A DNA stretch of 64,000 nt from contig CAMNII010000002.1 in NCBI GenBank assembly GCA_946540435.1, positions 1-64,000 on the forward strand, given 5' to 3'. The notes under the pieces are model-generated. The model did no database searches. It saw only the letters and a program-made list of their open reading frames with translations, and was not told the origin of the DNA. Positions 1-64,000 of this stretch are shown here, in pieces. The position numbers and the translations under genes were made by a program. The stretch's first letter is position 1; each line of letters begins with the position of its first letter. This DNA comes from an uncultured Prevotella sp. GTDB lineage: Bacteria > Bacteroidota > Bacteroidia > Bacteroidales > Bacteroidaceae.

Positions 1-51
1 AATATAATCTGTAACTTTGTAGGAAATATGTCCTATAAATAACAACGAGGA

Positions 52-3000
52 ATGACTATGAAATTAAAAACCATATCGGCAATCGCCATAACCATCATGA
101 TGATACTTCCCATGAACATGAATGCTCAAGGATACACACAATTGTGGAAACAAGTAACTGCAGCTCAGCAGAAAGACCTGCCCAAGAAACAGATTGAAGT
201 GCTGCGCCGCATTGAGGAGAAAGCGCTGCAGGAGCGTTCCTACGGTAATCTGCTCAAGGCCCAGCTGCTCATGGTGCAGGCACAGGGTGCCATCTCCCCC
301 GACTCGCTCAAGCCCGGCCTGCAGCGGCTGGAACAGAAAGCCGGCGAGGCGGCCGACCCCGTGCTGGCTGCCGTCTACGAGACTGTGCTCGGACGCATCT
401 ACAAGGAGAACATCCCCAACGTGGAACATTCCGACGACATCGCCAAGACATGGTTCGCCAAGGCCATGACAAAGAGCGACCAGCTCGTCAAGGCACGCGA
501 CGGAGCCATGGAGCCCCTCGTCGTGACAGGCACCGACAGCCGCATCTTCATGCACGACCTGCTCCACATCGTCGGCTTCGAGGCCGGCGCCTACAAGCAG
601 CTCTACGACATCTACAAGGCGCGAGGCAACCGCTCGGCGGCATGTATCACCGCCTTCCTCAATGCCCGCGAGAACCGCACCGACTTCACCAACGAGGTGA
701 GGAAATCGAAATACGTACAGACCCTCGACTCGCTCATCAGCGAATATGGCGACCTCATCGAAGCCGGAGAGCTGGCCATCGCACGCTACGCCGTGATGGA
801 AGACGCTGAGGATGCCACCGACGAAGAACGGTTCAACTACGTGAACTACGCACTGAGCCGATGGGGTGCTTGGCCGCGGATGAACATCCTGCGCAATGCA
901 CAGAACCGACTGACACTGCCCTCCTTCCACGTGATGGTAGGCCCGATGTTCCAGATTCCCAACACCCCCAGGAAGATTGACGTGCTCGGCGTGACGAACC
1001 TCAGCCAGCTCACCATGACCATCCAGCGACTCAACGTCAACGGCGACACACGGCTCAACCCTGCCGACAGCGAGGATTATGCCAAGCTCAAGCGCCTCGT
1101 CGACCTTTCCTTCCAGCCCTTCGTGCAGACACGGCGATACATCGGACTGCCGGACTACAGCACCACGCGCGACACGCTCGAGTTGCCAGGACTGACCAGT
1201 GGTGTCTACCTGCTGGAGTTCACCACCGGCAACAGCAGCATCAAGCCCGAACGGTCCTTGCTCTTCGTGAGCAATGTCATGGCCATCCACCAGACACTCG
1301 CCGACCACAAGATACGCATCGCCGCCGTCAATGCCACCACCGGACAGCCCATACCGAACTGCCACATCCGCCTTATCAGCAACGGACGCTATGGCAAGGA
1401 GGCCACGGAAGAGACCGTCACCACGGGCAAATTCGGAGAAGTGGAATACCGATACGGCGACAGAAGACCCGACCAGGTATATGCCTACACCGACGATGAC
1501 ACCTCGTCGCCACAGACCTACTTCGGAGGATATTTCAGCTACTATGACAACGAGCAGTCGTTCAATACGGCACAGCTGTTCACCGACCGCAGCATCTACC
1601 GACCGGGACAGACCGTCCACGTGGCAGCTGTGGCCTATCGGAACATCAACCACCAGGACCTCACCGCACGACCCCACGTGCAGCTGACGCTGACCCTCAG
1701 GAATGCCAACGGCAAGGTGGTCAGCGAGAAAGAGGTGACCACCGACGACTACGGCTCGGCTTCTGCCGACTTCGTGCTGCCCGCGACAGGACTCACCGGA
1801 CGGTTCCTCATCACCAGCAACTACGGCCAGCACTCGTCGGCAGCCATACAGGTAGAGGAATACAAGCGTCCCACCTTCGAAGTGGCCTTCGACAAGGTGA
1901 CCGAGAAGTACACCCCTGGAGAGACCGTCACTGCCACAGGCACCGCCAAGAGCTATTCCGGCGTACCCATACAAAACGCAAAGGTAGCCTACACCATCAC
2001 ACGCCGACCCACACTCTGGTGGTGGAGGGCCTCCGCACGCTACAATGACAAAGTCTTAAAGACCGACACCGTCACCACCGATGCCGACGGACGTTTCGCC
2101 ATCCCCGTGCCGATGGAGATGCCCGACAACTACGACGACCATGCACCCCGCTACTTCTCCTTCGACATCAACGCCGTCGTCACCGACGCCGCAGGAGAGA
2201 GCCACGAGGGCACCCTCACGCTGCCACTCAGCGACAAGGCAACCATCCTCACCTGCGACCTGCCGGAGAAAGCCTTGCGCGACAGCCTTACACACATCAA
2301 GTTCAACTACCTGAACAACGCCGGACAGCCCATCAGTGCCGAGGTGCACTATACCATCGACAACGGTAAGGAGATGACGGCGCCTGCCAACGAGACCATC
2401 AAGCTGTCAACCTTCAGCCATACCGGGCGACATACCTTCCGCGCCGTCTGCCAGGGCGACACCCTCGAGCAGTCGGTCGTCATCTTCTCCATGGCCGACA
2501 AGCGCCCCGTCATCGAGACCCATGACTGGTTCTATGCCTCCGCCACGGAGTTCCCACGCGACGGCAAGCCCGTATACGTCCAGATAGGAGCATCCGACAA
2601 GGACCAGCACATCTTCTATACCTTCATCGCAGGAAACACCATCGTAGAACAGGGCGTCATCAAACAGAGCAACGCCCTGACCACACGCCAGTTCCATTAC
2701 GACGAGAGCTATGGCAACGGACTCCTGCTCACCTATGCATGGGTGAAGGACGGAAAACTCTACCGGCACGCCACACAGATACGCAAGCCGCTGCCTGAGA
2801 AGCATCTGGACATGCAGTGGAAGACCTTCCGCAACAGGCTCACACCAGGACAGAAAGAAGAATGGTCGCTCACCGTCACCCATCACGACGGCAAGCCCGC
2901 ACAGGCACAGCTCCTCGCTGCGATGTACGACAAGTCGCTCGACCAGATCCTCCGCCACAACTGGGCCTTCCAGCCTAACCGCTACCTGAGCATGCCCAGC

Positions 3001-5595
3001 ACCAGCTGGAACGGACCGGGATACCACGACATCGGACTCTATGGCGAACAGCCCATGAAGCTCCTCTCCGCCAAGGAACTGGACTTCAGCCGCTTCGACC
3101 ATGACCTCCTGCCCTACCCCTACTATGAAATCCAAACCTACGAACTCGCTGCCGCCGGCCGCCCCAAGATGATGAAGATGAGCCGCATGGCCAATGTCGC
3201 CGCAGAGAGTCTCGAGATGATGGATGCCGCCGCACCCATGGCTCTCAAGACGATAACTGGCGGCATAGCGGTCGAAGAAGATGCCCTCGAGGAAGTCGTC
3301 GTCACCGGCATGCCCAAGAAGCACGACGCCGAACAGGGTGGCAAGACACTCCGTGAGAACCTGAACGAGACGGCCTTCTTCTTCCCCGCCATCCACACCG
3401 ACGGCAACGGACAGGTGACCCTCGCGTTCACCCTGCCCGAGAGCGTCACCACCTGGCGGGTGATGGGCTTTGCCCACGACACCGCGATGAACTACGGACA
3501 CATCGACGGCGAGGCCGTAGCCAGCAAGACCGTGATGGTACAGCCGAACATGCCGCGCTTCCTGCGTGCAGGCGATGCCGCCGTCATCGCCACACGCCTG
3601 TCGAACACCACCGAGGCAGAGGTGACGGGAACAGCACGCCTGCAACTCATCGACCCCGCCACGGAAAAGGTCGTCATGGAGCGAACGGCACCCTTCACCC
3701 TGAAGCCCAACAGCACAGAGGCCGTCGCCTTCGACGCGCTGACACTCACGAAAGAGGACATCCTCATCTGCCGCATCACAGCCGAAGGCAAGGGATACAG
3801 CGACGGCGAACAGCACTACCTGCCCGTGCTCTCCGACAAGCAGCGCGTCACCAACACGCTGCCCTTCACACAGGACGAGCCGGGGACGAAGAGCATCGAC
3901 CTCACCACCCTCTTCCCCGTCAGCGATGCCGCCAACAAGCTCACCGTCGAGTACACCAACAACCCCGCATGGCTGATGATTCAGACGCTGCCCACCGTCA
4001 GCAACCCCTATGACCATAACGCCATCTCACTGGCCACCGCCTTCTATGCCAACAGCATCGCCAACGACATCCTACACCAGTCACCGGCCATCAAGAACAC
4101 CATCAACCTATGGCAACAGGAGCAGGGACAGGAGACATCGCTCATGAGCAGCCTCCAGAAGAACGAAGACGTGAAGACACTCCTGCTGAACGAGACGCCA
4201 TGGGTGTTCCAGGCCGACCGCGAAGCCGACCAGAAGGCACAGCTCATCAACTTCTTCGACGAGAACACCATTGACTACCGGCTCAACGACCAGTTCGACA
4301 AGCTCAGGAAACTGCAGAACCCCGACGGGTCCTTCTCCTGGTGGCCGGGCATGGAAGGAAGCCTATATATGACGACCAGCGTCACAGAGACCCTCGTCCG
4401 CCTGAACGCCCTCATCGGTGAGCAGCCGCAGACGGCATCGCTCATCGATGAAGCACTGACCTTCCTGACCCACAAGACTCACACAGAAGTCACCGAACTG
4501 AAGAAGCTCGAGAAAGAAGGCGTCAAAGGACTGCGCCCCAGTGAGATGGCCGTGAACTACCTGTATATCCGTGCATTGAGGAACGACGTCCTGACAGGCT
4601 CTGCCAAGGGCGACGAAGCCTACCTCGTCAGCCTGCTGGAGAAGAAGGCCACCGAGCTCAGCATCTACGGCAAGGCACGCACAGCACTCATCCTGGCCCA
4701 CAACCATCGCGACACACGGGCGGCAGAACACCTGCAGAGCCTCCGCGAATACATGGTTTACAAAGAAGGAATGGGCCGCTACTTCGACACGCCGAAAGCA
4801 CAATACAGCTGGCGCGACTACCGCATACCCTCACAGGTGGCTGCCATCGAGGCCCTGAAAGCCCTCGCACCCGACGACAAAGGCACCATCCGCGACATGC
4901 AGCGGTGGCTCCTCCAGGAGAAGCGCACACAGGCATGGGACACCCCCGTCAACACCGTCGATGCCGTCTACGCCTTCCTGGAAGGACAGCCCGACGTGCT
5001 GCGCATCGCCGAGGAGTCGGAACAGACGCGGCTGACATTCAACGGCAAGGCCCTCTCCCTGCCCAAGGCAACAGCCGGACTGGGATATGTCAAGACCGCC
5101 GTCACCGGCAGCACGATGAAGACCTTCACAGCCGAGAAAGCCACGGAAGGCACATCGTGGGGAGCCCTCTACGCACAGTTCTACCAGCCCGTCACCGAGA
5201 TTGCCGATGCCGCCGAAGGACTCACCGTGAAGCGCGAGCTCATCACCTCGCACGCCATGCCACTGGCTGTCGGCGACCGCATCCGCGTGCGCATCACCAT
5301 CACAGCCGAGCGCGACTACGACTTCGTGCAGGTGGCCGACCAGCGTGCAGCATGCCTGGAGCCCGTCAACCAGCTCAGCGGCTACCACTACGGCTACTAC
5401 ATCGCGCCGCGCGACAATGCCACCTACTACTATTTCGACTGTCTGCGCAAGGGCACCCACGTCATCGAAGCCGAATACTACGTCGACCGCTCAGGAACAT
5501 ACCAGTCGGGCGTATGCACCGCACAGTGTGCCTACAGTCCTGAGTTCGCCGCACGCACGGCAGCACAGACACTCACCGTAGTAGCCACGAAATAA
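52..5595 (+). CDS. Alpha-2-macroglobulin family (MG2/A2M domain) large secreted protein
   Basis: 1847-aa ORF with N-terminal signal peptide; 'TAQLFTDRSIYRPGQTVHVAAVAYR' (MG2-type) and 'FFFPAIHTDGNGQVTLAFTLPESVTTWRVMGFAHD' (A2M domain) are typical of bacterial A2M-family proteins. Confidence 0.9.
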   Translation: MTMKLKTISAIAITIMMILPMNMNAQGYTQLWKQVTAAQQKDLPKKQIEVLRRIEEKALQERSYGNLLKAQLLMVQAQGAISPDSLKPGLQRLEQKAGEAADPVLAAVYETVLGRIYKENIPNVEHSDDIAKTWFAKAMTKSDQLVKARDGAMEPLVVTGTDSRIFMHDLLHIVGFEAGAYKQLYDIYKARGNRSAACITAFLNARENRTDFTNEVRKSKYVQTLDSLISEYGDLIEAGELAIARYAVMEDAEDATDEERFNYVNYALSRWGAWPRMNILRNAQNRLTLPSFHVMVGPMFQIPNTPRKIDVLGVTNLSQLTMTIQRLNVNGDTRLNPADSEDYAKLKRLVDLSFQPFVQTRRYIGLPDYSTTRDTLELPGLTSGVYLLEFTTGNSSIKPERSLLFVSNVMAIHQTLADHKIRIAAVNATTGQPIPNCHIRLISNGRYGKEATEETVTTGKFGEVEYRYGDRRPDQVYAYTDDDTSSPQTYFGGYFSYYDNEQSFNTAQLFTDRSIYRPGQTVHVAAVAYRNINHQDLTARPHVQLTLTLRNANGKVVSEKEVTTDDYGSASADFVLPATGLTGRFLITSNYGQHSSAAIQVEEYKRPTFEVAFDKVTEKYTPGETVTATGTAKSYSGVPIQNAKVAYTITRRPTLWWWRASARYNDKVLKTDTVTTDADGRFAIPVPMEMPDNYDDHAPRYFSFDINAVVTDAAGESHEGTLTLPLSDKATILTCDLPEKALRDSLTHIKFNYLNNAGQPISAEVHYTIDNGKEMTAPANETIKLSTFSHTGRHTFRAVCQGDTLEQSVVIFSMADKRPVIETHDWFYASATEFPRDGKPVYVQIGASDKDQHIFYTFIAGNTIVEQGVIKQSNALTTRQFHYDESYGNGLLLTYAWVKDGKLYRHATQIRKPLPEKHLDMQWKTFRNRLTPGQKEEWSLTVTHHDGKPAQAQLLAAMYDKSLDQILRHNWAFQPNRYLSMPSTSWNGPGYHDIGLYGEQPMKLLSAKELDFSRFDHDLLPYPYYEIQTYELAAAGRPKMMKMSRMANVAAESLEMMDAAAPMALKTITGGIAVEEDALEEVVVTGMPKKHDAEQGGKTLRENLNETAFFFPAIHTDGNGQVTLAFTLPESVTTWRVMGFAHDTAMNYGHIDGEAVASKTVMVQPNMPRFLRAGDAAVIATRLSNTTEAEVTGTARLQLIDPATEKVVMERTAPFTLKPNSTEAVAFDALTLTKEDILICRITAEGKGYSDGEQHYLPVLSDKQRVTNTLPFTQDEPGTKSIDLTTLFPVSDAANKLTVEYTNNPAWLMIQTLPTVSNPYDHNAISLATAFYANSIANDILHQSPAIKNTINLWQQEQGQETSLMSSLQKNEDVKTLLLNETPWVFQADREADQKAQLINFFDENTIDYRLNDQFDKLRKLQNPDGSFSWWPGMEGSLYMTTSVTETLVRLNALIGEQPQTASLIDEALTFLTHKTHTEVTELKKLEKEGVKGLRPSEMAVNYLYIRALRNDVLTGSAKGDEAYLVSLLEKKATELSIYGKARTALILAHNHRDTRAAEHLQSLREYMVYKEGMGRYFDTPKAQYSWRDYRIPSQVAAIEALKALAPDDKGTIRDMQRWLLQEKRTQAWDTPVNTVDAVYAFLEGQPDVLRIAEESEQTRLTFNGKALSLPKATAGLGYVKTAVTGSTMKTFTAEKATEGTSWGALYAQFYQPVTEIADAAEGLTVKRELITSHAMPLAVGDRIRVRITITAERDYDFVQVADQRAACLEPVNQLSGYHYGYYIAPRDNATYYYFDCLRKGTHVIEAEYYVDRSGTYQSGVCTAQCAYSPEFAARTAAQTLTVVATK

Positions 5596-5641
5596 AATAC
5601 CTTGACGGTCAATCCTATCACACCATACAGATCAATCACTC

Positions 5642-6733
5642 ATGAATACCCATATAAACAACAAGATATCCCGCATCATCACCGCAGTACTCATCCTGAT
5701 ACCGGCCACCATGGCCGGACAACGCCTCGGCGCACTCAACCAGGTCATCGACCTCGGACAGGTGCCCTTCAACCAACCCGTAACGGCAACCTTCGACCTG
5801 GTGAACAAGGCCGACAAGCCCATCACCATCATCAAAAGCCACAGCAGCTGCGGATGCACCACTGTGGACTATCCGAAGAAGGCTATCGCCAAAGGCAGCC
5901 AGTTCGTGGTTAACGCCACGTATGACGCCCGACAGCTCGGACATTTCTACAAGCAGATAGCCCTCTACACCGATGCCGACGAACAGCCCGTACGCCTCAC
6001 CGTCAAGGGCGTGGTGGTCGACAAGGTGGTGAACTTCGTAGGAAAATACAACTACAAACTCGGCGAGCTCTCCGTCGACCGCGACGCCATCGAGTTCGAC
6101 GACGTCAATGCCGGCGACCAGCCCACGGCAAAGATCCACCTGATGAACCCCACACAGAAGGTGGCCAAGCCGATGGTGATGCACCTGCCGCCCTACCTGC
6201 AGGCCGACCTCTCACCGACGAAACTCCTGCCAGGACAGTCGGGCACGCTGACCTTCACCCTGAAGTCGGAAGAACTCGACGACTACGGACTGACACAGAC
6301 GAACGTATACCTCGCCATGAACCCCGGCGAGCGCGTGGCGCCGAACAAAGCCATCGCCGTATCGGCTGTATTGCTGCCGTCGTTCGCCGACCTCACCGAC
6401 TGGGACCTGGCCATGGCACCCAAGCTGCACCTGTCGGTCGGCACAGGCACCAATGAGGTACTCGACCTCGGACCGTTCAAGGGAAAGAAGAAAATACGCG
6501 GCGAAATATTCATCATCAACGAAGGACAGAGCGACCTGGACATCAGCAACCTGCAGATGTTCGAACCCGGACTGCAGCTGTCACTGAAGAAGAAGACGCT
6601 CGCCCCAGGTGAAATCACCACCCTCCGTGTCACCGCCATCGCACGCGACATGCAGACACACTCGCCACGTATCCTTATGATCACCAACGACCCGAAACGG
6701 CCTAAAGTCGTCATCACCATCCTATGCAAATAG
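5642..6733 (+). CDS. DUF1573 domain-containing secreted protein
   Basis: Signal peptide, then 'LGQVPFNQPVTATFDLVNKADKPITIIKSHSSCGCTTVDYPKKAIAKGSQ', a typical DUF1573 Ig-like pattern. Confidence 0.85.
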   Translation: MNTHINNKISRIITAVLILIPATMAGQRLGALNQVIDLGQVPFNQPVTATFDLVNKADKPITIIKSHSSCGCTTVDYPKKAIAKGSQFVVNATYDARQLGHFYKQIALYTDADEQPVRLTVKGVVVDKVVNFVGKYNYKLGELSVDRDAIEFDDVNAGDQPTAKIHLMNPTQKVAKPMVMHLPPYLQADLSPTKLLPGQSGTLTFTLKSEELDDYGLTQTNVYLAMNPGERVAPNKAIAVSAVLLPSFADLTDWDLAMAPKLHLSVGTGTNEVLDLGPFKGKKKIRGEIFIINEGQSDLDISNLQMFEPGLQLSLKKKTLAPGEITTLRVTAIARDMQTHSPRILMITNDPKRPKVVITILCK

Positions 6734-7593
6734 AAATAGACAAAGGAAGCGGCTTCTGCTTCGGCGTTACCACCGCCATCAAGAAGGCTGAAGAGGAACT
6801 GGCCACCGGCGACCGCCTATACTGCCTGGGCGACATCGTCCACAACACCATCGAGGTGGAACGCCTGCACGAGAAAGGGCTCGTCACCATCGACCACCGC
6901 CAGCTGCAGCAACTCCATGGCGCAAAGGTGCTGCTGCGCGCACATGGCGAGCCGCCGGAGACCTACGACACCGCACACCGCAACAATATCGAGATCATCG
7001 ATGCCACATGCCCCGTAGTGCTACAGCTGCAACGCCGCATCAAGAAGCAATGGCAGCAGCCAGGAGCCAACGGAGCATCCATCGTCATCTTCGGAAAACA
7101 GGGACATGCCGAAGTACTCGGCCTCGTCGGACAGACCAATGGCGAGGCCATCGTCGTCGAAAGCCTCGATGACGTGAAGAAGCTCGACTTCACCCACGAC
7201 ATCTACCTCTTCTCGCAGACCACGAAGAGCCTCGACGAGTTCCACCGCATCATCAGCTACATACAGGAACACATCGCACCGGGAGCCATCTTCCGCAGCT
7301 TCGACACCATCTGCCGACAGGTGGCCAACCGCATGTCGAACATCGCCGCCTTCGCCAGAAGACACGACCTCATCATCTTTGTCAGCGGACGAAAAAGCAG
7401 CAACGGACGCGTACTCTTCCACGAGTGCCAGCATGTCAATGCCAACAGCTACCTCATAGAACGACCGGAAGAGATACTGTCGGAATGGTTCGACGGCGTA
7501 GACTCGGTAGGCATCTGCGGGGCTACAAGCACGCCGCTATGGCTCATGGAGCAGTGCCGCGACTACATCAAACACTATTCATCAGAACCTTAA
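6724..7593 (+). CDS. ispH: 4-hydroxy-3-methylbut-2-enyl diphosphate reductase
   Basis: 'MQIEIDKGSGFCFGVTTAIKKAEEEL' with conserved Cys, 'LRAHGEPPE', 'DATCPVV', 'GICGATSTPLWLMEQ'. Start overlaps the upstream gene by 10 nt. Confidence 0.95.
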   Translation: MQIEIDKGSGFCFGVTTAIKKAEEELATGDRLYCLGDIVHNTIEVERLHEKGLVTIDHRQLQQLHGAKVLLRAHGEPPETYDTAHRNNIEIIDATCPVVLQLQRRIKKQWQQPGANGASIVIFGKQGHAEVLGLVGQTNGEAIVVESLDDVKKLDFTHDIYLFSQTTKSLDEFHRIISYIQEHIAPGAIFRSFDTICRQVANRMSNIAAFARRHDLIIFVSGRKSSNGRVLFHECQHVNANSYLIERPEEILSEWFDGVDSVGICGATSTPLWLMEQCRDYIKHYSSEP

Positions 7594-7609
7594 ACCACAA
7601 CCGACAGAT

Positions 7610-8902
7610 ATGAAAAGAAAACAGCTTCTCTCCCTCATCATCCTCATGGCAGCCGCCATCGCACAGCAGGCATGGGCAGGCGATAAGAAAGGACTGAACG
7701 GACAGAACATCGTACACGGCATCTGCTACCAGCTCACCGCAAAGAAGCAGGTGGCCACCGTCATCAGACACCCGCAAGGCTATCAGGGAGAAGTCATCAT
7801 ACCCGAGAAGGTTACCGTCGACAGCGTCACCTACTATGTCGAAGCCATCGCATCCAACGCCTTCCAGGACTGCTCGGCCATGACAGCCATCACCATTCCG
7901 AAATCTGTCTCGAAGATAGGCTCCGAGGCCTTCGCAGGATGCTCCAGCCTGAAGGGCATCGTCCTGCCAAGGAATATCACCGAGCTGCAGGCAAGCCTCT
8001 TCGAGAACTGCGCCAGCCTGACCGATGTCGACCTGCCACGGTCTGTCACACGCATGTCGTCGGCCATATTCCGAAACTGTAAGTCGCTCGAGAAAATCAC
8101 ACTGCCGCCAAGCATCACCACACTGCCAACAAACACCTTCGCCGGATGCAGCAACCTGAAAGAGGTGACGCTGCCCAGCGGACTCACCAACATGGGCAAC
8201 AATGTCTTCCAGGACTGCACCTCACTCGCCACCCTCCATCTGCCCACTGGCATCAAGAACGCCGGCGAACACCTCTTCAGCGGATGCACCAGCCTGAAAA
8301 GCATACAGATACCCAACAGCATGACGCGACTGCCGGCCTACTGCTTCGAGAACTGCTCCAGCCTGACCGACATACAGCTGCCCAACAGCGTCAGCACCAT
8401 CCGCCACGACGCCTTCAACGGATGCGTCAGCCTCGACTCGCTATACCTGCCCAACGCCATCCGGGAGGTGGAGGCGAACTGCTTCGCCAACTGCTCGAAC
8501 CTGCGGCGTATCATCCTGCCCAACGGACTGCAGGCTCTGCCCAACGCCATGTTCCGCAACTGCTCGAACCTCGAGACCATCGACCTGCCGAATGCCATCC
8601 GAGGCATCGGAAACCATACCTTCGACGGATGCACCAACCTCAGACGCATCATCCTGCCCAGCGGCATGAGGCGCATCGGAGCAGCAGCCTTCGAACGCTG
8701 CAGCAGCCTGATGGAGGTGCACGTCATGGGTGCTGCGCCGGCAAAGATCAGCAGCTCGACATTCGCCAAGAGCACACAGAAAGAGGGCACCCTCTTCGTA
8801 CGCTACGGCACCATCACCAACTACCAGCTCGACAAGAACTGGAACCGCTTCCTCGACATGATCGAGGTCACCGACCAGGGACAAATCGTCGTTAACAAAT
8901 AA
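7610..8902 (+). CDS. BspA-like leucine-rich repeat (LRR_5) secreted protein
   Basis: Signal peptide plus about ten repeats of the form 'F.(N/G)C.(S/N)L..I.LP..(I/V)..I...'. Confidence 0.9.
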   Translation: MKRKQLLSLIILMAAAIAQQAWAGDKKGLNGQNIVHGICYQLTAKKQVATVIRHPQGYQGEVIIPEKVTVDSVTYYVEAIASNAFQDCSAMTAITIPKSVSKIGSEAFAGCSSLKGIVLPRNITELQASLFENCASLTDVDLPRSVTRMSSAIFRNCKSLEKITLPPSITTLPTNTFAGCSNLKEVTLPSGLTNMGNNVFQDCTSLATLHLPTGIKNAGEHLFSGCTSLKSIQIPNSMTRLPAYCFENCSSLTDIQLPNSVSTIRHDAFNGCVSLDSLYLPNAIREVEANCFANCSNLRRIILPNGLQALPNAMFRNCSNLETIDLPNAIRGIGNHTFDGCTNLRRIILPSGMRRIGAAAFERCSSLMEVHVMGAAPAKISSSTFAKSTQKEGTLFVRYGTITNYQLDKNWNRFLDMIEVTDQGQIVVNK

Positions 8903-9008
8903 TACCATCCCATACGACGACAACGACCTCGACCCCACCATCCTGCTCACAGCGTCAGAATAATCCATCATCATACATATAAGCCATAACGAGACTTCCA
9001 GCTACATC

Positions 9009-9617
9009 ATGAGAAGAATCATCCTCATCCTCCTCATTGCCGTCATCGGCAGCATCGGCACACAAGCCCGCAAGCCCAACATCTACAAGCTGCAAGTGAA
9101 GGACGCCAACGGACAGACCGTCAGCATGAAAGCCTTCAAAGGACGTGTGCTCCTCATCGTCAACACCGCCACACGCTGCGGCTTCACACCGCAATACACG
9201 GAACTGGAACAGCTATACGAGGCCTACCACAGCCAAGGACTCGAAATTCTCGACTTCCCCTGCAACCAGTTCGGACAGCAGGCGCCAGGCACCATCGGCG
9301 AAATCACACAGTTCTGTACCGCAACCTACGGTACGCAGTTTCCGCAGTTCGACAAGATTGACGTCAACGGTCCCGAGGCCCATCCCCTGTTCACGCTCCT
9401 CAAGGGGCAACAGCCCTTCCGCGGTTTCGGCACGTCGAAGCAAGGAGAGTTCATGCACCAGATGATGGTGAAGCGCGACCCTGCCTATGCCGACAGCCCC
9501 GACATCAAGTGGAACTTCACCAAGTTCCTCGTCGACCGCAAAGGCCGTGTCGTGGCCCGCTTCGAGCCCACCGACGACATGCAGAAGGTCAAAGAAGCTA
9601 TTGAGGCGCTTCTATAG
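9009..9617 (+). CDS. Glutathione peroxidase family protein (Cys type)
   Basis: 'LIVNTATRCGFTPQYTELEQLYEAY', 'ILDFPCNQFGQQAPG', 'KWNFTKFLVDRKGRVVARFEP'. Confidence 0.93.
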   Translation: MRRIILILLIAVIGSIGTQARKPNIYKLQVKDANGQTVSMKAFKGRVLLIVNTATRCGFTPQYTELEQLYEAYHSQGLEILDFPCNQFGQQAPGTIGEITQFCTATYGTQFPQFDKIDVNGPEAHPLFTLLKGQQPFRGFGTSKQGEFMHQMMVKRDPAYADSPDIKWNFTKFLVDRKGRVVARFEPTDDMQKVKEAIEALL

Positions 9618-9677
9618 CCCGCCATAGCGCAGTCATTGTCTTTCGCCGAAATCATTACAACATAAAAAAACTACGAC

Positions 9678-11366
9678 ATGCGAAAACATCTGTTCATTCT
9701 CCTCGCTCTCATTCCCTTTACCGTCAGTGCCACGGAGCAGCAGGGCGTCGACGTGCCATTTGTGCCCGTTACTGTCAAAACGCTCCCACCCCTCAACACG
9801 CCCCGTTCCGGACACCAGATGTTTGTCACTGGCGACGAGGTGATTGTCATGGGCGGCCACACCACCGGCTTCATACCCACGCCCACCGCTGAGTATTTTG
9901 CCGACGGACAATGGCACCAGATACCGATGACCTACAACCACGACAATGCTATTGCCACCAAGCTGCGGTCGGGGAAAATATTCATCGGAGGAGGAAGCGG
10001 AGAGCCGTTAGGCATCGAGCAGACCTTCCCCACCGAGTTCTACGACCCTGCGAAGCATACCTTCGAAGGATACGGATGCATGGACACCAAACGTGCCCTC
10101 GCTACGGCTGTCGAGATTGACAACGGACGCATCGTCATCGCCGGCAACTGGTATCACATGGACGACATCGAGGTGTATGACGGCAAGGGAGCGTTCCTGC
10201 AGGTAAAAACATCGGCCCTCATGCGCACGAATCCTTATATATTACGTACATCGGCCGACAACGCCATCATCTTCAGCGCTTTAGACACCTGTGGCAGACG
10301 ACTTCCCGACAGCGACATCGTCGACCGACTCCACGGCGAGGCCTACCGTGAGCCTTTCCTCCGCCAATGGCATCCGTTAAGGATTTGCATCGACGGACGC
10401 AATAACCTGCGATGTGTCAGTGACACAACCACCGGCGACTACACCTATCTGCTACCCGTCGAAAACGACAGTGCGCAGGTGGCAATAGCACGCGTCAGCA
10501 ACGGCACCTTCTCGTTGCTGCCCACCACTGCCCCGATACCGATGAAGAGTCCTGCCGGCATGGACATCACCTATATCAGCACCTGCCTCATCGACAACGA
10601 TGCACGGCGAGCCTATGTCGTTGGAACCGACACCGTCCTCAACGTCTATATCCTCGCCGTCGACTACGGCGCACCGGCACCCCACCCGCTGACCGTCTAT
10701 TTCACGGAACACCAAGGAGAAATCCCCCTTGAGGCTTATTACACGCTGACTAACGATGGGAACATCATGTTCACCGGCGGAAATGCCGGCGACAACTACC
10801 ACCCGCTCTCCGACACCTACCTGCTGATACTCAACGACAGAACGGCCGACACCACGGCCGGACAGACGGCGGCGTGGTGGCGCTGGCTGCTCATCGGGCT
10901 GTCCGCCCTCGCCATCGTCATCATTATCATGGTATGTGTAAGCCACAAGAGCACCCAACATGCCGGAGTAACAGACGAATACGACAACACAGACACCTCA
11001 GAGGACAATGGACAGAAATCGACGGTTACCAACGAAGAACTCCTCCAACAGATCTGCGACCTCATGGAACAGCAACAGCTCTTCCTCAACAGCGACCTGA
11101 AACTCTCTGACCTGTCGACTATCCTCGGACGCAGCACCCGCTCCATCTCCGACTGTATCAAGACAGGAAGGGGCGTACAGTTCCCACAGTTTGTCAATGC
11201 CTACCGCATTGAGTATGCCCAGCAGCTGCTCCGTAAACATCCCGACAAGAAGACCACCGAGGTGTACATCGCCTCCGGCTTCGCCAACGAGACCTCCTTC
11301 TTCCGCACCTTCAAGGCCTTCACCGGCATGACACCCCGCGAATGGATGAAGAAGAATATTGTATAA
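9678..11366 (+). CDS. Membrane-spanning regulator: Kelch-like periplasmic domain, one TM, cytoplasmic AraC-type HTH
   Basis: Signal peptide; 'GDEVIVMGGHTTGF', 'IFIGGGSGEP' Kelch-like motifs; TM 'WWRWLLIGLSALAIVIIIMVCVSH'; C-terminal 'LSDLSTILGRSTRSISDCIK...YRIEYAQQLLRKHPDKKTTEVYIASGFANETSFFRTFKAFTGMTPREWMKK' (AraC HTH). Confidence 0.82.
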   Translation: MRKHLFILLALIPFTVSATEQQGVDVPFVPVTVKTLPPLNTPRSGHQMFVTGDEVIVMGGHTTGFIPTPTAEYFADGQWHQIPMTYNHDNAIATKLRSGKIFIGGGSGEPLGIEQTFPTEFYDPAKHTFEGYGCMDTKRALATAVEIDNGRIVIAGNWYHMDDIEVYDGKGAFLQVKTSALMRTNPYILRTSADNAIIFSALDTCGRRLPDSDIVDRLHGEAYREPFLRQWHPLRICIDGRNNLRCVSDTTTGDYTYLLPVENDSAQVAIARVSNGTFSLLPTTAPIPMKSPAGMDITYISTCLIDNDARRAYVVGTDTVLNVYILAVDYGAPAPHPLTVYFTEHQGEIPLEAYYTLTNDGNIMFTGGNAGDNYHPLSDTYLLILNDRTADTTAGQTAAWWRWLLIGLSALAIVIIIMVCVSHKSTQHAGVTDEYDNTDTSEDNGQKSTVTNEELLQQICDLMEQQQLFLNSDLKLSDLSTILGRSTRSISDCIKTGRGVQFPQFVNAYRIEYAQQLLRKHPDKKTTEVYIASGFANETSFFRTFKAFTGMTPREWMKKNIV

Positions 11367-11516
11367 AACTAACGATTACAGGTGTACACAATTTGCAAAC
11401 GACTAACATTTCCTGACGATGTTAGTCGTTTTTCAGTTTTTGTAAGTCCCACAAGAGCGTTTCTTCATAACTTTGCGTATTATAAATAAATATGTATAAC
11501 TCTAATAATAGTATTT

Positions 11517-14500
11517 ATGAAGAAAAAATTACTGTTTTCATTAGCGTTTGTGCTGACGGCATTAGCTGCTGCGGCGCAGACAACGTTCACCCAGGGTGAC
11601 TTCACCTACACGGTGACAGACGATGTTGCCAAGACGGTGTCGGTCAAGCAGAAGGACGGCAACATCAGTGGCGACCTAAACATCCCGAGTCAGGTTACTG
11701 AAGACGCTGTAACCTATACCGTCACATCGGTTGCTGACGAAGGCTTCAACAGCAACGCCAACATCACCGGTGTAGTGTTCCCGGAAACGATGCGCACGAT
11801 TGGTGCTGAATGCTTCGAAGGCTGCACCCACATTACGTGGGTCACTCTGAATAATGGGCTGGCAACAATCAAGGAATATGCCTTCTATGATTGCGCAGCG
11901 CTGGAAGGAGTTGACATCCCTGCTTCTGTCACCAGCATAGAAAAAGGCGCCTTCTGCGGCTGTACGGCCATGTCAACGATTGTTTTCAAAGGCAGTGACG
12001 AAGCAGGAACGCTGACGCTGGACAACACGAGCCACACGGTATTTGGAAATTGCGGAGAGACTCCGGGTTCACTGACTGTTAAGCTGTCTCGCAATATTAC
12101 AGGTATAACCAATTCTCCTTTCCCAAACATCACTTCGCTTTCTCTCGATGAGCACGTCACCAGCCTGCCCGAAGGTTTGTTCAAAGACTGCAGCAATTTG
12201 TCACAGGTTGATGGCTCAACGGCTAACCTCGAGACGATGGGAGCCTATTGCTTCCAAGGAACAGCCATCACTGAGCCCATCATCGGCGCAAAGATGACGG
12301 AAATCCCCGAGCATGCGTTTTACGGTTGTACAAACCTGACCAATGTCACTATTCCGGCAAATATCACTAAGCTTTGCGCAACAGCTTTCTGGTATCTGAA
12401 CTCAGAGGCATCAGTGAATGTAAGCATTGAAGACAGCACGACGCCCTTGGAGATTTACGACAGTGGCAACAGCGGATCCGATGACATGCCGTTCTTCAAC
12501 GTCAGTCAAGTAAGCAATGCTTATGTCGGTCGCGACATCGTCCGCACAGCAAGAGACGGCAACACCTTTTTTGCAACAGCCACGTTGTTCAACAAAAAGA
12601 TTGTCGGGCTGACCATCGGTCCTAATGTCACCACGATAGGCGAAGGACTATTTGAGAATTCTACAAACTTAAATAGCCCGACGATTGCCGCAGGCTCCAG
12701 CCTGACCACCATTGGCAACAAGGCTTTCAACGGATGTTCTTCGCTTACATCCTTCGACTTTCCGGCAGGGGTGACAACCATCGGCGAATATGCATTCAAT
12801 AACTCGGGACTGGCATATGACATCGTCCTCCCCGATGGCCTGACAGAGATCGGTAATCGTGCATTTGAAAACTGCGACGCCCTTACCAGCGTGACCATCC
12901 CTGCCAGCGTGGAGCGCATCGGCAATTATGCCTTCACCAACTGCGATGGAAATGACTTCACCCTGACCATCGCCGATGGTGACGACCCCATTGAATTCGT
13001 ATGCGACAACTCATGGCCGCAGTTCTGCGACTTCCCCAATCTGACGGTCTATATGGGACGTAACATCACCGTGACCGGAGAAGGCGGCATCACCACGCCG
13101 TTCTACACAAATGTCAAGAGCATTGAGTTCGGGCCCAAGGTGACGGCTATCCCTAACGTCAAGAACATCGGTTCGAAACTAACTACCGTCAAGGTACACC
13201 AGGTGACACCAATCACCATTGCCGACGACGCTTTCAGCGGCATCAGTAATTTCGGCGATGTATTGTTCCTGGTTCCCGGCGGCACGAAGGCCGCCTATGC
13301 TGCTGCCGACGGTTGGAAGCACTTCACCGAAGTGCAGACATGGTCATTCGTGCTGAACTTCACGGTGAACGGCCATGGCACGATGGATATCGACGGCGTA
13401 GTAGCCGCAAACGGTGAGACGAAGACCGTGCGCAAGCCCAATGGCGACGGACTGGCTAACTCGAACTGGACATGGACGGTGAGTCCCGATACAGGCTATG
13501 AACTGACGAGCCTGACCGTGGAAGACAAGACGGAGGCTACTGATCCGGCTGTTCAGGAAATCTTTGCTGGCAACGCAGGTTGGGAGAATCCTCACACCGA
13601 AGGAACTGCCATCAACCACGACCTCGACTACGTAGCCACCTTCGCTCCTATCACCTACACACTCTCCTACACACTGAACGGCGGCACGGCCACCAACCCG
13701 ACCACCTACAACGTTGAGACGGAGACCTTCACGCTGACCAACCCCACCAGAACGGGCTATAACTTCGCAGGATGGAAGCTGAACGGCGAGGGCGACGCCA
13801 TGATGACTGTCACCATTGCCAAGGGCTCGACAGGCAACAAGGCCTACACCGCCACCTGGACACCTATCGTATATAATATTGTATACACCCTCGACGGCGG
13901 CACAGCCACCAACCCGACAACCTACACCATCGAGACAGAGACGTTCACCCTGACCAACCCCACCAAGACCGGTTATACCTTCAAGGGATGGAAAGTAGGC
14001 GGTGAGGGCGACGCCCTGATGACCGTCACCATCGCCAAGGGCTCGACAGGCGACAAGGCCTACACCGCTACCTGGCAGATCAACCAGTACACGCTGACCT
14101 TCAACTCGAACGGTGGCTCTGAGGTTGCCGCCATCACGCAGAACTACGGCACCACTATCACACCGCCCGCCAACCCGACACGCACGGGATATACCTTCAA
14201 CGGATGGGATCCTGAGATTCCCGCCACCATGCCGGCTGAGAACATGACGCTCACCGCACAGTGGACCATCAACCAGTACACCATCACCTTCGACACCAAC
14301 GGTGGTTCGGCCATCGCTCCAATCACGCAGGACTACGGCACCACTATCACACCGCCCGCCGACCCGACCCGCGACGGCTATACCTTCGCAGGATGGGATG
14401 CGGAGATACCCACCACGATGCCTGCCACGAACATGACCATCACGGCCTCATGGACACCTGTCACCTACACCATCAGCTACGACCTCGCTGGCGGTAGCGT

Positions 14501-15485
14501 GGCAACGCCCAACCCGACGAGCTACAACATCGAGACGGCCTCCTTCACGCTGAACAACCCGACGAAGGACCACTATGACTTCGCAGGATGGACAGGAACA
14601 GGCCTCGGCGGCGCCACAAAGACCGTGACCATCGCCGTGGGCTCGACAGGCAACCGCTCCTACACCGCCACATGGACGGAGAAGACCTACAGCGTCGTCA
14701 TCACCGGTGCCGGTGTGACAGCCTCTAACTACTCACCACGCTACGGCGAGAGCGTCGTCATCACCATCGCTGAGGATCCCGATCGCACACTCACCTCGCT
14801 CACCGTCAACGGCAGCGACGTGACAGCATCGGTAGTCGACAACAAATACACCATCGCCAGCGTCAGCTCCGACATCAATGTCGTAGCCACCTTCGCCTCG
14901 ACGAAGGAATTCATCACCCTGACCACGGCCGAAGAGGCTACATTCAGCTGCCCGAAGGACCTGAACTTCTCAGGTGCAGAGGTGATGGCCTACATCGCTA
15001 CGGGCTATAACCGCGAGACGGGCACCGTGCTGCTCACCCGCGTCTACGACGTACCGGCCGGAACCGGTGTCTACCTGCGCGGCGAAGCCGGCACTTACAA
15101 GATCCCGTATTCCGAGTCGCAGTCGTACTACGTGAACATGCTCAAGGCTCACCTGACAGCAGGCACCGTAGAACAGACTGAGGGCGCCTACACCAACTTC
15201 GTGCTGGCCAACGGTACCGATGGCATCGGCTTCTACAAGGTGAAGGCCGAAGGCTCTAACGTTGCAGCCCAGAAGGCTTATCTGCAGGTTCCCAGCGACT
15301 TCGTAGCCGGTGCCGGTGGTAAGCTCGGCTTCGTCTTCGAGGACGAGGTGACCGACCTTGGCGGATTTGAGATGCTCACCACTGCTCCTCAGCGCACCTA
15401 CAACCTCAAGGGCCAGCAGGTAGAGGTGAAGGGCAACGGTGTCTACATCGTCAACGGTAAGAAAGTAGCCATCAAAAAGAACTAA
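11517..15485 (+). CDS. BspA-like LRR surface protein with InlB B-repeat (Listeria-Bacteroides repeat) region
   Basis: Signal peptide; LRR_5 repeats ('AFEGCTHITWVTLNNGLATIKEYAFYDCAALEGVDIPASVTSIEKGAF'); five B-repeat modules ('YTITFDTNGGSAIAPITQDYGTTITPPADPTRDGYTFAGWD'); C-terminus 'RTYNLKGQQVEVKGNGVYIVNGKKVAIKKN' as in many Prevotella secreted proteins. Confidence 0.9.
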   Translation: MKKKLLFSLAFVLTALAAAAQTTFTQGDFTYTVTDDVAKTVSVKQKDGNISGDLNIPSQVTEDAVTYTVTSVADEGFNSNANITGVVFPETMRTIGAECFEGCTHITWVTLNNGLATIKEYAFYDCAALEGVDIPASVTSIEKGAFCGCTAMSTIVFKGSDEAGTLTLDNTSHTVFGNCGETPGSLTVKLSRNITGITNSPFPNITSLSLDEHVTSLPEGLFKDCSNLSQVDGSTANLETMGAYCFQGTAITEPIIGAKMTEIPEHAFYGCTNLTNVTIPANITKLCATAFWYLNSEASVNVSIEDSTTPLEIYDSGNSGSDDMPFFNVSQVSNAYVGRDIVRTARDGNTFFATATLFNKKIVGLTIGPNVTTIGEGLFENSTNLNSPTIAAGSSLTTIGNKAFNGCSSLTSFDFPAGVTTIGEYAFNNSGLAYDIVLPDGLTEIGNRAFENCDALTSVTIPASVERIGNYAFTNCDGNDFTLTIADGDDPIEFVCDNSWPQFCDFPNLTVYMGRNITVTGEGGITTPFYTNVKSIEFGPKVTAIPNVKNIGSKLTTVKVHQVTPITIADDAFSGISNFGDVLFLVPGGTKAAYAAADGWKHFTEVQTWSFVLNFTVNGHGTMDIDGVVAANGETKTVRKPNGDGLANSNWTWTVSPDTGYELTSLTVEDKTEATDPAVQEIFAGNAGWENPHTEGTAINHDLDYVATFAPITYTLSYTLNGGTATNPTTYNVETETFTLTNPTRTGYNFAGWKLNGEGDAMMTVTIAKGSTGNKAYTATWTPIVYNIVYTLDGGTATNPTTYTIETETFTLTNPTKTGYTFKGWKVGGEGDALMTVTIAKGSTGDKAYTATWQINQYTLTFNSNGGSEVAAITQNYGTTITPPANPTRTGYTFNGWDPEIPATMPAENMTLTAQWTINQYTITFDTNGGSAIAPITQDYGTTITPPADPTRDGYTFAGWDAEIPTTMPATNMTITASWTPVTYTISYDLAGGSVATPNPTSYNIETASFTLNNPTKDHYDFAGWTGTGLGGATKTVTIAVGSTGNRSYTATWTEKTYSVVITGAGVTASNYSPRYGESVVITIAEDPDRTLTSLTVNGSDVTASVVDNKYTIASVSSDINVVATFASTKEFITLTTAEEATFSCPKDLNFSGAEVMAYIATGYNRETGTVLLTRVYDVPAGTGVYLRGEAGTYKIPYSESQSYYVNMLKAHLTAGTVEQTEGAYTNFVLANGTDGIGFYKVKAEGSNVAAQKAYLQVPSDFVAGAGGKLGFVFEDEVTDLGGFEMLTTAPQRTYNLKGQQVEVKGNGVYIVNGKKVAIKKN
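13656..14675 (+). repeat. Five tandem InlB B-repeat coding modules inside the BspA-like gene
   Basis: Repeated nucleotide blocks such as 'ggcggcacggccaccaacccgaccacctacaac' and 'aactacggcaccactatcacaccgcccgcc'. Confidence 0.8.
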
Positions 15486-15504
15486 TCAATAGGAGATTAC
15501 TGAC

Positions 15505-15717
15505 ATGCAAAAACTTCAATATATCACACCGGAAGTGACTGTGGTGGCCGTCAGGCCATCACAGATCCTGGCGGGCTCACTGCTCGACAAGCTTGAATTT
15601 GTAGTCCCTGAAGAGAAACCGATGAAGAGAGACATCGACACCTACAATGATGAAGATGTGCTTGGTAAACCTAACAATGGTACCGAAATGACCATCCGCG
15701 ACCTGTGGGACTATTAA
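15505..15717 (+). CDS. Small (70 aa) hypothetical protein
   Basis: ORF directly downstream of the BspA-like gene; 'MQKLQYITPEVTVVAVRPSQILAGSL...' resembles small Prevotella/Bacteroides proteins of unknown function. Confidence 0.6.
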   Translation: MQKLQYITPEVTVVAVRPSQILAGSLLDKLEFVVPEEKPMKRDIDTYNDEDVLGKPNNGTEMTIRDLWDY

Positions 15718-15744
15718 ATGAGAAATGAGAAATGAGAAATGAGA
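15717..15744. repeat. 7-bp tandem repeat (agaaatg)n
   Basis: Read directly: aatgagaaatgagaaatgagaaatgagaa. Confidence 0.9.
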
Positions 15745-15746
15745 AC

Positions 15747-15837
15747 GCACTCAAAGCGACCAAATAACGACAAACCGATGTTGCCCCGCGGGGAGGTTTA
15801 GTCGTTATAGGGAGTCTTGAGGGTGAAGGCGTAGCCA
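15747..15837. repeat. Intergenic hairpin element, copy A1 (divergent sequence, same fold)
   Basis: ataacgac(15764-15771)/gtcgttat(15801-15808), A15800 bulge, aaacc(15772-15776)/ggttt(15795-15799), loop gatgttgccccgcgggga; flanked by ctcaa/ttgag. Confidence 0.8.
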
Positions 15838-15840
15838 AAT

Positions 15841-15933
15841 GCCCGCAAAGCGACCGATAAACGGCGGCACGATGATGCCCCTGCGGGGAGTGCCTGCCGT
15901 TTACGGGAGTCTTGTGGGTATCGACGGAGTCAA
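15841..15933. repeat. Intergenic hairpin element, copy A2
   Basis: taaacggc(15858-15865)/gccgttta(15896-15903), T15895 bulge, ggcac(15866-15870)/gtgcc(15890-15894), loop gatgatgcccctgcgggga; outer cccgcaa/ttgtggg. Confidence 0.85.
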
Positions 15934-15973
15934 TTAGTAATTATGATTACTCTTGCTGAATAAGACCTGACGA

Positions 15974-16001
15974 GATGTGAGCCTGACAACCGGCTCACAT
16001 C
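15974..16001. repeat. 10-bp perfect hairpin
   Basis: gatgtgagcc-tgacaacc-ggctcacatc. Confidence 0.8.
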
Positions 16002-16017
16002 CTCAATGGGAAACAAT

Positions 16018-16049
16018 ACAGCCCGAGGCGACGACCTCGGGCTGTTTGT
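16018..16049 (+). terminator. Rho-independent-like terminator
   Basis: acagcccgagg-cgacga-cctcgggctgt (11-bp perfect stem) followed by ttgttttg. Confidence 0.75.
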
Positions 16050-16134
16050 TTTGCTATGGAACCGACGGAGCTACGGATATCACCCCCATGAGTTCCTGCT
16101 TTCTTGTGCTTACGACGATGGGCGTCCCTGATAG

Positions 16135-16404
16135 TTATTCTATTATCCCTATCTTGAGCCACTGATTGATGAGTTCCTTGGCATCAGCGAGTGCCTTGTC
16201 GTAGTCGACTTCATACTCACTGACGAGCCGGTCGGCCATGGTTTCTGCCGTGAACTCTTCACCGCCTTCCACACTTTTCCAGAGGAAGGCCGACGATTCG
16301 TTCATGGCGATGATGTTTGAGAAATCGATATTCTCTTTCCCTTCTGCTACGATGATTTGCTCTCCGCAGATGGACAGCAGTTTAAATCCTTGTTTTGTTT
16401 TCAT
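16135..16404 (-). CDS. PqqD family (RRE-like) protein
   Basis: 'FSNIIAMNESSAFLWKSVEGGEEFTAETMADRLVSEYEVDYDKALADAKELINQWLKIGII' matches the PqqD pattern. ATG overlaps the TGA of the upstream DPP IV gene (ATGA). Confidence 0.8.
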   Translation of the reverse strand: MKTKQGFKLLSICGEQIIVAEGKENIDFSNIIAMNESSAFLWKSVEGGEEFTAETMADRLVSEYEVDYDKALADAKELINQWLKIGIIE

Positions 16405-18605
16405 TTCAATTCGGTGGTGAAGAAGTTAACAATCTGCCGCATGAGGTGCATCCGCGTGTTTCCGCCATAGATGCTGTGGTTGCGGTTGGTATAGATGAGT
16501 TCCCGGAAGTCTTTGTCGGCTTGTACGAGTGCCTCGGAGTATTCGAAGGTGTTCTGCGGATGCACGTTGTCGTCGGCCAGTCCGTGGCAGATGAGCAGTG
16601 CGCCGTGGAGCTGCGGGGCCCGCACGATGGGGTTGACGGCATAGCCCTCGGGGTTCTCCTTCGGTGTGCGCATAAAGCGCTCGGTGTAGATGGAGTCGTA
16701 GTATTTCCAGTTGGTGGGCGGTGCCACGGCGACGCCGGCACGGAAGGCCGGACGACCCTCGCTCATGCTCATCAGGGTGTTGAAGCCTCCGTAGCTCCAT
16801 CCCCAGATGCCGATGCGTGCGCCGTCGACATAGGGCTGTGCGGCGAGCCACAGGGCAGCCTCCACCTGGTCTTTCGACTCGAGGTCGCCAAGCCGTAGGT
16901 AGGTGCACTTTTCGAAATCGGAGCCTCGTGCGCCTGTTCCCCGCCCATCGACGGTGACGACGATAAATCCGAGCTGTGCGAGATAGTGGTCGAAGATGCC
17001 GCCCTGCCCCATCGACCCTGCGTTCCATGCATCGATGACCTGCTGGCTTCCGGGGCCGCTGTACTGGTGCATGATGACGGGATAGCGGTTGGCGGGGTTG
17101 AAGTCGGCAGGCTTTACCATCCATCCGTTGAGGGTCACACCCTCGGAGGTGGTGAACGAGAAGAGCTCGCGCGGAGCCAGTCGGTAGTTGGCCAGGCGTT
17201 CGCTTACCTGTTTGTTGTCGACGAGAGTCTGCAGTGTCTTTCCGCTTTGTTCGCAAAGGGTGTAGACGGTCGGCGTGTTGAGGGTGCTATGGCTTTTGAT
17301 GAAGTAGCGGTAGTCACCCGAGAAGGTGGCTGAGTTCCATCCTGCCTGGTTGGAGAGGCGCTGTGTCTTTCCGTTTTTATGTGCCACGAAGAGCTGGCGG
17401 TCTGCCGGGCTGTCGGCAGCGGCCTGATAGTATACGTCGCCCGTCCGTTCGTCGTAGCCGTAGATGGCGGTGACGTCATAGCGGTTGTCTGTGACGGTGC
17501 GCAGCAGCTGTCCGTTGAGGTTGTACAGATAGAGGTTCATGTATCCGTTGCGGTCGCTGGGCAGGAGGATGGTTTCCCTGCCTATCTTGATATCGGTCAT
17601 CTCGCTTTCCTTGACGTATTTGTCAATCTTCTCACTGATGACCTGCTGTGCGATGGTAGACCGTGCGTTGACGCTATAGATGTTGAGCTCGTCCTGATGT
17701 CGGTTCATGGTGTAGACGATGACGCGGTCGGCCTCGGGTGAGGCCATAAGGCGCGGCATATAGCCGTCGTCGGGCATGGGTACTTGCAGTTGCAGGGTCT
17801 TGCGGGCTTTGATGTCGTAGCTCCATGCGGTGACGGTGGAGTTGACATGTCCGGCCTTGGGGTATTTATAGGAATAGAGGCCGGGGTAGTCGGCATAGTC
17901 GTTGATGGCAGGTTTCATTCCCTGGAACATTTGCAGTTCGTAGGTGGGCACGTTGCTCTCGTCCCATCGCAGCCAGCAGAGCATCTGTCCGTCGGCAGTG
18001 AAGGCGAGTGCGCGGTCCATGGAGAACTCTTCCTCGTAGACCCAGTCGGGAGCACCGTTGATGACATGGTTGAACTTTCCGTCTTTGGTGACCTGGCTTT
18101 CGGCATTGTCGTAAAGCAGTTTGACAAGGAAGATGTTTCCCTCGCGCACGAAGGCTATCTGCCGGCCGTCGGGGCTCCACACGGGCACCTGCTGCTTGCC
18201 GCCGTCAGAGAGTCGGCTGAGGTGTGTCGACTGGATGGTATAGATATAATAGTCGGAACGCAGGGAGCGCCGGTATATGCGTTCGCTGTTGGTGCGGATG
18301 AGCATATGGGTGCCGTCGGGCGAGAGTTCAAAGCCGTCGAAGCCATCAATCTTCTCGCCGATGGTCTTGTCCATGTCAAAGACTACGGCTACGGGCTTTC
18401 CCGTACGGAAGGAGTAGCGGATGACCTGGCGGCCGTTGTCGCTGAGTTGCAGATACTCGTCGGTGCCGCTGACGGGTGTCATGCCGACAGGCCCGCGGGC
18501 GGAGAAAGCACCTTGTGCCACATCCTGCAGGGTGAGCTGCCGCTGTGCCTGCATGGTGACGCCTCCGAGGAGGATGAGGGTGAGTGAAATCAGTATTTTT
18601 CTCAT
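16401..18605 (-). CDS. Dipeptidyl peptidase IV, S9 family (likely start at MRKILISLTLILLGG)
   Basis: Signal peptide; catalytic 'GIWGWSYGGFNTLMSMSEG'; 'HGLADDNVHPQNT', 'NRNHSIYGGNTRMHLM'. The longer ORF start at 18863 overlaps maf and is unlikely. Confidence 0.92.
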   Translation of the reverse strand: MRKILISLTLILLGGVTMQAQRQLTLQDVAQGAFSARGPVGMTPVSGTDEYLQLSDNGRQVIRYSFRTGKPVAVVFDMDKTIGEKIDGFDGFELSPDGTHMLIRTNSERIYRRSLRSDYYIYTIQSTHLSRLSDGGKQQVPVWSPDGRQIAFVREGNIFLVKLLYDNAESQVTKDGKFNHVINGAPDWVYEEEFSMDRALAFTADGQMLCWLRWDESNVPTYELQMFQGMKPAINDYADYPGLYSYKYPKAGHVNSTVTAWSYDIKARKTLQLQVPMPDDGYMPRLMASPEADRVIVYTMNRHQDELNIYSVNARSTIAQQVISEKIDKYVKESEMTDIKIGRETILLPSDRNGYMNLYLYNLNGQLLRTVTDNRYDVTAIYGYDERTGDVYYQAAADSPADRQLFVAHKNGKTQRLSNQAGWNSATFSGDYRYFIKSHSTLNTPTVYTLCEQSGKTLQTLVDNKQVSERLANYRLAPRELFSFTTSEGVTLNGWMVKPADFNPANRYPVIMHQYSGPGSQQVIDAWNAGSMGQGGIFDHYLAQLGFIVVTVDGRGTGARGSDFEKCTYLRLGDLESKDQVEAALWLAAQPYVDGARIGIWGWSYGGFNTLMSMSEGRPAFRAGVAVAPPTNWKYYDSIYTERFMRTPKENPEGYAVNPIVRAPQLHGALLICHGLADDNVHPQNTFEYSEALVQADKDFRELIYTNRNHSIYGGNTRMHLMRQIVNFFTTELK

Positions 18606-19180
18606 GATGGGAATGATGTTTGTAGTAGCTGGTTGAGTTCGGTATAGATACGCTGTACGGGCAGTCCTACAACGTTGAAATAGCTTCCGTTGATGCCGGT
18701 GACACCGATGTAGCCTATCCATTCCTGTATGCCATAGGCTCCAGCCTTGTCGAACGGGCGATAGTTCTCTACATAGTAGTTGATCTCCTCGTCGGTGAGC
18801 ACTTTGAAGGTGACATCGGTAACGACGGTGAACTGGCGCTGTGCGGTGTTTGTCTTCAGGCATACGGCGGTCATCACCTGATGGGTGCGTCCGCTGAGCC
18901 TGTGGAGCATGCGGCAGGCATCGGCTGCGTCGACAGGCTTGCCGAGGATGTCATCGTCGACGACAACGATGGTGTCAGCAGTGATGATGACCTCGTCGTC
19001 TGCCGGCTGATAGGCGTCCGCTTTCTCACGAGCGATATAGCTCACGGTGTCTTCTGGCGTGAAGCCGGCGGGGTGTCCCTCGTCGATACCTTCGACGACG
19101 CGCACCTCGAAAGGCCATCCCAGTGCACTGAGCAGCTCTCGGCGACGGGGGGACTTGCTGGCTAAGATGAGTTTCTTCAT
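18602..19180 (-). CDS. Maf family nucleotide pyrophosphatase (start at MKKLILASKSPRR)
   Basis: 'LILASKSPRRRELLSALG', 'VITADTIVVVDDDILGKPVDAADACRMLHRLSGRTHQVMTAV', 'AGAYGIQ'. Stop overlaps the DPP IV start (ATGA). Confidence 0.93.
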   Translation of the reverse strand: MKKLILASKSPRRRELLSALGWPFEVRVVEGIDEGHPAGFTPEDTVSYIAREKADAYQPADDEVIITADTIVVVDDDILGKPVDAADACRMLHRLSGRTHQVMTAVCLKTNTAQRQFTVVTDVTFKVLTDEEINYYVENYRPFDKAGAYGIQEWIGYIGVTGINGSYFNVVGLPVQRIYTELNQLLQTSFPS

Positions 19181-19214
19181 TGTTCTTCCTGAAATAAAGG
19201 ATGTACCCCCTGCC

Positions 19215-19733
19215 CTACCATCCGAAGGCTTTCGCACTCGACATCCAATGGCCCTGCACGCGGAGCACCTGCTCGAGGATCTCGCGACCTACGCCATAGC
19301 CGCCCTTTGCCGTGGCGACATAGCGGCTGACAGACTTGATTTCCGGACAGGCATCGTTCGGGCAGCAGGGACAGCCGACACGCTGCATCACCTCGTAGTC
19401 GGGGATGTCGTCGCCGACATAGAGCACTTCCTCATCGGTGAGGCCATAGGCAGCAAGAAAACGCTCGTAGGTCTCAACTTTCACGGCGCAGGAGAGGAAG
19501 ACGTCGGTAACGCCGAGCTTTTGGTAGCGCAAAGCCACTGACGGCGTGGCAGCGCCTGTGAGGATTGCAATGTGCAGTCCCATCTTCACTGCCAGCTGAA
19601 TGGCATACCCATCCTTGATGTTCACCGTGCGGAGCGGGTCGCCGTCGGCACCCAGCGACACGGTGGAGGCCGAGAGCACGCCGTCGACATCAAACACGAC
19701 GGCACGTATCTTACTTAAATCGTAGTCAATCAT
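19215..19733 (-). CDS. kdsC: KdsC-like HAD phosphatase (KDO-8-phosphate phosphatase type)
   Basis: 'VVFDVDGVLSASTVSLGADGDPLRTVNIKDGYAIQLAVKMGLHIAILTG', 'VLYVGDDIPDYEVM'. Confidence 0.85.
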   Translation of the reverse strand: MIDYDLSKIRAVVFDVDGVLSASTVSLGADGDPLRTVNIKDGYAIQLAVKMGLHIAILTGAATPSVALRYQKLGVTDVFLSCAVKVETYERFLAAYGLTDEEVLYVGDDIPDYEVMQRVGCPCCPNDACPEIKSVSRYVATAKGGYGVGREILEQVLRVQGHWMSSAKAFGW

Positions 19734-20262
19734 TACTGCTAAAAAGGTCTATATGAACATTCTCCCACTTCAGTCGCTCCTCGTTCTGGGGCTTACGCTC
19801 TTCTGCGGGATGGCCGACGGCAACGACGCACAGTACGCGCAGGTTGTCGGGGATGCCCAATACGCCGCGCACTATGGCTTCGGCACTCTCGCCGTCGGTG
19901 GTCCCACGGCCCCGCATCTGCACCCAACAGGTGGCCAGCCCAAGGTCGGCGGCCTGCAGCTGCATGGCGAAAGCTGCTATCGAACAGTCTTCTATCCAGC
20001 AGTCGTCGGTATTACCGTCGCCCAGGACGACAACGGCCAACGGTGCTTCAGCGAGAAACTGTCCGCCCATGCTCTTGGCATCGGCAATCTGGCGCAGCCG
20101 TACAGGGTCGTCGACGACGACAAACTGCCAGCTTCGACAACTTTTCGACGTCGGACTCATCAGCGCTGCCCGCAGGATGAGCGAGAGGTCATCGGGAGCC
20201 ACCTCGTCGGCCGTGAACTTGCGATGGCTGCGGCGAAGGGCTATCAGTTCTTTGAATGTCAT
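19726..20262 (-). CDS. Nitroreductase family protein
   Basis: 'LRRSHRKFTADEVAPDDLSLILRAALMSPTSKSCRSWQFVVVDDPVRL', 'WIEDCSIAAFAMQLQAADLGLATCWV'. Confidence 0.9.
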   Translation of the reverse strand: MTFKELIALRRSHRKFTADEVAPDDLSLILRAALMSPTSKSCRSWQFVVVDDPVRLRQIADAKSMGGQFLAEAPLAVVVLGDGNTDDCWIEDCSIAAFAMQLQAADLGLATCWVQMRGRGTTDGESAEAIVRGVLGIPDNLRVLCVVAVGHPAEERKPQNEERLKWENVHIDLFSSND

Positions 20263-20285
20263 GTGCGATAGTGAGTATTAACATG

Positions 20286-20293
20286 CAAAATTA
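20286..20293 (-). promoter_or_regulatory. Bacteroidetes -7 motif (TAATTTTG) for the nitroreductase operon
   Basis: caaaatta on + strand = TAATTTTG on -. Confidence 0.5.
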
Positions 20294-20391
20294 TAACTTT
20301 TTTCGGGTCGGAAAGGAAGTGTTATTCATATTATAAGTTTTTTTAACACTAAAAAGATGAAAGAAAATGCACACATTATTATATTTTTTTG

Positions 20392-20399
20392 TAATTTTG
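20392..20399 (+). promoter_or_regulatory. Bacteroidetes -7 motif (TAATTTTG) upstream of rpoD
   Basis: gtaattttgc about 80 nt upstream of the start. Confidence 0.6.
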
Positions 20400-20479
20400 C
20401 AGGGATTTTTTATCAGGAAAAGACTAATCCTTTAGAAAACAGCTGTTTATAGAAGAATGCAACAAGGAGGAGAATAAGG

Positions 20480-21352
20480 ATGAGACAACTTAAAATTCAG
20501 AAAAGTATCACTAACCGCTCCAGCGAAGCGCTGGACAAATACCTCGTTGAGATAGGTCGTGCCCCACTGATTTCCATCGATGAGGAGATTGAACTCGCAC
20601 AGAAGATCAGAAAGGGCGGTCCCGAGGGAGAACGCGCCAAGGACAAGCTGGTGACTGCCAACCTGCGCTTTGTCGTATCGGTGGCCAAGCAATATCAGCA
20701 CCAGGGTCTGTCGCTCACCGACCTTATCGACGAAGGAAACATCGGACTGATCAAGGCGGCACAGAAATTCGACGAGACACGTGGTTTTAAATTCATCTCG
20801 TATGCCGTCTGGTGGATTCGCCAGAGCATCCTGCAGGCTATTGCCGAACAGAGCCGTATCGTCAGGCTGCCTTTGAACCAGGTTGGTTCGCTGAACAAAA
20901 TCAACAGCGAGATCAACAGTTTCGAGCAGGCTAACCAACGGCGCCCATCGATTTCCGAACTGGCTGAGGCAACCAACATCGACGAAGAGAAGATTGCACA
21001 GAGCATGATGGCCGACGGTCACCATGTGAGCATCGATGCACCGTTCCAGGATGGTGAAGACAACACCATGCTCGACGTGATGCCATCGAGTGAAGACAGC
21101 CGTACCGACCGCCAGGTGGACCACGAGTCGATGGCCATGGAACTGGATACCGTACTGAACAAGGTGCTCAAGGAGCGCGAAATCATCATCCTCAAGGCCT
21201 GTTACGGCATTGAGCAGCCTGAGCGTGGCCTGGAAGAAATCGGCGACCAGCTGGGACTTACCCGTGAGCGTGTGCGCCAGATTCGCGAGAAGAGTATTGC
21301 CAAGCTGCGCGACTCCGGCTATGCCCGCATCCTCATGAAGTACCTCGGGTAG
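20480..21352 (+). CDS. rpoD: RNA polymerase sigma-70 factor, Bacteroidetes primary type
   Basis: 'NLRFVVSVAKQYQHQGLSLTDLIDEGNIGLIKAAQKFDETRGFKFISYAVWWIRQSILQAIAEQ', 'LGLTRERVRQIREKSIAKLR'. Confidence 0.95.
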   Translation: MRQLKIQKSITNRSSEALDKYLVEIGRAPLISIDEEIELAQKIRKGGPEGERAKDKLVTANLRFVVSVAKQYQHQGLSLTDLIDEGNIGLIKAAQKFDETRGFKFISYAVWWIRQSILQAIAEQSRIVRLPLNQVGSLNKINSEINSFEQANQRRPSISELAEATNIDEEKIAQSMMADGHHVSIDAPFQDGEDNTMLDVMPSSEDSRTDRQVDHESMAMELDTVLNKVLKEREIIILKACYGIEQPERGLEEIGDQLGLTRERVRQIREKSIAKLRDSGYARILMKYLG

Positions 21353-21354
21353 GA

Positions 21355-21394
21355 GGAATGAGAAATGAGAAATGAGAAATGAGAAATGAGAAAT
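21355..21394. repeat. 7-bp tandem repeat (gagaaat)n
   Basis: aatgagaaatgagaaatgagaaatgagaaatg. Confidence 0.9.
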
Positions 21395-21488
21395 GCCCGC
21401 AAAGCGACCGATTAACGGCGGCACGATGATGCCCCTGCGGGGAGTGCCAGCCGTTTACGGGAGTCTTGCGGGTATCGACGGAGTCAAT
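21395..21488. repeat. Intergenic hairpin element, copy B1
   Basis: gcccgcaaagcgaccgattaacggcggcacgatgatgcccctgcggggagtgccagccgtttacgggagtcttgcgggtatcgacggagtcaat. Confidence 0.9.
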
Positions 21489-21616
21489 GCCCGCAAAGCG
21501 ACCGATTAACGGCGGCACGATGATGCCCCTGCGGGGTTTCTGTCCCCCGGGAAACGGGGGAACCGAAGGGGGTTATAGAAGTTAACGTGAGTCTTGCGGG
21601 TATCGACGGAGTCAAT
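21489..21616. repeat. Intergenic hairpin element, copy B2 (chimeric, with insert)
   Basis: Left half matches B1; right half gaagttaacgtgagtcttgcgggtatcgacggagtcaat; outer cccgcaa(21490-21496)/ttgcggg(21594-21600) kept. Confidence 0.8.
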
Positions 21617-21651
21617 GAGAAATGAGGAATGAGAAATGAGAAATGAGAAAT
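21615..21651. repeat. 7-bp tandem repeat (gagaaat)n, interrupted
   Basis: aatgagaaatgaggaatgagaaatgagaaatgagaaatg. Confidence 0.85.
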
Positions 21652-21745
21652 GCCCGCAAAGCGACCGATTAACGGCGGCACGATGATGCCCCTGCGGGGA
21701 GTGCCAGCCGTTTACGGGAGTCTTGCGGGTATCGACGGAGTCAAT
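21652..21745. repeat. Intergenic hairpin element, copy B3 (identical to B1)
   Basis: 94 nt identical to 21395-21488 by direct reading. Confidence 0.9.
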
Positions 21746-21810
21746 GCCCACAAAGCGACCGATTAACTTCAAGCCGACGTGGCACCGCGGTGAGGCATAG
21801 AAGCTAAGAG
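21746..21810. repeat. Intergenic hairpin element, copy B4 (variant arms, right end truncated)
   Basis: gcccacaaagcgaccgattaacttcaagccgacgtggcaccgcggtgaggcatagaagctaag; arms ttaacttc/gaagctaa, bulge A, aagcc/ggcat, terminal CACC/GGTG. Confidence 0.75.
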
Positions 21811-21836
21811 AGAACACATAAGGCATTGCTATAATG

Positions 21837-21876
21837 ACAACGGGGTGACAGTTTTTTCTGTCACCCCGTTGTTTTG
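21837..21876. terminator. Strong bidirectional-type intrinsic terminator
   Basis: acaacggggtgacag-tttttt-ctgtcaccccgttgt (15-bp perfect stem) then tttg. Confidence 0.85.
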
Positions 21877-21908
21877 TCTGGCAATACAGCCGACAGCCCC
21901 ACAGGACA

Positions 21909-22721
21909 TCAAAAGACTTGCGGCTGGCCCAGCATCTTGCGGATATGGTTCTTCAGGATGTGGAAGGCAGGGGCTGCCATGGGACCATGGCCAAAGCCGT
22001 CGAGTTCGTAGAGGTAGGTCTCCTGATGTCCCACGAGTTTCATCATGCGGTAGAGGTAGGCATTCTCCTCGTAGCGTCCGTAGAGTTCATGCTCACGGTC
22101 GCCACAGATGAGGACGAATGGCGGACAGTCGTTGCGCACCCAGTAGAGTGGCGAGAACTCATCGATGGTTGGCCGCAGGGCATCGATGCCTTGCATCTTG
22201 CGCACATTATAATGGGTGATGGCCTGCCCGCTGAACGGGATGTAGGCTGCCACCTGATTGGCATCAACCTGATAAGCGGCCAGATAGGCTTTGTTCAGGC
22301 ACAGCATCATCGAGATATATCCGCCTGCGGAATGTCCGCTGACAAAGACTTTCTTCGTGCTGCCTCCATAGCTTTCGATGTTCCGGAATACCCAGGCCAC
22401 AGCTTCTGCGGCATCGTCGAGCAGTACATCGACGGTTACTTTCGGCAACAGGCGGTAGTTCACGCCGACGACGACATAGCCTTGCTCTTGCAACTCACGG
22501 GGTATCTCTTTCTGTCCGGCTTCCAGACCTCCGCCATGGAACCATACGACCACAGGACAGTCTGTCTGATCGGTGGGATGATGCACGTCGAGGCATAGCC
22601 GCTCTTGGGCATAGCTGTCGGTCTTCACGGTGTAACGGATATCGCGGTCGGTGCGATAGCTGTCGGCCATGGCTGCTGCTACAGCCATCAGCATGGCCAG
22701 TGAAAGGAGGATTCTCTTCAT
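21909..22721 (-). CDS. Alpha/beta hydrolase (esterase-like), secreted; likely start at MKRILLSLAMLM
   Basis: Signal peptide; 'CPVVVWFHGGGLEAGQKEIP', 'VFVSGHSAGGYISMMLCL'. Confidence 0.88.
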   Translation of the reverse strand: MKRILLSLAMLMAVAAAMADSYRTDRDIRYTVKTDSYAQERLCLDVHHPTDQTDCPVVVWFHGGGLEAGQKEIPRELQEQGYVVVGVNYRLLPKVTVDVLLDDAAEAVAWVFRNIESYGGSTKKVFVSGHSAGGYISMMLCLNKAYLAAYQVDANQVAAYIPFSGQAITHYNVRKMQGIDALRPTIDEFSPLYWVRNDCPPFVLICGDREHELYGRYEENAYLYRMMKLVGHQETYLYELDGFGHGPMAAPAFHILKNHIRKMLGQPQVF

Positions 22722-22752
22722 AGTCTTCGTGTCTCGTGTAGTGGGTAAAGGG

Positions 22753-24312
22753 TTATGCCTCCTGTCCCTGATGAGGAGTACGGAGGAGATCGTTGACGGT
22801 CTTGACGGGGTTGAAGGTTTCGAGGGGCACCTCAACGAATACTGTAGACCAGTCGCTCATGGCACCGTTCCACAGTCCGGGAAGCTCGAGGGCGAGGAGG
22901 TCGCGTCCGTCCTTGCTCTTCTGCGAGATGAAGCCGGTGCGCGGGTCGACATATTTCTTCAGGTCGAAAGGCTGTCCCTTATAGTTTTTCAGTGCGCACA
23001 CCAGGTCGACGGGATTGAAATGAGTGCCTTCGGTGAACATCTTCTTGTAGTTGCTGTTCGACATGTCGATCTGGCTGGACTCCAGGATTTGCGGTGACAC
23101 GGTGCCGTCGTGGTTATAGGCCAGGAAGGGTCCGCCGCCGGGTTCTCCGACATTACGCACGACACCGCAGACGCGGATGGGACGGTTGAGCTTGCTGCGC
23201 AGATAGTCGGTGAGTTCCACGGGGTCGAGGAGGAACACGTGGGGATTGCTGACGCCAAGCTGCAGTTCCACGAAGGCCGCAATCTCCATGAGGTCGTCGA
23301 GTTGGCAGTCGCCACGGTCGAGTTGCTCGAGGTAGCCGAACGTCTGCTTCTGCACATCAGCCAGCACGCCGGCCAGCAGCCGCTTGTATTCGACGGTCGG
23401 TGCGAGGAACCGTTCGGCCACGACGTTATCGATATTCTTGATGAAGACCATGTCGGCATCGATGTCGTTGAGGTTCTCGATGAGTGCGCCATGGCCGCCC
23501 GGACGGAACAGCAGGGTGCCGTCGGCATTGCGGAAGGGTGTTGCCACTTCGGGTTTCTCTCCCTGCGCCGGCATCTCGGCAGCGATGGTGTCGGTGCTGG
23601 GTTTCTGTTCGGAGAAGGTCACGTCGAGGGTGACACCATAGCGTGACTCATACTTCGCCTTCACCTCGGCAATATGTTGACGGAACAGGTCGAGATGGGC
23701 GTGGCTGACGGTGAAATGGACGTGTGCCTGTCCGCCGGCGGCAGCATAGCAGGCAGCCTCGCGCAGATGCTCCTCGGCAGGTGTGACGGCTCCGTCGGCA
23801 GTCTCATGGAACAGCAGCAAGCCTTTGGGCAGCTGTCCGTAGTTCAGTCCGTCGGCCGTCAGGAGGTTCTTCACCACATCCTTATACCGTCCGGCCTCGA
23901 TGAGCTTGCAAAGGCCCATACCCTCGTTTTTCTTGCACTGCTGGCAGAGGGCTTTATGGAAGGCGAACTTCTTGATATTGTCGAAGAACTCCTTTTCGAA
24001 AGGTGTCGTCGGCACGTCGTAGTCGGCGTTGAGGAAGGCAAAGAGGTTTTTGAACATGCGCGACGCAGCACCCGACGCAGGCACGAACTTCACCACGCGG
24101 TGGTTCCCTGCCGTATAGTCGTCGAAAGCCTTGAGATAGCGGCTGCGCTCGCGTTCCGACGGCACTTTGATGCTGTTGGTCACGGAGGCAGGAGCTTCCA
24201 ACCGCAGGAATGGGAAGCCGTGAGCAATCTGTCGGAGTTGTTTTTCCACTTGCCCGACGGTCATACCACGGGCAGCAATCTGTTGCTGGTCTTTAGATGA
24301 GAAGATATCCAT
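22753..24312 (-). CDS. DUF4301 family protein; likely start at MDIFSSKDQQQ
   Basis: 'HRVVKFVPASGAASRMFKNLFAF', 'VATPFRNADGTLLFRPGGHGALIENLNDIDADMVFIKNIDNV'. Confidence 0.85.
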   Translation of the reverse strand: MDIFSSKDQQQIAARGMTVGQVEKQLRQIAHGFPFLRLEAPASVTNSIKVPSERERSRYLKAFDDYTAGNHRVVKFVPASGAASRMFKNLFAFLNADYDVPTTPFEKEFFDNIKKFAFHKALCQQCKKNEGMGLCKLIEAGRYKDVVKNLLTADGLNYGQLPKGLLLFHETADGAVTPAEEHLREAACYAAAGGQAHVHFTVSHAHLDLFRQHIAEVKAKYESRYGVTLDVTFSEQKPSTDTIAAEMPAQGEKPEVATPFRNADGTLLFRPGGHGALIENLNDIDADMVFIKNIDNVVAERFLAPTVEYKRLLAGVLADVQKQTFGYLEQLDRGDCQLDDLMEIAAFVELQLGVSNPHVFLLDPVELTDYLRSKLNRPIRVCGVVRNVGEPGGGPFLAYNHDGTVSPQILESSQIDMSNSNYKKMFTEGTHFNPVDLVCALKNYKGQPFDLKKYVDPRTGFISQKSKDGRDLLALELPGLWNGAMSDWSTVFVEVPLETFNPVKTVNDLLRTPHQGQEA

Positions 24313-24332
24313 ATTTCTTTTTTTTAACGGGT

Positions 24333-24340
24333 CAAAGGTA
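24333..24340 (-). promoter_or_regulatory. Bacteroidetes -7 motif (TACCTTTG) upstream of the DUF4301 gene
   Basis: caaaggta on + strand. Confidence 0.55.
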
Positions 24341-24413
24341 TACATTATTTATAAATATCTGCAAAAATACAAAAAATACGACAACAAACTGCACTTCTCT
24401 ATCAACTTTTTTG

Positions 24414-24421
24414 TATTTTTG
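24414..24421 (+). promoter_or_regulatory. Bacteroidetes -7 motif (TATTTTTG) upstream of the rel gene
   Basis: tgtatttttgcatg. Confidence 0.55.
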
Positions 24422-24451
24422 CATGGTTTTTATGAATTAGCGACTTTTCGA

Positions 24452-26662
24452 ATGGATAACAAACGACTTTTCACTGATACAGAGCAGCAACAGGCAGACG
24501 AGCTACGCAGCAGGCTGCGTGAGTTGTTAGGAGCCGACCTCACCGATGCCGACATGGCACTGGTGGACCACTATTGGCAGGAAGCAATCGACGGGGACAC
24601 CGTGGTGCGCGACGTCTTCGGGCTGAACCCCCTACTCTGCGCCCTCCAGACAGCCGTCATCTCTGCCGAGGAGACAGGGCTGCGCCGCGACGGTGTGATG
24701 GCCGTCCTGCTCTATGCCGTGGGAACGCTTCCCGAGGAGAAAGAACTTGCCGGCGTTGCCCCCATCCTCCGCGGACTGGTCAGGATTCAGGAGCTATACA
24801 AGAAGAACCCCGTCATCGAGAGTGAGAATTTCCGTAACCTCATCCTCTCGTTTGCCGAAGACATGCGCGTCATCCTCATCATGATTGCCGACCGCGTGAA
24901 CCTGATGCGGCAGATACGCGACACGAAAGAAGAAGGGGCACGCCATCAGGTGAGCCTCGAGGCCAACTACCTATATGCGCCGCTGGCCCACAAGCTGGGA
25001 CTGTACAAGCTGAAGAGCGAGCTGGAAGACCTCTCACTGAAATATCTGGAGCACGATGCCTACTACATGATCAAGGACAAGCTGAATGCCACCAAGCAGT
25101 CGCGCGACGCCTATATCGAGCGGTTCATCGGGCCTATCGAGCAACGGCTCAAAGAGGCTGGGCTGCACTTCCACATGAAGGGTCGCACGAAGTCCATCCA
25201 CTCCATCTGGCAGAAGATGAAGAAGCAGAAATGCGGCTTCGAAGGCATCTACGACCTCTTCGCCATCCGTATCATCATCGACAACCCCACCTCGGGAGCC
25301 ACCGAGCACGCGCTGTGCTGGCAGGCCTACTCCATCATCACCGACATGTACCAGCCCAACCCCAAGCGGCTGCGCGACTGGCTGAGCGTTCCGAAGTCGA
25401 ACGGCTACGAGAGCCTGCATATCACCGTCCTCGGACCCGAACAGAAGTGGGTGGAGGTACAGATCAGGACCGAACGCATGGACGACATCGCTGAGCGCGG
25501 ACTGGCTGCACACTGGCGATACAAAGGCATCCACGGTGCCGAAGGAGGACTCGAGGAGTGGCTCAGCAACATCCGTACCGCACTGGAAGCCGGCGAAGGC
25601 GACAACCTGCAGGTGATGGATCAGTTCCGTATGGAACTGTGCGAAGACGAAGTATATGTCTTCACCCCCCATGGCGACCTGTTCAAACTGCGGAAAGGAG
25701 CCACCGTGCTCGACTTCGCCTACAACATCCACACCAACATCGGAAACCACTGTACCGGGGCACGCATCAACGGAAAGAACGTGTCTATCCGCGAGGAGCT
25801 GCACTCTGGCGACCAGGTGGAGATCATCACCCAGAACAACCAGCGGCCCAAGCAAGACTGGCTGAGCTTCGTCAAGACGAGCCGCGCCAAGTCGAAGATA
25901 CGCCTGGCCTTGAAAGAGACTCAGACCAGCGACCTGCAGATGGCCAAGGAGATGCTGGAGCGACGCTTCAAGAACAAAAAGGTGGAATTCGACGAAAGCA
26001 CCCTATTCCAAGTCGTCAAGCGCATGGGGTTCAAAGAGATGAGCGACTTCTACCGGCAGGTGGCAGATGCCAAGCTGGATGCCAACGAAATCATCGAGCG
26101 GTACATCGAGCAGCGCGACTTCGACCAGAAGAAGAACGCCCCGCAGCCTGCACAGTCGGCCGAGGCCTTCAGCATGGAGTCGATGAACGCCCAGCTTCCC
26201 GCCGCCACGGGCCACGACGACGTGCTGGTCATCGACCGCAACCTGAAAGGACTGGACTATTCGCTTGCCAAGTGCTGCCGACCAATCTACGGCGACGACA
26301 TCTTCGGCTTTGTAACCATCAGCGGAGGCATAAAAATCCATCGCACCGACTGCCCCAACGCCCCTGAACTGCAGCGACGCTTCGGCTACCGGGTGGTACG
26401 CGCCAGATGGAGCGGCAAGGGAGCCTCACAGTATTCCATCACCCTGCGTGTCATCGGAAACGACGACATCGGCATCGTCAACAACATCACCAACATCATC
26501 TCGAAAGAGGAACACCTCATCATGCGGAGCATCAACATCGATTCGTCCGACGGACTGTTCCGTGGAACGATAGTAGTGATGCTCGACGACAACACCCGCC
26601 TGCAGTCACTCATCCGCAAGATACAAAACGTAAGAGGCGTCAAACAGGTAGACCGCATCTGA
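24452..26662 (+). CDS. rel: RelA/SpoT family (p)ppGpp synthetase/hydrolase; start at MDNKRLFTD
   Basis: Synthetase 'GFEGIYDLFAIRIIIDNPTSG...CWQAYSIITDMYQPNPKRLRDWLSVPKSNGYESLHITVLGPEQKWVEVQIRTERMDDIAERGLAAHWRYK'; TGS 'VYVFTPHGDLFKLRKGATVLDFAYNIHT'; C-terminal ACT. The track start at 24419 is a TTG. Confidence 0.93.
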   Translation: MDNKRLFTDTEQQQADELRSRLRELLGADLTDADMALVDHYWQEAIDGDTVVRDVFGLNPLLCALQTAVISAEETGLRRDGVMAVLLYAVGTLPEEKELAGVAPILRGLVRIQELYKKNPVIESENFRNLILSFAEDMRVILIMIADRVNLMRQIRDTKEEGARHQVSLEANYLYAPLAHKLGLYKLKSELEDLSLKYLEHDAYYMIKDKLNATKQSRDAYIERFIGPIEQRLKEAGLHFHMKGRTKSIHSIWQKMKKQKCGFEGIYDLFAIRIIIDNPTSGATEHALCWQAYSIITDMYQPNPKRLRDWLSVPKSNGYESLHITVLGPEQKWVEVQIRTERMDDIAERGLAAHWRYKGIHGAEGGLEEWLSNIRTALEAGEGDNLQVMDQFRMELCEDEVYVFTPHGDLFKLRKGATVLDFAYNIHTNIGNHCTGARINGKNVSIREELHSGDQVEIITQNNQRPKQDWLSFVKTSRAKSKIRLALKETQTSDLQMAKEMLERRFKNKKVEFDESTLFQVVKRMGFKEMSDFYRQVADAKLDANEIIERYIEQRDFDQKKNAPQPAQSAEAFSMESMNAQLPAATGHDDVLVIDRNLKGLDYSLAKCCRPIYGDDIFGFVTISGGIKIHRTDCPNAPELQRRFGYRVVRARWSGKGASQYSITLRVIGNDDIGIVNNITNIISKEEHLIMRSINIDSSDGLFRGTIVVMLDDNTRLQSLIRKIQNVRGVKQVDRI

Positions 26663-26732
26663 GCCGGACTGCCCGGAGCCGGTTCCTCCTTCACGGGCGT
26701 TCCCAATTTCAAACTACACGGAAAACGCTGTA

Positions 26733-26842
26733 TTCCCTAAGAGAATACAGTGTGATCCCTAAGAGAATACGGTGTAATCCCTAAGAGAATACAATGTAAT
26801 CCCTAAGAGAATACAATGTAATCTCTTAGAGAATACAATGTG
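26733..26842. repeat. 22-bp tandem array (5 units, imperfectly palindromic)
   Basis: Units 26733, 26755, 26777, 26799, 26821; consensus atccctaagagaatacaatgta. Confidence 0.92.
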
Positions 26843-26894
26843 GCGTAAACGCCTCGACGTAGACTTGGTTGATTTTTCCTTGTCCGCCTTGTCC

Positions 26895-28322
26895 TTATCT
26901 GTCCATGCAATCGGCGGGTGTGATGTCTTCGCCGTCGAAGCAATGGGTGCAGATTTGGCATTTGGGGAGTCCGATGGACTTGATGAGCGTTTCGAGTTTT
27001 GCGAAACGCAGCGTGGTGATGCCCAGCCGGCGGGCAATCTCGTTGACCATCATCTTATATTCCGGCGAGTCGGTGCGGATATATTTTTTCAGGTCGCAGT
27101 CGTCAGTTCCTTCGAAGTCTCTGATAATCCGGCGGGTGATGAGTTCCATATCGCTCTTGGAATTGGTAAAGCCGATATAGGGACAGCCATAGACCAATGG
27201 CGGGCAGGAGATACGCGCATGGACCTCGCGTGCCCCATAGTCAAAGAAGGTCTTGATGTTGTCACGCAGCTGGGTTCCCCTGACGATGCTGTCGTCACAG
27301 ATGACGACACGCTGGTTGTTCAGAATGGCATGATTGGGAATGAGTTTCATCTTGGCTACCAGGTCACGACGCACCTGACTGCCAGGGGTGAACGAGCGCG
27401 GCCACGTGGGGGTGTACTTCAACACGCCTCGCTTATAAGGTATTTTCCGCCCTTCGGCAAAGCCCAGTGCCATGCCCACACCCGAATCGGGTATGCCACA
27501 GACGAAGTCGGCTTCGACATCGTCCTCCTCACCCATCATTCGTCCGTTTCTCTCGCGCACATCCTCGGTATTGATTCCCTCGTAGTCGCTGGTCGGGAAG
27601 CCATAGTACACCCACAGGAAGGCACAGATCTGCTTGCATGTCGAGGGTGGCTGCATCACTTCTATGCCTGTGGCGCGGAGCCTGACGATTTCTCCCGGGC
27701 CTACGTCGCGCAGGATCTTGTAGTCGAGGTTCGGGAAGGCCGTAGACTCACTTGACACGGCAAAGCCTTCGTCTTTCTGTCCGATAATCATCGGGGTGCG
27801 CCCTAAGAAGTCGCGTGCACAGATGATGCCGTCTTCCGTGAGGACGAGCATGGAGCAGGAGCCTTTTATCTTCTTGTATACCAGGTTGATGCCTTCGACA
27901 AATGTCTCACCCATGTTGATGAGCAAGGCCACGAGTTCGGTCTGATTGATTGTGTTGGCGGACTGCTCGGAGAAGTGCATATGAGCATCAAGAAGCTCAC
28001 GGGCAACCTCTTCCAGGTTGTTAATCTTGGCCACCGTGACGACGGCATACCGTCCGAGGTGCGAGTTGACGATGATGGGCTGCGGGTCGGTGTCGCTGAT
28101 GATGCCCAAGCCCTGACAACCTTTGAACTTGCTGAGTTCGTCTTCGAAGCGCGAGCGGAAGTAGTTGCGTTCCAACGAGTGTATGGACCTGTTGAAGCCT
28201 TCTTCCGGGTCGAAGGTCACGAGTCCCGCACGTCGGGTTCCCAGATGAGAGTTATAGTCTGTTCCGTAGAAGAGGTCCTCTACGCAATCTTTTGTCTTGA
28301 TGGTTCCGAAAAAGCCGCCCAT
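26895..28322 (-). CDS. PurF-like amidophosphoribosyltransferase homolog lacking the N-terminal nucleophile Cys
   Basis: 'MGGFFGTIKTKDCVEDLFYGTDYNSHLGTRRAGLVTFD' (Ntn amidotransferase-like, no Cys at position 2); PRPP loop 'RVVICDDSIVRGTQL'; 'GIPDSGVGMALGFA'; C-terminal 'CQICTHCFDG'. Confidence 0.85.
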   Translation of the reverse strand: MGGFFGTIKTKDCVEDLFYGTDYNSHLGTRRAGLVTFDPEEGFNRSIHSLERNYFRSRFEDELSKFKGCQGLGIISDTDPQPIIVNSHLGRYAVVTVAKINNLEEVARELLDAHMHFSEQSANTINQTELVALLINMGETFVEGINLVYKKIKGSCSMLVLTEDGIICARDFLGRTPMIIGQKDEGFAVSSESTAFPNLDYKILRDVGPGEIVRLRATGIEVMQPPSTCKQICAFLWVYYGFPTSDYEGINTEDVRERNGRMMGEEDDVEADFVCGIPDSGVGMALGFAEGRKIPYKRGVLKYTPTWPRSFTPGSQVRRDLVAKMKLIPNHAILNNQRVVICDDSIVRGTQLRDNIKTFFDYGAREVHARISCPPLVYGCPYIGFTNSKSDMELITRRIIRDFEGTDDCDLKKYIRTDSPEYKMMVNEIARRLGITTLRFAKLETLIKSIGLPKCQICTHCFDGEDITPADCMDR

Positions 28323-28375
28323 GTGGTTATTTCTGCTGTTTGTTGGGTGAATAAAAGAAGTATCTTTAAACGCAA

Positions 28376-28401
28376 CAGGGCGGAAACATAGTTCCGCCCT
28401 G
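28376..28401 (-). terminator. Hairpin between the MaoC-like and PurF-like genes (attenuator or terminator)
   Basis: cagggcggaa-acatag-ttccgccctg, 10-bp perfect stem. Confidence 0.55.
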
Positions 28402-28412
28402 CCGTTTGCTTG

Positions 28413-28880
28413 TCATTGGTTGAAATAGTAGAGGAAAGTCGCAAAGCCCTCGAGTGCCGGTTTGCGCTGGCCTTCAATCTCGATGATGAAGTGGATCTCG
28501 GTCTTGCAGATGCCGCGGAGGTTCTGTATGCCGCTGAGGATGGCTTTAGTACGCACGCGGTTGCCGGTGATGACAGGCTGTCCGAAACGCATGTCATTCA
28601 TGCCGTAGTTCACGAGCATCTTGATATTCTTGACTTCAATGATCTGGTTCCACATCGATGGCAGCAGCGAGAGCGTCAGATAGCCATGAGCAATGGTGCT
28701 CTTGTAGGGGCTCTCCTTGGCAGCCCGCTCCGTGTCAACATGTATCCACTGATGGTCATCGGTAGCATCAGCAAAGAGATTGATACGCTCCTGGGTTACT
28801 TCCACCCAGTCGGAAGTGCCTATTTCTTGTCCCAGATGAGACTCGAAGTCTTCGTATGAAGTGATGATTAACTTATCCAT
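28413..28880 (-). CDS. MaoC-like dehydratase (R-hydratase type)
   Basis: 'VTQERINLFADATDDHQWIHVDTERAAKESPYKSTIAHGYLTLSLLPSM' hot-dog hydratase motif. Confidence 0.9.
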   Translation of the reverse strand: MDKLIITSYEDFESHLGQEIGTSDWVEVTQERINLFADATDDHQWIHVDTERAAKESPYKSTIAHGYLTLSLLPSMWNQIIEVKNIKMLVNYGMNDMRFGQPVITGNRVRTKAILSGIQNLRGICKTEIHFIIEIEGQRKPALEGFATFLYYFNQ

Positions 28881-28902
28881 TATCCTTGTGCAAAATGCGA
28901 TG

Positions 28903-28910
28903 CAAAATTA
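28903..28910 (-). promoter_or_regulatory. Bacteroidetes -7 motif (TAATTTTG) upstream of the MaoC-like gene
   Basis: caaaatta on + strand, 22 nt from the start. Confidence 0.6.
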
Positions 28911-29007
28911 CGCATTATTTTTGAATAATCCTTGTTTGCGGCCACATATTTTCAATAATAATCGTTAAATTTTTAAATAATCTGTCAGCTCATGCCTGTC
29001 TTTTTAC

Positions 29008-29015
29008 TAATTTTG
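29008..29015 (+). promoter_or_regulatory. Bacteroidetes -7 motif (TAATTTTG) upstream of the M3 peptidase
   Basis: ctaattttgcatt, 25 nt from the start. Confidence 0.6.
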
Positions 29016-29040
29016 CATTAAATATAGAAGATGTACGCAC

Positions 29041-31131
29041 ATGGACAGTATTTCCGAAACAAATAACAGCACTCACGTCAACCCGTTTTTCACCGAATGG
29101 GACACTCCGCACGGAACAGTTCCCTTCGACAAGATAACCATTCCCGACTACGAAGAGGCCTTCATCGAAGGCATACGGCGTGACAACGAGGAGATTGACA
29201 AGATTGTCAACAACCCCGAGGAACCCACCTTCGACAATACCATGATCTTCCGCGACGAGGAGAAAGGAGAACACTACTACGACTTGCTCGACCGCGTGTC
29301 GAACGTGTTCTCATGCATGTTGAGCGCCGAGACCTGCGACGAGCTGGAGGAACTGGCGCAGAAGATGTCGCCCATCCTCACGCAGCATGCCAACGACGTC
29401 AGGCTCAATCCGAAACTCTTTGCACGCATCAAACAGGTGTACGAGAACCACCGCGAACTCACTCCCGAGGAGGACATGCTGCTGCAGAACAGCTACGACG
29501 GCTTCGTCAGAAGCGGTGCGCTGCTCAGCGACGAAGGCAAGGAGCAGCTGCGGCAACTGACCGAGGAAGCTGGCCTGCTGACACTGCAATTCTCGCAGAA
29601 CCTGCTCAAGGAGATGAAAGCCTTCACCCTGCACCTGACCGACGAGGCAGACCTGGACGGCCTGCCTGACTCGGCCATAGAGGCTGCTGCACAGGCCGCC
29701 CGCGAGCACGACAAGGAGGGATGGCTGTTCACCCTTGACGCACCGAGCTACACCCCCTTCATGACCTACAGCACACGGCGCGAGCTCCGTCGGCAGCTCT
29801 ATATGGCCCGCAACACCGTATGCATTCACGACAACAGCGAGAACAACCTCCGTATCTGCCAGCGACTCATCAACCTGCGCAGGGAGATGGCACAACTGCT
29901 GGGATATGACACCTATGCCGACTACGTGCTGGTGCATCGCATGGCTTCATCGACGGAGAATGTATACAAGCTGCTCAACGACCTGATCGACGCCTACAAG
30001 CCCACCGCCATCAACGAGCGCGACGAGCTGAAAGCCGTTGCCAAGGCTGACTTGGGCGACGAGAAGATGCAACCATGGGATTCGGCATTCTATTCCCACA
30101 AGCTGAAGATGGAGAAATACAATCTCGATGCCGAGATGCTGCGCCCCTACTTCCAGCTGGACAAGGTCATCGAGGGAGTCTTCGGACTGGCCAACCGCCT
30201 CTACGGCATCACCTTCAAGGAGAATGCCGACATTCCCGTCTACCACCCCGACGTGAAAGCCTACGAGGTGACCGACCGCGACGGCAGCTACCTGGCAGTG
30301 TTCTATGCTGACTTCCATCCACGGAAAGGCAAGCAGGGAGGCGCATGGATGACGGAGTTCCAGGGACAATGGATCGACCGCAAAGGCAACAACGTACGCC
30401 CCCACGTGAGTGTCGTCATGAACCTCACGAAGCCCACCGACGACAAGCCGGCACTGCTCACCCTGGGCGAGGTAGAGACGTTCCTCCATGAGTTCGGGCA
30501 TTCGCTCCACGGAATGTTTGCCAACACACGCTTCGAGAGCCTCTCTGGCACCAACGTATGGTGGGACTTCGTGGAACTCCCCTCGCAGTTCATGGAGAAC
30601 TACGCCGTTGAGCGCGACTTCCTGCGCACCTTCGCCTACCACTACCAGACCGGCGAGCCGCTGCCCGACGAGCTCATCGACCGCATCATCAACAGCCGCA
30701 ACTTCATGGTGGCCATGGCTTGCCTCAGACAGGTGTCCTTCGGACTCCTCGACATGGCCTACTATACACAGCGCGAACCCTTCGAGGCCGACATCATGAC
30801 CTTCGAGAAGGAAGCATGGAAACCCGCCATCATCGGACGACAACTCAACGACACATGCATGACCGTGCAGTTCTCACACATCATGGCAGGAGGCTATGCC
30901 GCCGGATACTACAGCTACAAATGGGCCGAAGTGCTCGACGCCGACGCCTTCGCAGTATTCAAGCGCGAAGGCATCTTCAACCCTGCCACGGCACAGCGCT
31001 TCCGCGACTGCGTGCTCTCACGAGGAGGCACGGAGCACCCGATGACTCTGTACAAGCGCTTCAAGGGAGCAGAGCCTACTATCGACGCCCTGCTCGAACG
31101 CAATGGCATCAAGAAGACAGTCACGACATAA
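29041..31131 (+). CDS. M3 family metallopeptidase (peptidyl-dipeptidase Dcp-like)
   Basis: Zn motif 'VETFLHEFGHSLHGMFANTRFESLSGTNVWWDFVELPSQFMENY'. Confidence 0.94.
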   Translation: MDSISETNNSTHVNPFFTEWDTPHGTVPFDKITIPDYEEAFIEGIRRDNEEIDKIVNNPEEPTFDNTMIFRDEEKGEHYYDLLDRVSNVFSCMLSAETCDELEELAQKMSPILTQHANDVRLNPKLFARIKQVYENHRELTPEEDMLLQNSYDGFVRSGALLSDEGKEQLRQLTEEAGLLTLQFSQNLLKEMKAFTLHLTDEADLDGLPDSAIEAAAQAAREHDKEGWLFTLDAPSYTPFMTYSTRRELRRQLYMARNTVCIHDNSENNLRICQRLINLRREMAQLLGYDTYADYVLVHRMASSTENVYKLLNDLIDAYKPTAINERDELKAVAKADLGDEKMQPWDSAFYSHKLKMEKYNLDAEMLRPYFQLDKVIEGVFGLANRLYGITFKENADIPVYHPDVKAYEVTDRDGSYLAVFYADFHPRKGKQGGAWMTEFQGQWIDRKGNNVRPHVSVVMNLTKPTDDKPALLTLGEVETFLHEFGHSLHGMFANTRFESLSGTNVWWDFVELPSQFMENYAVERDFLRTFAYHYQTGEPLPDELIDRIINSRNFMVAMACLRQVSFGLLDMAYYTQREPFEADIMTFEKEAWKPAIIGRQLNDTCMTVQFSHIMAGGYAAGYYSYKWAEVLDADAFAVFKREGIFNPATAQRFRDCVLSRGGTEHPMTLYKRFKGAEPTIDALLERNGIKKTVTT

Positions 31132-31159
31132 CACCATACAATAATATCACCATAGTACG

Positions 31160-31582
31160 ATGAACGACAAACAACACAAACTCGACCAACGCTACCTCAG
31201 AATGGCACGGATATGGGCCGAGAATTCCTATTGCCAGCGCCGACAGGTAGGAGCACTGGTGGTGAAAGACAAGATGATCATCAGCGACGGCTATAACGGC
31301 ACGCCGAGCGGCTTCGAAAACATCTGCGAAGACGACAACGGCGTCACCAAGACCTACGTGCTGCACGCCGAAGCCAATGCCATCACCAAACTGGCACGCT
31401 CGTCGAACAACAGCGACGGCTCGACACTCTACGTCACCGCATCCCCCTGCATAGAATGTGCGAAACTCATCATTCAAAGCGGCATACAGCGGGTGGTTTA
31501 CGGCGAGAAATACCGACTGACCGACGGTATCGAACTGCTGCAGCGCGCTGGCATCGAAGTCGTACTCCTGGAAAACGAATAA
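31160..31582 (+). CDS. Deoxycytidylate (dCMP) deaminase family protein
   Basis: 'VLHAEANAIT' and 'TASPCIECAKLIIQSGIQRVVYGEKY' zinc deaminase motifs. Confidence 0.92.
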   Translation: MNDKQHKLDQRYLRMARIWAENSYCQRRQVGALVVKDKMIISDGYNGTPSGFENICEDDNGVTKTYVLHAEANAITKLARSSNNSDGSTLYVTASPCIECAKLIIQSGIQRVVYGEKYRLTDGIELLQRAGIEVVLLENE

Positions 31583-31596
31583 TCATCACATCCCTC

Positions 31597-33234
31597 ATGG
31601 CAGAAACAAACAACAAAAACCGTTTCACACCGCTGATCATGGCTGCATGCACCGTCGTCGGCATCATCATCGGAACATTCTATACCAGCCATTTCTCAGG
31701 AAATCGGCTGAACATCATCAACTCAGGAAGCAACCGGCTGGGAAACCTCCTCCACCTCATCGACGACCAATACGTCGACCCCATCAACATCGACTCACTC
31801 GTCGACGCCGTCATCCCGCAGATACTCACAGGACTCGACCCACACTCCGTCTATATCAGCGCCGAAGAGATGGAAGTCACCAACGACGACCTGAAAGGGT
31901 CGTTCTCTGGAATAGGTATTGAGTTCACCATCCGTCAGGACACCATACACGTGCAGAACGTCATTGCAGGAGGACCGGCAGAACGGGCAGGACTGCTGGC
32001 CGGCGACAAGATTGTCACCGTCGACGGCAATGCCTTCACCGGCGACACCATCGACAATGCCACCGCCATGCGCCGCCTGAAGGGACCGGAAGGCTCAAAA
32101 GTCACCGTCAGCGTGGTACGCTTCGGCCACGAAGGCACCACCGACTACACCATCACGCGCGGCGAGATACCGCTAAAGAGCATCACGGCCGCATACATGA
32201 TTAACGACAACACCGGATATATACGCATCAAGAACTTCGGAGAAACAACATACCTGGAACTCATCAACGCACTTGCCGACCTGACCCTGCACGAAATGAA
32301 AGAACTGATCATCGACATGCGAGGCAACACAGGAGGACTACTCCACCGCGCCGTGCAAATCATCAACGAGTTCCTGCCCCGCAACCAGCTCATCGTCTAC
32401 ACCGAAGGACGACGCTCACCAAGACAGGAGTTCAGAAGCGACGGACACGGACACTATGCCGACATACCACTCATCGTACTCATCGACGAGCAGTCCGCAT
32501 CGGCAACGGAAATCTTTGCCGGCGCCATCCAAGACAACGACAGAGGAACCATCATCGGACGACGCTCCTTCGGAAAAGGACTCGTGCAGCAACAAATAGA
32601 GTTCTCCGACCACAGCATCATCCGACTCACCGTCGCACGATACTACACCCCCTCCGGACGGTGCATACAAAAGCCCTACACAGCAGGAACAGACAGCGAC
32701 TATGAGCTCGACTTGATGAACCGCTACGAACATGGAGAATTCTTCAACCAGGACAGCATCAAGCACGACGGACCCGAATTCTTCACACGCAGCGGAAGGA
32801 CAGTCTACGGAGGAGGAGGCATCACCCCCGACATCTTCGTCGCCGAAGACACCACCGACTACACATCCTACTACCAGCAGGCTGCCATGAGCGGACTCAT
32901 CCTGCAGTTCGCCTACACCTACACCGATGACAACCGGCCCAAGCTACAGACGATAACCGACTACCGGGAACTCGAAGACTACCTGCTCAAGCAAAACATC
33001 GTCGAGAAATTCGTCAACTATGCCGACAGCCACGGACTCAAGCGGCGCAACATCATGATACAACGCTCAAGGAAACTGCTCGAGCGATATGTCGTCAGCA
33101 GAATCATCTACAACATGCTCAACGAAGAAGCATGGACACAATACGTCAATGGCGACGACCCCGTCATACGAAAGGCACTGGACGTTATCGGCAAAGGAGA
33201 GGCTTTCCCCAAGAAACCATCGGACAATGAATAG
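31597..33234 (+). CDS. S41 family C-terminal processing peptidase (PDZ); start at MAETNNKNRF
   Basis: TM anchor; PDZ 'AGGPAERAGLLAGDKIVTVDG'; 'IDEQSASATEIFAGAIQDNDRGTIIGRRSFGKGLVQ'. Confidence 0.93.
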   Translation: MAETNNKNRFTPLIMAACTVVGIIIGTFYTSHFSGNRLNIINSGSNRLGNLLHLIDDQYVDPINIDSLVDAVIPQILTGLDPHSVYISAEEMEVTNDDLKGSFSGIGIEFTIRQDTIHVQNVIAGGPAERAGLLAGDKIVTVDGNAFTGDTIDNATAMRRLKGPEGSKVTVSVVRFGHEGTTDYTITRGEIPLKSITAAYMINDNTGYIRIKNFGETTYLELINALADLTLHEMKELIIDMRGNTGGLLHRAVQIINEFLPRNQLIVYTEGRRSPRQEFRSDGHGHYADIPLIVLIDEQSASATEIFAGAIQDNDRGTIIGRRSFGKGLVQQQIEFSDHSIIRLTVARYYTPSGRCIQKPYTAGTDSDYELDLMNRYEHGEFFNQDSIKHDGPEFFTRSGRTVYGGGGITPDIFVAEDTTDYTSYYQQAAMSGLILQFAYTYTDDNRPKLQTITDYRELEDYLLKQNIVEKFVNYADSHGLKRRNIMIQRSRKLLERYVVSRIIYNMLNEEAWTQYVNGDDPVIRKALDVIGKGEAFPKKPSDNE

Positions 33235-33790
33235 CAAACAGGAGTTGCGAAGAACTATCAAGCAACAAAAGCAACGCTACACACAAGAGGAACTGCGCAA
33301 GCAGTCGGAACCTATCATCAGCCGGCTGCTTGCCCATCCCGCCATCCGACAAGCGTCAACCATCCTGTTCTACCACTCCCTGCCCGACGAAGTATATACC
33401 CACGACGCCATCACCCGACTCGTCAACGACGGCAAGCAAATCCTGCTGCCAAAAGTCATCGGCGAGAGAATGACACTGCTACCCTACTCCGCACACCTGC
33501 AACAGGGTGCTTTCGGCATCTACGAACCGGAAGACAACCGCGAAGAGGACAATCCGGGAACAAAGCCAAGACTCTTCCAGACGGCAGTCATCCCCGGCGT
33601 AGCCTTCGACAGCCAAGGCCATCGCCTGGGACGAGGCAAAGGCTACTACGACCGCTACTTCAACGAAAACATATTCACCACCGACAACCTTCCACGACCT
33701 TACCTCATCGGCCTTTGCTTCCCGTTCCAACTACTCGAAGCCATACCCGCCGAACCCCACGACCTCATCGTCGATGAAGTCATCTGCTGA
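33227..33790 (+). CDS. 5-formyltetrahydrofolate cyclo-ligase; start at MNSKQELRR
   Basis: 'ILFYHSLPDEVYTHDAI', 'VIPGVAFDSQGHRLGRGKGYYDRYF'. Overlaps the S41 gene by 8 nt. Confidence 0.9.
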   Translation: MNSKQELRRTIKQQKQRYTQEELRKQSEPIISRLLAHPAIRQASTILFYHSLPDEVYTHDAITRLVNDGKQILLPKVIGERMTLLPYSAHLQQGAFGIYEPEDNREEDNPGTKPRLFQTAVIPGVAFDSQGHRLGRGKGYYDRYFNENIFTTDNLPRPYLIGLCFPFQLLEAIPAEPHDLIVDEVIC

Positions 33791-34061
33791 AGAACAGGCA
33801 CCTGCGGAGCACACATCATCGGACGAGTAGCCCATGCTCCACCAGAAAACCTCATCCTTTCCTCTTCACTCTTCTTTTTATTCGTAATAGTAGACAAGTT
33901 ACTCCATCTCAACATATTTAGGCTCCTTTGATAAGAGGAGACGGCCATCATGCGGGGGATAAAAAACTTATTTTATGTTCAGCCCGCCCTTTTTAAATCA
34001 AAATCTTCACGACCATGAGAACAAACACGCTCGTTTTCTTCTCTCTTAATCAGATTTTTCG

Positions 34062-34069
34062 TAACTTTG
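34062..34069 (+). promoter_or_regulatory. Bacteroidetes -7 motif (TAACTTTG) upstream of the ABC-F gene
   Basis: cgtaactttgcacc. Confidence 0.6.
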
Positions 34070-34090
34070 CACCCGCAAATAATATAATAA

Positions 34091-35725
<1,635 letters not shown>

Positions 35726-35802
35726 TGCCTTTGGCACGGTTTTTGCTATATCCACAGTAGCAGGCCTTCCCACCTGCACACTACTCATATTATAAAACTA
35801 CT

Positions 35803-36426
35803 ATGGAAGAAAAAGACATTAAAAAGGAAAAAGAAATCCTCAACGAAGAGGAAACAACAGATAACCGGGAAACGCAGGAAACGGAAGATACGCCTACACC
35901 AGACGAGCCGAAGGATGCTGAGGATGAAGTGAATGCTGAGAATGCTGAGAATGCTGAAGAGGCCAAAGAGCCGGAAGCACCCGCAGAGCCCTCCCTCGAA
36001 GAAGAGAACGCCAAACTGCGCGACCAGCTGCTCCGCACCATCGCTGAATTCGACAACTACAAGAAACGCACCCTCAAAGAAAAGACGGAACTCATCCTCA
36101 ACGGGGGCGAAAAGACCATTACAGCCATCCTTCCCGTGCTCGACGACTTTGAACGGGCACTGGCCGACACCCACACCGACGACGCTCAAGCCGTCAAAGA
36201 AGGGATGGACCTCATCTTCAAAAAGTTCATCAAAACGCTTGAAAGCCTCGGCGTGAAGAAAATCGACACCGACGGACAAGACTTTGACGTCGACTTCCAC
36301 GAAGCCATCGCCATGGTACCCGGGATGGGCGACGACAAGAAAGGAAAAGTCATCGACTGTGTGCAGACCGGCTACATGCTCAACGACAAAGTCATCAGAC
36401 ATGCCAAAGTGGCAGTAGGACAATAA
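35803..36426 (+). CDS. grpE: GrpE nucleotide exchange factor
   Basis: Acidic N-terminus; 'LRTIAEFDNYKKRTLKEK', 'ILPVLDDFERAL', 'DFHEAIAMVPG'; adjacent to dnaJ. Confidence 0.93.
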   Translation: MEEKDIKKEKEILNEEETTDNRETQETEDTPTPDEPKDAEDEVNAENAENAEEAKEPEAPAEPSLEEENAKLRDQLLRTIAEFDNYKKRTLKEKTELILNGGEKTITAILPVLDDFERALADTHTDDAQAVKEGMDLIFKKFIKTLESLGVKKIDTDGQDFDVDFHEAIAMVPGMGDDKKGKVIDCVQTGYMLNDKVIRHAKVAVGQ

Positions 36427-36440
36427 ATAATTGAACAACT

Positions 36441-37610
36441 ATGGCACAGAAACGTGATTACTATGAAGTTCTTGGCGTTGACAAGAAAGCCACTGAGGAT
36501 GAAATCAAGAAAGCCTATCGGAAGATAGCCATCAAATACCACCCCGACCGTAACCCCGGCAACAAAGAGGCCGAGGAGAAATTCAAAGAGGCTGCCGAAG
36601 CCTATGATGTCCTGCACGACCCACAGAAACGGCAGCAATACGACCAGTTCGGATTCGATGCACCAGGCGGTTTCGGAGGTTTCTCAAGCGGAGGATTCTC
36701 CATGGACGACATCTTCTCGCAGTTCGGCAGCGTCTTCAGCGACTTCTTCGGAGGCGGAGGAGGATTCTCTGGATTCTCTTCGGGCTTCGGAGGCGGCAAC
36801 GCACAAAGGCAATACCGAGGCAGCGACCTGCGGTTGAAAGTACGCCTCACCCTGCAGGAGGTAGCCACCGGCGTGACGAAGAAGTTTAAAGTAAAGAAAG
36901 ATGTGCAGTGCCCGCACTGCCACGGAACAGGCGCTGAAGGCAACAGTTCCTCAGAAACCTGCCCCACCTGCCAGGGACGAGGCGTCGTCGTCAAGACCGT
37001 GCGTACGATGCTCGGAATGATGCAGACACAGCAAGAGTGCCCCACCTGCCACGGAGAAGGAAAGGTCATCAAAAACAAATGCCACCACTGCAACGGAACG
37101 GGAGTCGTCAAGGGCGAGGAAGTCGTCGAGATAAACATCCCGGCAGGTGTTGCCGACGGAATGGTCGTCAATGTCCCCGGCAAAGGAAATGCCGGCGCCC
37201 ATAACGGCGTCAATGGCAACATACAGGTATTCATAGAAGAAGAACCCAACAACACCTTCATCCGCGACCATCAGGACGTCATCTACAATCTGCTGCTCGA
37301 CTTCCCGACGGCAGCACTCGGCGGACAGGTAGAAATACCGACCATCGACGGCGGACGTGTACGTGTAAAGATAGAGCCTGGCACCCAACCCGGCAAGACT
37401 CTCCGGCTCAGGGGAAAAGGTCTGCCAGCCGTCCAGGGCTACGGACAGGGATGGGGCGACCTCGTCGTCAATGTCAGCGTGTATGTTCCAAAAGAACTAT
37501 CACGCGACGAGAAAGAAGTCCTCGAACGCTTCCGCAACAGCGACAATTTCCAAGGTGACGCCTCTACCAAACGCTCTATCTTCGAAAAGTTCAGAAACTA
37601 CTTCTCATAA
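36441..37610 (+). CDS. dnaJ: Chaperone DnaJ
   Basis: J domain '[37 protein letters not shown]'; G/F region; CxxCxGxG zinc motifs. Confidence 0.96.
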
Positions 37611-37618
37611 AAAACACG

Positions 37619-38836
37619 ATGAGAGTACTGACATCCATCATCCTCATGACATGCTCCTTTGGTCATCTCTGTGCACAGACAGAGATGGGCAAAGGAGTTT
37701 TTTCGTACGACCATATCCGACAGACATTCCTGACTGCCACCGAGGCCCTCATCAATCATTATTGGGCTGCCAGTTTCCAAGGGTGCGACAGCTGCTACTA
37801 TTTCAATGCCGCCGGCGACGAAGCCAACAAAAAGAACGAATGGTGGTGGCAGGCTCATGCCATGGACGTCATCGTCGATGCCTACAGGCTCTCCGGCAAG
37901 CAATACTATAAGAACTTCTATGAGAAATGGTTCGACGGCATCGTCAGATACAACTACGAGAAGTGGACTGACGACCCGTGGCGAAACCAGTCGGTCGACG
38001 ACATGGAATGGATAGCGCTGACTCTCATCCACATGTACGAGACATCAGGAGAAAAGAAATACCTCCTGCAAGCCCGACGTCTCTACGACAGGTATATCAT
38101 CACCACCTGGGGTCCCGCCGACGAAGCGCCATGGCACGGAGGCATCTCATGGTCTACTGACCCGAAGATACACAAGACCAAGAACGCCTGCTCCAACGGA
38201 CCGGCAGGCATCATCGCCTCCCTGCTGGCACGGCATGCCAAAGAACTGACTGACCGGCAGTCAAGGAAACTGCAAAGGAAATATCAGGACGACCTGACAC
38301 GCATCTACCAGTGGGAGCGCAAGTACCTCTATAACGACACCACCGGAGCCGTGTACGACCATATCCGCCGCAACCGCACAGCACATCGTGTATGGAGCTA
38401 CAACACAGCGACGTTTATGGCCATGGGAACAGAGCTGTACCGGCTGACCCACCGACAACAATACATCAACGACGCCATCAAGGCTGCCGACTACACCATC
38501 CTAAGGCTGAGCGACCCAAACACAGGACTCATGAACAACGTCAGCCGGTTGGAGAACGGAGGAGACATGGGACTCTTCCACGGAATCTTCTTCCGCTACT
38601 TGTCGCAACTCATCAACAGCAATGCCCTTCCCGCCGACAAGAAAGAAGACTATTCCCGATTCATCGCCGCAAACTGCAACACAGCTATCAGGTGTCTGCA
38701 ACCCGGCGTTGACATCTTCTCGAAAAACTGGATGACGGAACGCATCTCGACAGCCGAAAACGCCCCGCTAACCCCGCACGTTACCGGATGCACACTGTTA
38801 TATGCAACTCTAAGCATCATGAACGTTAATCCATAA
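37619..38836 (+). CDS. Glycoside hydrolase family 76-like secreted protein
   Basis: Signal peptide; 'SVDDMEWIALTLIHMYETSGEKKYL' (paired Asp), 'WHGGISWSTDPKIHKTKNACSNGPAGIIASLLA'. Confidence 0.85.
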   Translation: MRVLTSIILMTCSFGHLCAQTEMGKGVFSYDHIRQTFLTATEALINHYWAASFQGCDSCYYFNAAGDEANKKNEWWWQAHAMDVIVDAYRLSGKQYYKNFYEKWFDGIVRYNYEKWTDDPWRNQSVDDMEWIALTLIHMYETSGEKKYLLQARRLYDRYIITTWGPADEAPWHGGISWSTDPKIHKTKNACSNGPAGIIASLLARHAKELTDRQSRKLQRKYQDDLTRIYQWERKYLYNDTTGAVYDHIRRNRTAHRVWSYNTATFMAMGTELYRLTHRQQYINDAIKAADYTILRLSDPNTGLMNNVSRLENGGDMGLFHGIFFRYLSQLINSNALPADKKEDYSRFIAANCNTAIRCLQPGVDIFSKNWMTERISTAENAPLTPHVTGCTLLYATLSIMNVNP

Positions 38837-38849
38837 CAAGACAACAGCC

Positions 38850-40118
38850 ATGAACTACGAAGAAACACTGCAATATCTCTACCATGCCACACCGGCATTT
38901 GAACAGGTAGGGGCAGCGGCCTATAAGCCCGGACTTCAGACCACCATAGCCCTTGACGACCATTACGGACGCCCACACCAAAGCTACAAGACCATACATG
39001 TAGCAGGAACCAACGGAAAAGGATCCACCTCACACACCCTCGCCGCCATCCTTCAGGACGCTGGCTACAAGGTAGGACTCTACACCTCACCGCACCTTGT
39101 TGATTTCCGCGAACGGATAAGAGTCAACGGACAGAGTATCAGCAAAGAACGTGTGGTCAGCTTCGTGGAAGACTACTTAGCATGGAACACCAGATTGTCA
39201 CCATCATTCTTCGAACTGACCACCGCCCTGGCACTACTTTATTTCAAGGAGCAAAAGGTTGACATCGCCGTCATCGAAGTAGGACTGGGCGGCAGACTCG
39301 ACTCCACGAACATCATCAACCCCATACTCTCCGTCATCACCAACATATCGTTCGACCATACCCAGTTCCTGGGAAACACCCTTGCCGAGATAGCCACAGA
39401 GAAGGCGGGCATCATCAAGCCCCGCACACCCGTCGTCATCGGAGAGACAACGCCCGAGACCCGACTGGTTTTCGTTCAGAAAGCAAAAGAAATGGATGCT
39501 CCCATCACCTTTGCCGAAGAAGCTATCCCCATCCTTCCCGAACGTTACTCAGAAGCATTCGAGCTGAAGGGCAGCTATCAGGAAAAGAACCTGCGTACCA
39601 TCCTCACCGCGGTAAAGAACTTGGTTGAGCAGAGTATCCTACCCCTCCACGATGCCCCAGACTGTCATGAGAAGAATGCCGGCATCGTCTCCTCACTTAG
39701 CCACATTTGCGCGCTTACAGGACTCCGGGGGCGCTGGGAAAAGCTAAACGACAAACCGCTCGTCATCTGCGATACGGGCCACAACCTTGCAGGATGGCAA
39801 TATCTCGCCCCACAGATTGCCGCACAACCCTGCCAGGCCCTACGCATCGTATTTGGAATGGTCGACGACAAAGACATCGACGGCGTCATGAAGCTACTCC
39901 CCCGCCACGCACATTATTATTTCACGCAAGCCTCCACCCACCGGGCCATTCCTGCTCAGCGCGTCTGCGAGAAAGCTGCCGGATTCGGCCTTGAGGGAGA
40001 ATACTACCCTACCGTCGGCGATGCCTACCGCGCTGCACTGGCAGACGCCGCACCCGATGACTTCATCTTCGTCGGGGGGTCCAGCTATGTCGTGGCCGAC
40101 TTGCTCACTGAGGCCTGA
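38850..40118 (+). CDS. folC: Bifunctional folylpolyglutamate synthase/dihydrofolate synthase
   Basis: 'TIHVAGTNGKGSTSHTLAAIL', 'YTSPHLVDFRERIRVNG', 'VGLGGRLDSTNII'. Confidence 0.93.
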   Translation: MNYEETLQYLYHATPAFEQVGAAAYKPGLQTTIALDDHYGRPHQSYKTIHVAGTNGKGSTSHTLAAILQDAGYKVGLYTSPHLVDFRERIRVNGQSISKERVVSFVEDYLAWNTRLSPSFFELTTALALLYFKEQKVDIAVIEVGLGGRLDSTNIINPILSVITNISFDHTQFLGNTLAEIATEKAGIIKPRTPVVIGETTPETRLVFVQKAKEMDAPITFAEEAIPILPERYSEAFELKGSYQEKNLRTILTAVKNLVEQSILPLHDAPDCHEKNAGIVSSLSHICALTGLRGRWEKLNDKPLVICDTGHNLAGWQYLAPQIAAQPCQALRIVFGMVDDKDIDGVMKLLPRHAHYYFTQASTHRAIPAQRVCEKAAGFGLEGEYYPTVGDAYRAALADAAPDDFIFVGGSSYVVADLLTEA

Positions 40119-40177
40119 AGCTTTCAGAATTTTTTCCGCAAGCCTTGCGAAGGATTGGAGTTTCCGAGTTTTCTCTG

Positions 40178-40185
40178 TACCTTTG
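40178..40185 (+). promoter_or_regulatory. Bacteroidetes -7 motif (TACCTTTG) upstream of the ftsZ-like gene
   Basis: tgtacctttgcagcc, 35 nt from the start. Confidence 0.6.
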
Positions 40186-40219
40186 CAGCCGAAACAAGAT
40201 AATATTCACAGAAAAGGAT

Positions 40220-41605
40220 ATGACAAGAGAACATAGCAATAAGGATGTTGACATCGACGACATGGTGGATTTCGGCGAGATAGAAGACAGGTCGCAGGAC
40301 ATCATCAAGGTCATCGGTGTCGGAGGCGGCGGATGCAATGCCGTCAGAAACATGTATGCCGAAGGCATTGAGGGCGTCACCTATGCCATCTGCAACACCG
40401 ATAGCGCCTCATTGTCGAAGTCAAAGGTTCCGGTGAAGATCCAGCTTGGCACGGCAGGCCTCGGTGCCGGTGCCAATCCGGAAATCGGCCGTCGGGAAGC
40501 CCAGGAGAACATTGAAGACATAGAGCGGCTCATCGACAGCCGTACCAAGATGGTCTTCGTCACGGCAGGCATGGGCGGCGGAACCGGTACCGGTGCTGCC
40601 CCCGTAGTTGCCAAGGTGGCGAAAGAGAAAGGAGCCCTGACCATTGGCGTCGTCACCATCCCCTTCTACTTCGAGCAAAAGCGGAAAATCATCAAGGCGC
40701 TGAAGGGTGTGGAAGAATTGCGGCAATATGTCGACGCCATGCTCATCGTGAACAACGAACGCCTCTGCGACATCTACTCCGACACCCAGATTACCCTTAA
40801 AGATGCCTTCAAGCGCGCTGACGACGTGCTGAAGGATGCCGTGAAAGGCATCTCCGAACTCATCACCGTCAGTTCAGAAGGCGATATAAACCTTGACTTC
40901 CGCGATGTGGAGACGACCCTGCGCAACGGCGGCGGTGCGATCATGGCCATTGGCCGCGCCAGCGGAGAGAGACGTGTGGAACGGGCTATCATCGATGCTC
41001 TCGACTCCCCCTTGCTCTATGGCAACGACATCGGAAAGGCCAAGCGTATCCTGTTTAACATCTACGCAAGCGATGAAGCGCCATTCTTCATTCCTGAGCT
41101 GTCAGAGATTTCGGAATTCTTCGAACAGCTTAATCCGGAGATTGACGTCATCTGGGGTACTACTACCGACAACACCCTTGGTCAGGACGCCAAGGTCATT
41201 ATCCTTGCCGCCGACCTGGAAGACGAACTGCGCGGAAACGCTCCTCAACCTCATGCCAACGACGACAGTTATTACGAAAGTCTCATTCCGCTGCTCTACA
41301 AACCCACCAAGCCGCAAAAGCCCCAGAAGCCACAGCATGGTAAGAACACCGAAGAGGACGAGATATATGCAGAAGCTGACATGACCAATGCAGAAGCAGA
41401 AGCTGGCATGACCAATGCAGAAACAGAAGAAGGCATGACCAATGCAAAAGCAGAAGAAGGCATGACTTACACGGAGGACGATAGCCATACTGACAGAAGC
41501 GACATCCAGTCTGAAGACAATTCCCGGAAACCCATGCCCATGGTGGAACGGTGGAAGCGGTGGCTGCAAAAGCGTATCGACGAAATCATCGAAGTAGAGG
41601 AATAA
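40220..41605 (+). CDS. ftsZ: FtsZ family tubulin-like GTPase; start at MTREHSNKDVD
   Basis: 'IIKVIGVGGGGCNAVRNM', 'MVFVTAGMGGGTGTGAAPVVAKVAKE', T7-loop-like 'DINLDFRDVETTLRNGG'. Confidence 0.93.
   Translation: MTREHSNKDVDIDDMVDFGEIEDRSQDIIKVIGVGGGGCNAVRNMYAEGIEGVTYAICNTDSASLSKSKVPVKIQLGTAGLGAGANPEIGRREAQENIEDIERLIDSRTKMVFVTAGMGGGTGTGAAPVVAKVAKEKGALTIGVVTIPFYFEQKRKIIKALKGVEELRQYVDAMLIVNNERLCDIYSDTQITLKDAFKRADDVLKDAVKGISELITVSSEGDINLDFRDVETTLRNGGGAIMAIGRASGERRVERAIIDALDSPLLYGNDIGKAKRILFNIYASDEAPFFIPELSEISEFFEQLNPEIDVIWGTTTDNTLGQDAKVIILAADLEDELRGNAPQPHANDDSYYESLIPLLYKPTKPQKPQKPQHGKNTEEDEIYAEADMTNAEAEAGMTNAETEEGMTNAKAEEGMTYTEDDSHTDRSDIQSEDNSRKPMPMVERWKRWLQKRIDEIIEVEE
41375..41482 (+). repeat. 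27-bp (9-aa) tandem repeat in the FtsZ C-terminal linker
   Basis: ADMTNAEAE / AGMTNAETE / EGMTNAKAE / EGMTYTEDD. Confidence 0.9.
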
Positions 41606-41608
41606 GCC

Positions 41609-42169
41609 ATGGACCCCAATATCGAAGAGACCCTGCGAAAGCAGATCAATGCCTTGTGGGCCGAAGGACGCACCGACGTGCTGCTGCGGGCTATTGGCGT
41701 TCCCCTGCTTGAGGAGCTGAGGATTGAGGCGGCGCGCGGTCAGCTCAGTCCTCTGCTCATCACGAAGGACTATCGCATCATCCTCTCCAAGACAAACCGG
41801 GAGGTAGAGCTTCAGCCTGTCCACAAGGCCGTCTACCTACTCTTCCTCAACCACCCCGAAGGCATTGAGTTCAAGCGGCTATCCGAACACCGCGACGAAC
41901 TCCGCGACATCTACATGGCCATCACCCGCTATATGGATAAGGAAAAGGTGGAAGAGAGCATCAACCACCTCGTTAACCCGCTCGACAACGCCATCAACGA
42001 GAAGTGCTCACGTATCAAATATGCGTTCCTGCGCCTTATGGACGAATATAGCGCAAGCTATTACATCATCAGCAACCATGTGCTCCGCCATCGCAACAAT
42101 TCCAGCCGCATGTGGTACGAACGCCTGAAAAACATATCCCTGCCACGCGAACTCGTCGTCTACGAATAA
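41609..42169 (+). CDS. Conserved hypothetical protein, about 186 aa
   Basis: Full ORF 4 nt after the FtsZ stop; 'LLITKDYRIILSKTNREVELQPVHKAVYLLFLNHPEGIEFKRLSEHR...INEKCSRIKYAFLR', resembling an uncharacterised Bacteroidetes family. Confidence 0.75.
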   Translation: MDPNIEETLRKQINALWAEGRTDVLLRAIGVPLLEELRIEAARGQLSPLLITKDYRIILSKTNREVELQPVHKAVYLLFLNHPEGIEFKRLSEHRDELRDIYMAITRYMDKEKVEESINHLVNPLDNAINEKCSRIKYAFLRLMDEYSASYYIISNHVLRHRNNSSRMWYERLKNISLPRELVVYE

Positions 42170-42312
42170 TAATCTGCGGAGAAAAGACTCCATGCCTTTC
42201 TTTTAATTTTCTTTAACACCAGCATGAAGGCACTTTTCGCAAAGATTATTTGCTAACTTCATTTTTTTTTGTTTACTTTGCAGTGCATTGTATAACTTTA
42301 AACCAGTAAGCG

Positions 42313-43401
42313 ATGAACACCAAAGAAACAGAAACCCTTAGTGGTCTGAAACGCGAAGACTTCCAGACCACTGTCAATGGCAAACAAACCGACCTCTTCA
42401 TCCTGAAGAACGCACAAGGATGCGAGGTCGCAGTAACTAACTACGGAGGTGCAATCGTTGCCATCATGGTTCCCGACCGCAACGGCAACTTTGCGAACGT
42501 CATCCAGGGGCACGACAACATACAAGACGTCATTAACTCTCCAGAGCCTTACCTCTCCACGCTCATCGGACGCTACGGCAACCGCATAGCACGCGGAAAG
42601 TTCCAACTCAACGGAAAAGAGTATCAGCTCGCCATCAACAACGGTCCCAACTGCCTGCACGGCGGAAAGAGCGGATGGAACGCCCGCGTATGGAACGCCA
42701 CACAGATGAACGACCAGGCACTTGTCCTTGAGTACGTCAGTCCCTACGGCGAGGAAGGGTTCACGGGCGAAGTAAAGACAACCGTCGTCTACACCTTCAC
42801 CAACGACAACGAACTGGTCATCGAATACATGGCAACGACCAACAAGAAGACCATCCTCAACCTCACCTCACACGGCTTTTTCTCATTAGCGGGCATAGCC
42901 GACCCCACCCCATCCATCGAAGACCTTATTTGCGAAATCAATGCAGACTACTATCTGCCCATTGATGATACCAGCATCCCGACAGGCGAGATCCGTTTCG
43001 TCAAGGGAACGCCTTTCGACTTCCGCACACCCAAGCCTGTAGGCCGCGACATCGACGCCGATGACGAGCAGATAAAGAACGGTGCCGGCTACGACCACTG
43101 CTTTGTGCTGAACAAGAAAGAAGAAGGCGAATGCTCCTTCGCCGCACGCATCATCGAGCCCAACAGCGGCCGCACCATGGAAGTATATACCACTGAGCCA
43201 GGCGTGCAGGTATACACCGACAACTGGGCCGACGGCTACAAAGGTCAGCATGGCGCAACGTTCCCGCGTCGCTCAGCCATCTGCTTCGAGGCCCAGCACT
43301 TCCCCGACAGTCCCAACCATCCTTATTTCCCCAGCGTCGTCCTCGGCCCGCATGAGAAGTACAAGCAGAAGACTGTCTATAAATTCGGAATTGACAAATA
43401 A
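42313..43401 (+). CDS. galM: Aldose 1-epimerase (galactose mutarotase)
   Basis: 'GRYGNRIARGKFQLNGKEYQLAINNGPNCLHGGKSGW', 'NLTSHGFFSL', 'GAGYDHCFVLN'. Confidence 0.92.
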   Translation: MNTKETETLSGLKREDFQTTVNGKQTDLFILKNAQGCEVAVTNYGGAIVAIMVPDRNGNFANVIQGHDNIQDVINSPEPYLSTLIGRYGNRIARGKFQLNGKEYQLAINNGPNCLHGGKSGWNARVWNATQMNDQALVLEYVSPYGEEGFTGEVKTTVVYTFTNDNELVIEYMATTNKKTILNLTSHGFFSLAGIADPTPSIEDLICEINADYYLPIDDTSIPTGEIRFVKGTPFDFRTPKPVGRDIDADDEQIKNGAGYDHCFVLNKKEEGECSFAARIIEPNSGRTMEVYTTEPGVQVYTDNWADGYKGQHGATFPRRSAICFEAQHFPDSPNHPYFPSVVLGPHEKYKQKTVYKFGIDK

Positions 43402-43433
43402 AATATTAATAACTAAAAACATTTAAAACAAAA

Positions 43434-44684
43434 ATGACACAGACACAAAAGAAAAATGGAGCTGTCGTGGCTATTATTGCCATGATGTTCCTGTTTGCAA
43501 TGATTTCGTTCGTGACCAACATGGCAGCCCCCTTCGGCACCATCTGGAAGAACCAGTATGAATGGGCCGGAATGGTCGGTAACCTCATGAACTTCGCCGC
43601 CTACCTCTTCATGGGTATTCCCGCTGGTGTGATGATTACGAAGATTGGTTACAAGAAGACTGCCCTCGTAGCCCTTGCACTGGGCTTCATCGGCATCGCC
43701 GTCCAGTATTGCTCGAGCACGATGGACGCAACAGCCATCAGCGCATATGTAGTCTACCTGCTTGGTGCCTTCATCTGCGGCTTCTGCGTATGTATTCTGA
43801 ACACCGTTGTCAACCCGATGCTCAACCTGCTCGGTGGCGGCGGCAACCGCGGTAACCAGCTCATCCAGACCGGTGGTTCGCTGAACTCTCTGGCTGCAAC
43901 GCTGACACCTATGCTTGCTGGTGCCATGATTGGTGAAATCACCAAGGAGACATCGCTGGGAGATGTTGCTCCGCTGCTGCTCATCGCACTGGCCATCTTC
44001 GCCTGCTCGTTCGTCATCATCTACTTCACGAAGATTGAAGAGCCCGAAGTTGAGAAGTCAAATGTCATGGAAGGTGTGAAAGGTGCCCTCGGCTATCGTC
44101 ACCTCGTACTCGGCATCATTGCCATCTTCTTCTATGTAGGTATCGAGATCGGTATCCCCGGACAGCTGTTGTTCTACCTCGGACAGCCCGTTGCCGAAGG
44201 TGGTGTGCTGGGTAACATGACTGTTGCCGGAACCATCGCCGGTTTCTACTGGCTGCTGATGCTCGTCGGCCGTTTCACCAGTGCCTTCATCTCGGGTAAG
44301 GTTTCCTCACGCAGCCAGCTCATCTGCACCTCTGCAGTAGCCATCTGCCTGCTCATCGTAGCCATCATGATGCCTGAGACCACAAAGATGACCCTCGCCG
44401 GCAACGAAGTTCCTACGAAAGTATTGTTCATCATCCTCTGCGGTCTCTGCACGTCGGTGATGTGGGGTGTTATCTTCAACCTCGCAACCGAAGGACTCGG
44501 CAAATATACTCCTTCTGCATCCGGTCTGTTCATGACGATGGTTGTCGGTGGTGGTGTCATGCCGCTCATCCAGAACCTCATGGCCAACAAGGTCGGCGAC
44601 ATCAACAGCTACTGGCTCATCATTGCCATGCTCGCCTACCTGCTGTTCTACGGTGTGACTGGTTGCAAGCCCGCCAAGAAATAA
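43434..44684 (+). CDS. Sugar MFS transporter (FHS, glucose/galactose-type)
   Basis: About 12 TM; 'GNLMNFAAYLFMGIPAGVMITKIGYKKTALVALALG', 'NPMLNLLGGGGNRGNQLIQTGGSLNSLAATLTPMLAG'; between galM and galK. Confidence 0.88.
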   Translation: MTQTQKKNGAVVAIIAMMFLFAMISFVTNMAAPFGTIWKNQYEWAGMVGNLMNFAAYLFMGIPAGVMITKIGYKKTALVALALGFIGIAVQYCSSTMDATAISAYVVYLLGAFICGFCVCILNTVVNPMLNLLGGGGNRGNQLIQTGGSLNSLAATLTPMLAGAMIGEITKETSLGDVAPLLLIALAIFACSFVIIYFTKIEEPEVEKSNVMEGVKGALGYRHLVLGIIAIFFYVGIEIGIPGQLLFYLGQPVAEGGVLGNMTVAGTIAGFYWLLMLVGRFTSAFISGKVSSRSQLICTSAVAICLLIVAIMMPETTKMTLAGNEVPTKVLFIILCGLCTSVMWGVIFNLATEGLGKYTPSASGLFMTMVVGGGVMPLIQNLMANKVGDINSYWLIIAMLAYLLFYGVTGCKPAKK

Positions 44685-44779
44685 TAGCAAAAGACCACCC
44701 ACAGTCCCTCCCCGTAGGAGGGCCTGCGGGTTATGGTAATCATAATTTCTAATTATTCATTACTAATTTCTTATTAAAA

Positions 44780-45946
44780 ATGTTGGATATTGAATTTGTA
44801 AGAAGTCGCTTCATCAAGCACTTCGATGGTAAAACCGGTAACATCTATACCTCACCCGGACGTATCAACCTCATCGGCGAGCACACCGACTATAACGGCG
44901 GTTTCGTATTCCCAGGAGCTGTTGACAAAGGCATCATGGCAGAAATGCGCCCCAATGGAACAGAGAGCACCATCCGTGCCTACTCCATCGACCTGAAGGA
45001 CCGTGTGGACTTCGACTTCCACGACGGCGTAGGTCCTCGTGCCTCATGGGCAAAGTACATCTATGGCATCACGCTTGAGATGGAAGCCCTCGGTGTTCCC
45101 GTGAAGGGATATAACATTGCCTTCGCTGGTGATGTACCCCTCGGAGCCGGCATGTCATCATCGGCTGCCATGGAGAGCTGCTTTGCCTGCGGTCTGAACG
45201 ACCTCTTCGGTGACAACAAGGTATCGAAGTGGGATATGGCACTTGCCGGACAGGCCACCGAGCACAAATACGTCGGTGTGAACTGCGGTATCATGGACCA
45301 GTTCGCCAGCGTCTTCGGACAGGAAGGCAAGCTGATGCGTCTCGACTGCCGTAGCCGTGAGTTCGAATACTTCCCCTTCGACCCGAAGGGCTACAAGCTC
45401 GTCCTGCTCAACTCCTGCGTGAAGCACGAGCTCGTTGGCTCACCCTACAACGACCGCCGCAACTCTTGCGAGAATGTCGTCAAGCACATCGCTGCCAAGC
45501 ATCCGGAAGGAACCTTCGAGACCCTGCGCGACTGCACATGGGAACAGCTGGAAGAGGTACGCGCTGAGGTAGGCGAAGAAGACTACACCCGCGCTCACTT
45601 CGTGCTCGGCGAGAAAGACCGCGTGCTTGCTGTCTGCGATGCACTTGAGAAGGGCGACTACGAGACCGTTGGTCAGAAGATGTACGAGACTCACTACGGA
45701 CTGTCGAAGGAATACGAGGTAAGCTGCGAAGAGCTCGACTACCTGAACGACCTGGCCAAGGAGTGCGGCGTCACCGGTTCGCGCATCATGGGCGGTGGCT
45801 TTGGCGGCTGCACCATCAACCTCGTCAAGGACGAACTCTACGACGACTTCATCAAGACGGCATCAGAGAAGTACTTCCAGAAGTACGGCAAGGCCCCGAA
45901 GGTCTATGATGTCATCATCAGTGAGGGTTCTCACAAAGTCTGCTAA
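44780..45946 (+). CDS. galK: Galactokinase
   Basis: 'SPGRINLIGEHTDYNGGFVFPGAVDKG', 'VPLGAGMSSSAAMESCFACGLN', 'GSRIMGGGFGGCTINLV'. Confidence 0.96.
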   Translation: MLDIEFVRSRFIKHFDGKTGNIYTSPGRINLIGEHTDYNGGFVFPGAVDKGIMAEMRPNGTESTIRAYSIDLKDRVDFDFHDGVGPRASWAKYIYGITLEMEALGVPVKGYNIAFAGDVPLGAGMSSSAAMESCFACGLNDLFGDNKVSKWDMALAGQATEHKYVGVNCGIMDQFASVFGQEGKLMRLDCRSREFEYFPFDPKGYKLVLLNSCVKHELVGSPYNDRRNSCENVVKHIAAKHPEGTFETLRDCTWEQLEEVRAEVGEEDYTRAHFVLGEKDRVLAVCDALEKGDYETVGQKMYETHYGLSKEYEVSCEELDYLNDLAKECGVTGSRIMGGGFGGCTINLVKDELYDDFIKTASEKYFQKYGKAPKVYDVIISEGSHKVC

Positions 45947-45966
45947 TCCAATCAGTTGACAGGTAA

Positions 45967-46095
45967 TTAGTTGACGAGTTGACAAGTTATTAGTGAAACA
46001 TCAATACATTCCACTATCAACTTGTTTACTCGTCAACTTGTTTATCCGTCAACTCGTCAACTAATAACTTGTTCACTTGTCAACTCGTCAACTAA
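45967..46095. repeat. Imperfect long inverted repeat with iterated caactcgt-type 8-mers
   Basis: Left ttagttgacgagttgacaagttattagt (45967-45994); right actaataacttg[ttcacttg]tcaactcgtcaactaa (46060-46095). Confidence 0.8.
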
Positions 46096-46104
46096 ATAAA
46101 ACAC

Positions 46105-47268
46105 ATGAAACTAAAAAACCTTTTCCTCGCCGCCCTCGTAACCATGCTCGCAGCCTGCGGCGGCAATAACAATGGGCTGACCATCTCTGGTCTCGACCCC
46201 GCTAATTTCGAAGTCATCAACAACGGTCACCCCGTGAAGCTCTATGTGCTGAAGAACGCAGGAAAAATGGAAGTCTGCGTCACCAACTTCGGTGCCCGCA
46301 TCGTCAGCGTCTGCGTGCCCAACAAACAGGGTAACATGACCGATGTCGTCCTCGGTTTCGACAACATCATCCAGTACGGACTCGACCCCGACTCTCTCAA
46401 CAACGACAACAACTTCGGTGCTGCCATCGGACGCTATGCTAACCGCATCAACAAAGGACAAGTCACGATTGCCGGCAAGAAGTATCAGCTGCCGCAGAAC
46501 AACTTCGGACACTGCCTGCACGGCGGACCGGAAGGCTTCCACAACCAGTACTTTGACGTTGTAGAAGTGACCGACAACAGCATCAAGCTCGCCTATACGT
46601 CGGTCGACGGCGAGATGGGCTTCCCCGGAAACCTGCAGACCACCGTCACCTACACCGTGAAGGACGACAACACCCTCGACATGCTCTTCGAGGCAGAAAC
46701 CGACCAGGAGACCATCGTCAACCTGACCAACCACTCCTACTTCAACCTCTCGGGCGACCCCTCCGTGCCCTGCACCGACCATGTGCTCTTCATCAATGCC
46801 GACTACTACACGCCCATCGACTCCACCTTCATGACAACAGGTGAGATCAAGAAGGTATACGGCACACCGATGAACTTCACCAAGCGTCATCCCCTCTACC
46901 AGACCATCGGCGACACCTCGTGGCAGGACATCCGCTATGCCAACGGCTACGACCACAACTGGTGCCTGAACACCTACAAGGATGGAAAGGGCGACGACAC
47001 GAAGGTTGCTGCCAGCGTCTATTCCGAGGCTACCGGCATCTACATGGAGCTTTTCACCGACCAGCCCGGACTGCAGGTATACACCGGCAACTTCCTCGAC
47101 GGCACGGTGACAGGCAAGAACGGTAAGACCTATCCACAGCGTGCCAGCATCTGTCTGGAGCCGCAGACCTATCCCGATGCCCCCAACAAGAAAGAATTCC
47201 CGTCGCCCTATCTCAAACCCGGCGAGAAATACCACCACCACTCAGCCTTCCGCTTCTCTGTAAGATAG
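46105..47268 (+). CDS. galM: Aldose 1-epimerase, lipoprotein form
   Basis: Lipobox 'LVTMLAACGG'; 'GRYANRINKGQVTIAGKKYQLPQNNFGHCLHGGPEGFHN', 'NLTNHSYFNLSG', 'NGYDHNWCLN'. Confidence 0.93.
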   Translation: MKLKNLFLAALVTMLAACGGNNNGLTISGLDPANFEVINNGHPVKLYVLKNAGKMEVCVTNFGARIVSVCVPNKQGNMTDVVLGFDNIIQYGLDPDSLNNDNNFGAAIGRYANRINKGQVTIAGKKYQLPQNNFGHCLHGGPEGFHNQYFDVVEVTDNSIKLAYTSVDGEMGFPGNLQTTVTYTVKDDNTLDMLFEAETDQETIVNLTNHSYFNLSGDPSVPCTDHVLFINADYYTPIDSTFMTTGEIKKVYGTPMNFTKRHPLYQTIGDTSWQDIRYANGYDHNWCLNTYKDGKGDDTKVAASVYSEATGIYMELFTDQPGLQVYTGNFLDGTVTGKNGKTYPQRASICLEPQTYPDAPNKKEFPSPYLKPGEKYHHHSAFRFSVR

Positions 47269-47315
47269 GAGTGCGGATGGTCTGTGATACATTATATTAA
47301 ATGTACATGCACTGT

Positions 47316-47355
47316 CGAAGACTTTTTTGCTGCCTAATCTGCAAAAAAGTCTTCG
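47316..47355. terminator. Intrinsic terminator-like hairpin
   Basis: cgaagacttttttgc-tgcctaatct-gcaaaaaagtcttcg, 15-bp perfect stem. Confidence 0.7.
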
Positions 47356-47476
47356 GCATTTTACATGAGAACCGCTATACCGTCAGCCGGAAGCCTACAG
47401 GCATACTTTCGTCAAGAGAATGATGAGCCAGCGATAAAAATCAACAGCATTTCTTTGTTTTTTCCTTAGTAAATTG

Positions 47477-47484
47477 TAACTTTG
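47477..47484 (+). promoter_or_regulatory. Bacteroidetes -7 motif (TAACTTTG)
   Basis: ttgtaactttgcac, 9 nt upstream of the annotated start. Confidence 0.5.
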
Positions 47485-47492
47485 CACTCAAA

Positions 47493-48641
47493 ATGGAAAA
47501 AAACGAGTATTTATTCAAGACCGTGTTCATCGCCTGCATAGGCATTATCTGGTGCTCGTCATGCATGAAAGACGAGCCGCTGAACACAGAATGCGACATC
47601 CTCGAGGCATGGGTTGCCGACGGCGTGGCCGATGACTTCTTCTTCACCCCTGACGACCGTCGACTGACAGACATCCCTTCCGATGTCACTCAACTCACCT
47701 TCACCGTAAAACGAACCACGGGGCTGCCTGCCCTGCCTGTCATGTTCCGGCTGACCGACGGTGCCACCATCACTCCGGACAACGGTTCAGCGCAAGACTT
47801 CAGCAGAGGTCCGGTTGCCTATACCGTCACTTCAGAGGACGGCCAGTGGAAACGTATCTACGAAGTAAGCGTTCGCGAAGCACCCCTGCCGAACGACAGC
47901 TACGACTTCGAGCACTTCGATGTCGATGCGCAGGGACACTACTACGAATGGTATGAACTCAATGCCAATGGCGAACGTGATGCCATCTGGGCATCCGGCA
48001 ATGCAGGCTACCTCATTGCCAAACCCAATGCAGCCAAGGACGACTACCCCACTGTCCCCGACGCTAACGGCATCGACGGCTATTGCGTGCGGCTCACCAC
48101 GCGGGCCACGGGTAACTGGGGAAAGACATTCAAGAAGCCCATCGCCGCAGGAAACTTCTTCCTAGGGGCCTTCGATACGAAATATGCCTTGAGCAATACG
48201 CTATGGACCACCCGCATGGGAATACCCTTCACCAAGGAGCCCATCCGTCTGACGGGATTCTATCAGTACCAGCCGGGACCCGTCTTCACCAACAAAGACA
48301 ACCAAACCGTGGAAGGACGTGTTGACGAGCCTAACATCTATGCCGTGCTCTACCTGAACCACGACAGCGAGGGTAATGCCGTCGTGCTGCATGGCGATGA
48401 CGTACTGACAAGCCCGCTCATCGTCCGTAAGACCACGGCTCCGTCGCTGCCTCCGACAAATGAGTGGATGCCCTTCGAACTCACCTTCGAAGGCGACAGC
48501 CCCATCGACGCAGAGCTCCTGGCCAACCGCGGCTACAATCTCGCACTCGTGTTCTCATCGAGCAAGAACGGCGATACGTTCGAGGGTGCCGAAGGAAGCA
48601 CGCTCCTCATCGACGAGGTGAAAATGTACTATGCCGAGTGA
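47493..48641 (+). CDS. PCMD (putative carbohydrate metabolism domain) lipoprotein
   Basis: Lipobox 'IGIIWCSSC'; 'WASGNAGY...YCVRLTTRATGNWGKTFKKPIAAGNFFLGAFDTKYALSNTLWTTRMGIPFTKEPIRLTGFYQYQPG'. Confidence 0.8.
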   Translation: MEKNEYLFKTVFIACIGIIWCSSCMKDEPLNTECDILEAWVADGVADDFFFTPDDRRLTDIPSDVTQLTFTVKRTTGLPALPVMFRLTDGATITPDNGSAQDFSRGPVAYTVTSEDGQWKRIYEVSVREAPLPNDSYDFEHFDVDAQGHYYEWYELNANGERDAIWASGNAGYLIAKPNAAKDDYPTVPDANGIDGYCVRLTTRATGNWGKTFKKPIAAGNFFLGAFDTKYALSNTLWTTRMGIPFTKEPIRLTGFYQYQPGPVFTNKDNQTVEGRVDEPNIYAVLYLNHDSEGNAVVLHGDDVLTSPLIVRKTTAPSLPPTNEWMPFELTFEGDSPIDAELLANRGYNLALVFSSSKNGDTFEGAEGSTLLIDEVKMYYAE

Positions 48642-48686
48642 ATGCTGCGTACTGAATGTTGAGTATAGAATGTTAAGAGTAAGACA

Positions 48687-49439
48687 ATGAAAAGATTTAT
48701 CACCATATCACTGGCTCTCCTCGCCACATCATTGTTGGCTACGCGGGCAGCCACGCCCGAAGACTGGTGGCTGAAAGCCCGTCTGGGCTATGCCATTGGC
48801 GGAACAGCCCCACTGGGCATCCCTGCCACCATCCGCAGCATCGACAAGTTCAGCCCGACGGCCAATATCAGCATGGGAGCCGACGCCGGCCTCACCCTCA
48901 AAGGGCCATGGGGCATTGCCGCCTCACTCTATCTGGCCAACAAAGGCATGGACACCGAGGTCACCACCAAGGGCTACCACATGGCACTGCGGATGGACGA
49001 TAGCGAGATGGAAGGCGTCTATACCGGACACGTACGCCAGCAGGCCACCCAATGGATGATGACCGTTCCCGTGACGGCAACCTGCCAGATAGCTGAGAAG
49101 TGGCAGCTGCGGGCTGGTCCATACGCCTCACTCCTGCTCTCAAGAGACTTCAGCGGCTATGCCTACGACGGCTACCTGCGCAAGGACGACCCCACCGGTC
49201 CCAAAGTCGTCATGGGCAACACTGAGGGCGAATGGGCCACCTACGACTTCTCCGACGACATGCGCCGCATGCAGGTGGGCATCCTCGTCGGAGCCGACTG
49301 GCAGATAGCCGGCCGATGGGGACTCTCCGCCGACCTGCAGTGGGGACTGACAGGTATCCATCACAGCAGCTTCAAGACCGTCGAGCAGACCCTCTACCCC
49401 ATCTACGGCACCATCGCCGTCACCTATCAGATCAGATAA
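48687..49439 (+). CDS. Outer-membrane beta-barrel (PorT-like) protein
   Basis: Signal peptide, alternating-hydrophobicity strands, terminal 'YPIYGTIAVTYQIR'. Confidence 0.75.
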   Translation: MKRFITISLALLATSLLATRAATPEDWWLKARLGYAIGGTAPLGIPATIRSIDKFSPTANISMGADAGLTLKGPWGIAASLYLANKGMDTEVTTKGYHMALRMDDSEMEGVYTGHVRQQATQWMMTVPVTATCQIAEKWQLRAGPYASLLLSRDFSGYAYDGYLRKDDPTGPKVVMGNTEGEWATYDFSDDMRRMQVGILVGADWQIAGRWGLSADLQWGLTGIHHSSFKTVEQTLYPIYGTIAVTYQIR

Positions 49440-49462
49440 TCAAACGACAAAACAAGAATACA

Positions 49463-50974
49463 ATGAAGAAATTATTTACCCTCATGCTCATGGCTGCCAT
49501 GACGATGGCCACATGGGCTACCGACTACGATGAAGAAATCATCGTCACCGTGAATGGAACCAGCTCACAACAGCATGGCATCATCAGCGTCGTCGAGGAC
49601 GGCGACACCTACACCCTCACCCTGAAGAACTTCGTCCTGCAGAGCGAAGACGGCCCCATGGGCGTCGGCAACATAGAGCTGACTGGCATCGTGCCGCAGC
49701 AGAGCGCCACCGCCACCATCCTGAAAGCCCAGGACAATGTCATCATCACCGAAGGCAACGACCCGTCAGTGCCCTTCTGGATGGCATCCATGCTGCCACC
49801 CGTACCCGTCGACCTTGTCGCTGCCATCAGCGGTGACCACCTGCGTGCATCCATCCACATCAACATGATGGAAACACTCGAACAAATCATCGAGGTGACC
49901 ATCGGCAGCGGATATCAGATGCGCAACCAGGGATTTGAAAAATGGCACGCCAGTGCAGAAAACTACGAGGAACCCAACGGATGGCACTCCTTCGAGAGCG
50001 CTACAGGCTCCTTCGTAGCACTCACCGGACACCACATGCAGAAGTCGGCCGATGCACACGGCGGAGAAACCTCGGCCCGCATCTATTCCACCACCGTCCT
50101 CTTCACCATCGTGGCCAACGGAACCATGACCACCGGACGCATGAGCGCCAACGCTATGTCGGCAACCGACCCAAAGAACAATGCCTTCCTCGACACCTCG
50201 CTCACCGATGTCGACGGCAACGGAGACCCCTTCTACATGCCCCTCGTGGCACGTCCCGACTCACTCGTCCTCTGGATGAAGTTCAAGCAGGGAACGGCTA
50301 ACGCCTCGCATCCCTATGCCACCGTCAGCGCCGCCATCACCGACGGCACCTACTACCAGGACCCCGAGGACAAAGAATACAACAATGTCATTGCACGGGC
50401 TAAGAACAATGTGATTGCCGAGACCAACGGGGAGTGGAAGCACATCAGCATACCTTTCGAATACACCGATGCACAACTCGACCCGAAAGCCATCCTCGTA
50501 ACCATCTCCACCAATGCCGACGCCGGACAGGGCAGCAACAACGACGAAGTACTCGTCGACGACATCGCCCTCGTCTACAATGCCAATGTGACAGCTATCA
50601 CTGTCGACGGGAATGCCGTCGAAGGGTTCACCCCGGAGCAGACGACCTACGAGGCCACCACGGAGAAAGTGCTGACCGCCGACGACATCGACGCTACCGT
50701 AGAAGGACGTGGAGCCCATGTCCTGAAGACCGTCAACAAGACCGACAACGGCTACGAATGCGTCGTCGAAGCCCTCACAGCCGACCTCACCGTCCTGAAC
50801 CGCTATGTCATCAACGTCAAGGACGTCAGCGACGGCGTACGCACCGTCAACAACCGTAAGCAGGCAACAGCCACCTATTATACCGTCAGCGGACAGCAGG
50901 CGTCAGTCCTCCTGCCTGGACAGACCTACATCCGCATCGCTGCCGACGGCACCGTCACGAAAGTAAGACGATAA
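49463..50974 (+). CDS. Calycin-like domain plus PCMD secreted protein; start at MKKLFTLMLMAAMT
   Basis: 'EIIVTVNGTSSQQHGIISVVEDGDTYTLTLKNFVL' (calycin-like); 'NQGFEKWHASAENYEEPNGWHSF' ... 'VDDIALVYN' (PCMD); C-terminus 'TYYTVSGQQASVLLPGQTYIRIAADGTVTKVRR'. Confidence 0.8.
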   Translation: MKKLFTLMLMAAMTMATWATDYDEEIIVTVNGTSSQQHGIISVVEDGDTYTLTLKNFVLQSEDGPMGVGNIELTGIVPQQSATATILKAQDNVIITEGNDPSVPFWMASMLPPVPVDLVAAISGDHLRASIHINMMETLEQIIEVTIGSGYQMRNQGFEKWHASAENYEEPNGWHSFESATGSFVALTGHHMQKSADAHGGETSARIYSTTVLFTIVANGTMTTGRMSANAMSATDPKNNAFLDTSLTDVDGNGDPFYMPLVARPDSLVLWMKFKQGTANASHPYATVSAAITDGTYYQDPEDKEYNNVIARAKNNVIAETNGEWKHISIPFEYTDAQLDPKAILVTISTNADAGQGSNNDEVLVDDIALVYNANVTAITVDGNAVEGFTPEQTTYEATTEKVLTADDIDATVEGRGAHVLKTVNKTDNGYECVVEALTADLTVLNRYVINVKDVSDGVRTVNNRKQATATYYTVSGQQASVLLPGQTYIRIAADGTVTKVRR

Positions 50975-50997
50975 CGGCGCCGGAAAGCCATCAACCA

Positions 50998-51039
50998 TCA
51001 GCGGAACTGCCTGCCTTGGTGTGCAGGCAGTTCCGCTGA
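50998..51039. terminator. 17-bp perfect hairpin (possible terminator)
   Basis: tcagcggaactgcctgc-cttggtgt-gcaggcagttccgctga then aaaac. Confidence 0.6.
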
Positions 51040-51070
51040 AAAACAACAAAACACTTTGACAACGCCCGTC

Positions 51071-51108
51071 CCCGCCTATCAGCCTGACACCCCCCGCCTA
51101 TCAGGCGG
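51071..51108. repeat. Short direct repeat cccgcctatcag x2 with hairpin ccgcc-tatca-ggcgg
   Basis: 51071-51082 and 51093-51104 by direct reading. Confidence 0.7.
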
Positions 51109-51179
51109 CCACACCCCGCAAACCTAATGAATTGAACAAGTTTTCCATACCACTAACTTAACAACCGATACACATACTT

Positions 51180-52727
51180 ATGAAGAAGTTAACCATTCTC
51201 CTAATGGCTTTGGCAACCACCCTATCGGGCAAAGCCGATAACGAAGCCCATCTCATCATCCATGCCGACCGGCCCGGTGCCACCATCAACAAGGAAATCT
51301 ACGGACAGTTTGCCGAACACCTCGGCTCATGCATCTACGGAGGCCTGTGGGTCGGAAAGGACTCCCCTATTCCCAATATCAACGGCTACCGCAAAGACGT
51401 CTTCGAAGCACTGAAGACCCTCCAGGTGCCGGTGCTGCGATGGCCCGGCGGATGCTTTGCCGACGACTACCACTGGACCGACGGCATCGGGCCACAGGAG
51501 CAACGCCCCACGCTGCGCAACAACAACTGGGGCGGAACCATCGAGGACAACTCCTTCGGCACCCATGAGTTCCTGAACCTCTGCGAGATGCTGGGCTGTG
51601 AGCCCTACGTCTGCGGAAACGTAGGGTCGGGAACCGTCAAGGAAATGGCACAATGGGTGGAATACATGACCAGCGACGGCGACACACCCATGGCACGCCT
51701 GCGCCGGCAAAACGGCCGCGAGAAGCCCTGGCGGGTGAAATACTTCGGCATCGGAAACGAAGCATGGGGATGTGGCGGAAACATGACACCGGAATACTAT
51801 AGCAACGAGTTCCGGCGCTATAACACCTATCTGCGCGACCAGAGCGGCAACAGGCTCTTCCGTATCGCCTCCGGAGCCTCCGACTACGACTACAACTGGA
51901 CACGCGTGCTGATGAGAAACATCGGCGACCGCATGCAAGGCATCTCCGTCCACTACTACACCGTGAAAGACTGGGGACGCAAAGGAAAAGCCACCATCTT
52001 CACCCCCGACGAATACTACATGACACTCGAGAAGTGTATCGACATCGATCCCGTACTGGCTAAGCACTGCAGCATCATGGACGAGACAGACCCACGCCGC
52101 CGCATCGCCCTGATGGTCGACGAATGGGGTACATGGTGGGACGAGGAACCAGGCACCATCGCCGGACACCTCTACCAGCAGAATTCCCTGCGCGATGCCA
52201 TCGTCGCATCGCTCATGCTCAATATCTTCCACCAGTACACCTATCGCGTGAAGATGGCAAACATCGCACAGGTGGTCAACGTACTGCAGTCCATGATACT
52301 CACCGACCAGAAAGGACGGGGACACATGGTACTCACACCCACCTACCACATCTTTGAGATGTACCGGCCCTTCCAGGAAGCCACACACCTGCCCGTTGAC
52401 CTCACCAACGACTTCATCAAGACGGCCGAAGGCAAGACGCTGCCCCTACTGTCTGCATCGGCAGCACGTACCGCCGACGGCACCATCGTCCTCGCCGTCA
52501 CCAACTGCTCGCTGACCGACGGTAAAGCATTCGACGTGGAACTACGCGGTACCGACATCACTTCTGCACAGGGACGCATCCTCACTGCCGACGAGGCCAC
52601 CGCCTTCAACGATTTCGACCATCCTGAAGTAGTGAAACCGGCAACTTTCAGCAGCTTCAAGATTGCCGACAACAAGCTATCGCTCGACGTTCCCGCACGC
52701 TCCGTCGTCGTCATGGAGCTGAAGTAA
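51180..52727 (+). CDS. GH51 alpha-L-arabinofuranosidase
   Basis: Signal peptide; '[24 protein letters not shown]', '[21 protein letters not shown]', '[21 protein letters not shown]', '[13 protein letters not shown]'. Confidence 0.93.
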
Positions 52728-52751
52728 AAACAAGAAGGTAAGGATGCTCCG

Positions 52752-52817
52752 ACCAAAATAGGTTATTTTGGTCACCAAAATAGGCTATTTTGGTCATCAA
52801 AATAAGCTATTTTGGTC
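52752..52817. repeat. 22-bp near-palindromic tandem array (3 units)
   Basis: accaaaataggttattttggtc / accaaaataggctattttggtc / atcaaaataagctattttggtc. Confidence 0.93.
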
Positions 52818-52824
52818 GGACGTT

Positions 52825-53067
52825 CCTTACTATCGTCACAGACGACCCTTACCATTCGGTTTCCCAACCCTTATTCTCGGGCTTGCCAATCCTTACTATT
52901 CTGTTTCCCAACCCTTATTCTCGGGCTTGCCAACCCTTACTATTCTGCTTCCCAACCCTTACTCTCGGGTTTGCCAAGCCTTACTATTCTGCTTCCCAAC
53001 CCTTACTTTCGAGCCCGCCGATGCATAGTTTTGGGCAGTGGCTACCCTTACTTTCGAGCCCGCCGAT
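52825..53067. repeat. 22-bp tandem array, about 11 units, alternating A/B types (44-bp higher-order unit)
   Basis: Units at 52825, 52847, 52869, 52891, 52913, 52935, 52957, 52979, 53001, 53023 (23 nt), 53046; e.g. ccttattctcgggcttgccaac / ccttactattctgcttcccaac. Confidence 0.92.
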
Positions 53068-53202
53068 GCATCGTGTTGGCTGTTTCGGTTCATTCCCTAA
53101 GCAGTGCTGGTGCATAGCATCACGCCGCCCAATACCTGTTGTGGCATTTGCCATAGCATGGCGTTTACAACGATAAGCAAGGAGATTTGAGATTGATACA
53201 GA

Positions 53203-53234
53203 CAAAAAAAGCGCCGACCTTCCGGGCCGGCGCT
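53203..53234 (-). terminator. Intrinsic terminator for the polysaccharide export gene
   Basis: On -: agcgccggcc cggaa ggtcggcgct ttttttgtc (one mismatch in the stem, T7 tract). Confidence 0.8.
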
Positions 53235-53252
53235 TCTTTATAGTGATGATGG

Positions 53253-54059
53253 TTAATTCAGGATGTTATAGAGCAGCGAGGTGAGCGAGATCAGGATGCT
53301 CGTTGCCGAGAACCACAAGGTGGTGGACTGACCGATGTCAGAGTTCTTGGCCTTGGTTTGGTTGGGCGTAACATAGATAATATCGTTCTGCTGGAGATAA
53401 TAGTAGGGCGAGTTGATGATGTCTGCCTTGGTCAGGTCGAGTCTGACGGAATGCTTCTCTCCTTTATTGTCCTCGCGGATGAGCAGCACATTGTCGCGAC
53501 GACCGTAGATAGACAGGTCGCCGGCCTGGGCGAGGGCTTCGAGGATGCTCATCTTCTCCGATGCCACGGAGACGACTCCCGGACGGTTCACCTCACCGGT
53601 GACGGTGACGCGGTAGTTCGACATCTTCACGGTGACGATGAGTTTCGTATCGTCGCTGAAGTGGCTGCGGATGAGGCTCTCAATATATTTTTCGCACTCA
53701 GTCTTGGTCATTCCCTCTACACGGATACGTCCGACGACGGGGAAGTTGATGGTGCCGTCGTTGTCGACCAGATAGGTCAGCATCGAGCCGCCATAGGAAG
53801 TGTTCACCTGACCTCCGGGCTGCAGCGTGCTGCGTACCATCAGGTTGAACGGACGCTCGGCCATACCGTCGGGGTCGTCAGAATTCACGGTGATTGTCAG
53901 GATGTCTTTCGGCATGATGCGGGCATCATAGAGTCCACGCGATGCTGAAAGGTCTACGCTCTCCATGTCTTGGAAGTAAGGAACCTGCTTATAGCTCTGG
54001 CAGCCGGTCATCAGGACAGCTGCTACTGCAGCCATGATGACGAAAAGGGATTTCTTCAT
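53253..54059 (-). CDS. Polysaccharide biosynthesis/export (Wza-like, SLBB) lipoprotein
   Basis: Lipobox 'VAAVLMTGCQ'; 'IMPKDILTITVNSDDPDGM', 'RVTVTGEVNRPGVVSVASEKMSILEALAQAGDLSIYGRRDNVLLIRED'; C-terminal TM. Confidence 0.92.
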   Translation of the reverse strand: MKKSLFVIMAAVAAVLMTGCQSYKQVPYFQDMESVDLSASRGLYDARIMPKDILTITVNSDDPDGMAERPFNLMVRSTLQPGGQVNTSYGGSMLTYLVDNDGTINFPVVGRIRVEGMTKTECEKYIESLIRSHFSDDTKLIVTVKMSNYRVTVTGEVNRPGVVSVASEKMSILEALAQAGDLSIYGRRDNVLLIREDNKGEKHSVRLDLTKADIINSPYYYLQQNDIIYVTPNQTKAKNSDIGQSTTLWFSATSILISLTSLLYNILN

Positions 54060-54096
54060 GTTGTGTTGAGTGTTGTTCTTTGTTTATAATTTCTTG

Positions 54097-54104
54097 CAAA
54101 ATTA
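54097..54104 (-). promoter_or_regulatory. Bacteroidetes -7 motif (TAATTTTG) upstream of the Wza-like gene
   Basis: caaaatta on + strand. Confidence 0.6.
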
Positions 54105-54197
54105 CGGAGTTTTTTTTACATGAACAAATATTTCGTTATTTTTCTCTCTACTTTACACTTTTTTACTAAACCTTGCTGAAATGTGAAAAAAAATGTG

Positions 54198-54205
54198 TAG
54201 CTTTG
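54198..54205 (+). promoter_or_regulatory. Bacteroidetes -7 motif (TAGCTTTG) upstream of the porin gene
   Basis: tgtagctttgcagcc. Confidence 0.6.
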
Positions 54206-54248
54206 CAGCCACATTATTAATTATTAGACAAACAATTCAAAAAAGGTA

Positions 54249-55256
54249 ATGAAGAAAATGATTTTGATGGCCACCGTGCTGCTTTCAACACTGTCGGCCA
54301 ATGCACAAGACACGAAAACCCCTGCATGGATCAATAATGTGAAACTGAGCGGCTACGGCATGTTCCAGTACCGGGCCGAAGATCAGGAAAACGCCGAGCA
54401 TAACGAGTTCCAGCTCCGACTGGTGCGTCTGGCTCTTGACGGCCGCGCCTCGAAGGACTGGTACTGGAAGATCCAGATGCAGATTAATGGCACACCGCGA
54501 CTGGTCGATGCCTTCACGGAGTGGCAGAAATATGACTTTTTCAAGGTAAAGGGCGGACAGTTCAAGCGGCCGTTCACCTTCGAGAACCCCATGCACCCCA
54601 TCACCCAAGGCTTCATGTCCTACTCACAACCCGTCTCGAAGCTGGCTGGCTTCTCCGACCGCACCGGCGAACAGGCCTCCAACGGCCGCGACCTCGGTGT
54701 GCAGGTGCAGGGTGACTTCCTGAAGAACAAGGAAGGCCGCTACCTGTTGCACTATCAGGTGGGCGTCTTCAACGGTCAGGGCATCAACGTGACCAAGGAC
54801 GGCGACGAGCGCAAGGACATCATCGGCGGCGCATGGGTAATGCCCGTCGAGGGTATGCGCATCGGTGCCTTCGGATGGACCGGAAGCCGCGACCATGTGA
54901 GCAAGAACCGCTACGCCATCTCCGGTGAATACGTCAAGAACGACTGGACGTTCCGCTCTGAGTATATCCACAGCCAGGGCTACAGCGTCACCAATGCCAC
55001 CCTGGGCGACAAGGCCGACGGCTGGTATGCGCTGTGCATCGCTCCTATCGTCAAGAACAAGTTCCACGTGAAGGCCCGCTACGACTGCTACCGCAACGAG
55101 AAGACCTGGGAGTCGTCGAAGACCTACTACGAGATTGGTGCCGACTATTCATTCAACAAGAACACCCAGCTGTTCGTGGAATACGCACTCGTCAACAACC
55201 GTGCCGCCCACAAGAACCACAACCTCGTGGACGTGCAGCTTGACTTCAGATTCTAA
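54249..55256 (+). CDS. Porin, phosphate-selective O/P-like
   Basis: Signal peptide; 'LRLVRLALDGRASKDWYWKIQMQING', 'KVKGGQFKRPFTFENPMHP', terminal 'HNLVDVQLDFRF'. Confidence 0.85.
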   Translation: MKKMILMATVLLSTLSANAQDTKTPAWINNVKLSGYGMFQYRAEDQENAEHNEFQLRLVRLALDGRASKDWYWKIQMQINGTPRLVDAFTEWQKYDFFKVKGGQFKRPFTFENPMHPITQGFMSYSQPVSKLAGFSDRTGEQASNGRDLGVQVQGDFLKNKEGRYLLHYQVGVFNGQGINVTKDGDERKDIIGGAWVMPVEGMRIGAFGWTGSRDHVSKNRYAISGEYVKNDWTFRSEYIHSQGYSVTNATLGDKADGWYALCIAPIVKNKFHVKARYDCYRNEKTWESSKTYYEIGADYSFNKNTQLFVEYALVNNRAAHKNHNLVDVQLDFRF

Positions 55257-55282
55257 TAACTAATCCTAACAATATTATTATT

Positions 55283-57475
<2,193 letters not shown>

Positions 57476-57505
57476 TCATCGTAGACGACCATACAAGAAA
57501 AGACG

Positions 57506-57542
57506 AAAGGCTTGGTTTTCTTCATGAGAACCAAGCCTTTTA
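57506..57542 (+). terminator. Intrinsic terminator after hppA
   Basis: aaaggcttggtt-ttcttcatgag-aaccaagccttt, 12-bp stem ending in T tract. Confidence 0.75.
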
Positions 57543-57628
57543 CCTTTCAAAAACTGACAAAGCACAACGTTTCTGACGTGTAAAGAGAAAAAAACAGATA
57601 TTTCCTTTGTACTTTGTAAACTTTTTTA

Positions 57629-57636
57629 TAATTTTG
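57629..57636 (+). promoter_or_regulatory. Bacteroidetes -7 motif (TAATTTTG) upstream of the poly-His miniprotein
   Basis: tataattttgcagcc. Confidence 0.6.
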
Positions 57637-57660
57637 CAGCCTAATAATGTTAATTCAGGC

Positions 57661-57858
57661 ATGACAGACAGCAAATTAAAGCATCACCACCACCATCACC
57701 ACCATCATTCCCATCAGGATGATTCCGAGATATTTAAGAACAAGCAACTGAGAGCAAGAAGGATGAGGAAGACGGCCAAGAAAGTCCTCTTCTGGACCAT
57801 GTGCTTCTTGGCTGCTGCTATCTCGGCATTTGTGTTCTGGCTGTACTTCATGGCCTGA
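57661..57858 (+). CDS. Small poly-histidine single-pass membrane protein (65 aa)
   Basis: MTDSKLKHHHHHHHHHSHQDDSEIFKNKQLRARRMRKTAKKVLFWTMCFLAAAISAFVFWLYFMA: nine consecutive His, basic stretch, C-terminal TM; own promoter-like motif. Confidence 0.75.
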   Translation: MTDSKLKHHHHHHHHHSHQDDSEIFKNKQLRARRMRKTAKKVLFWTMCFLAAAISAFVFWLYFMA

Positions 57859-57993
57859 CCGCACCACGTGTAGCATCATACACACCTTCATTAGCCCATC
57901 TCCCCTTTTTACCAATCTCCTGCTGGCTGTTGCCAGCACACCGAAGTTCACACTCAGCCAACAGGGAGGGTGTTCCGTTTTGTTTTCCTAAGG

Positions 57994-58143
57994 CTACTTG
58001 ATATAATCCTTCGTCAGCAGATCATAATAGACAGCCTCAAGTTCTGCCGTGGAGAGTTGCTCCACGGCATGTTCTATTATTCGGATAAGTTCCTCGCGAC
58101 GGTAATCACCATCATCGGAGAACCTGGAAAAGGTCTTACCCAT
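57994..58143 (-). CDS. Small 49-aa ORF downstream of guaA (absent from the supplied track)
   Basis: Translated by eye: MGKTFSRFSDDGDYRREELIRIIEHAVEQLSTAELEAVYYDLLTKDYIK*; starts 5 nt after the guaA stop. Confidence 0.6.
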   Translation of the reverse strand: MGKTFSRFSDDGDYRREELIRIIEHAVEQLSTAELEAVYYDLLTKDYIK

Positions 58144-58148
58144 CGTGA

Positions 58149-59783
58149 TCACTCCCACTCGATAGTTGCGGGTGGCTTCGACGAGATGTCATAGCAGACG
58201 CGGTTGACGCCACGCACCTTGTTGATAATCTCGTTAGAGACCTTGGCCATGAAATCGTAAGGCAGATGGGCCCAGTCGGCAGTCATGGCATCGGTGGAGG
58301 TGACAGCTCGCAGGGCTACGGGGTGCTCATACGTGCGCTCATCGCCCATGACGCCTACCGAACGGACAGTGGCCAAGAGGATGGCTCCGGCCTGCCATAT
58401 CTGGTCGTAGAGCGACACCTCGACCTCACCATCCTGCATCTGGGCAGGCACACCGGCAGCCAGCACCTTACGTGCTTCTTCACCAGCGAGCTTCACTTTA
58501 TACTCGCGTAGACTGCGGATATAGATATCGTCGGCTTCTTGCAGGATACGTACCCGTTCCGGGGTGATATCTCCCAGGATGCGAACGGCCAGTCCGGGAC
58601 CAGGGAAGGGATGACGGGTGATGAGATGCTCGGGCATGCCTAACTGGCGGCCTACACGGCGCACCTCGTCCTTGAAAAGCCACTTCAGCGGCTCACACAG
58701 TTGAAGATGCATCTCCTCAGGAAGTCCTCCGACGTTATGGTGGCTCTTGATAACCTTTCCCGTGATGTTCAGGCTCTCTATGCGGTCGGGATAGATTGTA
58801 CCTTGGGCCAGCCAACGGGCATCAGTAATCTTCTTCGCCTCTGCATTGAACACTTCCACGAAGTCGCGGCCGATAATCTTGCGTTTCTTCTCTGGGTCGG
58901 TGACACCGGCCAAGTCGGCAAAGAACTTCTGTGATGCATCCACACCGACGACATTGAGTCCCAATACCTTATAGTCATTAAGCACCTGTGTGAACTCATT
59001 CTTGCGCAGCATGCCATGGTCGACGAAGATACAGGTGAGGTTGCTGCCGATGGCACGATGGAGCAACACGGCAGCTACCGACGAGTCGACACCGCCGGAG
59101 AGGCCGAGTATGACACGGTCGTCGCCCAGTTGCTGCTTCAGTTCCTCCACGGTAGTGTCGATGAAGGAAGCTGCGCTCCACTCCTGGCGAGAGCCACAGA
59201 TATCGACGACGAAGTTCTTCAGCAGCTGAGAACCCTGAAGGGTGTGATAAACCTCAGGATGGAACTGCACCGCCCATACGGGAACATCTCCTTGTCCCTC
59301 TCCGAGGGGAGCAGGACAATAGAATGCTGCATTCGTCACGTCCTTGGTCGATGCGATGACTTGAAACCCTTCGGGGATGGCAGTAATAGTGTCGCCATGG
59401 CTCATCCATACCTGGGAGCCTTTTTCGAAACCTTTGAATAAAGGATTCGAGAGGTCGACGGTTTCAAGATGTGCCCGACCATATTCACGAGAGTCGGCTT
59501 TCTCCACGCGTCCGCCAAGGGAATGCGAGAGGTATTGGGCTCCATAGCAGATACCCAGCACGGGTATGCGTCCGACAAACTGCGAGAGGTCCACCTGGAA
59601 TGCCTCAGGATCATGAACGGAGAATGGTGAGCCACTAAGGATAACGCCAATCACCGAGGGGTCGTCCTTAGGAAACTTGTTGTAGGGCAGAATCTCGCAG
59701 AACGTGTCAAGCTCACGGACACGACGGCCGATGAGCTGCGTGGTCTGTGACCCGAAATCGAGGATAATGATTTTCTGTGCCAT
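58149..59783 (-). CDS. guaA: GMP synthase (glutamine-hydrolysing)
   Basis: '[15 protein letters not shown]' GATase; '[23 protein letters not shown]' PP-loop; '[18 protein letters not shown]'. Confidence 0.95.
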
Positions 59784-59808
59784 AATTATTTAATGTAATG
59801 ATGTTTGT

Positions 59809-61317
59809 TCAGACGTGAGAAAATGTCTGGCTGATGCCCTGCTCCCGATGACAGAGGTGTATCTCGATGCCGTACTTGCGGTGCAGGTGTTCTGCCAGAT
59901 GCTGTGCCGAATAGACACTACGGTGTTGCCCTCCGGTGCACCCGAAGGAGAACATGAGCGACGTGAACCCACGCTCCAGATAACGCTCTACATGGTGGTC
60001 GGCCAGTCGGTAGACGCTTTCCAGGAAGGTGGTTATCTCACCGTCATCCTCAAGGAAGCGTATGACGGGTTCGTCGAGCCCCGTCAGCTGCTTGTACTGT
60101 TCATAGCGGCCGGGGTTATGCGTGGAGCGGCAGTCGAAGACATAGCCTCCTCCATTGCCGCTCTCGTCAGCGGGAATGCCTTTCTTATAAGAGAAACTGT
60201 AGATGCGGACGACAAGGAGCCGGACATTGCCGTCGGACGGACGGGCCGCTGCGTCGCCATCGCTCTTCGCCGAAGAGACTATCTTGCGCAACGCCTCTTG
60301 CAGTTCAGGATACTCACCGGCAATGCCCTGACCAATCAGACGGCGCAGATTGTCGACTGCCGGCGGGATGGAGGCAAGGAAATGCTGCTTCCGCTCGAAA
60401 TAACCGCGATAGCCATAGGCACCGAGGACCTGCAACGTACGGAAGAACACGAAAAGCATCAGGCGGGCGTCGAAGGCCTCGCGTTCCGGCGGTGTGAGGT
60501 AGTGGCCGAGTTCTTCGTAGTAGATGTCGACAAGATGTTTCCGCAGATCTTCGGGATAACGGGCTGACGCTTGCCAGAGGAATGACGCGACATCATAGTA
60601 TATGGGGCCTCTGCGTCCACCTTGGAAGTCGATAAAGAAGGGTTTCGGTGACTGACAGTCGGGTGAGCTCACCATCATGACGTTGCGGGCCTGGAAATCG
60701 CGGTAGAGGAATGTCGACGGCACAGATGATGGGTATGACGGGCTGCCGGGCTCCGAAGGTGCCGCGAGCACGCGGGCCAGATGCTGGAAGTCATCCTCAA
60801 GACGGAGTTCGTGGAAGTCGACACCGGATGGCTTCAAGAAACAATACTTGAAGTAGTTCAGGTCGAACATCACATTGGTCTCATCGAAATCAGGCTGCGG
60901 ATAGCAAACCCTGTAGTCGAGTCCCTGACCTCCGCCGACCTGCAGGCGGGGCAACAGCCGGATGGTATCCTCAAGCAAGGAAATCTCACGGCTGTCATAT
61001 TGTCCTCCGCATTCGCGACCATGCCTGATGCTGTCGAAGAGGGAGGTCGACCCGAGGTCTTGCTGCAGATAACTCATGCCGTCATCACTGACGGCATATA
61101 CCTCGGGAACAGGAAGCTGCTTGCTGAGGAAATGGCGAGCAATGGTTACAAAGGCGTGATTTTCTTCTTTGCTCGTTCCTATGACCCCGATAGCTGATTG
61201 ACCTTGATGGTCGGAGAGCCGATAGTAGACGCGGTTGCTGCCTGCGCCGGCGATGCGGGCTACAGTCTCCGGATCATGGCCGGCCCATTGGCGATATAAT
61301 TGACTTAGTTGCTGCAT
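59809..61317 (-). CDS. Fusion: AmgK-like phosphotransferase plus RapZ C-terminal domain (start at MQQLSQLYRQ or 61341)
   Basis: Kinase 'FLYRDFQARNVMMV...FFIDFQGGRRGPIYYDVASFLWQ'; RapZ-like 'RIYSFSYKKGIP...GYVFDCRSTHNPGRYEQYKQLTGLDEPVIRFLE...FSFGCTGGQHRSVYSAQHLAEHL'. Confidence 0.88.
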   Translation of the reverse strand: MQQLSQLYRQWAGHDPETVARIAGAGSNRVYYRLSDHQGQSAIGVIGTSKEENHAFVTIARHFLSKQLPVPEVYAVSDDGMSYLQQDLGSTSLFDSIRHGRECGGQYDSREISLLEDTIRLLPRLQVGGGQGLDYRVCYPQPDFDETNVMFDLNYFKYCFLKPSGVDFHELRLEDDFQHLARVLAAPSEPGSPSYPSSVPSTFLYRDFQARNVMMVSSPDCQSPKPFFIDFQGGRRGPIYYDVASFLWQASARYPEDLRKHLVDIYYEELGHYLTPPEREAFDARLMLFVFFRTLQVLGAYGYRGYFERKQHFLASIPPAVDNLRRLIGQGIAGEYPELQEALRKIVSSAKSDGDAAARPSDGNVRLLVVRIYSFSYKKGIPADESGNGGGYVFDCRSTHNPGRYEQYKQLTGLDEPVIRFLEDDGEITTFLESVYRLADHHVERYLERGFTSLMFSFGCTGGQHRSVYSAQHLAEHLHRKYGIEIHLCHREQGISQTFSHV

Positions 61318-62120
61318 GAACGACTGCGTTTTGCTACCCACCGCCAGACACCTTCATAGACGGTCAGTGTGACGACGGCAAGCAGAATGCCAAGCAACAC
61401 ATCGATGACATAGTGATGGCCTGCATAGACTGCCGTAAACCATATTCCCATGGTGAGCAGCGAGAAGACAACGATGACGAGGCGACGCTGCTTGGTAAGG
61501 ATGGCATAGAGTGTGGCCACCATCATATAGGTTGCATGGAGCGACGGCACTGCCGCGAAGACATTCGAATTTCCCGAATAGATACTCTGGAACACGGGTA
61601 TGCCGATGAGGTTGTCGAAACGGATAAGGCCCCCCACATCTCCTGGAGTGTCAAGAACGACCTCGAAGCCATGTTTGAGCACATACCATGGCGGTGCTGC
61701 GGGATGCACATAATAGCAGGCAAACCCCACAAGGTTTACAATGAGAAAAGCCCATGAGAAGCGCTTGCACCACCGATACTCACCTTTGACAAACAACCAC
61801 AGGGCAAAGGCCAGCGGAACGGGCACCCACGACAGGTAGCTGACTCCTGCGATGATATCCTCGAGCGTGCTATGGTGCAGGGCAAACCACTCGCTGGGAA
61901 TCACCGTCCCCGACGCCGTGGCAATACCAAAGAGGCTTTTCTCTGCTTCATAGATGCCTTGCACATCGATAGGATTCACTTTCCAGTTAGGCAGCAACCG
62001 CATCCAGTCGTAAGAACAGGCGAAGATGAGCCACGGGGTGAGTGCATAGGCAATCTTGCGGGTGGGCCTCAGAGCCACCAGCAGGATGTAGAGCAATATC
62101 AGATAGATGCTGTATGTCAA
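61305..62120 (-). CDS. PAP2/AUR1-like phosphatase (candidate inositol phosphorylceramide synthase-like)
   Basis: Multi-TM; 'CYYVHPAAPPWY', 'VFAAVPSLHATYMM', 'AVYAGHHYVIDVLLG' PAP2 motifs. Confidence 0.85.
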   Translation of the reverse strand: MTYSIYLILLYILLVALRPTRKIAYALTPWLIFACSYDWMRLLPNWKVNPIDVQGIYEAEKSLFGIATASGTVIPSEWFALHHSTLEDIIAGVSYLSWVPVPLAFALWLFVKGEYRWCKRFSWAFLIVNLVGFACYYVHPAAPPWYVLKHGFEVVLDTPGDVGGLIRFDNLIGIPVFQSIYSGNSNVFAAVPSLHATYMMVATLYAILTKQRRLVIVVFSLLTMGIWFTAVYAGHHYVIDVLLGILLAVVTLTVYEGVWRWVAKRSRSCSN

Positions 62121-62147
62121 AGGAAAAAAGATGAAAGGATGACAGGA

Positions 62148-62792
62148 TTATTTTTTTGTTAATACCTTATAGCAATGGAGGACACGCCAGAAGGCTGTGA
62201 TATTGGCCAACACGGCGATGAGAATCATGCCACCGGCGAGCCACCAAAGGTTTTGGAAGCAGCCGGAGAGAATGGCAACGACAGCCGTGACGACGACGCG
62301 CTCGGGGCGCTGCATCAGTCCTACCTTACACTCGATGTCAAGACCTTCGGCTCGCGCACGCACATAGCTGACCATGATGGAGCCGACCAAGGCCAGGAAG
62401 GTGACAACGCCCATCCAAAACCAATCGGCCTTGATAAAGATGACAACGATACCGAAAAGGGTAACAAGCTCGGAATAACGGTCGAGAGTTGAATCCCAAA
62501 GGGCGCCAAAGGTGGATGACTTTCCTGACAGGCGAGCCAGCCTGCCATCCATCATGTCAAACAATCCGGCAAAGAGGATAAGGCCCCCACCCCAACCGAT
62601 GACATTGTATGCCTCGGCTGGTTGGGTTCCAAAGGCTTGCGCAGCCTGAAGGAACATCCATGTTACCACACAGTTAAGCAAGAAGCCAATGGTTGTCACG
62701 GCATTGGGGGTGAGTCCGATCTTAATCATGCCCTTTATGACCGGGTTGATGACTACATAGATTATTTTCTGAAGGAAATCTCTATAATTCAT
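62148..62792 (-). CDS. CDP-alcohol phosphatidyltransferase family protein
   Basis: '[30 protein letters not shown]' fits DGxxARx8Gx3Dx3D. Confidence 0.92.
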
Positions 62793-63243
62793 AATTCACG
62801 TTATTTTCTTGGTTATCTTGATTATCTTTTTGTTCTGCATCCTCATGATGGTAATGAAACACAAACGTCCGTTGCATCTGATAGTTCCAGAAGAAGGCAA
62901 CGAGAGCCGCAATAATAGGCTTGGCGATGACCAGGTCTACATGGAAGAACTGTATCATATAGCGGGTTCCGAAGGTGTTGAGCAAGATACTCACACTCCA
63001 CACAACGAGATACCGCCAGGCAACACTGCGCTTCTTCTGTCCTTGCTGCTTGAACACCCAACTGTAGTTGATGATGCAATTGGCTATTCCGCCAGAAAGT
63101 GCGCCAAGGAACGTTGCCAAAGTATCGTCGACACCCAACAGCTTTGCCAAAAGGAAAGTAAGGCCGAAGTCAATGGCCGTCGCTGTTCCTGCCGACGACT
63201 GCGCCTTGACAAAGGTCATGATGGTATGTTTCAGATTGCCCAT
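62782..63243 (-). CDS. GtrA family membrane protein
   Basis: Four TM; '[25 protein letters not shown]', '[14 protein letters not shown]', '[13 protein letters not shown]'. Confidence 0.88.
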
Positions 63244-63701
63244 TGTGCCAAGAGAATGAGGAATAGACTATATATACCAGCCACGAGGTCGTCGGCTTGC
63301 ACCCAGAAGCCGCCATGCTGGCGGTCGAACCATCGTATGCCGAGGGGTTTCAGAATATCGAAAAAGCGGAAGAGGATAAAAGCGGCCGCTGCCCACCCCA
63401 CATGACTGGCCGGACAAGCCAGCAAGGGTACCCACACGCCGATCATCTCGTCAACGACTACGCGTTTGGGGTCTTCGCCCCAATAAGGCTCCAGCCGATT
63501 GGTAGCAACGGTACCCGCCGCCGTAAAGACGACGATAAGCCCCAAGGTCAGCCAGAACAACGTCTGGGCCGACATCACAAGAGATCCCGCAAGCCACAAC
63601 AATGTGGCCAGCAGTGCGCCGGCTGTGCCTGGTCCCCAAGGCCAAAAGCCACTGCCGAACCCTGTGCCGATGATGACGGCCCACAATGGCGGTCGCTTCA
63701 T
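63231..63701 (-). CDS. pgpA: Phosphatidylglycerophosphatase A family (PgpA-like); start at MKRPPLWAV
   Basis: 'GTGFGSGFWPWGPGTAGAL', 'KRVVVDEMIGVWVPLL', 'FILFRFFDILKPLGIRWFDRQHGGFWVQADDLVAGIYS'. Confidence 0.9.
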   Translation of the reverse strand: MKRPPLWAVIIGTGFGSGFWPWGPGTAGALLATLLWLAGSLVMSAQTLFWLTLGLIVVFTAAGTVATNRLEPYWGEDPKRVVVDEMIGVWVPLLACPASHVGWAAAAFILFRFFDILKPLGIRWFDRQHGGFWVQADDLVAGIYSLFLILLAQWAI

Positions 63702-63711
63702 AATTAGATTG

Positions 63712-63719
63712 CAAAGGTA
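63712..63719 (-). promoter_or_regulatory. Bacteroidetes -7 motif (TACCTTTG) upstream of the pgpA-like operon
   Basis: caaaggta on + strand, 11 nt upstream of the start. Confidence 0.55.
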
Positions 63720-63890
63720 CAAATAAGTAATCTAATAACAAAGAAAAAAAGAAAAAATTAGTTTTTATTTAAACAAAATAAAAGCGCCACGATGATGGTC
63801 GTGAATGTTCAAAATGTTCTAAATCTCCTTACTTTGTTCTAAAAAATCCTTATTTGGAGTCGATTTTTTGGTTTTTACCTCAAGAATAAG

Positions 63891-63898
63891 TAACTTTG
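63891..63898 (+). promoter_or_regulatory. Bacteroidetes -7 motif (TAACTTTG) upstream of the truncated right-edge gene
   Basis: aagtaactttgcacacc. Confidence 0.6.
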
Positions 63899-63962
63899 CA
63901 CACCAATTAATATAGTATATATACGCACAAGTCGACGAAATTATAGAAATCAGGAAACACAA

Positions 63963-64000
63963 GTGAAGAAAAGAACATACACACTGCTGCTATTTGCGAT
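63963..64000 (+). CDS. 5' end of a CDS with signal-peptide-like start, truncated by the window
   Basis: gtg aag aaa aga aca tac aca ctg ctg cta ttt gcg = (M/V)KKRTYTLLLFA..., downstream of a promoter motif. Confidence 0.4.
   Translation, partial: MKKRTYTLLLFA

Follow-up and report, generated by a model that had tools for sequence, protein, structure and literature searches.

A fold-defined family of short mobile elements in Prevotella and related Prevotellaceae with precise insertion junctions and a probable single-strand mode of transposition

REPs have a length of 20–40 nt and carry an unpaired GTAG or CGTC tag at the foot of their hairpin. REP and BIME sequences are short, intergenic, multicopy and species-specific bulged hairpins, whose mobility is ascribed to HUH Y1 enzymes acting in trans, the RAYTs (TnpA_REP), and the element described here resembles them in these structural features. 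RAYTs of the Bacteroidetes subclass 2.6 are flanked by 'atypical secondary structures' (PMC6006769), which may be the same thing as our element. IS608 inserts 3′ of TTAC, has TCAA as right cleavage site and possesses imperfect terminal palindromes (PMC5934647). BrickBuilt of Porphyromonas gingivalis is a MITE-minisatellite with a 23-nt repeat inside it, IS5-like inverted repeats and target duplications (PMC4596501). Like our element it is an intergenic repeat of Bacteroidales tied to a tandem repeat; however, the 23-nt repeat belongs to BrickBuilt itself, its inverted repeats and target duplications set it apart, and no sequence kinship was seen by eye.

In this study, a stretch of 64,000 nt from an uncultured Prevotella sp. 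(contig CAMNII010000002.1; the window) was analysed, in which a first-pass annotation had pointed out two adjacent intergenic hairpins, A1 and A2. The shared motifs, both stems and the single-nucleotide 3′ bulges (A15800, T15895) were found as described there, while the limits of the units, given as 15747–15837 and 15841–15933, were corrected to 15744–15836 and 15838–15931. A1 (+ strand; subtype GATAACGACAAACC / GGTTTxGTCGTTAT; precise unit AACGC...GTAGCC) was matched by covariance model R1 at 15744–15837 with 109 bits, its boundaries being taken from rejoined junctions, and A2 (+ strand; subtype TAAACGGCGGCAC / GTGCCxGCCGTTTA; precise unit AATGCCC...GGAGTC) at 15838–15932 with 107 bits. They are neighbouring copies of one element, with A1 inserted directly 5′ of A2. 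An (AAATGAG)n heptanucleotide array of 4.3 units (15716–15745, + strand; TRF, 100% matches), the target tract, begins where the upstream ORF has its stop codon.

According to covariance-model matches and rejoined junctions, the element is 93–95 nt long. Its left end AAYGC.. is followed, from the outside inwards, by an outer stem and, past a small internal loop rich in A, by a short stem. Next come a tandem G.A step, in which CGAC faces GGAG, a stem of 8 bp, one bulged base on the 3′ side, a stem of 5 bp and, at the apex, the motif CGAYGNTGCCCC(T)GCGGGGAG, which forms a helix of its own. The GC-rich loop of the annotation is present, but it is not purely a loop and holds a further CCCC/GGGG helix. 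3′ of the outer stem follows a 3-bp mini-hairpin closed by C-GNA-G, the end being GTC|AA; both this mini-hairpin and the G.A step are parts of the unit. In A1 the mini-hairpin is GGC-GTA-GCC (15828–15836, + strand; alignment pairs 86-95, 87-94 and 88-93, with A-U to G-C covariation), and in A2 it is GAC-GGA-GTC (15923–15931, + strand), followed by an A to form the right end TCAA, as derived from fold, alignment and flank comparison.

Four further copies were located in the window, all on the + strand. Directly 3′ of an rpoD-like ORF, a (GAGAAAT)n array (21353–21395, + strand; TRF) is followed by a copy of the A2 subtype (21392–21485; covariance model, 107 bits) and by a composite copy (21486–21613; 63 bits, 129 nt) with a 5′ half of the A2 subtype, a 3′ half of a third subtype and the apical extension TTTCTGTCCCCCGGGAAACGGGGGAACCGAAGGGGG. 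An (AATGAGA)n array (21614–21652, + strand; TRF) separates these from another A2-subtype copy (21649–21742; 107 bits), next to which lies a decayed copy of the third subtype with a CACCGCGGTG apical helix (21743–21839; 35.6 bits). An orthologous empty site for these rpoD-side copies was not found, the nearest rpoD matches being 76–81% identical with an intergenic region that is not alignable. Besides the window copy, composite copies with the apical part lengthened by TTTCTGTCCCCCGGGAAACGGGGGAACCGAAGGGGG or a near variant occur at L005, L010, L011, L017, L027 and L081, and some of these extended copies join 5′ and 3′ halves of different subtypes. Also, the 3′ mini-hairpin (CGACGAAGTCA) was seen on its own, with no main hairpin, at L078 (− strand, 1463), L126 (7136), L129 (− strand, 6425) and L109 (19), in one case where two different heptamer arrays meet.

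The stem arms of A1 and A2 had been regarded as unrelated in sequence. Across 14 distinct rows from the source genome, however, the arms line up column for column, and the differences between them are compensatory substitutions. In this alignment of 94–96 columns, which was built without reference to structure, double changes were present in 14 of 33 pairs, 97% of the cells were paired compared with 39–43% in slid controls, and the changes were nearly all two-sided. An alignment of 95 distinct sequences showed double changes in 30 of 33 pairs and 91% paired cells (slid partners 37–46%); since it was fitted to the structure, the independent support for covariation comes from the own-genome alignment. 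Columns conserved in more than 90% of the 95 sequences include the CGA of the G.A step, the apical CGA-G-GC and the C..A..G of the mini-hairpin. Covariation within and beyond the source genome is thus very strong, in agreement with the earlier proposal that the pairing is under selection, and the family is identified by its fold, the structure being kept while the stem sequence diverges.

Compared with dinucleotide shuffles, z-scores of the fold were −3.2 (A1) and −4.9 (A2) for the + strand as RNA, and −2.5 (A1) and −3.3 (A2) for DNA. The predicted pairs contained 172 G.T cells versus 52 A.C cells, or 84 versus 52 when two near-invariant G.T pairs were left out. By this G.T excess, folding of the + strand is favoured over folding of the − strand; RNA would give the same excess.

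An exact-pattern search of 150 same-genus genomes matched the source genome alone because the arms diverge, and covariance models were then used. Model R1 gave 42 matches, 38 of them strong, in the source genome (a MAG of 2.06 Mb, 66% complete) and found other Prevotella carriers, which together with the source make up 7 of the 300 same-genus genomes; this is a lower bound, as no more than 14 candidates were scored in each genome and the sensitivity of the scan was limited. With the broader model R2, the element was detected in a second genus as well. Diverged full-length copies are carried by some ten further Prevotellaceae genomes of gut or rumen origin, which belong to the two genera, and none were found elsewhere. 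Scanning 85,462 species genomes for the exact apical motif yielded 32 loci, all in Prevotella, Prevotellaceae or Bacteroidales MAGs, many of which came from the rumen or from the gut of sheep or yak; the element model matches all 32, at least partly. Rfam contained no match for the element at the gathering threshold or at E ≤ 10, and phages, plasmids and viral contigs gave no match either, the two BLAST searches among these being performed with one 96-nt copy. Of the 39 AAAGCGACC sites of the source genome, 30 became loci, and no longer, gene-bearing version was seen among the sites inspected.

Insertion junctions could be resolved to base level from nested copies. At five loci, an A1-type copy is nested in opposite orientation in the apical loop of another copy, the hosts belonging to three subtypes. 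Removal of the 93–95 nt unit [AA...GTC] gives back the canonical host loop in all five cases with no base extra or missing, and therefore no target duplication is formed. A 7-bp target duplication, to which the heptamers on either side had pointed, is ruled out by these nested sites. At 27 of 75 array-flanked sites, period 7 is regained when exactly the unit is removed, whereas boundaries shifted by 1–4 nt or other periods gave 0–4. In 49 distinct 5′ flanks the bases at the left junction were T25 G34 | A49 A49. The right end is G(T/C)(C/T)A|A, and beyond this last A the 3′ side of the 49 flanks is nearly uninformative save for a period-7 echo. The ends, AAYGC on the left and GTCAA on the right, are not inverted repeats. 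The element is thus precisely inserted 3′ of (T)GAA^, with the right end TCAA^ and without target duplication. The complement of the apical loop carries GCAA, a site similar to the target, which would explain why the nested copies are inverted.

Of the three options named in the annotation, the palindromic mobile element is the one chosen here, as the copies are numerous, patchily distributed between species, precisely joined and nested. The findings that might have spoken against a selected structure, namely missing covariation, or pairing accounted for by the terminal inverted repeats of a known IS/MITE, were not obtained: besides the covariation, there was no Rfam match, no target duplication and no inverted repeat at the ends. 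The copies form a non-autonomous mobile element family for which no described family was matched. It illustrates clearly how a mobile element of bacteria can be recognised by fold and not by sequence, and it represents a new structured repeat family for rumen Prevotellaceae, whose mobile repeats are little described.

Like the ends of IS200/IS605 elements and their non-autonomous derivatives, the PATEs, the element has precise junctions that lack a target duplication and inserts 3′ of a short target on the 5′ side only (TG|AA in the 49 flanks). A TCAA-like right cleavage site and imperfect terminal palindromes are shared as well. The missing duplication, the one-sided 5′ target, the TCAA-like right end and the imperfect hairpins therefore point to single-strand transposition of the IS200/IS605 type. 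In contrast to these systems, no tnpA/tnpB parent with the ends of the element was found, and one long hairpin fills the element. An IS608-type guide tetranucleotide was not identified in it, and, unlike in IS608, the mini-hairpin abuts the right end.

We consider it reasonably probable that this non-autonomous, structure-defined element is moved by HUH/ssDNA transposition, for which we have a candidate enzyme. The + strand would fold as single-stranded DNA into the long bulged hairpin and the 3′ GNA-triloop mini-hairpin. An HUH tyrosine transposase (Y1, TnpA_IS200/RAYT-like) acting in trans would cut at TGAA^ and TCAA^, join the cut ends and paste the element 3′ of another TGAA, the target often lying in a tract of 7-nt repeats that follows a stop codon. 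As the target would stay as left flank, a second copy could go in beside the first, giving tandem pairs such as A1-A2. At four loci of the source genome (L001, L010, L011 and L017, the A1-A2 pair of the window among them), an A1 copy is immediately followed on its 3′ side by another element, and these partners differ, which is consistent with re-use of the retained target.

By this probable mode of action the element is filed with REPs and PATEs, yet it departs from REPs in size, with 93–95 nt instead of 20–40, and in tag: conserved columns and ends show no unpaired GTAG or CGTC at the hairpin foot, GTA or GGA occurring only as loop of the mini-hairpin. Further differences from REPs are arms that covary across species and the defined junctions TGAA^ and TCAA^; among the genes checked, no RAYT gene was seen flanked by the element.

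The candidate enzymes belong to a divergent RAYT-like HUH family (alignment A5) of about 330–510 aa, which was reached through the weak tail of a Pfam Y1_Tnp search. Its members carry PDHxH and YxxxNPxR motifs and have an additional domain at the C-terminus. The nearest NCBIfam model was the REP-associated tyrosine transposase, well below cut-off, and the nearest PDB sequences were Y1 transposases, weakly matched (E 0.16–0.7). All 7 carriers from the same genus possess the family, and so do 189 of 293 genomes without detected element, a status that rests on the element scan of limited sensitivity, so that the enrichment in carriers is only mild. Neither the family as a whole, being found in these 189 other genomes, nor any one clade of it, none of which tracks the carriers, is supported as a carrier-specific mobiliser, and the same holds for Pfam Y1_Tnp with clear matches in 6 of 11 carriers and 7 of 14 non-carriers. 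No element was located next to a Y1 or RAYT-like gene among the genes checked, several carriers being incomplete MAGs. For this widespread and barely annotated family, the folded + strand with its TGAA^ and TCAA^ junctions provides a concrete test substrate.

Members of the family (L250, L251, L246, L252, L256, L268 and others) were seen in 196 of 300 same-genus genomes, often in several copies each, and are scarcely recognised by Pfam or NCBIfam. The genes L246, L268 and L280 have flanks with short hairpins GCACTAAAGTGC followed by GAAC, while copies of CCGAGGATAGAATCCTCG lie upstream of L256; both are candidate cognate REPs of the family.

A structured RNA working in 3′ UTRs, in mRNA stability or termination, and repeated only secondarily would account for the better-than-shuffled RNA folds of A1 and A2 and for the G.U tolerance of the + strand. 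It would also agree with the location of the copies downstream of genes, the upstream neighbour being on the same strand in 42 of 58 cases, of which convergent pairs make a part uninformative. Against this function as the origin of the repeats stand the patchy occurrence (7 of 300 same-genus genomes), the missing Rfam family, the self-nested insertions with exact junctions and the composite and decayed copies, and we regard it as unlikely. Integron attC sites, folded single-stranded sites recombined by a tyrosine recombinase, likewise keep their pairing while the sequence varies and have an extrahelical base at a fixed place; such a site, with bulged hairpin, variable arms, conserved ends and an AA/TT core, would also fit the AA at both junctions and the missing duplication. 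Tyrosine recombinases require core sites on both sides, though, whereas the target information of the element is one-sided; moreover, paired R boxes of the attC type (RYYYAAC/GTTRRRY) were not seen when the ends were inspected by eye, and cassette genes were not identified. Recombination of this kind is therefore improbable.

In a retro-element, a reverse transcriptase would copy RNA back into DNA and template slippage would create the tandem tracts. A few truncated copies, the solo 3′ ends and the RNA-like tandem G.A step are compatible with this, but most copies are full length, target duplications are missing and arrays flank the element at either end and vary from locus to locus within a single genome, which makes such an origin very unlikely. 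An ordinary DDE-transposase MITE, which would also be short, non-coding, multicopy and intergenic, can practically be dismissed given the nested sites without duplication and the ends that are not inverted repeats.

The origin of the heptanucleotide arrays is a testable question raised by their association with the element. In 400 kb of carrier sequence, chosen arbitrarily, there were 26 period-7 tandem arrays of many different heptamers, compared with 1 in 614 kb from non-carriers (0 in 380 kb of near-complete genomes and 1 in 234 kb of mostly MAG contigs), a contrast that phylogeny and habitat could confound. According to crude ORF calls, the arrays tend to sit shortly 3′ of gene ends, and in the source genome (AAATGAG)n arrays also occur at places without element match. 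One ssDNA-processing system might both move the fold-defined element of about 94 nt and build or expand heptanucleotide arrays of any sequence at TGAA-like sites by repeated cutting and joining, an idea that we consider rather doubtful.

Period-7 arrays, which are located at 15716–15745, 21353–21395 and 21614–21652 of the window and at L205–L224 and L102–L133, often start at or just past a stop codon. Inverted pairs of (AAATGAG)n arrays, pointing towards each other with about 25–35 nt between them, were observed in the source genome assembly (G000:C8:46551–46658, C13:23723–23865 and C38:2146–2246). Also, tandem arrays with 22-nt units are located at 26729–26841, 52752–52817 and 52845–53011 of the window, one of them with a palindromic unit (ACCAAAATAGGCTATTTTGGTC).
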